Assembly: GCA_013140605.1 (NCBI GenBank)
Contig: JABFSL010000125.1
Span: 1 to 36,976, forward strand
Length of the DNA stretch: 36,976 nucleotides
From: Anaerolineales bacterium
GTDB lineage: Bacteria > Chloroflexota > Anaerolineae > Anaerolineales > Villigracilaceae
Direction of reading: 5' to 3'
Shown here one piece after another: positions 1 through 36,976 of this stretch. Numbering within the stretch: position 1 is the first letter of the stretch; every line of letters begins with the position of its first letter. The position numbers and the translations under genes are program-made. Below the pieces are notes generated by a model. That model was not told the origin of the DNA. It saw nothing but the letters and a program-made list of their open reading frames with translations, and searched no databases.

Positions 1-2
1 TT

Positions 3-107
3 CGCGTTCGTCTCGCTGCGAGTGTTACTCTTCACAACTTTTGTATCTGGTTCAACATTCAGCTCGGACGTCCCAAACTGGCTTTCGCTGATTTGGTCGT
101 TTGGTGA
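3..107 (+). pseudogene. C-terminal tail of a probable transposase (runs off the left edge)
   Basis: The frame is open from the left edge and stops at TGA 105-107, giving 34 visible residues with the core HNFCIWFNIQLGRPKLAFAD. That looks to me like the last residues of a transposase, judged from memory of the pattern and not from a search. The context supports it: the tail points into the start of a flavoprotein gene that is cut off just beyond it, as expected when an insertion sequence lands in a gene. The rest of the element lies outside the window, so it may be intact. The family cannot be named. Confidence 0.45.
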
Positions 108-112
108 CCATC

Positions 113-172
113 TCACAACAAGCGTTTCAGTCCGCCCGCGCCTGAGCCGATGATGATTGCATCGTAGTTCAT
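113..172 (-). pseudogene. Truncated N-terminus of an FAD/NAD(P)-dependent oxidoreductase
   Basis: Reading the minus strand from ATG 170-172, with GGAGGC just upstream (176-181) as ribosome binding site, gives MNYDAIIIGSGAGGLKRLL and then TGA. The IIIGSGAGG stretch is a textbook Rossmann dinucleotide-binding motif (GxGxxG) at the start of flavoproteins. The protein ends after only 19 residues, where the putative insertion-sequence sequence begins. I read this as the 5' end of an oxidoreductase gene disrupted by the element at 1-110. Which oxidoreductase it was cannot be told from this stub. Confidence 0.6.
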
Positions 173-209
173 GAAGCCTCCGTTATCCCTAATCGAAATA
201 CCTGCTCTT

Positions 210-569
210 TTACTTTCTCCAATCATTCAGCCAACGCGTTTGCCCAACCCATTCGTCGGCTTTTGTCTCCTGCAGAACACGATCCAATGCATTAATGATG
301 TCATTTAAACTCATGCTTTTTTGATAAGCAAGGATGATGCCCGCATGATGCGGATATTGTTCCCCAAGGAAAATAAAATCCCGAATGTTATATGTAAAAA
401 TGGCGCGACCTTGTGCGGTCGCGCCAAGTAATTGTCCTTCATCGCTTGCGTCGAGCGGCATCCATTCAGTGGGCGTGCGGGTGACATCATGTCCGCGTTC
501 GAGCAGGGCATTGTATAAGGCTTTACTGGATGTGTCTGCATCAAGATGCAAGTGCAGTTTTTTACTCAT
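210..569 (-). CDS. DUF5615-type PIN-like toxin of a toxin-antitoxin pair
   Basis: This is a 119-residue protein. The N-terminus LHLHLDADTSSKALYNALLE, with a histidine and acidic residues close to the start, and the middle GRAIFTYNIRDF followed by HAGIILAYQ are typical of DUF5615 PIN-like proteins. These are predicted metal-dependent RNases that act as toxins. The start codon overlaps the end of the upstream gene by 8 bp, so the two are translationally coupled. The partner has a DUF433-like region, the usual companion of DUF5615. The family call rests on pattern recognition; RNase activity is inferred. Confidence 0.75.
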   Translation of the reverse strand: MSKKLHLHLDADTSSKALYNALLERGHDVTRTPTEWMPLDASDEGQLLGATAQGRAIFTYNIRDFIFLGEQYPHHAGIILAYQKSMSLNDIINALDRVLQETKADEWVGQTRWLNDWRK

Positions 570-954
570 TCTTAGGCTCTAACCCGGCTTCGGCCTGGAT
601 GTGTGCGTCAATTTCAGCGCGATGAACTTCGTAAAAACCCAGTGCTTCCTGTATTTGTGTTTGTGGCAGATCATAATCTTCGGCGATTTCAGCAGGGGTG
701 CTGTTTTGGGATGCAATGACAATGGTTTGCACCCGAATCCCCGTCCCGCGCAGAACAGATGAAAGAGTACCGGATGCGCCGCGCCGGTAGGTCACGTTTG
801 GAAAGTTGGGGTCATCCAATCCTTGAAGAAGTCCGCCCACTTTTTCGGCAACAGACCAAAGAATGAATTGATTCAATGAAACACCTTGCTTCTTCGCAAG
901 CCGTTCTGCGTCTCTTTTGAGCTCATTGGGAAGGTTTAAAGCGTATCGGGTCAT
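562..954 (-). CDS. DUF433-type antitoxin with ribbon-helix-helix-like N-terminus
   Basis: This is a 130-residue protein. Residues 1-40 (MTRYALNLPNELKRDAERLA then KKQGVSLNQFI) resemble a ribbon-helix-helix DNA-binding unit of the HicB/CopG kind. Residues about 55-120 contain LRGTGIRVQTIV, a spacer, and TPAEIAEDYDLPQTQIQEAL, the recognisable DUF433 helix-turn-helix. DUF433 proteins are antitoxins of DUF5615 toxins and usually repress their own operon. The start is supported by GAGAGG 5 bp upstream. A well-formed promoter with an overlapping palindrome sits directly upstream, which fits autoregulation. Two DNA-binding-like segments in one antitoxin is mildly unusual. Confidence 0.75.
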   Translation of the reverse strand: MTRYALNLPNELKRDAERLAKKQGVSLNQFILWSVAEKVGGLLQGLDDPNFPNVTYRRGASGTLSSVLRGTGIRVQTIVIASQNSTPAEIAEDYDLPQTQIQEALGFYEVHRAEIDAHIQAEAGLEPKNE

Positions 955-970
955 TTGAACCTCTCTTTAC

Positions 971-1014
971 GATGTCGTATACGGCATCATAAATGACATC
1001 GCTACTGGAGTCAA
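971..1014 (-). promoter_or_regulatory. Promoter and palindromic operator of the toxin-antitoxin operon
   Basis: On the minus strand TTGACT (1009-1014) and TATGAT (986-991) are separated by exactly 17 bp, a good sigma-70-type promoter. The palindrome GATGTCGTATACGGCATC (971-988, one mismatched pair, centre GTATAC) overlaps the -10 and the predicted transcription start. This is where an autorepressing antitoxin would bind. The half-site GATG(T/C)C also recurs at 993-1000 as ATGACATC. Confidence 0.65.
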
Positions 1015-1046
1015 GATGCGTTTGTCAACCCAAACACTTAAGTGCT

Positions 1047-1523
1047 TTAATTCGTTTTCTCCCCCAAATCAATCTTCCGCGCCACATAATTATCATAATC
1101 AGGCACCAGGCGGTCGTATTCCCCATCCATCAGCGGGGATGAGATCATAAAATCGGCCGAGGCGCGGTTGTTGGCGATGGGAATATTCCACACAACAGCC
1201 ATGCGCAGGAGAGCCTTTACATCGGGGTCGTGCGGCTGGGGTTCCAGCGGATCCCAGAAGAAGATCAGGAAGTCAATTTTGCCTTCCACGATCTTGGCTC
1301 CGATCTGCTGATCGCCGCCGAGTGGTCCGCTATTAAGTTTGGTGATCTTGAAGCCAAGTTCCCTTTCCAGCAGTTTCCCCGTTGTGCCTGTTGCAAATAC
1401 TTTATGATGCGCCAGAAGGTCCCGGTTGAACTTGGCCCATTCGAGCAGGTCGCGCTTTTTATTGTCATGAGCCACGAGGGCTATTTTCTTATCATGTTCC
1501 ATGGGGAATTTTTTATGAGCCAT
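1047..1523 (-). CDS. mgsA: Methylglyoxal synthase
   Basis: This cytosolic enzyme converts dihydroxyacetone phosphate to methylglyoxal and phosphate, a bypass of lower glycolysis when phosphate is short. The 158-residue protein has the usual length. Visible signature parts are [11 protein letters not shown] (His19), [18 protein letters not shown] (catalytic Asp71), DFLIFFWDP (Asp91) and [11 protein letters not shown] (His98, Asp101). These residue numbers coincide with those of the E. coli enzyme. An AAGGA sequence about 10 bp upstream supports the start. The upstream membrane protein gene ends 9 bp before this start, so the two are probably cotranscribed. Confidence 0.95.
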
Positions 1524-1532
1524 GATCCATCC

Positions 1533-1907
1533 TTATCCATATCCGAGCGTGTTGACCACTGAACTCCAGACCGCCATCAAGCCAAATAGAATGGCAAGGA
1601 ATCCGATGCTGAAAATGATTAAGCGGGTGACACCTTTTTTATCCACAGGGTTGCTAAGCTTGTTTAGATTTTCTCCGCCAAAGATAGAGTAGGCAAGCCC
1701 AAAAAGAAATCCCAGAATGGTGAGGGCGATCAGATTTGTGGAGAATAGGACATCTTCATTATGTTTTAGCATTCCCATTAACGGCAGGATAATTGTGCCA
1801 ACAGCCGCGCCGCTTGAAAGCAGGAGAATAAATATTCCCGCGGAACGGTCAGCCAGCCATTTATTTTCTTTTCGTTCTGAGCCTTTATTGTCTTGTACAT
1901 TATTCAT
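1533..1907 (-). CDS. Small hypothetical membrane protein, about three TM helices
   Basis: This is a 124-residue protein I do not recognise. After a charged N-terminus of about 22 residues rich in Asn, Lys and Glu, there are three hydrophobic stretches: about 23-46 ([20 protein letters not shown]), 57-77 ([20 protein letters not shown]) and 93-118 ([20 protein letters not shown]). The loop between the second and third is polar. It lies immediately upstream of mgsA, and its stop overlaps the mgsA ribosome-binding region, suggesting one transcript. No catalytic motif is visible and no function is proposed. Confidence 0.7.
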
Positions 1908-1952
1908 TTTATATGTTTATCCTTTTGACTGCCCGCAAAAAAACGCGAAATA

Positions 1953-2687
1953 TTATTTTCGCAATGCTCCCAGCGCAGCGCCGACGATGCCCGCTTCATT
2001 CAATAACTGCGCGGGGACAACGTGCGTGTCGATGGTGAGCAGGGGGATGAATTTTTCAGACTCTTTGCTGATTCCGCCGCCAATAATGAACAGGTTGGGC
2101 CAGAAAAGTTTTTCCATGGTCTTCAAATATTTATTCAGCCGTTTGGCATATTTTTTCCAGGAAAGATCGTCACGTTGACGGGCCGCATCGGAGGCGCGGA
2201 ACTCTGCGTCTTCGCCTTCTATTTCCAGGTGACCAAACTCAGTGTTGGGGATCAGTTGTCCGCGGTGAAAGATCGCGCTGCCGATGCCTGTGCCAAGCGT
2301 GACCATGATGACCGTCCCGGGTTGGCCGCGCCCGGCGCCGTAGGTCATCTCGGCCAGTCCCGCCGCATCCGCATCGTTGATCATGGTGCAGTCACAGCCG
2401 GTGATTTTTGTAAAGAGCGCGTCTGCATTCGTGCCGACCCATTTCTCCGAGACATTGGCCGCCATCATGGTTACCCCGCCTTTGATCGGCGCGGGAAAGC
2501 CAATACCGATCGGACTGTTCCAATTAAATGATTGTGCAATCTGGTTGACTACTTCTGCGATGGGTTCAGGCTCGCCGTTTTTGGGCGTCTTAATGCGAAG
2601 CCGTTCTGCAAGAAGCTGGCCTGTTTCCGTGTCCACTGGCGCGCCTTTGATGCCTGATCCGCCTATGTCAATTCCGAGGATGTGCAT
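1953..2687 (-). CDS. ppgK: Polyphosphate glucokinase (ROK family)
   Basis: The predicted enzyme phosphorylates glucose to glucose-6-phosphate using inorganic polyphosphate, in the cytosol. It has 244 residues, the short length typical of polyphosphate-dependent members. Motifs seen: [18 protein letters not shown] (phosphate 1 loop), [22 protein letters not shown] (catalytic Asp about 105), and [20 protein letters not shown] followed by EFGHLEIEG. The Cys-rich zinc site of ordinary ROK glucokinases is absent, as expected for this subgroup. Assignment to polyphosphate rather than ATP use rests on overall resemblance to PpgK. AGGAAA upstream of ATG 2687 supports the start. Confidence 0.88.
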
Positions 2688-2780
2688 GATGGTTTCCTAA
2701 GTTTGGATTTTGTAACAGAGAGATTTAACCACAGATATTGGCAGGCGCAACCCCTGCGTAAACTGGAATTCTGAGGAATC

Positions 2781-2809
2781 AAAAAGGCGGACATCCTTCG
2801 ACGCCCGCC
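2781..2809 (-). terminator. Intrinsic terminator after the aminotransferase operon
   Basis: Read on the minus strand, GGCGGGC and GTCCGCC pair (one G-T wobble) around a 10-nt loop and are followed by TTTTTG. The hairpin lies about 60 bp past the aminotransferase stop and before the ppgK start, so it separates the two transcription units. Confidence 0.6.
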
Positions 2810-2820
2810 CTTACTTCTCA

Positions 2821-2862
2821 CTACCCACTACCGACTATTTACTATCTACTATCCACTACCCA
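2821..2862. repeat. Heptamer tandem repeat CTAYYYA x 6
   Basis: Six consecutive 7-mers read CTACCCA, CTACCGA, CTATTTA, CTATCTA, CTATCCA and CTACCCA. The CTA and final A positions are invariant and only pyrimidine positions vary, apart from one G. It begins 7 bp beyond the aminotransferase stop codon. It resembles short tandemly repeated repetitive sequences of other bacteria; no function is evident. Confidence 0.7.
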
Positions 2863-2868
2863 CTGATC

Positions 2869-4047
2869 TTACCCATGCCTGCTCATGAATCTTTCCATGC
2901 GGCGCAAGGCTTCTTCGATCTTACTGTACTCGGTCGCATAACAAGCGCGGACGAAACCTTCTCCGCCGGGACCGAAGGCATTGCCCGGTACAACGGCCAC
3001 GCCTTCCTCTTTCAATAAAGTTTCGGCGAAAGTCTCATCGTCCATGCCGGAGGCACGGATGTTGGGAAATGTATAAAAAGCGCCGCGCGGCTCAAAGGTC
3101 GAGAGGCCGAGGCGGTTTAGTCCGTCAACCAATAATCTGCGGCGGCGGTCATATTCCGCGACCATTTCATTCACGTGCGGCTCACCTGTCTTCAAGGCTT
3201 CTATCGCGGCATCCTGGGCAGTTGTCGGCGCGGACATGATCGTGTACTGATGAATCCGCACCATGCCTTGAATAATATCTGAAGGTCCGCAGGCGTAACC
3301 GATGCGCCAGCCGGTCATGGCATAGGCTTTGGAAAATCCGCCAAGCAAGATCGTGCGGCGTTTCAGGTTTTCATCCAAAGCAGGGAAACAGACGTGCTCA
3401 AAATCATAAACGAGGCGGTCATAGATTTCATCAGAGACAACGATCAGATCATGTTGTTCCGCGATCTTTCCGATTTCGAGCATCACATCGCGCGGAGCGA
3501 CAGCGCCCGTTGGGTTGGATGGATAACCAATAAAAATAACCTTCGTGCGCGGCGTGATGGCCTTGCGAATGTCATCGGGATCGATGGTGAAATTATTTTC
3601 AAGGCGCGCGGGAATTTCAATCGGAACGCCGCCAGCGAGAATCACTTCGGCTTGATACGAAACGAAACACGGCGTCGGGATGATGACCTCATCGCCCGGC
3701 TCAAGAATCGCAGTGAAGGTCAGATACAACGCTTCTGAAACGCCGACCGTTGCCACCACTTCTGTGGCGGGGTCATATTTAACCTTATAAAGTTTTTGCA
3801 AATTATCTGCGATGCCCTGACGCAATTCAACTTTTCCATGATTGGATGTGTAATGCGTTTCACCGTTTTGCAACGAACGAATGCCCGCATCAAGGATTGG
3901 TTTTGGCGTGGTGAAATCGGGTTCACCGATTCCCAGCGAGATCACATCCTTCATCGTCGCGACAATATCAAAAAATTTGCGAATACCGCTGGGCTTTAAT
4001 CCAGCCACACGCCTTGCGAGTCTTTGTACTTCACCAACTTCCTGCAT
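2869..4047 (-). CDS. Class I/II PLP-dependent aminotransferase (aspartate aminotransferase type)
   Basis: This is a 392-residue fold-type I aminotransferase that moves an amino group between an amino acid and 2-oxoglutarate. Seen: LGIGEPDFTTPKPI and THYTSNHGKVELR near the N-terminus, GYPSNPTGAVAP (178-181 region, substrate Asn), VVSDEIYDRLVY (Asp206, pyridine N contact), GGFSKAYAMTGWRIGYACGP (Schiff-base Lys240) and FVRACYA near the C-terminus (carboxylate-binding Arg). Substrate cannot be fixed by eye; aspartate, or an aromatic or branched donor, is possible. It is the last gene of a compact minus-strand run and starts 8 bp after the small upstream protein. Confidence 0.92.
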   Translation of the reverse strand: MQEVGEVQRLARRVAGLKPSGIRKFFDIVATMKDVISLGIGEPDFTTPKPILDAGIRSLQNGETHYTSNHGKVELRQGIADNLQKLYKVKYDPATEVVATVGVSEALYLTFTAILEPGDEVIIPTPCFVSYQAEVILAGGVPIEIPARLENNFTIDPDDIRKAITPRTKVIFIGYPSNPTGAVAPRDVMLEIGKIAEQHDLIVVSDEIYDRLVYDFEHVCFPALDENLKRRTILLGGFSKAYAMTGWRIGYACGPSDIIQGMVRIHQYTIMSAPTTAQDAAIEALKTGEPHVNEMVAEYDRRRRLLVDGLNRLGLSTFEPRGAFYTFPNIRASGMDDETFAETLLKEEGVAVVPGNAFGPGGEGFVRACYATEYSKIEEALRRMERFMSRHG

Positions 4048-4055
4048 TGAGCCTC

Positions 4056-4265
4056 CTACATGGGTTGAACGTGCCAGTCATCTGAAACTTCCTGATACGT
4101 TATTTCAAAAGCAAAACCATCCATCGTTTTTACACGGAACCCTTTTTCGCCGGGTCCGCGCCAGCGTGCCAGAATTTCAGCGATCTCATACCTGCGTCCC
4201 TGCCAGACCAATGAAAGCGGACGGTCCGCATATTCCGTATCGGAGAGACATTCGACGGTTTTCAT
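4056..4265 (-). CDS. Small conserved-looking protein (possibly DUF6504-like)
   Basis: The protein has 69 residues with no signal peptide or membrane segment. The pattern LVWQGRRYEIAEILARWRGPG then FRVKTMDGFAFEITYQ suggests a small beta-barrel, and resembles from memory the DUF6504 domain that also appears beside Y-family polymerases. That match is not certain. The gene fits tightly between the nucleotidylyltransferase stop (3 bp away) and the aminotransferase start (8 bp away), which supports it as a real gene in the operon. Confidence 0.65.
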   Translation of the reverse strand: MKTVECLSDTEYADRPLSLVWQGRRYEIAEILARWRGPGEKGFRVKTMDGFAFEITYQEVSDDWHVQPM

Positions 4266-4268
4266 GAA

Positions 4269-5294
4269 CTATAAAATGATGGAACTGGTGTCGCCGATAT
4301 TCAACTGCATGACGCGCCCATCGCTTCTTCCTTTAACTGTGGCCTGTCTGCCGATCAACGAGCGACTCAGCGCCGCATCCTTGATCTCACAATTTGCCTC
4401 GACAATACTCTCGGCGATCTGGCTATTCTCTATTTTACAATTTGCGCCAATCGAAGCATAAGGGCCGATTTTCGAATTGCTGATCTCAGCGCTTTCATCA
4501 ATAGCCACAGGTTCCACGATCTCAACGTTTGAACCTTTGAACTTTCCAACCTGTGAACCGATCTTTTCCAACAACACCTTGTTCGTATCCAAAGTCGCTT
4601 CGATTGTGCCCGTATCCAGCCAGGTGCTGATCTCATTCGTGCGGACTTTGGCTCCGTGTTCGATCATGACCGTGATCGTGTCTGTCAGAAAGTATTCGCC
4701 TTTGAGCATAATGCCGCGTTCCATTTGCTCATCAATCGCGGCCAGAAGTTTCTCCGAACTTTTAAAGTAATAACACCCAACTACCACAAGGTTATTGTCC
4801 AAACTTTGCGGTTTTTCTATAAAGCGGGTCACCCAGCCTTCATTATTAACTTCCGCCACCCCAAAGCGGCGCGGATCGGGCACTGGCATCACCCAGGCCA
4901 CTCCGTCCGCCTGCTCTTTCCCGAGGAAGGAAAAATCCGTTTCCATGAGTGTATCTGAAAAACAGACGATCATCGGGCCGCGCAGAAATTCGCGTGACAA
5001 CGCCAGCGCATGAGACTGTCCCTTCATTTCATGCTGAACAACGTAATGAGCCTTCAACTGCGGATAATTTTCCTTTATAAATGAAGGAACCTGCATCTCG
5101 CCCAAATACGGCCCGAGGATGAAAATATATTCAACATTTTCAGGGTCAGGCAGGGTCTTGAACATATCCATTAAATGTTCAAGCGAGGTTTTTCCCGCCA
5201 CGCTGACCAGCGGCTTGGGTTTGCTCCACGTATGCGGGCGCATGCGTGTTCCCCAGCCAGCCATTGGGATAACGATTTTAAGGGTTTCGGTCAA
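4269..5294 (-). CDS. Sugar-phosphate nucleotidylyltransferase with left-handed beta-helix tail
   Basis: This cytosolic enzyme is predicted to make an NDP-sugar from NTP and a sugar-1-phosphate. It has 341 residues. The N-terminal Rossmann-like domain begins IVIPMAGWGTRMRPHTWSKP (nucleotide-binding signature; the usual GxGTRLxPxT reads GWGTRMRPHT). It continues with ALSREFLRGPMIVCFSDTLM and an EKPQ segment. From about residue 245 onward, hexapeptide-like repeats (VEIVEP, AEISNSKIG, CKIENSQI, CEIKDAALS) form a beta-helix. The start is TTG at 5294, chosen because AGGAG lies 7 bp upstream. Glucose-1-phosphate thymidylyl- or uridylyltransferase are the likeliest activities. Confidence 0.88.
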   Translation of the reverse strand: MTETLKIVIPMAGWGTRMRPHTWSKPKPLVSVAGKTSLEHLMDMFKTLPDPENVEYIFILGPYLGEMQVPSFIKENYPQLKAHYVVQHEMKGQSHALALSREFLRGPMIVCFSDTLMETDFSFLGKEQADGVAWVMPVPDPRRFGVAEVNNEGWVTRFIEKPQSLDNNLVVVGCYYFKSSEKLLAAIDEQMERGIMLKGEYFLTDTITVMIEHGAKVRTNEISTWLDTGTIEATLDTNKVLLEKIGSQVGKFKGSNVEIVEPVAIDESAEISNSKIGPYASIGANCKIENSQIAESIVEANCEIKDAALSRSLIGRQATVKGRSDGRVMQLNIGDTSSIIL

Positions 5295-5379
5295 GGGAGT
5301 TCTCCTGTGAAAGGTTTCACTGGTATTTTACCAATGAAATGCAGAACGAAGTGTATCGTCATTGCGAGGCGACATAATG

Positions 5380-5832
5380 TCACCATTCTCCAAACTGCGG
5401 GATGTTCTTACCGGCCCGGACTTCATCCAGCCGCAGGCGGTGCGGGAGGTAAACATTCCTAGGCAATTCATCCAACGGAAAATCCCTCACTTCTGCGATC
5501 TCGCCATCGGATCTGCCCGTTATCATAAAGTCTCTACATATAAATACAACCGCGTGATCGGTCTTCCACTGAATAAAACTTGTGTACGCGCCCATCAAGC
5601 TGACTTCCCCAAGCTGCGCACCCGTCTCTTCAAAAGCTTCACGGCGCGCAGCTGCCTCGAGCGTTTCTCCGCGCTTAACCCCTCCGCCGGGCATATGCCA
5701 ACCCGGCACATACGTGTGACGCACCAGCCAGACTTTTTCGTTTTGGATCATCATCACACGCACGCCCATCCGTACCGGACGAAAGATAAAACAATAGATT
5801 TTGAAACCCAAATATAGAAGACGAACAAACAT
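5380..5832 (-). CDS. NUDIX hydrolase
   Basis: This is a 150-residue hydrolase of nucleoside-diphosphate-linked substrates. The complete Nudix box is visible: GGVKRGETLEAAARREAFEE followed by TGA, matching Gx5Ex7REUxEExGU with no missing residue. A hydrophobic N-terminal stretch (LLYLGFKIYCFIF, residues 5-17) precedes the domain and may anchor it to the membrane. The ATG abuts the stop codon of the upstream aldo/keto reductase gene, so the two are cotranscribed. The substrate is unknown. Confidence 0.92.
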   Translation of the reverse strand: MFVRLLYLGFKIYCFIFRPVRMGVRVMMIQNEKVWLVRHTYVPGWHMPGGGVKRGETLEAAARREAFEETGAQLGEVSLMGAYTSFIQWKTDHAVVFICRDFMITGRSDGEIAEVRDFPLDELPRNVYLPHRLRLDEVRAGKNIPQFGEW

Positions 5833-6810
5833 TTACGAATGCCCCAAAATGGGATGAGGACGATATGGCTCTTCGAGCTGCTTGATCTCTTCGTCTGATA
5901 GTTTGATCTCCATCGCGGCAATGGCCTGCTCCAAATGCTCGATCTTGCTCGACCCGATAATGGGTGCGGCGATATTGGGTCTGCTCAACACCCAGGCCAA
6001 TGCAACCTGTGACGCGGTTGCATTATGCGCCTTGGCGATCTCTTTTGCGCGCTCCGCCACTGTGAAATCTTCATCGCGGAAATACAGGTAATTTGCAAAC
6101 GGGTCGCTGTTCGCTCGGACACTTTCCCCGCCGCCTCCGCGTTTGCGGTCGCCCGCGAAGAATCCGCGTGCCATGGGACTCCACGGAATCAATCCGATTC
6201 CCTGATCCTTGCATAGCGGAATCATTTCGCGTTCCTCTTCTCTGTAAACAAGGTTGTAGTGATTCTGCATCGAGACGAATTTCGCCCAGCCATTTATTTC
6301 AGAGACATGCAGCGCCTTCATGAACTGCCACGCAAACATGGATGAAGCGCCGATATATCTTGCCTTGCCAGCGCGCACCACATCGTTCAACGCTTCCATT
6401 GTTTCTTCAATGGGTGTGTCATAATCCCAGCGATGGATCTGGTACAAGTCCACATAATCCATTTGCAGGCGCTTGAGTGACTTGTCAATCGAATCCATGA
6501 TGTGTTTGCGCGAGAGCCCGCGATCATTCGCATCATCACTCATTTGCTGATAGACCTTGGTCGCCACCACGATGTCTTCGCGTTTGACATCTTTAAGTAA
6601 ATTACCGGTAACACGTTCGCTTTCCCCCAATGAATAGACATCGGCTGTGTCGAAGAAATTGATTCCCGCTTCAAGCGCGCGTTCAACAAATGGCCTGGCA
6701 TCCTTTTCCTCCAAGATCCAGTCACGCCATGATTTCGAACCGTAGGTCATCATGCCTAAACACAGGCGGGAAACTTTCAATCCAGTCTTGCCGAGATTAA
6801 CGTATTGCAT
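5833..6810 (-). CDS. Aldo/keto reductase
   Basis: This is a 325-residue NADPH-dependent TIM-barrel oxidoreductase. The catalytic tetrad is visible: Asp and Tyr in FFDTADVYSLGESE, Lys in IVVATKVYQ, and His in DLYQIHRWD. C-terminal PIIGSSKIEHLEQAI is the usual cofactor-binding region. Residues 8-20 (TGLKVSRLCLGMM) are the standard start of the family. It resembles YajO/YhdN-type reductases and voltage-gated-channel beta-subunit-like proteins. The physiological substrate is not deducible. It heads the compact minus-strand run that continues with the NUDIX gene and probably through the aminotransferase. Confidence 0.93.
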   Translation of the reverse strand: MQYVNLGKTGLKVSRLCLGMMTYGSKSWRDWILEEKDARPFVERALEAGINFFDTADVYSLGESERVTGNLLKDVKREDIVVATKVYQQMSDDANDRGLSRKHIMDSIDKSLKRLQMDYVDLYQIHRWDYDTPIEETMEALNDVVRAGKARYIGASSMFAWQFMKALHVSEINGWAKFVSMQNHYNLVYREEEREMIPLCKDQGIGLIPWSPMARGFFAGDRKRGGGGESVRANSDPFANYLYFRDEDFTVAERAKEIAKAHNATASQVALAWVLSRPNIAAPIIGSSKIEHLEQAIAAMEIKLSDEEIKQLEEPYRPHPILGHS

Positions 6811-6851
6811 GTTGCCTCCAAAAATTAAATGACTGATGTTGTGCGGAAATA

Positions 6852-6864
6852 ACTCCGAAGGAGT
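6852..6864. repeat. REP-like mini-hairpin 1
   Basis: ACTCC-GAA-GGAGT is a perfect 5-bp inverted repeat with a GAA loop, followed by GGGATGATTATAG. It shares the arm-GAA-arm layout and the downstream GGATG with the larger hairpin at 6897-6948. Confidence 0.5.
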
Positions 6865-6896
6865 GGGATGATTATAGTCCGCAAAAGGTTTTTAAA

Positions 6897-6948
6897 AATC
6901 CCGAAGGGATGTCATAAATTGTGAAAATTATGACATCCCTTCGGGATT
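6897..6948. repeat. Perfect 21-bp inverted repeat (REP/BIME-like)
   Basis: The 21-bp arm 6897-6917 is exactly complementary to 6928-6948, with the 10-nt loop attgtgaaaa. Each arm itself contains the small palindrome TCCCGAAGGGA, so the structure is nested like paired REP units. It lies between pcrA (ends 7003, minus) and the aldo/keto reductase start. It is not followed by a T-tract on either strand, so it is not a standard terminator. Confidence 0.75.
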
Positions 6949-6981
6949 AGTATAGGGACTGTATTATTCTACAATCTTTTC

Positions 6982-6994
6982 ATCCCTGCGGGAT
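6982..6994. repeat. REP-like mini-hairpin 3
   Basis: ATCCC-TGC-GGGAT is a 5-bp inverted repeat followed by TGGATG, a third variant of the theme in the two preceding elements, 9 bp beyond the pcrA stop codon. Confidence 0.45.
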
Positions 6995-7002
6995 TGGATG
7001 AA

Positions 7003-9210
7003 CTAAATAATTTCCAATTTCGCCAGTGATGCATCCAGCCGTTTTAATCCGACAGATTTAAATTCGATAACAACAGTCTCGTCTGCGCCCAGTATTTTGC
7101 TTTCCAATACCGTGCCTTCGCCAAATGAAGGATGCTTGACTCGATCTCCAGATTTGAACTTGCTGATTGGCTGCGCCACAGGAGCAGACCGGGGCGGGGG
7201 GGGAAGCGTCCAACTTGAGTTTGAAGTGTTTGGGCTTCCGTAAGATGATCGGGATGAGGAGAATGAAGTCGCGGGACGTCCCGTGCGTGTTTTTCCAACA
7301 AGCAGATTTGCCGGGACATCTTCGAGAAAACGCGATGGATAGGTTTCTTCCGACATGCCGCGTCCGCCGCGTTGAATTGCGCGCAGTAAATACAGCCTGT
7401 CTTTGGCGCGCGTGATGCCAACATAAAACAGGCGGCGTTCCTCTTCCATTTGAGCGGGTTCATCGAAGGAACGGCTGTGCGGAATGATTCCATCGTCGAG
7501 GCCAACGATAAAGACCGCGCCGAACTCAAGTCCCTTGGCGGCGTGAAGCGTGAGCAGGGTGGGGGCGTTCGCGTCGGTGATGGTGTCCTGATCGGCGACG
7601 AGCGCAATATTTTCGAGGAATTCATCCAGCGTGCGTTGGGAATATTCAAGCGCGAGACGTTTTAGCTCGAGAACGTTTTCCCAGCGTTCGGTACTTTCCT
7701 CGGTTTCATCTTCTGTGATGAATTCCTTGTAGTTGATGTCTTTTACGATTCGGTCAAAAAGTTCAACAGTTGTAAATGTTGGCGCAAGGGCGCGCCAATT
7801 TGCGAGCATGCCGCCAAAGTCTGCCAGCGGCAGGGCGGCGCGGCCAGTGAAGGATTTGTAATAAGGCGACTCAGCGCCGCGTGCGAGATCAAGAAGGATC
7901 GCCCCGGCTGATGTGTTGGCTTGATTGGCAACAAGATGAAGCGTGGTTAATGTTTTGTCGCCTATGCCGCGCGGCGGGACATTGATGATGCGTCCAAGCG
8001 CGGCTTCGTCAGCGGGGTTATGCACGAGACGAATAAAGGCGATCACATCCTTGACTTCGCGGCGTCCATAAAAACGCTGCGCACCGACCAAACGATAGGG
8101 CAGCCGCGCCTGCAAAAACGCCTCTTCAATTAAACGTGACATGGCATTGGTGCGGTACATAACCGCGCAATCGCCCGGCTCAAATTTTCTGGAAGCAACG
8201 AGTTCGGCAATGGTATTTACAACAAAAGAGGCTTCATCGTAATCATTGTAGGCTTCGTGGAATAATATTTTTTCACCTGCGCCGCGATCACTGAAAAGTT
8301 TTTTCTTGCGGCGGTTGCTGGCGCGGTCAATCACGCCCATTGCCGCATCGAGGATATTTTGGTGGGAACGGTAATTCTGCTCGAGCAGGATCGTCTGTGC
8401 TTCCGGGAAATCCTCTTCGAAGCGCTGGACGTTGCGATAGTCTGCACCGCGCCATAAATACACCGATTGATCGGGATCCCCAACACAAAACACATTTTTG
8501 TGTGCAGATGCCAGATGTTTAATCAGTATATATTGTGCAAGGTTTGTATCCTGAAATTCATCCACCAGTACGTGTCTGAATCTTTGCGCATATTTATCAC
8601 GCACAGACGGTTCGTCTTCGAGCAGGCGCGCGGTATAAACCAGCAGATCGTCAAAGTCCACGGCGTTGCTGGCAATTAATCTTTTTTGATATTCGATATA
8701 AACACGTTTGACAACTTCATCGCGGTAGGTGTTGATCGGATACTCTTCGGGGCCGATCAATTCATTCTTGGCACGGGAAATGGCAGCGTGAATGCTGACG
8801 GCGCGGTATAGTTTGTCGTTCAAATTTAATTCTTTGATGATGCTTTTGACAATGCGTTCCTGGTCGTCAGAATCGAAAATCACGAAATTAGATGTAAGTG
8901 GAAGATGTTCAACTTCGCGCCTGAGAATGCGCGCGCAAATGGAATGGAAGGTGCCGAGCATGATTCCGTCCGTGGCTTGATCGGTTAGCATGGACTTCAC
9001 GCGCTGATCCATTTCCCTGGCGGCTTTGTTGGTGAATGTGACTGCGAGGATCTGCCACGGGCGGACACCTTCGTTTGCGATCAGATATGCGATGCGCTGA
9101 GTGAGGACGCGCGTCTTGCCGGAGCCCGGGCCTGCCACTACTAAAACAGGTCCGTCGGCGGCTGTGACAGCTTTACGTTGTTGCGGGTTGAGTTTGTTGA
9201 TGAAGTCCAT
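7003..9210 (-). CDS. pcrA: ATP-dependent DNA helicase PcrA/UvrD
   Basis: This is a 735-residue superfamily 1A 3'-5' helicase for nucleotide excision repair, mismatch repair and removal of RecA or replication blocks. Motifs in order: Q-motif LNPQQRKAV (7-15), Walker A AGPGSGKT (26-33), TFTNKAAREM (Ia), DEFQDTN (II), GDPDQSVYLWRGA (III), LEQNYRS (IV), TLHAAKGLEF (V) and VGITRAKDRLYLL (VI). The last about 50 residues (SGDRVKHPSFGEGTVLES and on) form the Tudor-like RNA-polymerase-binding tail typical of PcrA/UvrD. A Ser/Pro-rich linker precedes it. Length and motif set are complete. No good ribosome binding site is seen upstream of ATG 9210. Confidence 0.97.
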   Translation of the reverse strand: MDFINKLNPQQRKAVTAADGPVLVVAGPGSGKTRVLTQRIAYLIANEGVRPWQILAVTFTNKAAREMDQRVKSMLTDQATDGIMLGTFHSICARILRREVEHLPLTSNFVIFDSDDQERIVKSIIKELNLNDKLYRAVSIHAAISRAKNELIGPEEYPINTYRDEVVKRVYIEYQKRLIASNAVDFDDLLVYTARLLEDEPSVRDKYAQRFRHVLVDEFQDTNLAQYILIKHLASAHKNVFCVGDPDQSVYLWRGADYRNVQRFEEDFPEAQTILLEQNYRSHQNILDAAMGVIDRASNRRKKKLFSDRGAGEKILFHEAYNDYDEASFVVNTIAELVASRKFEPGDCAVMYRTNAMSRLIEEAFLQARLPYRLVGAQRFYGRREVKDVIAFIRLVHNPADEAALGRIINVPPRGIGDKTLTTLHLVANQANTSAGAILLDLARGAESPYYKSFTGRAALPLADFGGMLANWRALAPTFTTVELFDRIVKDINYKEFITEDETEESTERWENVLELKRLALEYSQRTLDEFLENIALVADQDTITDANAPTLLTLHAAKGLEFGAVFIVGLDDGIIPHSRSFDEPAQMEEERRLFYVGITRAKDRLYLLRAIQRGGRGMSEETYPSRFLEDVPANLLVGKTRTGRPATSFSSSRSSYGSPNTSNSSWTLPPPPRSAPVAQPISKFKSGDRVKHPSFGEGTVLESKILGADETVVIEFKSVGLKRLDASLAKLEII

Positions 9211-9270
9211 GAGGGGAAGGATAACTTATTAAGGATGAAAGATGAAGGAGGAAAAAAAGAGGAACAATTA

Positions 9271-9296
9271 TCCCGCAGGCAATTAATCCTGCGGGA
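9271..9296. terminator. Stem-loop downstream of mscL
   Basis: TCCCGCAGG and CCTGCGGGA form a perfect 9-bp stem around an 8-nt AT-rich loop, 30 bp beyond the mscL stop. On the minus strand a T-rich run follows only after about 12 nt, so it may end mscL transcription or simply protect the mRNA end. Confidence 0.5.
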
Positions 9297-9325
9297 CGTA
9301 TTTACTTGTTTGCCTGTGTGTGTTC

Positions 9326-9715
9326 TTACTTCAATTCAGATGTGCAGTTTGGGCAGCGGGTGGCTTTAATGGAAATAATGCTGAAGCAGTGCGGGCATTC
9401 CTTTATGACAGGTTCGGCTACAGGTTCCGGCTTCTTCAATTTATTTGCGGTTTTTACGATCAGGAAGATAACGATGGCGATGAGGAGAAAGTCAATGATG
9501 GTTTGCACGAACGCGCCCCATTTAATAACCGCCGCGCCAGCTGTAAAGGCCAGCTCGCTAAAATTCACTCTGCCCATGGCAAGACCGATCAGGGGGGTGA
9601 TAATGTCGCCAACAAGAGAGGTGATAATCTTACCGAACGCGCCGCCGATGATAACAGCAATGGCGAGATCCAAAACGTTGCCGCGCAAAACAAAATTTCT
9701 AAATTCCTTGATCAT
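9326..9715 (-). CDS. mscL: Large-conductance mechanosensitive channel with C-terminal zinc ribbon
   Basis: This membrane channel opens under high membrane tension to release solutes on hypo-osmotic shock. It has 129 residues. The N-terminal helix and TM1 read [20 protein letters not shown] (4-23) with GGAFGKII, and TM2 is about 66-90 ([20 protein letters not shown]). The usual cytoplasmic helix is replaced by a short linker (KPEPVAEPV) and a treble-clef-like zinc ribbon, CPHC at 107-110 and CPNC at 121-124. AAGGAGAA upstream of ATG 9715 is a strong ribosome binding site. Confidence 0.93.
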
Positions 9716-9960
9716 AAAGTTCTCCTTTTTTAACGATTTATACCTGGAATTTTATGTTAGGAAGGGGGGCTTGTCAACAATGTTTGGAATTTCAGGTGGA
9801 AAATGTCAAAGTGAGAATCTGCTGATTTGCCGGGAACAAGATACGGGTAGTGGTGATGCGTTTTCTTGTTTTCATCAATATCCCCGCAAAAACAGTCCTG
9901 TAGAGGGGTGTATATCCAATCCTTGAGTAGTATTTTTTCAAAAACGGGGTGACTATACAA
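9716..9960. other. Intergenic spacer between divergent mscL and the Opp operon
   Basis: Apart from the mscL ribosome binding site next to 9716, I see no convincing gene here. Short open frames exist on both strands but lack ribosome binding sites and recognisable sequence. The promoter-proximal part of the spacer is listed separately at 9961-10008. Confidence 0.4.
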
Positions 9961-10008
9961 ATACCCCATGGGGCATAGTGTTGACGACCCAAAAGAATTG
10001 GGTATAAT
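9961..10008 (+). promoter_or_regulatory. Promoter of the oligopeptide transporter operon with upstream palindrome
   Basis: TTGACG (9981-9986) and TATAAT (10003-10008) with a 16-bp spacer form a near-consensus promoter. Just upstream, CCCCATGGGG (9964-9973) is a perfect 10-bp palindrome within the near-palindrome ATaCCCCATGGGGcAT (9961-9976). Its position immediately upstream of the -35 suits an activator or repressor site. The predicted leader before the first gene is about 140 nt. Confidence 0.6.
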
Positions 10009-10082
10009 TCGACTGCTTTCCGTATAGTAAGGTTGTTAACCCCTTTGGGATTTTTGAAAGGAGGTAGTCAAGGAAAGATTTA

Positions 10083-10166
10083 ATGATATTGCGTACGTTA
10101 CTATTGTGTCCAAAAATATCACCCCTATATTTCTTCTTTGGAGGAGAAAAAAATTATGTTACGTAA
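10083..10166 (+). CDS. Possible leader peptide in the Opp operon 5' region
   Basis: This 27-codon frame (starts MILRTLLLCPKISPLYFF) has AGGA 8 bp upstream of its ATG and ends 11 nt inside the binding-protein gene. Translation could therefore couple to that gene. A much stronger Shine-Dalgarno-like AAAGGAGGT at 10058-10066 is too far upstream to serve it, and no start codon lies at the right distance from it. The frame may be chance, and I give it low confidence. Confidence 0.2.
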   Translation: MILRTLLLCPKISPLYFFFGGEKNYVT

Positions 10167-12048
10167 CCGTATGTTTTTCGTCCTGGGCTTGTTGGTTGTA
10201 GCCAGCATGATCCTTACTGCTTGTGGTGGCGCTGCAACTCCTGCCGCAACTGAAGCCCCCGCCGTGGCCCCAGCTACTCAAGCTCCTGAGGTTATTCCGA
10301 CTGAAGCTCCCATCACTGCGACTTCCTACACCACACCTCACCCCATCCTTGGCGACCTCAAAGTTCGTCAGGCTCTTTCCTACTGCACCAACAAAGCTGA
10401 TTTGATCAAGTCGGTTTATCCTTTGCTTGATGAAGCAACACAAGCCAGCTTGGTTATGAACACCTTCATCCCGACCAGCCATTGGGCTTATGCCGGCGAT
10501 GAGAACATCACCATTTATGAATTTGATCCTGCCAAGGGTGCCGCTTTACTCGATGAAGCTGGCTGGACTTTGGGTGAAGGCGCGGACATCCGCACCAACG
10601 CCAATGGCGATGCGCTTGCTTTGAAATTCACCACCACCTCCGCTGCCTTCCGCCAGACTTGGGCCGCGATCTGGGAAGCTCAGATGGCTGAGTGCGGTGT
10701 TCAAGTTATCCGCTTGCATGCCCCCGCTTCCTGGTGGTTCGGTGATACCACTGGTATCGCCCGCCGTGACTATGAACTCGGCGCTTTCGCCTGGGTCGGT
10801 CAGGCTGATCCCGGTGGCCAGACCCTCTATGCTTGTGATCAGATCCCTCTGCCCGAAAACGGCTGGGTAGGTCAGAATGCAATGGGTTGGTGCAATGAAT
10901 TGGCCAGCACAAACATCAAGCTTGCCAACAATACCCTCGTCAAAGATGAGCGTATTGCTGCTTACACCATTGTTCAACAGGAATTCACCAAAGATGTCCC
11001 GAGCATTCCGTTGTTCAACCGCACCGAGACCTTCGCGACCGCGGCTGACCTCTCTGGTTTTGCTCCGATGCCCGGACAAGAATATTACAACTACAACGTA
11101 GGCGAATGGGAAAAAGCTGGTTCTGACACAGTCATCCTTGGCTTCACCCAGGAACCCGCCTCTCTCTTCACACTCGTTGAAGATGCCTTTGTAGCGAACA
11201 TTGCCTATCAGATCATTCGCCCTGCACAGGAAACCCACCTGAATTACGAATTCAAGAATTCAGAAATCATGAAAGACCTGCCCACCATTGAAAACGGCGG
11301 CACAGTCAATAATGATGTGGAAGTTGCTGAAGGCGCGAAAGTTGTGGATGCCGATGGTAATGTTGTTGACCTCGCCGCTGGCGTATTCGTCCTCAACTCT
11401 GCTGGTGAGAAAGTTGAATTCACCGGTGGTACCGTTACGATGAAGCAATTGGTTTCCAAGTTCGCACTTGCTGACGGCGTGAAATGGGAAGATGGTACAC
11501 CTGTTACTGAAGCCGACCTCGCACTTGGCCAGAAGATCGCTTGCGATCCCGAATCCGGCGCGACCTCCTTCATCACCTGCGATAAGACCGCCAGCGCTGA
11601 ATTCGCTGACAATGGCTATACCCAGACCTGGTTACCTGGCGTTCAGGATCCGCTATACTTCGTTCCTGTTTGGCCGATCTATCCTGCTCATCAGTTGGGC
11701 GATCTTGCCGCCAAGGATTGGGCGACCGATCCCCGCGTAGCTGAGACTCCTCTTTCCTATGGCCCCTACAAGATTGTTGAATGGGTCAAGGGCGAGAAGA
11801 TGGTCTTCGCTGCCAATGAGAACTGGGTAGGCACTCCTGCCAAGTCCCCGAACCTTGTCATCCAGATCATCACCCCCGAAAGCGCAGAAGGCTTGCTCCT
11901 CGGTGGCGAAATTGACATCCTCGATTCCACTTCCTTGGCTGGTCTCTCTGAGACCATGGCCGCAGCCGAAGCCGAAGGCAAGATCGTAACCTTCGTAGAA
12001 GCTGGCGCTACCTGGGAACATATCGACGTTCAATTGTTCCTCCGCTAA
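10156..12048 (+). CDS. Circularly permuted peptide/solute-binding lipoprotein (SBP family 5)
   Basis: This is a 630-residue extracytoplasmic ligand-binding protein for the ABC transporter encoded next. The start is ATG 10156, with GGAGGAG 9 bp upstream. A lipoprotein signal (hydrophobic 6-20, lipobox LTAC, Cys23) is followed by a Thr/Ala/Pro linker to about 60. The order of the two family-5 halves is reversed. Residues about 61-318 (LGDLKVRQALSYCTNKADLI, LLDEAGWTLG, VPSIPLFNRT) match what is normally the C-terminal half. Residues about 325-630 (LGFTQEPASLF, FALADGVKWEDGTPVTEADL, PLSYGPYKIVEWVKGEK) match the N-terminal half. The protein stops at EHIDVQLFLR, where the other half would normally begin. 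The paralogue at 16591 keeps the ordinary order, giving an internal control. Confidence 0.9.
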   Translation: MLRNRMFFVLGLLVVASMILTACGGAATPAATEAPAVAPATQAPEVIPTEAPITATSYTTPHPILGDLKVRQALSYCTNKADLIKSVYPLLDEATQASLVMNTFIPTSHWAYAGDENITIYEFDPAKGAALLDEAGWTLGEGADIRTNANGDALALKFTTTSAAFRQTWAAIWEAQMAECGVQVIRLHAPASWWFGDTTGIARRDYELGAFAWVGQADPGGQTLYACDQIPLPENGWVGQNAMGWCNELASTNIKLANNTLVKDERIAAYTIVQQEFTKDVPSIPLFNRTETFATAADLSGFAPMPGQEYYNYNVGEWEKAGSDTVILGFTQEPASLFTLVEDAFVANIAYQIIRPAQETHLNYEFKNSEIMKDLPTIENGGTVNNDVEVAEGAKVVDADGNVVDLAAGVFVLNSAGEKVEFTGGTVTMKQLVSKFALADGVKWEDGTPVTEADLALGQKIACDPESGATSFITCDKTASAEFADNGYTQTWLPGVQDPLYFVPVWPIYPAHQLGDLAAKDWATDPRVAETPLSYGPYKIVEWVKGEKMVFAANENWVGTPAKSPNLVIQIITPESAEGLLLGGEIDILDSTSLAGLSETMAAAEAEGKIVTFVEAGATWEHIDVQLFLR

Positions 12049-12065
12049 TTTGTACTACTGGTAAT

Positions 12066-12101
12066 AATTGTGGGGTAGGCGAGATCGCCTACCCCACAAT
12101 T
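12066..12101 (+). promoter_or_regulatory. 16-bp perfect stem-loop between binding protein and permease genes
   Basis: Arms 12066-12081 and 12086-12101 (AATTGTGGGGTAGGCG and its complement) pair perfectly around the loop AGAT. No T-tract follows (next bases taacta), so full termination is unlikely. In Opp/Mal-type operons such hairpins stabilise the binding-protein mRNA and reduce read-through into the permease genes; that role is inferred here. Confidence 0.65.
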
Positions 12102-12150
12102 TAACTAAATATAAGAAAAGAAACATTTTACTTTTGTTTATGGAGATGCC

Positions 12151-13350
12151 ATGACTGCATATTTAATCCGCCGAGTTTTGCAATCAATCCTGGTCGTTTT
12201 TATTTCAGCTGTGGCTTCTTATGTTCTGCTGAGTTTTGCTCCCGGGGGACCATTATCTGGTTTGCGCCAAATTCAACAAGGCGGCCGCTTTAAGATCACC
12301 GAAGAAGATATTGCCCGTATTAGAGCCTCTTTTGAGTTGGATCTCAACCTTCCGATCCGATTTAGCCGTTGGCTGGTCGGCGCTCCGAAAGGCCCGATCA
12401 CGATGGGCGGAAAAGAATATTTTGCCGATACGGTGGTTGGGTGCCGCAAGCCGATTGAAGCTGAAGTCACCAATTCGCGCGGTACGCTGGAAATAATAAC
12501 AGTGGGTTGTAAGGAAGAAGTATTACTAAAGGATCTTGTTGGCCGCCGTACAAGCCGCGGCATTCTCTTTGGCGATTTTGGTTTATCCTGGCGTCTTTTG
12601 CGTGACCGCCCTGTAAGTGATCTGATCGCCAGCCGCATTCCCAAGACCCTGCAATTGATCGGTCTTGAAACGCTATTATCCTTGATCATTGGCATTCCGC
12701 TCGGCATTTATTCCGCCGTCAAACAATATTCCAGGTTTGACTATATTTTTACAACTCTGGCTTTTATGGGGTCAGCCATGCCGAGTTTCTTTTTCGGTCT
12801 ATTGTTCATTTTATTATTTTCGATCCTGCCGAAGGGTGCGGGCTTGCCTTACATTCCTGCCGGCTTGTCTGAATCGGTACGCAATTACACCATTCCTTTG
12901 ATAGGTGATGTTATAGCCGGTTCAGCAAAAGATAGAACCCTGCATTTGATATTACCTGTCGCAGTGTTGACAATCCTCAATATTGCAGGATGGAGCCGCT
13001 TTATTCGCGCCAGCATGCTGGATGTGCTGCGCCAGGATTATGTCCGCACAGCGCGCGCAAAAGGATTGAGCCAGAACGTGGTAATTATGAAGCATGCTCT
13101 TCGCAACGCGTTGATTCCATTTATTACAATTGTGGTTTTCACCATTCCGGGCCTGTTTGGCGGCGCGATCATTACAGAAAGTATATTTGCCTGGCCGGGC
13201 ATGGGACGCTTGTATATTCTTGCCCTCGGTGATTATGACTATCCAGTGGCGATGGCGCTTTTCTTCATCTTGTCTGTATTGACTGTTATCGCAACCCTGT
13301 TGCGCGATATTCTGTATACGATTGTGGATCCCCGTATCCGCTTACACTAG
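12151..13350 (+). CDS. Oligopeptide ABC transporter permease, DppB/OppB type
   Basis: This is a 399-residue inner subunit of the peptide importer. The N-terminal TM1 (YLIRRVLQSILVVFISAVAS) and the ELDLNLPIRFSRWL segment are standard. The C-terminal part has five further helices and the EAA-type coupling loop RQDYVRTARAKGLSQNVVIM before HALRNALIP. It is longer than usual: residues about 77-137, between RWLVGAP and GILFGDFGLSW, are extra. They carry two cysteines (VGC at 96-98 and 118-120) and would lie outside the membrane. GGAG 5 bp upstream supports ATG 12151. Part of a five-gene transporter operon. Confidence 0.93.
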   Translation: MTAYLIRRVLQSILVVFISAVASYVLLSFAPGGPLSGLRQIQQGGRFKITEEDIARIRASFELDLNLPIRFSRWLVGAPKGPITMGGKEYFADTVVGCRKPIEAEVTNSRGTLEIITVGCKEEVLLKDLVGRRTSRGILFGDFGLSWRLLRDRPVSDLIASRIPKTLQLIGLETLLSLIIGIPLGIYSAVKQYSRFDYIFTTLAFMGSAMPSFFFGLLFILLFSILPKGAGLPYIPAGLSESVRNYTIPLIGDVIAGSAKDRTLHLILPVAVLTILNIAGWSRFIRASMLDVLRQDYVRTARAKGLSQNVVIMKHALRNALIPFITIVVFTIPGLFGGAIITESIFAWPGMGRLYILALGDYDYPVAMALFFILSVLTVIATLLRDILYTIVDPRIRLH

Positions 13351-13366
13351 CATTGAGGATGTTTCA

Positions 13367-14368
13367 ATGACCGTACCTGCTGCTCAAATGGATAACATTA
13401 AAGCCGAAGCCATTACCATCGAGGAACGTAGTCCGTTCCAGGTGGTAATGATGCGTTTTGTAAAACACCGACTGGCGATGGTGTCAATGGCTGTCATGAT
13501 CGTGATCTTTATCGTGACAATTCTAGCGCCTTATATAACCACTTATAAAGTTGATGAATTAAATGTCAATAACTACTTCCTGCCCTTTGGGTCGGTTGAC
13601 GAGGACACTGGACGTACCCATTACCTCGGAACTGATAATATCGGCCGCGATTATTTTTCACGTTTGCTCTATGCGGGGCGCATATCCCTGTCTGTAGCTT
13701 TGTTGTCAGTGCTCATTTCCGAAACGATTGGCATTTTGGTAGGCGCGGTTTCTGGTTTTTATGGCGGCTGGATCGATTCTATCTTGATGCGTTTTGTAGA
13801 GTTCATGTTGACCATCCCAACGCTGCCGTTGTTGTTGATTATTTCCTCCATGCTTTTGCGGAACGAAAACTTGATACCTATTCCAGAGTCATTACTGAAA
13901 GTGGTAGGGGATATCATGCTGCTTGGACCCAAGGATGCCCGTAACGCAATTTTGATTGTGATCGTCCTGGCGGGCTTCGGCTGGCTCTCTTCAGCACAGT
14001 TGATGCGTGGCACGATCCTTTCCTTGCGCGAACAGACTTTTGTCGAAGCTTCCCGCTCTCTTGGCGCAACAGATGTTTGGATTATCTTCAAACACATGAT
14101 CCCGAATGCCATGGCCCCCATTATTGTGGATGCCTCGCTCGGGCTGGCAGGGTTTGTGGTTGCCGAAGCGGCGCTCGCTTTCCTGGGTTTTGGTATTCAA
14201 GATCCCATCCCCACGTGGGGAAACATGTTATCGGCAACGCAAACATACATGTTTGACAAGCCCTGGCTTCCTCTCGTACCGGGATTGCCCATCTTTATTT
14301 GTTCTCTTGCCTTCAATTATATTGGCGATGGCCTGCGCGATGCGCTTGACCCACGCTTAAAGTTATAA
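13367..14368 (+). CDS. Oligopeptide ABC transporter permease, DppC/OppC type
   Basis: This is a 333-residue second permease of the importer. I chose ATG 13367 because GAGG lies 8 bp upstream; an upstream TTG in the same frame lies inside the dppB coding region. Seen: TM1 (LAMVSMAVMIVIFIVTILAP), the family signature HYLGTDNIGRDYFSRLLYAG, helices spread over 110-320, and the ATPase-contact loop FVEASRSLGATDVWIIFKHM followed by IPNAMAPIIV. The end DALDPRLKL is characteristic of DppC. A 36-bp gap separates it from the first ATPase gene. Confidence 0.94.
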   Translation: MTVPAAQMDNIKAEAITIEERSPFQVVMMRFVKHRLAMVSMAVMIVIFIVTILAPYITTYKVDELNVNNYFLPFGSVDEDTGRTHYLGTDNIGRDYFSRLLYAGRISLSVALLSVLISETIGILVGAVSGFYGGWIDSILMRFVEFMLTIPTLPLLLIISSMLLRNENLIPIPESLLKVVGDIMLLGPKDARNAILIVIVLAGFGWLSSAQLMRGTILSLREQTFVEASRSLGATDVWIIFKHMIPNAMAPIIVDASLGLAGFVVAEAALAFLGFGIQDPIPTWGNMLSATQTYMFDKPWLPLVPGLPIFICSLAFNYIGDGLRDALDPRLKL

Positions 14369-14404
14369 CCGCTATGGAAAAAATCTCAATTCTGGGAGCT
14401 GCTC

Positions 14405-15439
14405 GTGGCAACTAATAATCAATCACCTTTGCTTGAAGTACGCAATCTAAAGACTTATTTCTATACCGAAGATGGTGTTGTACACGCTGTGGATGGCGTG
14501 GATTTCTATGTCAATTCCGGTGAAGTTCTGGGCATCGTAGGTGAATCGGGGTGCGGTAAAAGCGTTACTTCCCTTTCGATCATGCGTCTGATCAGCCAGC
14601 CCGGCAAGATCGAGGCCGGTGAGATTTTATTTGAAGGCAAGGATCTGGTAAAAGCCACTGAGGAAGAGATGATGAAGATACGCGGCAACCGCGTTTCCAT
14701 GATCTTCCAACAGCCTCAGTCTGCGCTTAATCCCGTCTTTCGTGCCGGTGACCAGATATCCGAAGTGTTGAATATTCATCAGGACTTCGGCAAGGAAGCG
14801 GGTCAGAAACGCGCCGTGGAACTGCTCAAGCTGGTTGGCATTCCTGAACCTGAAAGCCGCGCGCAGTCATTTCCGCATGAATTGTCCGGCGGCATGGCGC
14901 AGCGTGTCATGATCGCCATGGCCTTGGCTTGTGTGCCAGACTTGCTCATCGCGGATGAGCCTACCACAGCGTTGGATGTGACAATTCAAGCGCAGATCCT
15001 GGATTTGATGCGCGACATGCGCACCCAGTTGGGGTCGGCTATGATCTTGATCACCCATGACCTGGGTGTGATCGCCGAAATGGCAGATCGCGTGGCTGTT
15101 ATGTATGCCGGTGAGATCGTTGAACAATCACCGGTTGCGTCACTCTTTGATGAACCGCTTCATCCCTACACAAAGGGATTGATCGGTTCGATACCAGTTC
15201 TGGGTGAAGTACGTGAGCGGTTGGATGTCATCCCTGGTTCGGTTCCGAACCTGGTGAATCTGCCCACTGGTTGTCGCTTTGCGCCGCGCTGTATGGCGCG
15301 CGTTGAGCACAATCTGTCCATTTGTGCTGACAAGCGCCCCGAGTTGGTTGAGGTTTCTGAGGGACACAAAGTACGTTGCTGGCTTTATCAGGATTCCGGC
15401 CAGCATGTCGCCCCCATAAAGCTCGGAAACAAATCCTAA
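14405..15439 (+). CDS. Oligopeptide ABC transporter ATPase, DppD/OppD type
   Basis: This is a 344-residue cytoplasmic ATPase powering the importer. Motifs: Walker A GESGCGKS (46-53), Q-loop [10 protein letters not shown], signature [16 protein letters not shown], Walker [10 protein letters not shown] and switch His in [15 protein letters not shown]. The C-terminal oligopeptide extension holds four Cys (CRFAPRC, SICAD, VRCWLY), the pattern that binds an iron-sulfur cluster in OppD/F proteins. The start is GTG 14405 with GGGAG 6 bp upstream. Confidence 0.95.
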
Positions 15440-15455
15440 AAGAGATGATGTGGCT

Positions 15456-16451
15456 ATGAACAACATAAAAATGCAAACTCAAGAGAAGCCCGACCTGCTG
15501 ACTGTAAAAAATCTTACGAAATACTTCCCGGTTCGTTCCGGCGTTTTTCAGCGCACTACTGCCTGGGTACAGGCTGTGGATAAGGTAAGTTTCGCGATAA
15601 AAAGCGGTGAGACGTTGGGGATGGTGGGTGAATCAGGTTGTGGAAAGACCACAGTCGGCCGTTCTCTTTTACGCCTCATCGAACCGACTTCCGGGGAAGT
15701 TTCTTTTAATGGCGAAGACATTATCAAGATGCGCCCCAAATCACTTAAAGCCGTACGCCGCGATATGCAGATCATTTTCCAGGATCCTTATGCATCTCTC
15801 AACCCACGCATGCCCATTGGCGAAGCTGTCATGGAAGGCTTGCAGATTCACAAGATCGGCCAGCCCAAGGAGCGTTGGGAAATTGCCATCAACATGTTAA
15901 AGAAGGTTGGGCTTGAGGAATATCATGCCCGTCGTTATCCGCATGAATTCTCCGGCGGACAGCGCCAGCGTATTGGTATTGCCCGCGCTTTGGCTTTACA
16001 GCCAAAATTCATTGTTTGCGATGAGCCTGTATCTGCGTTGGATGTTTCCATTCAATCTCAGGTTTTGAACATCCTCAAAGATCTGCAGAAGGAATTCGGT
16101 CTTACTTATCTTTTCATCGCGCATAATCTTAGCGTGGTGGAGCATATTTCTGACCGTGTGGCTGTGATGTATCTTGGCAAAATGGTGGAACTTACCGGGC
16201 GGGATTCGCTTTATCGTGAGCCTCTGCATCCCTATACCAAGGCTTTGCTCTCCGCAATTCCCGTGCCCCATCCCGAAGTCAAACGTGACCGAACCATTCT
16301 TAAGGGCGATGTTCCCAGCCCGCTGAATCCGCCCAAGGGTTGCCGGTTCCACACCCGCTGCCCTGTAGCGATTGCGCGCTGTTCACAGGATGAACCAGAA
16401 TTTAAAGAAGCCAAGCCTGGCCACTGGGTGGCCTGTTGGCTGGTGGAGTAA
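15456..16451 (+). CDS. Oligopeptide ABC transporter ATPase, DppF/OppF type
   Basis: This is the partner ATPase of the importer. It has Walker [16 protein letters not shown]-loop [13 protein letters not shown], signature [16 protein letters not shown], Walker [13 protein letters not shown] and switch His in [16 protein letters not shown]. The Cys-rich C-terminal extension ([17 protein letters not shown]) fits an iron-sulfur-binding tail. ATG 15456 or GTG 15450 could be the start: AGAG at 15441 is 11 bp from the first and 5 bp from the second. I list the ATG. A strong terminator follows the stop codon. Confidence 0.93.
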
Positions 16452-16458
16452 AATTTGG

Positions 16459-16484
16459 AAGACCGCCGAAAGGCGGTCTTTTTT
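16459..16484 (+). terminator. Rho-independent terminator of the Opp operon
   Basis: AAGACCGCC-GAAA-GGCGGTCTT forms a 9-bp stem with a stable GAAA tetraloop, followed by TTTTATT. It lies 8 bp beyond the dppF stop codon. Confidence 0.9.
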
Positions 16485-16521
16485 ATTACTGGCTTTTTCA
16501 ACTTTAATCGTTTATCGTTGT

Positions 16522-16527
16522 TATAAT
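16522..16527 (+). promoter_or_regulatory. -10 element upstream of the second binding protein
   Basis: This is a perfect TATAAT. The best -35 candidate (TTCAAC around 16497) is poorly spaced. The predicted start near 16534 lies only about four bases before the ATG of the small frame at 16538. Confidence 0.4.
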
Positions 16528-16537
16528 TGCGCCTGTT

Positions 16538-16594
16538 ATGGTTCGTAAAATTAAGCATCCTCACGTGCAAATCAATACTGGCAGGCAATCATGA
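16538..16594 (+). CDS. Possible 18-codon upstream ORF coupled to the second binding protein
   Basis: The frame begins ATG 16538 ([18 protein letters not shown]) and its TGA overlaps the downstream ATG as ATGA (16591-16594). The layout would couple translation of the binding-protein gene, which itself has only a weak AGG-type ribosome binding site. Nothing else supports it, so it may be chance. Confidence 0.25.
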
Positions 16595-18519
16595 AAAAAA
16601 CACTTCCCATTGTGCTATTCATCTTTATCGTTATCACCGCTTGCGGGCTTTCCCAGGCAGCGCAGACCGAGACACCCACTGCAATCGTTACACCGCCACC
16701 CTCACCGACAACCCCGCCTGAGTCCCGTTCTCTTTCGATCTGTCTTGGACAGGAACCCAATACCCTCTATCCTTTGGGTGAGTTGAATGCCGCCGCGCGT
16801 AGTGTTCTGGCCGCTGTAAATGACGGCCCAATTGATATGGTCGGATATGATTATCAGCCTGTGATCATCACACGGATGCCGTCGTTTGAAAACGGCGACG
16901 CTGAGATCGTCAGAACGCCGGTACAGGCTGGAGGTCAGGTGGTGGATGCGGATGGGAATCTTGTCGCATTGGCCACTGGTATCCGCGTCCGTCCCGCTGG
17001 ATGCCGCGGCGATGATTGTGTCATTACCTATGATGGCGCCACCCCGCTTGAAATGGATCAAGTGGTCGTGAACTTTAGTCTGCGCCCGGACCTGACCTGG
17101 GCGGATGGCACACCAGTTACCGCTGATGATTCTGTTTATGCATTCACGCTTGCTTCTGACCCGAACGCGGTTGTAAAATCCTTTTTGGCTGAACGCACGC
17201 AGATCTATGAGGCCACCGACTCTCAAACGATCCAGTGGTGGGGCAAGCCCGGTTATATTGACCCGGCGTATTTCACCAATATTTGGCCTCCTGCGCCGAA
17301 ACATATATGGGGTGATTTTTCCGCCGCAGATTTGCCTAGTATTGACATCGCATCCCGTTCTCCGCTCGGTTGGGGTCCCTACATGATCGAAGAATGGATC
17401 AAGGGCGATCACATTACCATGACGAAGAATCCGTACTACTTCCGTGCGGCAGACGGCTACCCTAAGTTTGATACACTCTCATTCCGCTTCATTGAGGACC
17501 CGAACATGGCTCTGAGCGAGATGGTGGCCGGACGCTGTGACATTCTCGACCCAACCATTCGGCTTGATAATCACGCGGGCTTGTTGCAGGAAATGCAGGC
17601 CGGCGAACAGGCTCAAGCCTTCTTTGTACCCGGTATGACCATTGAATGGCTTGGGCTTGGTATTACACCCGCTTCCTATGATGATGGTTATGAGCCGGTG
17701 CGTCAGGGAGACAGGCAGGATGTTTTTGGAGATGCTCACACTCGTCAGGGCATTGCTTATTGTCTTGACCGTGATAGTGTTGTGAAGGATGCGCTTTATG
17801 GTCTGACAACCGTACCCGCAACCTATATTCCCGTTGGGCATCCGCTATACGATACCAATATAGATGCGCTTCCTTATAACCCTGAAACTGGGATTTCCCT
17901 GCTGGAACAGGCTGGCTGGCGTGATGTGGATGGTGATCCATCCACGCCCATTACTGCGGTCAATGTGATCAATGTCACCCCGGGTACGCCTTTGAAACTT
18001 AATTACTACACCACAACGGCTACACAGCGCAGGCAGGTGGTGGATATCCTTGAGAAATCACTTGCCCAATGCGGCATTGGCTTGAATGTGGAATATTTCT
18101 CACAGAACGATCTTTACTCTCCCGGTCCTGATGGATTCCTCTTTGGCCGCCACTTTGACTTGATTGAATATGCAATGGGTGTGAATAGCATCGAGCCTCC
18201 ATGCGGCTGGTTCACCACGGATGAAATTCCCACAGCCTCCAACTTGTGGATCGGTACGAACGTAACCGCATATAAGAACGAGGAATTTGACGCGGCCTGC
18301 CGCAGTGCCCAATTGTCTTTGCCGGACGAACCATCTTATCTTGAATCCTACCGTCAGACACAGGTGCTATTCTCAACCGAGCTTCCCGCCATTCCACTGT
18401 ATTATCGTTTACGGATCGCTGCGGCGCGCCCCGATCTTTGCCATTTTGATCTGGACGCAACTGCCAATCCGCTTTGGAATATTGAAGCGTTCGATATGGG
18501 CGAAGCCTGCAGGAATTAA
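16591..18519 (+). CDS. Peptide/solute-binding lipoprotein, SBP family 5 (normal domain order)
   Basis: This is a 642-residue extracytoplasmic binding protein with a lipoprotein signal (lipobox ITAC, Cys18), then a Thr/Pro linker to about residue 45. The order is canonical. N-terminal half: ICLGQEPNTLYPL, a subfamily insert GGQVVDADGNLVALATGI, and LTWADGTPVTADDSVYAF, then LGWGPYMIEEWIKGDHI. C-terminal half from about 377: VFGDAHTRQGIAYCLDRDSV, LLEQAGW, and LPAIPLYYRLRIA. It is the same subfamily as the permuted protein at 10156 and probably serves the same transporter. It has its own promoter-like sequence after the operon terminator. Confidence 0.92.
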   Translation: MKKTLPIVLFIFIVITACGLSQAAQTETPTAIVTPPPSPTTPPESRSLSICLGQEPNTLYPLGELNAAARSVLAAVNDGPIDMVGYDYQPVIITRMPSFENGDAEIVRTPVQAGGQVVDADGNLVALATGIRVRPAGCRGDDCVITYDGATPLEMDQVVVNFSLRPDLTWADGTPVTADDSVYAFTLASDPNAVVKSFLAERTQIYEATDSQTIQWWGKPGYIDPAYFTNIWPPAPKHIWGDFSAADLPSIDIASRSPLGWGPYMIEEWIKGDHITMTKNPYYFRAADGYPKFDTLSFRFIEDPNMALSEMVAGRCDILDPTIRLDNHAGLLQEMQAGEQAQAFFVPGMTIEWLGLGITPASYDDGYEPVRQGDRQDVFGDAHTRQGIAYCLDRDSVVKDALYGLTTVPATYIPVGHPLYDTNIDALPYNPETGISLLEQAGWRDVDGDPSTPITAVNVINVTPGTPLKLNYYTTTATQRRQVVDILEKSLAQCGIGLNVEYFSQNDLYSPGPDGFLFGRHFDLIEYAMGVNSIEPPCGWFTTDEIPTASNLWIGTNVTAYKNEEFDAACRSAQLSLPDEPSYLESYRQTQVLFSTELPAIPLYYRLRIAAARPDLCHFDLDATANPLWNIEAFDMGEACRN

Positions 18520-18541
18520 CGTTCCTCCCTGTAAACTTTGC

Positions 18542-18547
18542 TATAAT
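18542..18547 (+). promoter_or_regulatory. -10 element upstream of the response regulator
   Basis: This is a perfect TATAAT in the 150-bp gap before the regulator gene. A -35 match is weak (TTAACG near 18516). The rest of the gap shows nothing I can name. Confidence 0.4.
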
Positions 18548-18669
18548 GCGCACATTGTTTATGTATTGAAGAAATTCTATATATTTGCGGAAGATAACTG
18601 TTGCGTTTCAGTAATTCTGCAAGCCGCGCCCATGAAATGGGCAGCCCTTTGAGTGTAAAGTAGGTAATT

Positions 18670-19758
18670 ATGGATCGCAGTATTTTGATCGTTGACGACC
18701 ATCGTGATATTTTGCGGCTGATCCATTCCGCGCTGGATACGCTTAAATTAAAAAAAATAAAAATATTTGAAGCCCCGTCCGGCGAAGAGGCGTTGCTCGA
18801 ATCCACCCGCAGTAAAATTGACTTGTTGATCGCAGATTACATGCTGCCCGGCATAAGCGGTGTGGAGCTGATGCATAAGATCCGTGTGCGCCATCCGGAA
18901 GTGAAGATAATTTTTATTACCGGCGTCACCGAGCGTAAAGTGCGTGAAGAAATGCTCAACGCCGGGGCGATGGCGATTTTTGACAAACCCATTCCATTAA
19001 CTGATTTTCTGGATGTGGTTGAACGCGGTCTTGGCCTTCAACAAACCATCTTTCCATCTGAAAAATTGGATGGAAAAATGGAAGGACGTTATGCCAGAAT
19101 CTCGGACCTGCTCGCAAATTTCAGGCAGGATATAAAAGCCAACGCAGTCTTTCTGCTTAATGACCGCGGCCTTGTGCGGGCGCGCACCGGCAATTTGCAT
19201 GATTCCAGCATGGAGGTTTCGCTCATCGCCAATCTAATGGCGATCCACAGCGCGAGCTTAAAGGTTGCCCGGCATAATCATCAGGAGACAATTGATTCAT
19301 ATCATGTCTTCAGCGGCGGAGATCACGACCTGCTTTTTATTCCTGTCACTCCGCAATATGCTTTGCTCGTGGCCGGCGACAAACTTGCAGCCGAGGAGCG
19401 CATCCTGGAATCTGTAAGCGCGTTACTGGCATTGCGGAATCAATTGGAACGTTCTCTGAAAGCCATGGGCGTGACAGGGGAATTAAATCAGGCAATTGAA
19501 AGTGCGATGTCCGCTTCACGCATCGCATCTGCGGCCGGTCCTGTTTCTGTCAAACCGGCAGAAAAGCTGGCTGAGGCAGCCCCGTCGCCGGAGATGGAGG
19601 CTCTCCTAAAAAGCGCCGCCGATAAAAAGGAAGAATCAGGCGATACCGATGATTTTTGGAATCAGGCCGCGGAAAAACTTGGCAGTAAACCCGTCAATTC
19701 TGATGTGATCTCACTCGAAGATGCCCGCAAACTTGGCATTATTCCGGGTGGAAATTAA
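18670..19758 (+). CDS. Response regulator with roadblock/LC7-like middle domain
   Basis: This is a 362-residue protein. Residues 1-125 are a complete receiver domain: acidic pair VDDH (9-10), phospho-acceptor Asp56 in LIADYMLPGISG, Thr84 in FITGV and Lys106 in FDKPI. Residues about 140-260 (NAVFLLNDRGLVRARTG then a long helix with IHSASLKVA, later DLLFIPVTPQYALLVAG) look like a roadblock/LC7 or related profilin-like domain. The final about 100 residues are Ala/Glu-rich and probably disordered. There is no DNA-binding domain, so the output is likely protein-protein interaction. No sensor kinase lies in the window. Confidence 0.82.
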   Translation: MDRSILIVDDHRDILRLIHSALDTLKLKKIKIFEAPSGEEALLESTRSKIDLLIADYMLPGISGVELMHKIRVRHPEVKIIFITGVTERKVREEMLNAGAMAIFDKPIPLTDFLDVVERGLGLQQTIFPSEKLDGKMEGRYARISDLLANFRQDIKANAVFLLNDRGLVRARTGNLHDSSMEVSLIANLMAIHSASLKVARHNHQETIDSYHVFSGGDHDLLFIPVTPQYALLVAGDKLAAEERILESVSALLALRNQLERSLKAMGVTGELNQAIESAMSASRIASAAGPVSVKPAEKLAEAAPSPEMEALLKSAADKKEESGDTDDFWNQAAEKLGSKPVNSDVISLEDARKLGIIPGGN

Positions 19759-19786
19759 AAAAATTGTGATACAATTTTGCCCGCAC

Positions 19787-19857
19787 TGGGGCATGGTGCA
19801 ACGGCAGCACACCAGCCTTTGGAGCTGTGGATCTTGGTTCGAATCCAGGTGCCCCAG
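19787..19857 (+). tRNA. tRNA-Gln (anticodon TTG)
   Basis: A cloverleaf can be drawn. Acceptor arm is TGGGGCA (19787-19793) with TGCCCCA (19850-19856) and discriminator G19857. D-stem is GTGC/GCAC, anticodon loop is CTTTGGA with TTG at 19819-19821, and the T-arm is CTTGG-TTCGAAT-CCAGG. The U1-starting acceptor is typical of bacterial tRNA-Gln. The 27-43 pair is a C-T mismatch. The CCA end is not encoded (GCCT follows). Confidence 0.9.
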
Positions 19858-19866
19858 CCTGACATA

Positions 19867-19890
19867 CCCCGCAAACGCGGGGATTCTTTT
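19867..19890 (+). terminator. Terminator after tRNA-Gln
   Basis: CCCCGC-AAAC-GCGGGG is a perfect 6-bp GC stem followed by ATTCTTTT, starting 9 bp after the tRNA. Confidence 0.8.
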
Positions 19891-19953
19891 CTGAACAGGA
19901 TTTTCGCAGTGCGGGCAACCGCCGCGTGAATCCTGTTTTGATTGAGGTGACAA

Positions 19954-21315
19954 ATGAGAGTAACAGCAATCTTACTTGCCGCAGGGCAGGGGACGCGCAT
20001 GAAATCATCCCTGCCAAAGGTCTTACATCCCATCGCAGGCAGGCCCATGATCTGGCACGCGCTGGAAGCGATCAAACAATCCACGACAGAGAAACCAGTT
20101 GTGGTGGTGGGTCACGGTGCGCAGGATGTAACGAAATATTTGGGAGACTCCGCTCAAATTGTTTTGCAGGAGCCGCAATTGGGGACGGGTCATGCCGTGA
20201 TGCAGGCCGAGTCTTTGCTGAAAGATAAAACTGACCTGGTTGTTGTTTGTTACAGCGATATGCCGTTATTGCGCGGTGAAACCTTGCAGGCCCTGGTTGA
20301 AACGCAAAAGAATAACAAGGGTCCCTTCTCGATGTTGACTGTTCACGCGGATAACCCGCGCGGGTTTGGGCGAGTCATGCGCAACGCGGACGGTACTGTA
20401 TCAGCCATCGTGGAGGAATATGTCGCGACGGCCGAGCAGTTACAGGTCAAGGAATTGAACGTGGGCGGATATTGTTTCGATGCAAACTGGTTGTGGGACG
20501 CCTTGAGTCGTATTCCAAAGAATCCCAAAAAAGGCGAATATTATCTGACCGATACAGTCGAGTTGGCATCCAAGGATGGCTTATCTGTTCAAGCCACTAT
20601 GATGGATGATCTCGAAGAGACCATTGGCATTAACACACGCGTACACCTCGCGGAATGTGACACGGCGATGCGCAGACGCATTAATCAACAACACATGTTG
20701 AACGGCGTGACGATGATCGACCCCGCATCAACCTATATTGAAATTGGCGTGACGATTGGCATGGATACTGTCATCATGCCGAATACATATCTTCATGGAA
20801 AGACGGAGATCGGCGAAGGCAATCTGATCGGCCCGAATTCGATCATCCGCGATACGAAGATCGGAAATCGCTGCAAGGTGCTTGCTTCTGTGTTGGAAGG
20901 CGCAGTGTTGGAAGATGATGTGGATATGGGGCCGTTCGCGCGTTTGCGAAAAGGCGCGCATTTGGGAAACCATGTTCACATGGGCAATTTTGGCGAAGTG
21001 AAGGATTCATATCTTGCCGACGGCGTGAAGATGGGACATTTTTCATATATCGGCAACGCGCACATTGGGGCGAATACCAACATCGGCGCGGGAACGATCA
21101 CTTGTAATTATGACGGCGAAAAGAAACATGCCACCGAAATTGGCGAGGATGTTTTCATCGGTTCAGATACTATGCTGGTGGCGCCGCTTAAAATTGGAAA
21201 TGGCGCGCGTACGGGCGCAGGCGCAGTGGTAACGAAAAATGTTGCAGAGGATACACTTGTAGTCGGGATGCCCGCGCGCGCGATCAAAAAACTGGAAAGA
21301 AAAACAAAGAAGTAA
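19954..21315 (+). CDS. glmU: Bifunctional GlmU: N-acetylglucosamine-1-phosphate uridylyltransferase / glucosamine-1-phosphate acetyltransferase
   Basis: This 453-residue enzyme makes UDP-GlcNAc for peptidoglycan and cell envelope. The N-terminal pyrophosphorylase domain starts ILLAAGQGTRMKSSLPKVLH, with GTGHAVMQAE and YSDMPLLRGE. The C-terminal left-handed beta-helix has hexapeptide repeats. It includes GPFARLRKGAHLGNHVHMGN and IGNAHIGANTNIGAGTITCN followed by YDG, the acetyl-CoA and active-site region, and ends TKNVAEDTLVVGMPARAIK. Length matches the family. GAGGTGA about 5 bp upstream of ATG 19954 is a strong ribosome binding site. Confidence 0.97.
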   Translation: MRVTAILLAAGQGTRMKSSLPKVLHPIAGRPMIWHALEAIKQSTTEKPVVVVGHGAQDVTKYLGDSAQIVLQEPQLGTGHAVMQAESLLKDKTDLVVVCYSDMPLLRGETLQALVETQKNNKGPFSMLTVHADNPRGFGRVMRNADGTVSAIVEEYVATAEQLQVKELNVGGYCFDANWLWDALSRIPKNPKKGEYYLTDTVELASKDGLSVQATMMDDLEETIGINTRVHLAECDTAMRRRINQQHMLNGVTMIDPASTYIEIGVTIGMDTVIMPNTYLHGKTEIGEGNLIGPNSIIRDTKIGNRCKVLASVLEGAVLEDDVDMGPFARLRKGAHLGNHVHMGNFGEVKDSYLADGVKMGHFSYIGNAHIGANTNIGAGTITCNYDGEKKHATEIGEDVFIGSDTMLVAPLKIGNGARTGAGAVVTKNVAEDTLVVGMPARAIKKLERKTKK

Positions 21316-21326
21316 TACTCTGGAGT

Positions 21327-21346
21327 CCAAAGTCTCCTGACTTTGG
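21327..21346. repeat. Inverted repeat between glmU and cdd
   Basis: CCAAAGTC-TCCT-GACTTTGG is a perfect 8-bp stem with a 4-nt loop, 11 bp past the glmU stop. No T-tract follows on the plus strand. It may be a weak terminator or a dispersed hairpin element. Confidence 0.5.
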
Positions 21347-21370
21347 AAAATTGTAAAAGGATTCTTTCTC

Positions 21371-21775
21371 ATGGAACTAACCAATACAGAACGACAATCC
21401 CTGATCGATCTTGCCAATGAAACGCGTAAACGCGCATATGCGCCATATTCAAATTATCCCGTCGGCGCTGCGCTTCGTACAAAGTCAGGCCGCATATATA
21501 CAGGCGTGAACATTGAGAACGCCGCATATCCGCATACCATGTGCGCGGAACGTGTTGCGATCTTCAAGGCTGTATCTGAAGGCGAGTCTGAATTTGATGT
21601 GATCGCGGTCGTAACGAACAACGGCGGTTCTCCCTGCGGCGGATGCAGACAGGTGATGGCTGAGTTCGGATTGGATACGGTCGTGTTAATTGCAGATGGG
21701 GAAGGTCATTTGCAAAAAGAAATGACAGTGGCTGAATTATTGCCCGAGGCATTTACGCCGGAGCATTTGCAGTAA
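21371..21775 (+). CDS. cdd: Cytidine deaminase
   Basis: This 134-residue zinc enzyme deaminates cytidine and deoxycytidine to uridine and deoxyuridine in pyrimidine salvage. The zinc site is complete: TMCAERVAI (Cys58, catalytic Glu60) and PCGGCRQV (Cys89, Cys92). YAPYSNYPVGAAL and GVNIENAAYPHT are the usual substrate-binding segments. This is the short, tetrameric type. AAAGG lies upstream of ATG 21371. Confidence 0.96.
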   Translation: MELTNTERQSLIDLANETRKRAYAPYSNYPVGAALRTKSGRIYTGVNIENAAYPHTMCAERVAIFKAVSEGESEFDVIAVVTNNGGSPCGGCRQVMAEFGLDTVVLIADGEGHLQKEMTVAELLPEAFTPEHLQ

Positions 21776-21850
21776 GTACGTAAAATGTAAACAGGTACAC
21801 ATGTTGTCCCTTATTTACCTGTCTGCTTGTATACTTGTCTACTTCACCCC

Positions 21851-22609
21851 ATGACTGAATTCCGTTCATTCCGCGTTTCTGCCGTTGTGCTTCGCCATAA
21901 AGATTGGGGCGAAGCTGACCAGTTGCTTACCATTTATGCCCGTGAACTCGGAAAAGTGCGCGCGGTCGCAAAGGGAGCGCGCAAGGTCACCTCACGCAAG
22001 GCGGGACATTTACAGCCATTCACCCATGTAACTTTACAACTTGCCCGCGGACGTGACCTGTTGATCGTTACGCAGGCTGAAACGGTCAATGCTTTTCTTG
22101 GCATCGGCGCAGATTTGATGAAGACTGGGTATGCTTCTTATGTAATGGAGCTTCTGGATCGTTTTACTTATGACGATGATGGCGGACACCCTTCAACGTT
22201 CAAACTGCTTATCGAAACCCTTGACCGCCTCGAAAAAGAATCCGATGCCTGGGTGGCTGTCCGTTATTATGAAATGCGACTGTTGGATTACGTTGGCTTT
22301 CGTCCGCAATTATTTGAGTGCGCCAACTGCGGACGTGAGATTCTGCCTGAAGATCAATTCTTCTCGTTTAGCGCGGGCGGCGTGATCTGTCCACGCTGCG
22401 GGCAGGGCCTGCCAAACCCCGTAAAAATCTCGGTGGAGACGCTTAAATATTTGCGCCACTTCCAAAGATCAAGCTATCGCGATGCCTCTCGCGCACGCCC
22501 CAGCTCCGAGGTCCAGAAGGAGGCGGAAGTTCTGATGCAGGGATATTTCACGTATCTGTTGGAAAGAGAGTTGAACACGCCGGGCTTTATAAAAAGAGTC
22601 AAATCATAA
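21851..22609 (+). CDS. recO: DNA repair protein RecO
   Basis: This is a 252-residue recombination mediator that loads RecA with RecR. The N-terminal OB-fold region reads RVSAVVLRHKDWGEADQLLT and RAVAKGARKV. The C-terminal half has a four-Cys zinc finger, CANCGRE and CPRCGQ, followed by the SVETLKYLRHF helix. ATG 21851 gives the family-typical start. No clear ribosome binding site precedes it, and an in-frame TTG lies 24 bp upstream. Confidence 0.94.
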   Translation: MTEFRSFRVSAVVLRHKDWGEADQLLTIYARELGKVRAVAKGARKVTSRKAGHLQPFTHVTLQLARGRDLLIVTQAETVNAFLGIGADLMKTGYASYVMELLDRFTYDDDGGHPSTFKLLIETLDRLEKESDAWVAVRYYEMRLLDYVGFRPQLFECANCGREILPEDQFFSFSAGGVICPRCGQGLPNPVKISVETLKYLRHFQRSSYRDASRARPSSEVQKEAEVLMQGYFTYLLERELNTPGFIKRVKS

Positions 22610-22645
22610 AAAGAGCGATGAGCCCAACAGCTCATCGCTCTTTTT
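22608..22645. terminator. Bidirectional terminator between recO and the PHP gene
   Basis: AAAAAGAGCGATGAG and CTCATCGCTCTTTTT are perfect complements around an 8-nt loop. The structure gives a T-tract on both strands and overlaps the stop codons of both convergent genes. Confidence 0.85.
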
Positions 22646-23402
22646 GGTCCCCTAGTTTCGATTTTTTGCGCAGCAATTTAAAGGGGTGTGTGTCAATGGG
22701 CGTGGCCGCCGATTTGCTGTCTGATGCGAAACCGAGCCTTCTCATGGTAATGCGCCTTGCCCAGTTGAACAGGTCCTTTGCCGGACCATTTGAATTGTCA
22801 ATAATCGGAACTGTAGCGCGATTTTCCAGCGCGATTTTAAAATCTCCTGCTGATTTACCACGAAATTCTGTGCGTGCGGTGCCGATTGTTTGAAAAACAT
22901 GCGAGTCGCTTGAACCGATTTTTGCGAGCGGCAGGTATATGGATAATTTTTGCGCCAGCTTATTAAAGGGCTGAGTGCTCATGTTATGAGTCTCGATGCC
23001 TTGCAGTACATTGTTTGCGTGCGGCTGGGCCATTGCATTGACAACAGCTTCGATGCTCAAGCTGTATGGCAGTTGATTGAAAGGATGCGGTGCAATGGCA
23101 ATGCCACCCATTTCGCCGATGATCAGCAAGGTGTCCACCAGCGATAATCCGGGCGGCGGGACTTTTTCAACGAACAAAGCCAAAAGGTGTCCGTCTTTTG
23201 TGCTGACTTCAACACCAGTAATCGCTTCCAGCCCATATTTTGGCGCAAGGTCGCGCGCATCCAGTGAACCGCGAATTTCATCGTGGTCTGTTATCGCGAT
23301 CACGCTAAGCTTTACTTCGGCGGCTTGCTTGAGAATTGCTCGAACTGTTGCTGTGGCGTCGTAGCTATGAATGCTGTGAAGATGAATATCTGCTGTGCCC
23401 AT
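22632..23402 (-). CDS. PHP-domain metal-dependent phosphoesterase
   Basis: This 256-residue protein carries the four PHP motifs: ADIHLHSIHS (His7, His9), IAITDHDEIRG, GVEVSTKDGHLLALFV, and IAIAPHPF with GSSDSHVFQTIG. These ligate two or three metal ions in phosphoesterases such as TrpH/YciV-like nucleases. The C-terminal about 60 residues are basic and Arg/Lys-rich. The gene follows the flavoprotein gene on the same strand by 56 bp. Its terminal codons lie within the shared terminator. The substrate (RNA, pAp or other) is unknown. Confidence 0.85.
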   Translation of the reverse strand: MGTADIHLHSIHSYDATATVRAILKQAAEVKLSVIAITDHDEIRGSLDARDLAPKYGLEAITGVEVSTKDGHLLALFVEKVPPPGLSLVDTLLIIGEMGGIAIAPHPFNQLPYSLSIEAVVNAMAQPHANNVLQGIETHNMSTQPFNKLAQKLSIYLPLAKIGSSDSHVFQTIGTARTEFRGKSAGDFKIALENRATVPIIDNSNGPAKDLFNWARRITMRRLGFASDSKSAATPIDTHPFKLLRKKSKLGDQKER

Positions 23403-23458
23403 GGATTATCCGGACAAAAAGTATAACCGAATTATTTTAAAATGAATTTGCAATGATG

Positions 23459-24658
23459 TTAGGCCATGCGCTTCGACCAATTTAAAACAAAAACCCACGC
23501 GACAAAAATAACAACTGGTTTCAGCATCCGCCATAATAGGATTTGGAACCAGCGCCACTTAATTGGGTAGATGACCTGCGCGATGACCCAGCGTGCGAAC
23601 AAAGTTTGACCCAGCCCGCTTCGCACGAGCCGACGCTTGTACCCGCTAAATGAAAATTCGTTGCGCCGAATCGACTCGCTGATCTCCTGCGCCGCAATGG
23701 CTCCATATCCCAAAGCCATGCTGATGCCTTCGCCGAAGATCGGGTCTGCGCCCACGGCATCGCCAACGAGTAAAACACGCGGAACTGAAATGGGATTGAA
23801 CGGGTCATACCAGCGGATGGGATGTCCCTTGAGTTCATAATCATCAAGGTTGAATCCATGCTTCGCCATTTCTTCAGCTAAAGGTTTTTTGAGCTGCGGA
23901 CGTTCCTGGTCTGAGAGCAAATTCGTATCGTAAATTCCCCAACATCGCATCGGCTCGCCGTTTATTTGAGTGGGAAAATCCCATACATACCCGGCGATAT
24001 TATCTGGCACTGGAAAGAAATCGAAATAAGCTGCGCTTGTTTGATGCGTGTCGTTGCGAGGGATGATCTTCCCCGAAGCAATCTCCCTGTCGGGTAGGGA
24101 CGCTTCAGGAGTAATCACTTCCAACACTCTCGCTGTATAAACTGGCGCGTTGGGCAAAACACATCTGCGCGTGATCCCATTTGACCCATCTGCGCCGACT
24201 ACGATCTGCGCGCGGAAATTCCCCTGCTCAGTTTCAACGGTGACGCCATCTTTGTCGGGAATGATATTTTTTACTGTAATGCCTTCTCGAATTTCGATCC
24301 CCCTTTCGCGAGTTTTCTTCGCCAGCCAATGATCGAACTCATTGCGGCGGATCACGCGGATGGTATGGCTCTTTGGCACGCGGATCTTGATTCCCCTGCC
24401 CGCGAAATCAAAATGCGCTGCGGATGCATCCACATGCGGCACTTCGCTGACATCCAGACCCAGCCGCCGTAAGATAATTTCCGCATCAACGACGAGGCCG
24501 CCGGCGCACAGCTTTGGGCGCGGATAATGCGCCTTTTCCAGGATCAGGATTCGGGTGGATAGATGCGGGGCGGTCTTCGTCAAATGTAATGCGGTGGAGA
24601 GTCCGCTTGGGCCGCCGCCGATGATCAATACATCGTGCTTTAGCATGTCTTTTTCCAT
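23459..24658 (-). CDS. Geranylgeranyl-reductase-family FAD-dependent oxidoreductase
   Basis: This is a 399-residue flavoprotein. The FAD-binding Rossmann motif is VLIIGGGPSGLSTALHL (9-25). KLCAGGLVVDAEIILRRLGL is the family's substrate-side segment, IVVGADGSNGITRR is the second FAD motif, and LLVGDAVGADPIFGEGISMA is the third (GDA). The Trp-rich, hydrophobic C-terminus (residues 365-395) suggests membrane association. Such enzymes reduce isoprenoid double bonds; the exact lipid is unknown. It starts downstream of the MFS terminator and is followed by the PHP gene. Confidence 0.87.
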   Translation of the reverse strand: MEKDMLKHDVLIIGGGPSGLSTALHLTKTAPHLSTRILILEKAHYPRPKLCAGGLVVDAEIILRRLGLDVSEVPHVDASAAHFDFAGRGIKIRVPKSHTIRVIRRNEFDHWLAKKTRERGIEIREGITVKNIIPDKDGVTVETEQGNFRAQIVVGADGSNGITRRCVLPNAPVYTARVLEVITPEASLPDREIASGKIIPRNDTHQTSAAYFDFFPVPDNIAGYVWDFPTQINGEPMRCWGIYDTNLLSDQERPQLKKPLAEEMAKHGFNLDDYELKGHPIRWYDPFNPISVPRVLLVGDAVGADPIFGEGISMALGYGAIAAQEISESIRRNEFSFSGYKRRLVRSGLGQTLFARWVIAQVIYPIKWRWFQILLWRMLKPVVIFVAWVFVLNWSKRMA

Positions 24659-24677
24659 TCCCTGATTTTCTCACAAA

Positions 24678-24707
24678 AAAACAGAGCATTGATAGATGCT
24701 CTGTTTT
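24678..24707 (-). terminator. Terminator of the ArsR-MFS operon
   Basis: The arms 24678-24689 and 24696-24707 (AAAACAGAGCAT and complement) pair over 12 bp with a 6-nt loop. On the minus strand the T-tract continues at 24675-24680. Confidence 0.8.
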
Positions 24708-24725
24708 AAATGCCTTCGCAAGACT

Positions 24726-24747
24726 AAGCCGCCGAGGACGGCGGCTT
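24726..24747. repeat. GC-rich stem-loop after the MFS gene
   Basis: AAGCCGCCG-AGGA-CGGCGGCTT is a perfect 9-bp stem lying 10 bp beyond the MFS stop and 18 bp before the T-tailed terminator. It may act with it to protect the mRNA 3' end. Confidence 0.5.
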
Positions 24748-24757
24748 GAGCATTAGA

Positions 24758-26047
24758 TCAATCCGCCGCGGCTGGGGTTGTAACCGCACTGATGCTTCCT
24801 CGCCAGAAAAACGCCCAGTACATGATGACCGAGATTGTGTAAAGGATGATCGTGCCGATGAATGGGGGGCCAAATCCATATTTGACTTGCAGCCAGCCGC
24901 TGATGGTGGGGCTGAATGCCCAGCCGAAATTCCATGCCATGCTGGTCAAGCTCGCAACAGTCGCGCGCGCCGACGGCTCAACATGCTCCATGATAAAGGT
25001 TTGATAAACGGGCGAACTCATGTTCATTAAGGAGAGACGGATGTAATAACTCGCGGCGCCGACCCATACGATGGGGGAGAAGCCAAGCAAAATCAGGAAT
25101 GGAATCGAAAGCGCCTGCGTGATGACAACCAATTGAATCTTGCCTGTTCGTTCCGCGAGCGGCGGCGCAATCAACAATCCGATGCCCATAGCCAGCGAAC
25201 CCCATGCGAACAATGTGCCGATGACCGTGTCCGGTTGGTGATGGACGACGCGGAAGAAAACATTCATGAACGGCATGATCAAGCCCGCACCGAGAGAGGT
25301 GAGAAGCATCGGTAGAATCAACTTGGTCAGCAGGAGTGGATTTTTTGCCGCGTAATGAAAAGGCGCGAACACCGCGCGTTGACTCTTCTCCAGCCTTGGC
25401 GACTTGAGAGATAACAGTGGGATGATCGCGATTGCCGCGCCGACACCGATAATGAAAATGGAATTACCGTACGCCATGCTGCTGGTAGCGGTCACGTTTT
25501 GAGCATTGCCCAGCCATGTGGGCAGGTAGCCGCCGATCCAGTTGCCGACGGAGGCCATTGTCATTTGCAATCCCTGACCAAAGCTGAATAGATAGGTGCG
25601 TTCCTTTTCGTCGCTGTTTTCCATCAGGAAGGGCGACATGGTCACGCCCGCGAGACTCTGCGCGATGCCTGAGACGATGTTCATGGCATAGAACATTTCC
25701 TCTGACGGCCAGATCGCCATTGCCAGAATGGATAAACTCAACAAAGCGCCGGAGATGATCAACGAACCTTTGCGTCCAATCATGTCTGCAAGGTAGCCCA
25801 GCGGCAGTGCCGCCAGCAATGCAACGAAGCTGCTGGTCGTGATCAGGTTGCCGAGCATGGCTTCGTTGAATCCGAGACTGAGCACAAAAAAGTTGAACAA
25901 CAAACGAAAGACGCCCATCACTCCACCGGTGATAATGACGTTTAAAAGGTACATCCGCGCGTTCGGTTTGAAGGCACGGATATGTACTCCGTATTCATTG
26001 ATCAAGTGAATAGGGTTGAAGGATATTTTCGGCTTTTGATTATTCAT
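24758..26047 (-). CDS. Major facilitator superfamily transporter
   Basis: This is a 429-residue polytopic membrane protein with about 12 hydrophobic segments. The MFS motif A-like loop between TM2 and TM3 reads LGYLADMIGRKGSLIISG. The second half begins after a cytoplasmic loop with SLKSPRLEKSQRAV. The substrate cannot be read from the sequence. The gene sits 9 bp behind an ArsR-type regulator and shares its operator, so expression probably responds to whatever ligand inactivates that regulator. Drug or metabolite efflux is a reasonable guess. Confidence 0.88.
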   Translation of the reverse strand: MNNQKPKISFNPIHLINEYGVHIRAFKPNARMYLLNVIITGGVMGVFRLLFNFFVLSLGFNEAMLGNLITTSSFVALLAALPLGYLADMIGRKGSLIISGALLSLSILAMAIWPSEEMFYAMNIVSGIAQSLAGVTMSPFLMENSDEKERTYLFSFGQGLQMTMASVGNWIGGYLPTWLGNAQNVTATSSMAYGNSIFIIGVGAAIAIIPLLSLKSPRLEKSQRAVFAPFHYAAKNPLLLTKLILPMLLTSLGAGLIMPFMNVFFRVVHHQPDTVIGTLFAWGSLAMGIGLLIAPPLAERTGKIQLVVITQALSIPFLILLGFSPIVWVGAASYYIRLSLMNMSSPVYQTFIMEHVEPSARATVASLTSMAWNFGWAFSPTISGWLQVKYGFGPPFIGTIILYTISVIMYWAFFWRGSISAVTTPAAAD

Positions 26048-26056
26048 TCCGGCTGT

Positions 26057-27166
26057 TTATTCCTGGGTCGGGTCGCTTTGTAGAAAGGAGGTTAGATTTC
26101 CAAACGCGGATTCGAGTGCCTGTTTGCGGATCGCATACCGTTTTTCATCGTGTTCCAATGAAAGTTCCACGAGGCTGGCAAGACGTAATTCACTTAAGTG
26201 GTGTGTCACTGTGGGGGGGCGCAATTGTAATTTACGGGCGAGTTCCGAGGGCGTCAGGCTTTCGTGTGAAAGATAAAAAAGGATCTTCAAACGGGTTGGG
26301 TCTGCCAGCGCTTTGAGTGAGCGCAGCAAACCATCGGGGACTGTCTCGCCGGGAATCACAGACATGTTTGCCGGCCGCGCGCCAAAAACAACCAGCTGGG
26401 TATCGGCATCCAGTTTTTCAAACAAAATAAGCGGCGTGGTCCAGAACGCGGGGGCGAAGATGAATTTGGGCGCTCGGAATTCCTCTCCCAATTGAACACC
26501 CTGTGAAAGTTCCACGAATAATTCCTCAACGGGCATACTGGTTGAAAGAGTCTTTGCGCGCTCCAAACCTGCTTTGAGAACGGGTGTGATCCGCTTTTCT
26601 TCCTCTTCAAAAAAAGCCTGATAATAGGATTGCAGGGCTGAAAGAAAACCATCGCCCAATTCATCGGGGCGGCTCCACCAATCAAGTGTGCGTTCCAGTG
26701 ATTCCCTTTTTAGCGATGGACCCGATTTTTTTCCGAGGACCTTCATAAAGAAGTCTGCATCTTCAACATTCCACGCCCGGCTGTCTGCGATTCTCAACAG
26801 GGTCTCGTTGAACTGTTTATGTTTCGCTAATTTCTCCGTATCCTGCTCCATGCAGGGTCTGTCCACTCCCATTAATTTGATCATCCGCTGTGAAGCTGGG
26901 ATCTGCTTTAAGGCCCACAGTGCGCTGATGGCATCCTTGGGCGCGGGCAGGCTGTTGATCCAGTTCATGGGCACACCGGTAACCGAGTACACATCCTCCA
27001 GCAATTTGCGTTCGACCGCCGGGATGCGAGAGCGGACTCCGGCGGCCCACGAAGCGCGGATTCCAAAATGGTCAGGTACATGCAAAACGTGCAGACTGAT
27101 GAAAAATTCGTAGGCAGTGCCAAAGTCCCATTGAATGGTGGGGGAGAAGTTTGTTTCGTCGGTCAT
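26057..27166 (-). CDS. ArsR-family transcriptional regulator with large N-terminal domain
   Basis: The protein has 369 residues. The C-terminal about 95 residues are a winged helix-turn-helix of the ArsR/SmtB type: LLRSLKALADPTRLKILFYL, SHESLTPSELARKL and QLRPPTVTHHLSELR with wing EHDEKRYAI. No metal-binding CxC is in helix 3. The N-terminal about 260 residues are an unrecognised, mostly helical domain that may sense a ligand. It lies in the ArsR-MFS operon, and GAGGAA precedes ATG 27166. It probably represses its own promoter through the twin palindrome at 27464-27495. Confidence 0.85.
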   Translation of the reverse strand: MTDETNFSPTIQWDFGTAYEFFISLHVLHVPDHFGIRASWAAGVRSRIPAVERKLLEDVYSVTGVPMNWINSLPAPKDAISALWALKQIPASQRMIKLMGVDRPCMEQDTEKLAKHKQFNETLLRIADSRAWNVEDADFFMKVLGKKSGPSLKRESLERTLDWWSRPDELGDGFLSALQSYYQAFFEEEEKRITPVLKAGLERAKTLSTSMPVEELFVELSQGVQLGEEFRAPKFIFAPAFWTTPLILFEKLDADTQLVVFGARPANMSVIPGETVPDGLLRSLKALADPTRLKILFYLSHESLTPSELARKLQLRPPTVTHHLSELRLASLVELSLEHDEKRYAIRKQALESAFGNLTSFLQSDPTQE

Positions 27167-27188
27167 GGTTTCCTCAATGAGTTCCTGC

Positions 27189-27416
27189 CTAATTCCTTTT
27201 CAATTTTTTTCCAATGGAAATAAGCAGCTTGCCAGTATTCTGGTCAATGTGATCGTTGAAAGGCGGGATATTCACAAACATCTTTCCAATTGTTTCAAGG
27301 ACCTGCCCGGTCTCATGGGTAAAGAGTGTGCGCACGTTGGAAGGTTGAACATCCGCTGAACTGGATGAATCTGCATAGGCCGTTGATTTTTTCTTTTCAA
27401 TAAAATGAGTGGTCAT
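27189..27416 (-). CDS. Small hypothetical protein leading the ArsR-MFS operon
   Basis: This is a 75-residue soluble protein. The N-terminus is charged and Ser-rich (EKKKSTAYADSSSSADV). The remainder (FTHETGQVLETIGKMFVNIP then a basic LLISIGKKLKRN end) could form two amphipathic helices. No family is recognised. A strong ribosome binding site (GAAAGGAG, 5 bp upstream of ATG 27416) and a promoter make it likely to be expressed as the first gene of the operon. Confidence 0.6.
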   Translation of the reverse strand: MTTHFIEKKKSTAYADSSSSADVQPSNVRTLFTHETGQVLETIGKMFVNIPPFNDHIDQNTGKLLISIGKKLKRN

Positions 27417-27463
27417 GGCGAACTCCTTTCAAAAATAAAGCGTACGTTAGGCATTTGACTGTG

Positions 27464-27512
27464 TTAGACGTTTATCTAATTAGATGATAGTCTAACAAAA
27501 AAGATTTGTCAA
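27464..27512 (-). promoter_or_regulatory. ArsR-MFS operon promoter with two abutting palindromic operators
   Basis: On the minus strand the consensus TTGACA (27507-27512) and TATCAT (27484-27489) are 17 bp apart. Two 16-bp palindromes of the form TTAGA-N6-TCTAA lie end to end: 27464-27479 (TTAGACGTTTATCTAA) and 27480-27495 (TTAGATGATAGTCTAA). The second covers the -10. Together they make a 34-bp interrupted palindrome with outer arms GTTAGAC and GTCTAAC. Confidence 0.75.
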
Positions 27513-27535
27513 GAGTTAATTACCACCTTTTAGCG

Positions 27536-27541
27536 TATAAT
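27536..27541 (+). promoter_or_regulatory. -10 element for the coiled-coil membrane protein gene
   Basis: This is a perfect TATAAT divergent from the ArsR promoter. No good -35 lies at 16-18 bp. The predicted transcript would pass through the hairpin at 27561-27607. Confidence 0.4.
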
Positions 27542-27560
27542 TTTCCAAGATATTTGGAGT

Positions 27561-27607
27561 GCGGACTTCGGTCCGCTTTTTACCTCAAACAGCGGTCTGA
27601 AGTCCGC
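27561..27607 (+). promoter_or_regulatory. Terminator hairpin and complementary second copy in a leader (attenuator-like or repeat)
   Basis: GCGGAC-TTCG-GTCCGC followed by TTTTT (27577-27581) is a compact intrinsic terminator inside the presumed leader. A second segment, GCGGTCTGAAGTCCGC (27592-27607), is nearly the reverse complement of the first and could pair with it instead. This may be a regulatory switch or a dispersed hairpin repeat. Confidence 0.45.
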
Positions 27608-27627
27608 GTTCCAATGAGAAGGAAAAA

Positions 27628-28455
27628 ATGATGCGAAAAATCTTGATCGGTACCTTGATCGTTCTCAGTTCCACCTTTCTGATTCTGAGCATCCTTGGAA
27701 TCGCCCTGGCGTGGGTTTATAACGAACCGCTGACAAAGGAAACGACCACCCGCCTGCGGGAAATTGACTCGCAACTGGCGCAGATCCAAACTGACCTGCG
27801 TAACGCCAAAGCCGAAGTGGAGCGCGCCTTGCGCATCATCCAATCTGCTGAGGATTCGCTGGCTTCACTCACGCAACAGACCGCGGATGCGAAGACTTTA
27901 TTGGAAGATGTCAACGCCACGCTGGACGATAAGCTGATTCCCGGCTTGGAGGCGACGCGCACGAATATCACCGAGGTGCGAAACACATTGGAAGATCTGC
28001 GCGCCACGCTGAAACAGGTTAACGAACTTCCATTCATCAACCTAAATATTCCGGGCGATGAATTACTTTTAAGTATCATCGGTCAGGTTGATTCGCTCGA
28101 CAGTGAAATTGTCAACGTGCAGGATCTGGCGCAGCGCGCATCCACTTTTATCAGCGATACATCCTATCTGTTGGGAGGGGATTTCAACGAGACAAAACAG
28201 AAGCTCGAAGACCTTGTGCTTGTCCTTGCTGAATATGACCAAAAGACCGCTGACTGGCGTGGACAGATCGCGACGGTTATTGAGTCTGCGCCGCGCTGGA
28301 TCGACAACGCCTCTCTCTCCCTGACGCTGGGTCTGCTGTGGTTTGGATTCTCTCAGTTTGGGCTGATCCTGCACGGGCTGGGCATGAAGCGCGGAATCGA
28401 TCTGCTGGATGTACTGCGGACGAAGTCTGAGTCATCCGAAGATATGGCAATTTGA
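27628..28455 (+). CDS. Coiled-coil membrane protein of unknown function
   Basis: This is a 275-residue protein. The N-terminal TM helix is about 4-31 (ILIGTLIVLSSTFLILSILG). A long heptad-rich region follows, about 38-125 (LREIDSQLAQIQTDLRNAKA and on), consistent with an extended coiled coil outside the membrane. A second TM segment lies near 232-255 (LSLTLGLLWFGFSQFGLILH). The topology is two membrane anchors flanking a coiled-coil and helical ectodomain. I do not recognise the family. It is followed after 31 bp by a LuxR-type regulator with its own promoter. Confidence 0.7.
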   Translation: MMRKILIGTLIVLSSTFLILSILGIALAWVYNEPLTKETTTRLREIDSQLAQIQTDLRNAKAEVERALRIIQSAEDSLASLTQQTADAKTLLEDVNATLDDKLIPGLEATRTNITEVRNTLEDLRATLKQVNELPFINLNIPGDELLLSIIGQVDSLDSEIVNVQDLAQRASTFISDTSYLLGGDFNETKQKLEDLVLVLAEYDQKTADWRGQIATVIESAPRWIDNASLSLTLGLLWFGFSQFGLILHGLGMKRGIDLLDVLRTKSESSEDMAI

Positions 28456-28487
28456 CTTGGAACAAATGTTCTAATATAATGCCTGCA
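28452..28487 (+). promoter_or_regulatory. Consensus promoter predicting a leaderless luxR-type transcript
   Basis: TTGACT (28452-28457), a 17-bp spacer and TATAAT (28475-28480) form a strong promoter. The ATG of the next gene begins 7 nt after the -10, exactly where transcription should start. It overlaps the end of the upstream gene. Confidence 0.7.
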
Positions 28488-28915
28488 TGTTTCTACTACC
28501 CCGCCGTCTCAGGCAACTGCTGGAAAATAAAAAGGGTGATGATGAATCGCGCATATTTCTTCAGGATGAAGAGATCATCACGCTGGTAAGAAATGCCGCC
28601 AAACAACAAGGCCGTTCGGAGGAGGAAATCATTACCGATTTTACGAGGGCTGGCTGGGATCAACTTCAACAGATAGCCGAAATGGAAGAGCGCTGGGATT
28701 CGCTCTCGCGCCGCGAACAACAGGTTGCGGCATTGATCTGCCTTGGCCATAGGAATTATCAGATCGCTGAAATTTTGGTGATCGCACCTGAAACGGTGAA
28801 GACCCATTTGCAAAATATATTTACCAAATTCAATTTGAGAAGCAGCAAGGAATTGCGCCTTACGCTAAAAGATTGGAACTTTGCTGAATGGTGGGAGCAA
28901 AACCAGCAGGCGTAA
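28487..28915 (+). CDS. LuxR-type (GerE) helix-turn-helix regulator
   Basis: This is a 142-residue protein. Residues about 70-130 are a LuxR-type DNA-binding domain: WDSLSRREQQVAALICLG, NYQIAEILVIAPETVKTHLQ and NIFTKFNLRSSKELRLTL, with the typical ETVKTHLxNIxxKL pattern. The N-terminal 65 residues are charged and helical (DEEIITLVRNAAKQQGRSEE) and match no sensor domain I know. There is no receiver domain, so this is not a two-component regulator. A terminator follows. Confidence 0.83.
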   Translation: MFLLPRRLRQLLENKKGDDESRIFLQDEEIITLVRNAAKQQGRSEEEIITDFTRAGWDQLQQIAEMEERWDSLSRREQQVAALICLGHRNYQIAEILVIAPETVKTHLQNIFTKFNLRSSKELRLTLKDWNFAEWWEQNQQA

Positions 28916-28968
28916 GGTAACCAGATCAGCGCCTCCCCATATTTGGGTCAACCAATGGTTTACCCCAA

Positions 28969-29008
28969 CAATCCCCTGACAAATCCCCCGTCAGGGGATT
29001 GTTATTTT
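28969..29008 (+). terminator. Terminator after the LuxR-type gene
   Basis: CAATCCCCTGAC and GTCAGGGGATTG pair perfectly over 12 bp around a 9-nt loop, followed by TTATTTT. Confidence 0.88.
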
Positions 29009-29075
29009 AATTTCCATGAGCTAATTTATAAGGCCTGCCTGTATTACGATTCGATTTTTTTCTGAGGATTTACAA

Positions 29076-29501
29076 ATGACTTTACTGAAACGACCGATTA
29101 ATGTTTTTCTTGTTCATACTCATCGTGACAGGCAAGCTGTCCACGATCTATATGCCTGCCTTGCGAGAAATGGCATAAAAGCCTGGCTGGATACGGAAAG
29201 TTTGCAACCCGGTCAGGATTGGCGGCATGAGATCCGCAGGGCAATTCTGATGAGCGATATTGCCATTGTGTGTTTATCGAGGAGTTTTATTCGGCATCAG
29301 GGATTTTGCCAGGAGGAGTTGAAGATCGCGCTTGAAAAGGCAAATTTACTTCCCAACGGTGAAACGTTTATTATCCCCGCCCGCCTTGAAAAATGCGATA
29401 CGCCTGAATCGCTGAGCGGCTGGCACCGCGTAGATCTGTTCGAAGAAGATGGGTACAAAAAACTCATCCGCTCGCTGCGGAAATATGTTAGAGCGGATTA
29501 A
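29076..29501 (+). CDS. Stand-alone TIR-domain protein
   Basis: This 141-residue protein is a TIR domain and little else. Seen: NVFLVHTHRDRQAVHDLYAC (strand A and first helix), GIKAWLDTESLQPGQDWRHE (BB-loop region), IRRAILMSDIAIVCLSRSFI, and GFCQEELKIALEKA with the predicted catalytic Glu (E81). IIPARLEKCDTPESL and HRVDLFEEDGYKKLIRSL complete the fold. Bacterial TIR domains often cleave NAD+. It is clearly paralogous to the N-terminus of the protein at 34793 and to the decayed fragments between. GAGG 9 bp upstream supports ATG 29076. Confidence 0.88.
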   Translation: MTLLKRPINVFLVHTHRDRQAVHDLYACLARNGIKAWLDTESLQPGQDWRHEIRRAILMSDIAIVCLSRSFIRHQGFCQEELKIALEKANLLPNGETFIIPARLEKCDTPESLSGWHRVDLFEEDGYKKLIRSLRKYVRAD

Positions 29502-29506
29502 TTCAA

Positions 29507-30433
29507 TTACTCGCCTCCATCGGCCGCGCAGCGAAAACCGATCTGGCTGTCGAAGAAGTGCTGGGGTGTGCCGATGGCCCGTGATGTTGCACGCAAATAT
29601 TGTGACAGACTTTTAACGCCGCCCCCGCGCAAAGTTTTGTAATCGCCGAATCCTGGTCCCTGTGGATCGTTGGCTGGTGAAGTTGAATAGTAGTCCGCCT
29701 GATACCAGTCATTGACCCATTCCCATACATTGCCTGCCATGTTCAACACGCCGTACGGACTGGCTCCATTTGGATAATCTTCCACGTTGGCTGTGCGGCA
29801 GGTTTTGCTGTACCCGCATCTGGGGGCGGTTGGATCGGTGTTGATGGTTTTGTCGCATCCAAAATAATTTGCATGGGCGCAATCGAGCGAGTTTCCCCAC
29901 GGGTAGAGGCGGCCATCTGTTCCGCGCGCGGCTTTTTCCCACTCCGCTTCAGAAGGGAGCCGCCTGCCAGCCCATTGACAGTATTCCTCAGCGGCGTCAG
30001 AGGCGTAGACAAAGGCGGGAAAATTTTGATAGTCTGGATGAACAGCATAAGGGATGAAGCTTGAAGCGGTCGTTTCGTATACATCGGGACGGCAGGCACC
30101 GGCATCCAGGCATTTGAGAAAGCTGACGTTGGTCACTTCGGTGCGGTCAATCCAAAACGCATCCAGATGAACTTTGTGCTGGGGTTTCTCATCTTCATCG
30201 GCCAGAGGATCATTTTCATTTGCCCCCATGATGAATTCCCCGGCAGGCACACAGATAAGGGTTACACCATCCACAGGAGATGTCCAGGTTTGGCCGATGC
30301 TCGTACATTCACCGGGCGATGGAGTATTGGTCGGTGATGGAAGTTGGGAATCGGTTGATATGACAGCCTTACGGCCGCAAGCGGTGCTTATCAATATGAA
30401 GATGAATAGAAAGAGAATATAAACGCGTTTCAA
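29507..30433 (-). CDS. SUMF1/FGE-fold lipoprotein
   Basis: This is a 308-residue surface lipoprotein. The start is TTG 30433, supported by GGAG 6 bp upstream. The signal peptide ends in lipobox STAC (Cys19), followed by a Ser/Thr/Pro linker. The domain is the formylglycine-generating-enzyme fold: LICVPAGEFIMGANENDPLA, FWIDRTEVTNVSFLKCL, CQWAGRRLPSEAEWEKAARG, YPWGNSLDCAHAN, NMAGNVWEWVNDWY and, at the end, LRGGG followed by IGFRCA. Many such proteins lack oxidase activity and bind ligands or metals. It is divergent from the TIR gene at 30685 and paralogous to the one at 32163. Confidence 0.87.
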   Translation of the reverse strand: MKRVYILFLFIFILISTACGRKAVISTDSQLPSPTNTPSPGECTSIGQTWTSPVDGVTLICVPAGEFIMGANENDPLADEDEKPQHKVHLDAFWIDRTEVTNVSFLKCLDAGACRPDVYETTASSFIPYAVHPDYQNFPAFVYASDAAEEYCQWAGRRLPSEAEWEKAARGTDGRLYPWGNSLDCAHANYFGCDKTINTDPTAPRCGYSKTCRTANVEDYPNGASPYGVLNMAGNVWEWVNDWYQADYYSTSPANDPQGPGFGDYKTLRGGGVKSLSQYLRATSRAIGTPQHFFDSQIGFRCAADGGE

Positions 30434-30565
30434 TTCTTTCTCCGATCGTGTAAGGGTATTGTACCGCCGGATTTAAACCAGATTAATTGGATACCCGTGG
30501 CCAACTTTGCAGCAGACCTGCCCCAGCCCCGGATTCGCCGCTCAAAAACCATCTTAATGCTCGTG

Positions 30566-30581
30566 TTCGGTTGTATAATTT
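30566..30581 (+). promoter_or_regulatory. Repeated promoter core, copy 1
   Basis: TTCGGTTGTATAATTT contains a perfect -10 (30574-30579) and lies about 100 bp before the TIR gene at 30685. The identical 16-mer occurs at 32101-32116 and 34741-34756. The preceding bases ATGCTCGTG here resemble TTGCTCGTT at copy 3. Confidence 0.6.
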
Positions 30582-30684
30582 CAAAGACGGGAAATCAAAC
30601 CAAAACTTCTTACACGTTTATGACCCTTCGTGGTCGGATAGTAAATTTGGCGGTAATTTTAATTGTAAATATAAGGACATCATT

Positions 30685-31983
30685 ATGACCACTTTCATTT
30701 CCTATTCCAGAGTAAATTCGGATTTCGCGGTTAATATTGCAAAAGATTTGAGGTCAGCGGGGTTTGATATTTGGCTGGATCAACTTGATATCCCCACGGG
30801 TTCCCGTTGGGATGATGAACTGGAGAAGGCGCTGGATCGATGCTCAACGTTCCTGATCGTTCTGTCGCCCGAATCCATCAAATCGCAGAATGTTAAAGAT
30901 GAAATTGGTTACGCCATTGATGGGGGCAAGCATATCCTGCCTGTGTTGATTAAAAATTGCAAAATTCCGCTCAGGTTGAGACGGTTCCAGTTTGTGGATT
31001 TTACCGATGATTCATACAAGGAAAGTTTGGATCAAATCAAACAGATGCTTGGGAATACCAGCGAGTTACAGAAAGGGGATAAGGCTTCAGACAAAGTGGA
31101 AGATGAGTCTGCTCTTGTAAAGTCGCTGCTTAAGTGGAAGCCTCAACTCCCATATATCGTTGGCGGTATTGTCGTGATCGCGCTGGCATTTCTCTTCACT
31201 GGAAGATTCATGGCGGCTGGATCGACTCCAGCGGGGGATGTAACCATCACGCCCGCGCAAACATCCACGCTGATTCCTGCCACTGAGACGATAACATCGG
31301 TACCAACTGAATCAGCTACGCCGCCCGAACCCACCTCGACACTTGTACCAGCGACCGACACGCCTGTGCCTACTTTTACGCCCATTCCGACTGTGGAGAT
31401 TGGGCAGGATTGGATCATCGGCTGCGTCAGTAGTAAGTGGCAAATATATCCTTCAGCTCCAACAGTTGAAAGAGGCGATGGTTGTTGGGTGGAACCTGTT
31501 ATCAATACATTTTCTGCGGAGAATGGCGACCTGGATTTTCTGGCTGAGCGTGGAAGCGGGGATGCTGAAATCTACGGGTTATTTGCGCGCCTGCCGGAAA
31601 GCGGGACCGTCACATTCACAGTCCGCCTCAGGGATTTGGATAATGCCGACCTTTTGATGGGGGTTTTCCCCGAACCAGATGTGGCTTCACAAGGTTTATT
31701 AATGACCATTCTGAATGGTGATGTGAATAAGCGTTCTATCGATCAAAAAGACCCCTTGACCTATGTGACCGTTAACAGGACATCGGCTCTCAACCAGGGA
31801 AACGGTTTTTCGGTTTCATTTACATTCACAACACTCTCGGCCACCAGCAGGGTGAACCCCAGTGTTTTCACCACGAATCAAGTTTCCATTCGATCACCTC
31901 AAAAGTGGCTCTTTTTGGGATTTAAGGGTTTGAGAGGGCAGTATCGAATCGAAGGGACATTCCTGAATTTCGATTTGAGATGA
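30685..31983 (+). CDS. TIR domain, transmembrane helix and extracellular domain protein
   Basis: This is a 432-residue protein. ATG 30685 is chosen because AAGGA lies 7 bp upstream and the TIR fold begins right there; the frame is open further up but without TIR sequence. Residues 1-122 form a TIR domain: TFISYSRVNSDFAVNIAKDL, FDIWLDQLDIPTGSRWDDEL, FLIVLSPESIKSQNVKDEIG (candidate catalytic Glu73). Residues 154-176 are one TM helix (YIVGGIVVIALAFLFTGRF). A Thr/Pro-rich stalk follows (185-236), then an about 190-residue beta-rich domain I do not recognise. Topology would be cytosolic TIR and external C-terminus. Its TIR is of a different type from the other two. Confidence 0.85.
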   Translation: MTTFISYSRVNSDFAVNIAKDLRSAGFDIWLDQLDIPTGSRWDDELEKALDRCSTFLIVLSPESIKSQNVKDEIGYAIDGGKHILPVLIKNCKIPLRLRRFQFVDFTDDSYKESLDQIKQMLGNTSELQKGDKASDKVEDESALVKSLLKWKPQLPYIVGGIVVIALAFLFTGRFMAAGSTPAGDVTITPAQTSTLIPATETITSVPTESATPPEPTSTLVPATDTPVPTFTPIPTVEIGQDWIIGCVSSKWQIYPSAPTVERGDGCWVEPVINTFSAENGDLDFLAERGSGDAEIYGLFARLPESGTVTFTVRLRDLDNADLLMGVFPEPDVASQGLLMTILNGDVNKRSIDQKDPLTYVTVNRTSALNQGNGFSVSFTFTTLSATSRVNPSVFTTNQVSIRSPQKWLFLGFKGLRGQYRIEGTFLNFDLR

Positions 31984-32007
31984 CATGCCTGACGAAATTG
32001 AGATCAA

Positions 32008-32041
32008 AAAAGCTAGTCCGCTGCGGGACTGGCTTTTCATT
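32008..32041 (+). terminator. Terminator after the TIR-TM gene (cassette copy A)
   Basis: AAAAGCTAGTCC (32008-32019) and GGACTGGCTTTT (32026-32037) pair with one wobble around a 6-nt loop and end in the T-run. The right arm plus CATTT is repeated exactly in the terminator at 34674-34708. Confidence 0.8.
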
Positions 32042-32100
32042 TATTATGCCCTCACCGAATTCCCCGACTCTGACTGTCAATCAAAATTTACAGAGTTGTT

Positions 32101-32116
32101 TTCGGTTGTATAATTT
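32101..32116 (+). promoter_or_regulatory. Repeated promoter core, copy 2
   Basis: This is the identical TTCGGTTGTATAATTT, 46 bp upstream of the SUMF1-fold gene at 32163, with -10 at 32109-32114. Confidence 0.6.
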
Positions 32117-32162
32117 TAATCAGATATTTCACCAAGATAAAACATAATACCCAGAATGCGTA

Positions 32163-32963
32163 ATGATGAAACCAGCTAAAATTTTTCTCTTTATTTTGAT
32201 AGCATTTGGAATGCTTTCCTGTCAGATAATTCCTCTTGCGGCGAACCCTACTGCAACGACCCTGCCTTTGTCCGCTGAAATCGCGGATGCCAAAGGTGTG
32301 ACCATGCGCCTTGTCCCGGCGGGGCCATTCATCATGGGCCGCGACAACGGGTTTGATCAGGAAAAGCCCGCTCATACCGTTACACTCGTTGACTTTTACA
32401 TGGATGTGTATGAAGTTACCCAGACACGTTATAAAGAGTGCGTGACTAGTGGAGTGTGCAGTGAGCCGAAGGATATCCCAAACATTGATTCGTTCTATAG
32501 CGAACCAGATCACCCAATGACGAATGTTGACTGGTATCGAGCAAAAACCTACTGCGAGTGGCACGGCGCCCGCCTGCCCACAGAAGCAGAATGGGAAAAA
32601 GCCGCGCGCGGCACTGATGGTCGCACTTATCCCTGGGGCGAGGAGATTGATTCCACGTATGCCGACTACGGTGATAGTGTTGGGGGGACCAGCGCGGTTG
32701 GAGCATATGAAAAGAACATAAGCCCGTATGGCATGTATGATATGGCTGGCAACATCTGGGAATGGACGGCAGATTCCCTTGTGGCTTATCCAGGTAATCA
32801 GGGGCCACAGAATTACTATCGCGAATCTGAACGCGGCCTGCGCGGCGGCACATGGTACCACGGCGAACCTGCGATCTTGACCACCACATTCCGTTTCGCC
32901 ACCTTTCCTGAGGATGAGGAACACTATATTGGATTTCGTTGTGCCAAGGATGCGACCCCGTAA
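32163..32963 (+). CDS. SUMF1/FGE-fold lipoprotein (second copy)
   Basis: This is a 266-residue surface lipoprotein with lipobox GMLSC (Cys20 counting from the first of two adjacent ATGs). The FGE-fold segments are MRLVPAGPFIMGRDNGFDQE, FYMDVYEVTQTRYKECV, CEWHGARLPTEAEWEKAARG, YPWGEEIDSTYADYG, YDMAGNIWEWTADSL and LRGGTWYHG ending IGFRCAK. It is shorter than the copy at 29507, which has a longer stalk. It lies between a TIR-TM gene and a decayed TIR fragment. The function is probably ligand binding or modification at the cell surface; no partner sulfatase or ergothioneine gene is present. Confidence 0.87.
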   Translation: MMKPAKIFLFILIAFGMLSCQIIPLAANPTATTLPLSAEIADAKGVTMRLVPAGPFIMGRDNGFDQEKPAHTVTLVDFYMDVYEVTQTRYKECVTSGVCSEPKDIPNIDSFYSEPDHPMTNVDWYRAKTYCEWHGARLPTEAEWEKAARGTDGRTYPWGEEIDSTYADYGDSVGGTSAVGAYEKNISPYGMYDMAGNIWEWTADSLVAYPGNQGPQNYYRESERGLRGGTWYHGEPAILTTTFRFATFPEDEEHYIGFRCAKDATP

Positions 32964-32978
32964 ACTATACCCACCACT

Positions 32979-33178
32979 GACAAACGCCCCCTGAAAGTGT
33001 TTTTATGCCACGCCCACGCGGACCGTGACCCCGTCCCACAAGGGGATGATATGCGCGGACTTTATACCCGTCTGACCCAAGACGGCGTGGACGCGTGGTT
33101 CGATAAAGCTAAACTCCTCCCAGGTCAGGATTGGGAATTGGAGATTCGCAAGGCTGTGCGCGAAGCAATTGACGTATA
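32979..33178 (+). pseudogene. TIR-domain fragment A (N-terminal half only, no start codon)
   Basis: In one frame this encodes KRPLKVFLCHAHADRDPV, PQGDDM, RGLYTRLTQDGVDAWFDKAK and LLPGQDWELEIRKAVREA, then IDV and stop. It matches residues 5-60 of the intact protein at 34793 almost exactly, except for a six-residue insert (PQGDDM). There is no ATG before it. The domain ends abruptly where the nucleotidyltransferase gene's upstream sequence begins, with no second half, so it cannot be a functional TIR. Confidence 0.85.
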
Positions 33179-33187
33179 ATATTCAAC
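33175..33187 (+). promoter_or_regulatory. -10 element giving a probably leaderless mntA-type transcript
   Basis: TATAAT (33175-33180) is followed by the ATG 7 nt later at 33188, the same spacing as in the luxR-type gene at 28487. No convincing -35 or ribosome binding site is seen. Confidence 0.45.
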
Positions 33188-33481
33188 ATGAAACAGGATT
33201 TAGTTCTCCAAACCTTGAAACAAAAAAACATCGAGTTGGCAACCAAATTCGGTGTAAAATCCTTGTTGCTGTTTGGCTCGGTGGCGCGAAATGAAGCGAC
33301 CGCATTTAGTGATGTGGATTTGCTCGTGGAGTTCAACCGCCCTGTTGGATATTTTGGCTTGTTTGCTTTGCAGGATTACCTTGAAAAATTGCTCGGCTGT
33401 CCCGTTGACCTTGGGACACCCGACAGTTTGAAGCCTTATATCAAAGAGCGAGTAATGGGGGAGTTGATCCGTGTCACCTAG
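33188..33481 (+). CDS. mntA: MNT-type minimal nucleotidyltransferase antitoxin
   Basis: This 97-residue protein has the polymerase-beta-like signature LLLFGSVARNEATAFSDVDL, that is GS (30-31) and DxD (Asp42, Asp44), followed by LVEF. In characterised MntA/HepT pairs the MNT protein AMPylates a Tyr of the HEPN toxin and blocks its RNase activity. The downstream gene overlaps by 11 bp and encodes a matching HEPN protein with that Tyr. The gene begins 10 bp after TIR fragment A. Confidence 0.88.
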   Translation: MKQDLVLQTLKQKNIELATKFGVKSLLLFGSVARNEATAFSDVDLLVEFNRPVGYFGLFALQDYLEKLLGCPVDLGTPDSLKPYIKERVMGELIRVT

Positions 33482-33803
33482 AGACTGGCGAGACCGTATT
33501 CGAGATATTTTAGACGCGATTGCAGAAATTCAGCAATTTACGCGTGGCATGGATTATGAAACTTTCAAGGAAGATGATAAATCTATTCGTGCGGTTGAGA
33601 TGAATTTCATCATCATCGGCGAAGCGGCGAATCAAATACCAGAAGAGATCGAAGAAAAATATACGGCGATTCCGTGGACTCTTATGCGTGCCATGCGGAA
33701 TCGCATTGTACATGTTTACTTTAAAGTTGACGAAAAGTTAATGTGGGATACCATCCAAAACGACCTGCCTCCTTTGGTGCCAGAATTAGAAAAACTGCTT
33801 TAA
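33471..33803 (+). CDS. hepT: HEPN RNase toxin, DUF86/HepT type
   Basis: This is a 110-residue all-helical protein. The HEPN active site is complete: RNRIVHVY, i.e. Rx4HxY with Arg76, His81 and Tyr83. The Tyr is the residue AMPylated by MntA in the known system. The upstream helix EMNFIIIGEAANQIPEEI is characteristic of DUF86. The start is GTG 33471, preceded by GGGGGAG, and lies inside the mntA gene, so the two are coupled. No defect is visible and the module looks functional. Confidence 0.88.
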   Translation: MSPRDWRDRIRDILDAIAEIQQFTRGMDYETFKEDDKSIRAVEMNFIIIGEAANQIPEEIEEKYTAIPWTLMRAMRNRIVHVYFKVDEKLMWDTIQNDLPPLVPELEKLL

Positions 33804-33840
33804 ATTCATATGCAAGTCCGTTTCCGTCCGTGAATCCGTT

Positions 33841-34047
33841 ATGAAGTCCGTTGACAGCAAACGCCCCCTCAAAGTCTTCTTCTGCCATGCCCACGCGGAC
33901 CGTGACCCCGTCCCACAAGGGGATGATATGCGCGGACTCCCCGCAGGGACCCGCCTGACTCAAGACGGAGTGGGCCGCTGCGCGTGATTCGACAAAGAGA
34001 AACTTCTCCAATGGCAGGATTGAAAGTTCATATTCGCAAAGCTGTGA
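33841..34047 (+). pseudogene. TIR-domain fragment B (decayed)
   Basis: From ATG 33841, KRPLKVFFCHAHADRDPV, then PQGDDM as in fragment A, RGLPAGTRLTQDGVGRCA and TGA at 33985. Beyond the stop the homology to 34793 continues at DNA level (GACAAAG, CTTCTCC, GGCAGGATTG then ATTCGCAAAGCTGTG) with frame changes and a Trp-to-stop codon. Homology ends near 34047, close to where fragment A ends. The shared PQGDDM insert shows fragments A and B descend from one copy. Confidence 0.85.
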
Positions 34048-34081
34048 GTATCAGATAATCGTTCCTTGATTCAAAAGAGCA

Positions 34082-34087
34082 TATAAT
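34082..34087 (+). promoter_or_regulatory. -10 element for the DUF4190-like gene
   Basis: This is a perfect TATAAT 32 bp upstream of GTG 34120. No -35 at standard spacing was found. Confidence 0.35.
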
Positions 34088-34119
34088 GGGATGAAATACT
34101 ACCCTGATTGGAGACCGCT

Positions 34120-34482
34120 GTGGAAAAACTTGATAAAGCCCCGACTGAATTTCAACCGCAATCTAAGCTTCCATTGATCGCACTGGTCCTTTCGCTTTCG
34201 TCTTTCATATTTGGGGGTGTTTCTTTGGTCTTGTTTTATGGTTCCAGTTTGTATAACCTTCAATACTTTAACTATGGCCCTGTGGGGATTTTCGCCGTGT
34301 GCCTTTCCTGTGTGGGTGTCTTCGCGCCACTTGCGGGGATCATCTGTGGCGGTCTCTCGCTGGCCCGTGGATATCCCCAAAAAACGATCTCTATCATTGC
34401 CATTCTGGCAGGTATCCTTGCCATGCTTATTATGGTTTTTGTAGCTTCATTTATTTCCATTTTTGCATTCGCCAGTGCCTGA
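34120..34482 (+). CDS. DUF4190-like small membrane protein
   Basis: This is a 120-residue protein starting at GTG 34120, with GGAG 6 bp upstream. After a short polar N-terminus there are three to four hydrophobic stretches: LPLIALVLSLSSFIFGGVSL, GIFAVCLSCVGVFAPLAGII and ISIIAILAGILAMLIMVFVA. The middle segment CGGLSLARGYPQKTISIIAI resembles the DUF4190 pattern (helix, LARG, basic residues, helix). The function of such proteins is unknown. It sits between two TIR remnants. Confidence 0.65.
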   Translation: MEKLDKAPTEFQPQSKLPLIALVLSLSSFIFGGVSLVLFYGSSLYNLQYFNYGPVGIFAVCLSCVGVFAPLAGIICGGLSLARGYPQKTISIIAILAGILAMLIMVFVASFISIFAFASA

Positions 34483-34673
34483 AAACAAATTTGGAGCGGG
34501 ACAGCGGGATCATTGATTTGGTTGAAACCCACATGACTGAAATCAAACGCTTTGCCACATCCGCGCGGTCCCTGACCCGTGTGGACTCTTTACTCCCGCC
34601 GCAGACCACACCTGACCAAGCGGGTTGCTCAAGGGAAGACAGCGTGTATATATAACTTTCTAATTGAATTCAA
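34483..34673. other. Gene-free stretch containing decayed sequence
   Basis: No gene is convincing here. The recognisable content is TIR fragment C at 34545-34625, listed separately. The remainder looks like coding sequence that has lost its frame. Confidence 0.5.
34545..34625 (+). pseudogene. TIR-domain fragment C (highly decayed, DNA-level)
   Basis: The stretch AAACGC, TGCCACATCCGCGCGGTCC, CTGACCCGTG, GGACTCTTTACTCCCGCC, then CCTGACCAAG, follows in order the intact gene's 34806-34883 (AAACGC, TGCCACGCCCACGCGGACC, TGACCCCGTG, GGACTCTACTCCCGCC, TGACCCAAG). Small insertions and deletions destroy the frame. I judged this by eye. Confidence 0.6.
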
Positions 34674-34703
34674 AAAAGCCAGCCCCGCAGCGGACTGGCT
34701 TTT
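34674..34703 (+). terminator. Terminator before the last TIR gene (cassette copy B)
   Basis: AAAAGCCAG and CTGGCTTTT plus inner CC/GG pair (one mismatch) around a GC-rich loop, ending in TTTT. It is nearly the same element as at 32008-32041, including the following CATTT. Confidence 0.75.
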
Positions 34704-34740
34704 CATTTACACTCTCACCAAGTTTATAGCATTGCTCGTT

Positions 34741-34756
34741 TTCGGTTGTATAATTT
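34741..34756 (+). promoter_or_regulatory. Repeated promoter core, copy 3
   Basis: This is the identical TTCGGTTGTATAATTT with -10 at 34749-34754, 36 bp before the TIR gene at 34793. Confidence 0.6.
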
Positions 34757-34792
34757 CATTAACCTAAACCTATCTCGGCGGGACAAACCAAA

Positions 34793-35836
34793 ATGCCCGA
34801 ATCGAAACGCCCCTTGAAAGTATTTTTATGCCACGCCCACGCGGACCGTGACCCCGTGCGCGGACTCTACTCCCGCCTGACCCAAGACGGCGTAGACGCG
34901 TGGCTCGACAAAGCCAAACTCCTCCCAGGGCAGGATTGGGAATTGGAGATTCGCAAAGCCGTGCGCGAAGCGGATGTGGTGGTGGTTTGCCTTTCAAAGC
35001 AGTTCAATCAGGCAGGGTTTCGACAAAAGGAAGTGCGTCTTGCTCTCGATACCGCCATGCAGAAACCCGAAGGTGAGATTTTTATTATCCCTGCACGGTT
35101 GGAAGAATGTGACAATCTCGAAAGCCTGAGAAAATGGCATTGGGTGGATTTGTTTGAAGACGATGGCTATGAAATGCTTGTGCGGGCATTGAATGTGCGA
35201 GCGAGTCGTATTGATGTTACTTTATCCTCCAAAATTGAAAAATCCGTTTTAGAAAAGAAATTTGCAAAAAGCCCAAATGATGTTCGAGCAAATAGTGTGG
35301 AAGTTGGCGGCAATGTTTCTGATAGTGTGATTGTGATGGGTAATGGAAATGTAATAAATTTGAGCGCCCAATCCGCATTTTCACGACAAGAAAAGCCAGT
35401 AAATGAGCAGTCTACGTTTCATAATACGTCTGAAGAAATAAAAGCTCATATTGAATATGGACTGTATAGTGAAGCTTATAAAAAATGCATACTCCTTTTG
35501 TCCCAAGGGGAAAACAGCGCTTTGATTAATTTGTTCGCAGGTATTGCATATGCCCTAAATAAAGGAGAGAAGAAATTACGCGACAATGATATGCAAATCA
35601 TTAATAAACATATCTCTTTAGCTATTCAGGACAGTAAAGTGTGTCCTACTGCATTGGCTGTATTAGGTTGTATAAAATATGGCTATCATTATCTAAATAA
35701 AATGTACGATTCTTCCCACCTGACTTTAGAGTTTATAAGAAAAGAACTCCAAACAAAAGCAGACCCCATTGATAAAGAATTATTAAAGTTGATTGTTCCC
35801 ACCGAATACGCACTAGGGTTTCTAGGCATCCAATAA
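34793..35836 (+). CDS. TIR protein with glycine-rich beta linker and helical C-terminal domain
   Basis: This is a 347-residue protein. Residues 1-135 form a TIR domain: PLKVFLCHAHADRDPVRGLY, VDAWLDKAKLLPGQDWELEI, VVVVCLSKQFNQAGFRQKEV (candidate catalytic Glu80) and IFIIPARLEECDNLESL. Residues 165-190 (NSVEVGGNVSDSVIVMGNGN) match the short beta-strand linker often seen in bacterial NTPase and TIR conflict proteins between effector and sensor parts. Residues 210-347 are helical, TPR-like (EYGLYSEAYKKCILLLSQGE, LFAGIAYALNKGE), with no family recognised. DNA becomes visibly AT-rich from about 35200, inside the gene. The next gene follows after 13 bp. Confidence 0.85.
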   Translation: MPESKRPLKVFLCHAHADRDPVRGLYSRLTQDGVDAWLDKAKLLPGQDWELEIRKAVREADVVVVCLSKQFNQAGFRQKEVRLALDTAMQKPEGEIFIIPARLEECDNLESLRKWHWVDLFEDDGYEMLVRALNVRASRIDVTLSSKIEKSVLEKKFAKSPNDVRANSVEVGGNVSDSVIVMGNGNVINLSAQSAFSRQEKPVNEQSTFHNTSEEIKAHIEYGLYSEAYKKCILLLSQGENSALINLFAGIAYALNKGEKKLRDNDMQIINKHISLAIQDSKVCPTALAVLGCIKYGYHYLNKMYDSSHLTLEFIRKELQTKADPIDKELLKLIVPTEYALGFLGIQ

Positions 35837-35849
35837 ACGAGACACTTCT

Positions 35850-36899
35850 ATGCCCGAATATATAAGTTATTCAAGGGATATATGGGATTATATTAAAGAT
35901 CTTCCCTATATGCCTTCTCGTACAGATAGAGAAAGACTGTTTTTGGATGAAGAAAAACGCGAACGGGTAAAACTTTGGGATTACTTTTTTAGGATTAAAC
36001 CTGAAGATGTTGGAAAACCCCAACGAGAAGAGATTGCCTCCATAATAAAAGAAATTAGAAAATCTATCGAAGAATGTAAACAGATAGAGAAAGCAATACT
36101 CGAGAGAATAAACGACCTAAAAAGTATATCTATTACAAAGGTGATAAAAAGATCTGTTTGGGGATGTGGCATACTTGGGATTGCGCTATTTCTTGTCAGT
36201 CGTACTTCTGCATTTGAAACAACACCTGCTCCAGATAAATATATCTATTGTGTTATTTTTTCCATTGCTTGGTTGATAATTTTGGGTATGGTTATTGCTA
36301 TTGCATATGTTGCTGGCGACGACAAAAAAGAGGCTAGGCAGATTGCTGTAAGCTTGAAAGAAATTAGGAAAGCGCATTTTGAAAAAACTAACGAAGCCGC
36401 AAAGCGAATTAGCGCTTTGAAAAAAGAAGTAGCTCGATTAAGAAGACAAATACCAACACCTTTACATGGTCAAGATGTTCGTCAATGGTTTGATGATGAG
36501 CTTAATGAACTACGGGATTACACAAAAACACAAGTTGCTTTAGTTCGAGAAATAATTGAAGTACAAAGTGATGACATTAAAGCCAAAGTCGAAAATCCAT
36601 TACTTGTAAGTGGACCAGGAGAGTTGCAGCAAATAATTCCAAGGCGTTTTTTAATAGATGTGAATAGAGACTTAAATAAGCACCTTGGAGCAAAACAAGC
36701 TTTTCTTGTAGAGAAAAAATCGAACAATGATTTAAAAGATTTTCCCTATGACACTTTGTTCGACATTTTATATGGTGTCTATTTTCTTGAGTTTATCGTT
36801 ATTGCTGAAGACATGTTAGTTACTCATAGCTTTTTTTATGATTTTATTGGGCATTGGTGCATAAATCGAAAAGTAGGCGCAATTCATTTGTTGGAATGA
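35850..36899 (+). CDS. Coiled-coil membrane protein paired with the TIR gene
   Basis: This is a 349-residue protein I do not recognise. Residues 55-95 are strongly heptad-like (EEIASIIKEIRKSIEECKQI). Two TM helices lie at about 103-118 and 130-155 (YCVIFSIAWLIILGMVIAIA) with a short external loop. A second coiled coil covers about 158-200 (KKEVARLRRQIPTP). A soluble C-terminal domain covers 205-349 (PLHGQDVRQWFDDELNELRD and later RRFLIDVNRDLNKHLGAKQA). The gene is AT-rich, follows the TIR gene by 13 bp with no promoter or terminator between, and is probably cotranscribed. A membrane partner or effector for the TIR protein is inference. Confidence 0.7.
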   Translation: MPEYISYSRDIWDYIKDLPYMPSRTDRERLFLDEEKRERVKLWDYFFRIKPEDVGKPQREEIASIIKEIRKSIEECKQIEKAILERINDLKSISITKVIKRSVWGCGILGIALFLVSRTSAFETTPAPDKYIYCVIFSIAWLIILGMVIAIAYVAGDDKKEARQIAVSLKEIRKAHFEKTNEAAKRISALKKEVARLRRQIPTPLHGQDVRQWFDDELNELRDYTKTQVALVREIIEVQSDDIKAKVENPLLVSGPGELQQIIPRRFLIDVNRDLNKHLGAKQAFLVEKKSNNDLKDFPYDTLFDILYGVYFLEFIVIAEDMLVTHSFFYDFIGHWCINRKVGAIHLLE

Positions 36900-36901
36900 A
36901 A

Positions 36902-36932
36902 AGTTATGCCACTTTGTAACTTTGGGGCATAC
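36902..36932. repeat. Imperfect hairpin at the right edge
   Basis: GTTATGCC and GGGCATAC flank ACTTTGTAACTTTG in an imperfect inverted repeat a few bases past the last stop codon. It may be a terminator or the edge of a repeat that continues outside the window. The remaining 44 bp hold nothing I can name. Confidence 0.35.
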
Positions 36933-36976
36933 CCAGATGCGTCATTTTGTTGAGAGCGGCGCAGCGAACTAATGCT

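Follow-up and report, generated by a model that had tools for sequence, protein, structure and literature searches.

A circularly permuted family 5 substrate-binding lipoprotein encoded beside Opp transporter genes in Chloroflexota

The gene at 10156–12048 of the window (the whole stretch of DNA analyzed here, 36,976 nucleotides) encodes a 630-residue protein in which the C-terminal half of substrate-binding protein family 5 (SBP5) comes first and the N-terminal half second. The protein is a natural circular permutation: compared with an ordinary relative it gives two off-diagonal blocks, and the usual chain ends are joined. We consider it very likely (probability about 0.86) that the product is a functional, lipid-anchored binding protein serving an Opp-type ABC importer. 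The basis of this reading, which is shown below, is the swapped order, its conservation, the single clade formed by the permuted proteins, the operon position, purifying selection, and the predicted folds of the halves; ligand, expression, and transport are inferred.

The Two Halves of the Protein Are Swapped

The gene and its immediate upstream region contain the following features, all on the plus strand.

9981..10008, +, sigma-70-like promoter, TTGACG-16-TATAAT (11 of 12), the best plus-strand match in the scanned region
10140..10146, +, GGAGGAG, ribosome-binding site for the ATG at 10156, read from the sequence
10156..10224, +, lipoprotein signal peptide with lipobox LTAC and Cys at residue 23, read from the translation
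10225..10335, +, low-complexity Ala/Pro/Thr linker, residues 24–60, from the translation; pLDDT is below 50 for residues 1–59
10336..11103, +, usual C-terminal half in first position (domain III, hinge strand 2, C-terminal tail), residues 61–316, from BLASTP, profile pieces, and the model match to 4oet
11104..11148, +, junction of the usual C terminus with the usual N terminus, residues 317–331, a conserved gap between HMM hits
11125..12045, +, normal N-terminal half placed second, with hinge strand 1 at its end, residues 324–630, from BLASTP, profile pieces, and the model match to 2d5w

The C-half motifs VRQALSYC (residues 70–77), LLDEAGW (131–137), and VPSIPLF (281–287) precede the N-half motifs TQEPASLF (331–338), GVKWEDGTPV (441–450), and EHIDVQLFLR (621–630). 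When the protein was compared by BLASTP with the ordinary paralogue encoded at 16591, two off-diagonal blocks were found. Residues 332–605 match residues 54–339 of the paralogue (130 bits, E 5e-36, 34% identity), and residues 64–302 match residues 378–619 (82 bits, E 2e-20, 26% identity). Just two other matches were returned, one in the signal peptide and linker (E 0.11) and one due to chance (E 2.9).

The Pfam family SBP_bac_5 (PF00496) is matched in two stretches, with 134 bits against a gathering cut-off of 32.4. It is the sole Pfam family matched at E<=0.1, and both halves belong to it. In a profile search of the genome itself, SBP_bac_5 positions 200–358 fall at 10309–10830, followed by positions 17–183 at 11449–11949. 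Collinearity with the SBP5 profile thus fails for this protein, in contrast to the ordinary neighbor at 16591. Because the chain order is swapped, we describe the protein as one that works like SBP5 proteins and not as a canonical member.

The junction lies around residues 317–331, at about 11113 in the window, and its length is conserved. In 102 of 103 permuted ORFs, the C-to-N join spans 14–16 residues from one HMM hit to the next; in 96 of the 103, the chain stops 6 residues past the N profile (ORFs not deduplicated in either count). At the cut point, 28 ordinary ORFs have a loop of 12–22 residues. Of 77 permuted ORFs, 59 have a lipobox that passes a strict filter, and the dN of the linker ranges from 0.10 to 0.55 among the permuted relatives.

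An initial annotation, made from sequence alone, had claimed the reversed halves, the motif positions, a junction at about residue 320 (near 11115), and ordinary order for the 16591 paralogue. All four claims held, the first by BLASTP blocks, Pfam, and profile order and the last by the profile and by end-to-end structure matches (50 of 50).

The Swapped Order Is Conserved in Related Genomes

Same-order homologues were found in 20 of 61 genomes (the genome itself and 60 relatives) at E<=1e-170, with near-full-length matches; outside those 20, the best match was a half-match at 5.9e-47. At E<=1e-60, such homologues are present in 36 of 301 genomes drawn from the order and in 43 of 400 drawn from the phylum, the genome itself included in both sets. 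The 43 comprise 8 genomes from the order itself, 6 others from the class, and 29 that share only the phylum. Two of the 43 matches are partial (G540 and G562), and one match in each of the order and phylum sets contains a stop (G289 and G641). The permuted gene also occurs in single-contig genomes (G026, G198, G428, G443, and G474), and relatives with the swapped order reach down to 37% identity.

An HMM-order test identified 87 ORFs with the C half before the N half, copies of one gene included; a deduplicated set holds 78 distinct cases. In addition, a named genome collection was scanned with exact peptide patterns, which catch close relatives only. This yielded 24 loci, 23 of them permuted, including one from Bellilinea caldifistulae GOMI-1. 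The titles of the 23 name Chloroflexi, Anaerolineales, Anaerolineae, Anaerolineaceae, Anaerolinea, or Bellilinea, and some of these loci probably duplicate genomes of the other sets. The remaining locus encodes an ordinary-order protein of Umezawaea. A search of plasmids returned 77 records, none of which reached 60% identity or covered 80% of the query. The permutation is an old event, present in more than one class of the phylum and family-wide rather than local, which goes beyond what the initial annotation had claimed.

Two loci with damaged or divided copies were also observed. At L114:4428-5573 (minus strand), a decayed permuted copy has its C half fused straight to the last N-half residues, followed by unrelated sequence. 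At L116:2051-4250 (minus strand), the coding sequence is divided at the C-N join, with each half in its own frame and the frames overlapping; this could be a frameshift, an error, or a true split.

The Permuted Proteins Form One Clade under Purifying Selection

For phylogenetic analysis, the proteins were cut into N and C halves, and 29 thinned permuted rows were analyzed with 23 ordinary rows in quick searches. The permuted rows form one clade, with SH-aLRT support of 100 for the combined halves, 86 for the N halves, and 99 for the C halves. In the combined tree, the sister of this clade is a 17-row ordinary clade that holds the 16591 neighbor (support 86). The sister is unresolved in both half trees, and both forks contain the same 17-row ordinary clade. 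The trees are limited by long ordinary branches and by an N-half outgroup that is not one side of a branch.

The dN/dS ratio is 0.13–0.20 in 10 of 10 pairs, with values of 0.08–0.14 for the C half and 0.14–0.28 for the N half. The permuted family is thus one clade that is under purifying selection over both halves.

The Permuted Gene Precedes Opp Permease Genes

Downstream of the permuted gene, the window contains the following features, again on the plus strand.

12066..12101, +, stem-loop with a perfect 16-bp stem, located between the SBP gene and oppB; folding of 102 nt gives -34.7 kcal/mol, z -6.0
12151..13350, +, oppB permease, BPD_transp_1, 144.6 bits
13322..14368, +, oppC permease, BPD_transp_1 and OppC_N
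14405..15439, +, oppD ATPase, ABC_tran and oligo_HPY
15450..16451, +, oppF ATPase, with the two families matched by oppD
16457..16482, +, hairpin resembling a terminator, after oppF and before the ordinary SBP gene, from a scan in which 13 such sites were found and 11.4 expected, barely above chance
16591..18519, +, ordinary-order SBP5 lipoprotein, placed in the ordinary clade that adjoins the permuted clade, from BLASTP, Pfam, the tree, and the model match to 4oet

Stem-loops such as the one at 12066 are often found after abundant binding-protein genes. The initial annotation had also held that the promoter was kept. A promoter-like site is indeed present at 9981..10008, but the scan gave 15 such sites where shuffles predicted 11.1.

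The gene order is shared by the relatives. An oppB gene lies directly downstream of the permuted gene in 68 of the 78 distinct cases; none was seen in 2 others, and the flank is too short in the remaining 8. All four genes, oppBCDF, are present downstream in 19 of the 23 loci L041–L063, and the other four loci end before the set is complete. Of the 61 distinct cases whose upstream flank is long enough, 12 have an ordinary SBP5 gene, or its end, immediately before the permuted gene and 49 do not; the other 17 of the 78 lack the flank. Four of the 12 upstream proteins are present in the tree, all inside the ordinary clade that adjoins the permuted clade. The claim that the permutation is clean, keeps the secretion signal and operon place, and leaves a working protein is supported by the relatives, the downstream oppB, the model, and dN/dS.

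Ten proteins encoded beside the operons of L121, L122, and L117 were searched for families and gave no clue to the substrate. They include a helicase, a response regulator, Maf, a phosphoesterase, a methionyl-tRNA synthetase, a histidine kinase, an Mrr-type nuclease, and a subtilase, and one has no family. No NCBIfam equivalog was found for the permuted protein; the best hit was Opp4A, with 122.9 bits against a cut-off of 650.

Elsewhere in the window, two sulfatase-modifying-factor-like lipoprotein genes flank a TIR-like protein, with a second TIR-like protein after them (29507–32963 and 34793–35836); all of these assignments were made by eye.

The Predicted Model Shows an SBP5 Fold in Each Half

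The AlphaFold2 model of the permuted protein, made with 24 permuted rows only, is of moderate confidence (pLDDT 76.4, pTM 0.72); residues 192–222 are strongly conserved yet have a pLDDT below 50. On comparison with solved structures, the alignment stays inside one half in 47 of 50 listed rows (Z 17.9–21.0, at most 257 residues). In the first half, model residues 60..320 match residues 248..494 of 4oet (NikZ), with Z 21.0, an rmsd of 2.9, and 235 residues aligned. In the second, residues 319..618 match residues 1..301 of 2d5w, with Z 20.6, an rmsd of 2.6, and 257 aligned. For the remaining three rows (4pft_B, 3drh_A, and 6lzq_A), the range extends into the other half with merely 210–244 residues aligned. 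The ordinary 16591 neighbor, with a weaker model (pLDDT 69.2), matches end to end in 50 of 50 rows; its residues 44..636 correspond to 3..494 of 4oet, with 464 aligned. Each half of the permuted protein, as modeled, has the SBP5 fold. That the two halves pack into one clamshell is an inference made without coordinates.

The EppA hinge consists of two strands, 295–302 and 531–538, and domain III starts at 303 (PMC7312458). The second half of the permuted model aligns with EppA 35..304. In SapA, domain Ia comprises 35–68, 230–312, and 532–561, domain Ib 69–229, and domain II 313–531 (PMC8519434), limits that agree in layout with the EppA-based reading. Together with the model alignments, these limits place the cut at the crossover between the lobes, from hinge strand 1 to domain III, so that one covalent strand instead of two should link the lobes. 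Both the cut position and the single strand are inferred from alignments without coordinates. Likewise, the 14–16-residue join would suffice to connect the native termini, an inference made without distances. An altered hinge, which the initial annotation had raised as a possibility, fits the inferred cut position relative to the EppA hinge strands; altered ligand release remains conjecture in the absence of binding data.

Ordinary relatives (alignment A2, including 16591–18519) have cysteines near both chain ends, with C51 and C640 invariant in 15 rows. A C51/C640 disulfide, if formed, may staple the termini that the permuted protein joins by a peptide; we regard this inference as no more than possible.

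The Same Genome Encodes Two Other Permuted SBP5 Lipoproteins

A profile search of the genome itself revealed two more SBP5 lipoproteins out of order, so that 3 of its 8 SBP5 genes are permuted.

G000:C86:11409-13142 (L126:3395-5143), second permuted SBP5 lipoprotein, 578 residues, with two permease genes downstream
G000:C98:35998-38595 (L127:2499-5096), minus strand, third permuted SBP5 lipoprotein, 866 residues, with an extra C-terminal stretch, then two permease genes

Residues 68–449 of the C86 protein correspond to HbpA2 (3tpa) 131–507 and residues 456–565 to 7–123, from which a cut in domain Ib is inferred. Residues 124–292 of the C98 protein correspond to 7fi3 390–568 and residues 542–731 to 106–292, from which a cut in domain Ia is inferred. 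At E<=1e-60, the C86 protein has matches in 36 of 251 genomes of the phylum, but three of these matches extend only to about residue 452 and are possibly ordinary; the C98 protein has matches in 18 of 251. The strongest mutual matches of the three permuted proteins start at the signal peptide, and their SBP5 matches to each other are weak. Given these weak matches, the different cut points, and the different nearest solved relatives, the simplest explanation is that the permutations are independent, although no tree was made for C86 and C98. Permease genes follow each of the three.

We counted by reading rows, calling a gene permuted when a later profile piece precedes an earlier one. In eight Chloroflexota genomes, 11 of 64 SBP5 genes are permuted, including one in G021 that rests on a full-length C98 match and leaving out one G474 fragment. 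The figure is biased, since six of the eight genomes were chosen as known carriers; G327 has none permuted among three. As a small outside control, three proteobacterial plasmids and the genome holding L064 gave 0 of 63 permuted, all 63 rows being collinear. In four Chloroflexota genomes, no swapped pair was seen among 50 SBP_bac_1 rows, a few of which are partial, and 11 of 11 Peripla_BP_6 rows were collinear; small shifts could escape both counts.

Three large or fused frames were also seen. A 3860-residue ORF at L128:4306-15885 combines a PnrA-like Bmp domain with an SBP5 unit that aligns collinearly with residues 56–569 of the permuted C86 protein at 44% identity. A giant ORF at L129:2-6751 (minus strand; 2250 residues in the stretch read) contains a Bmp domain and, toward its C terminus, one SBP5 half (profile 170–353). 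At L134:1489-3822 (minus strand), the last part of a Peripla_BP_6 domain is joined in one open frame to a permuted SBP5 of the C86 type.

Discussion

The permuted protein is homologous to the Cluster C (SBP5) binding proteins, and by inference, without binding data, it most likely works like them. The chain would begin with the signal peptide and linker, continue into domain III and hinge strand 2, pass next through the first lobe, whose C-terminal tail now precedes its N-terminal part, and end with hinge strand 1 as the C terminus. The protein may still close on its ligand like a Venus flytrap and pass it to OppBC. The lipid tether would enter beside the hinge at domain III, as opposed to the native N terminus in the first lobe of ordinary proteins. 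Peptides or other Opp substrates are expected for the SBP5 family. The substrate here is likely a peptide or another Opp substrate, a judgment that rests on family knowledge and not on binding data.

We infer a single origin within Chloroflexota, in which a tandem duplication would have been followed by fusion of the C half of one copy to the N half of the next copy and by loss of the outer halves. The duplication and trimming suggested by the initial annotation fit this scheme by inference only: the event is old, an ordinary SBP5 is directly upstream in just 12 of 61 cases, and no N-C-N-C intermediate was seen among the relatives examined.

Four alternatives were considered. The first, which is unlikely, is that half-genes of two different SBP5 paralogues were fused, so that the protein is a chimera and not one gene permuted. 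In its favor, permutation by duplication always takes the halves from two copies, and the permuted clade sits in an unresolved fork of the half trees, so the sisters of the two halves could differ. Against it, the N halves form one clade and so do the C halves, both forks contain the 17-row ordinary clade, and the combined tree joins the permuted clade with it at a support of 86.

A second alternative is that permuted chains fold with partners, as a domain-swapped dimer or by pairing with the ordinary SBP of the same locus. An ordinary SBP5 is often nearby (at 16591 in the window and directly upstream in the 12 cases above), and just one covalent hinge strand should be left. However, L121–L123, from another class of the phylum, show no ordinary SBP5 near the permuted gene, and the single-chain model is reasonably confident, which makes this very unlikely.

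Equally improbable is an SBP that has given up transport for another role, such as that of a sensor or an adhesin. This could be suspected from the relative of the C86 protein within a 3860-residue ORF, from the decayed copy at L114, and from the divergent members L112 and L113, which show no lipobox. It is opposed by oppB directly downstream (68 of 78), full oppBCDF (19 of 23 loci), dN/dS, and the stem-loop between the SBP gene and oppB. Finally, an assembly join of two neighboring SBP gene fragments, conceivable in a 132-contig draft, is all but excluded: same-order relatives in dozens of assemblies, single-contig ones included and down to 37% identity, rule out an artefact, and the junction length is conserved with purifying selection across both halves.

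With one permuted gene as the preferred reading, the protein can be compared with known systems. It shares with the Cluster C (class II) proteins OppA, DppA, NikA, Thermus thermophilus 2d5w, Campylobacter jejuni NikZ (4oet), and EppA (6wm7) the Pfam family SBP_bac_5, the folds of the halves, the Opp operon, and lipoprotein export. It differs in its swapped order, in being cut where hinge strand 1 crosses over to domain III, and, by inference, in having a single covalent hinge strand. TpMglB-2 (Tp0684), for which the name "Type Ic / Cluster Bc" has been proposed, is a naturally permuted glucose-binding lipoprotein (PMC4990184). In both cases, a lipid-tethered ABC binding protein has undergone natural circular permutation, and the new order is conserved across a family. 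In contrast, TpMglB-2 has the Cluster B (Type I) fold with three N-lobe strands moved to the C-terminal end, and it gained a fourth hinge crossing, whereas the covalent crossings here should, by inference, fall to one. Membership of Cluster Bc was considered and rejected, since both halves are SBP_bac_5 with no other Pfam family at E<=0.1. Permuted pieces of a periplasmic binding protein have also been engineered from ribose-binding protein (PMC9815098), but these were studied as halves and not as a natural whole protein. No permuted Cluster C binding protein was found in the literature searched, which was mostly open-access and mostly at title and abstract level. Within that literature, a natural permutation was already known in Cluster B; the Cluster C case, recurring with different cuts, is new.

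The recurrence is the surprising part, and either selection or merely frequent tandem SBP5 duplication could account for it. A bolder reading, toward which the evidence does not quite tip, is that Chloroflexota have permuted SBP5 lipoproteins at least three separate times (at the hinge, in domain Ib in G000:C86, and in domain Ia in G000:C98, the cuts being inferred from alignments), each before Opp-type permease genes, and have kept them because a moved tether or a looser hinge helps docking or ligand release. The authors of the TpMglB-2 study suggest membrane tethering as a possible reason for its permutation (PMC4990184). If the bolder reading is true, that idea would become a testable rule.

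For annotation the family is a caution, as profile-based methods split permuted genes. Permuted SBP5s are also a possible source of scaffolds for biosensors. An old family in more than one class, together with one genome that holds three differently cut SBP5s, provides natural experiments on chain order, hinge number, and tether position.
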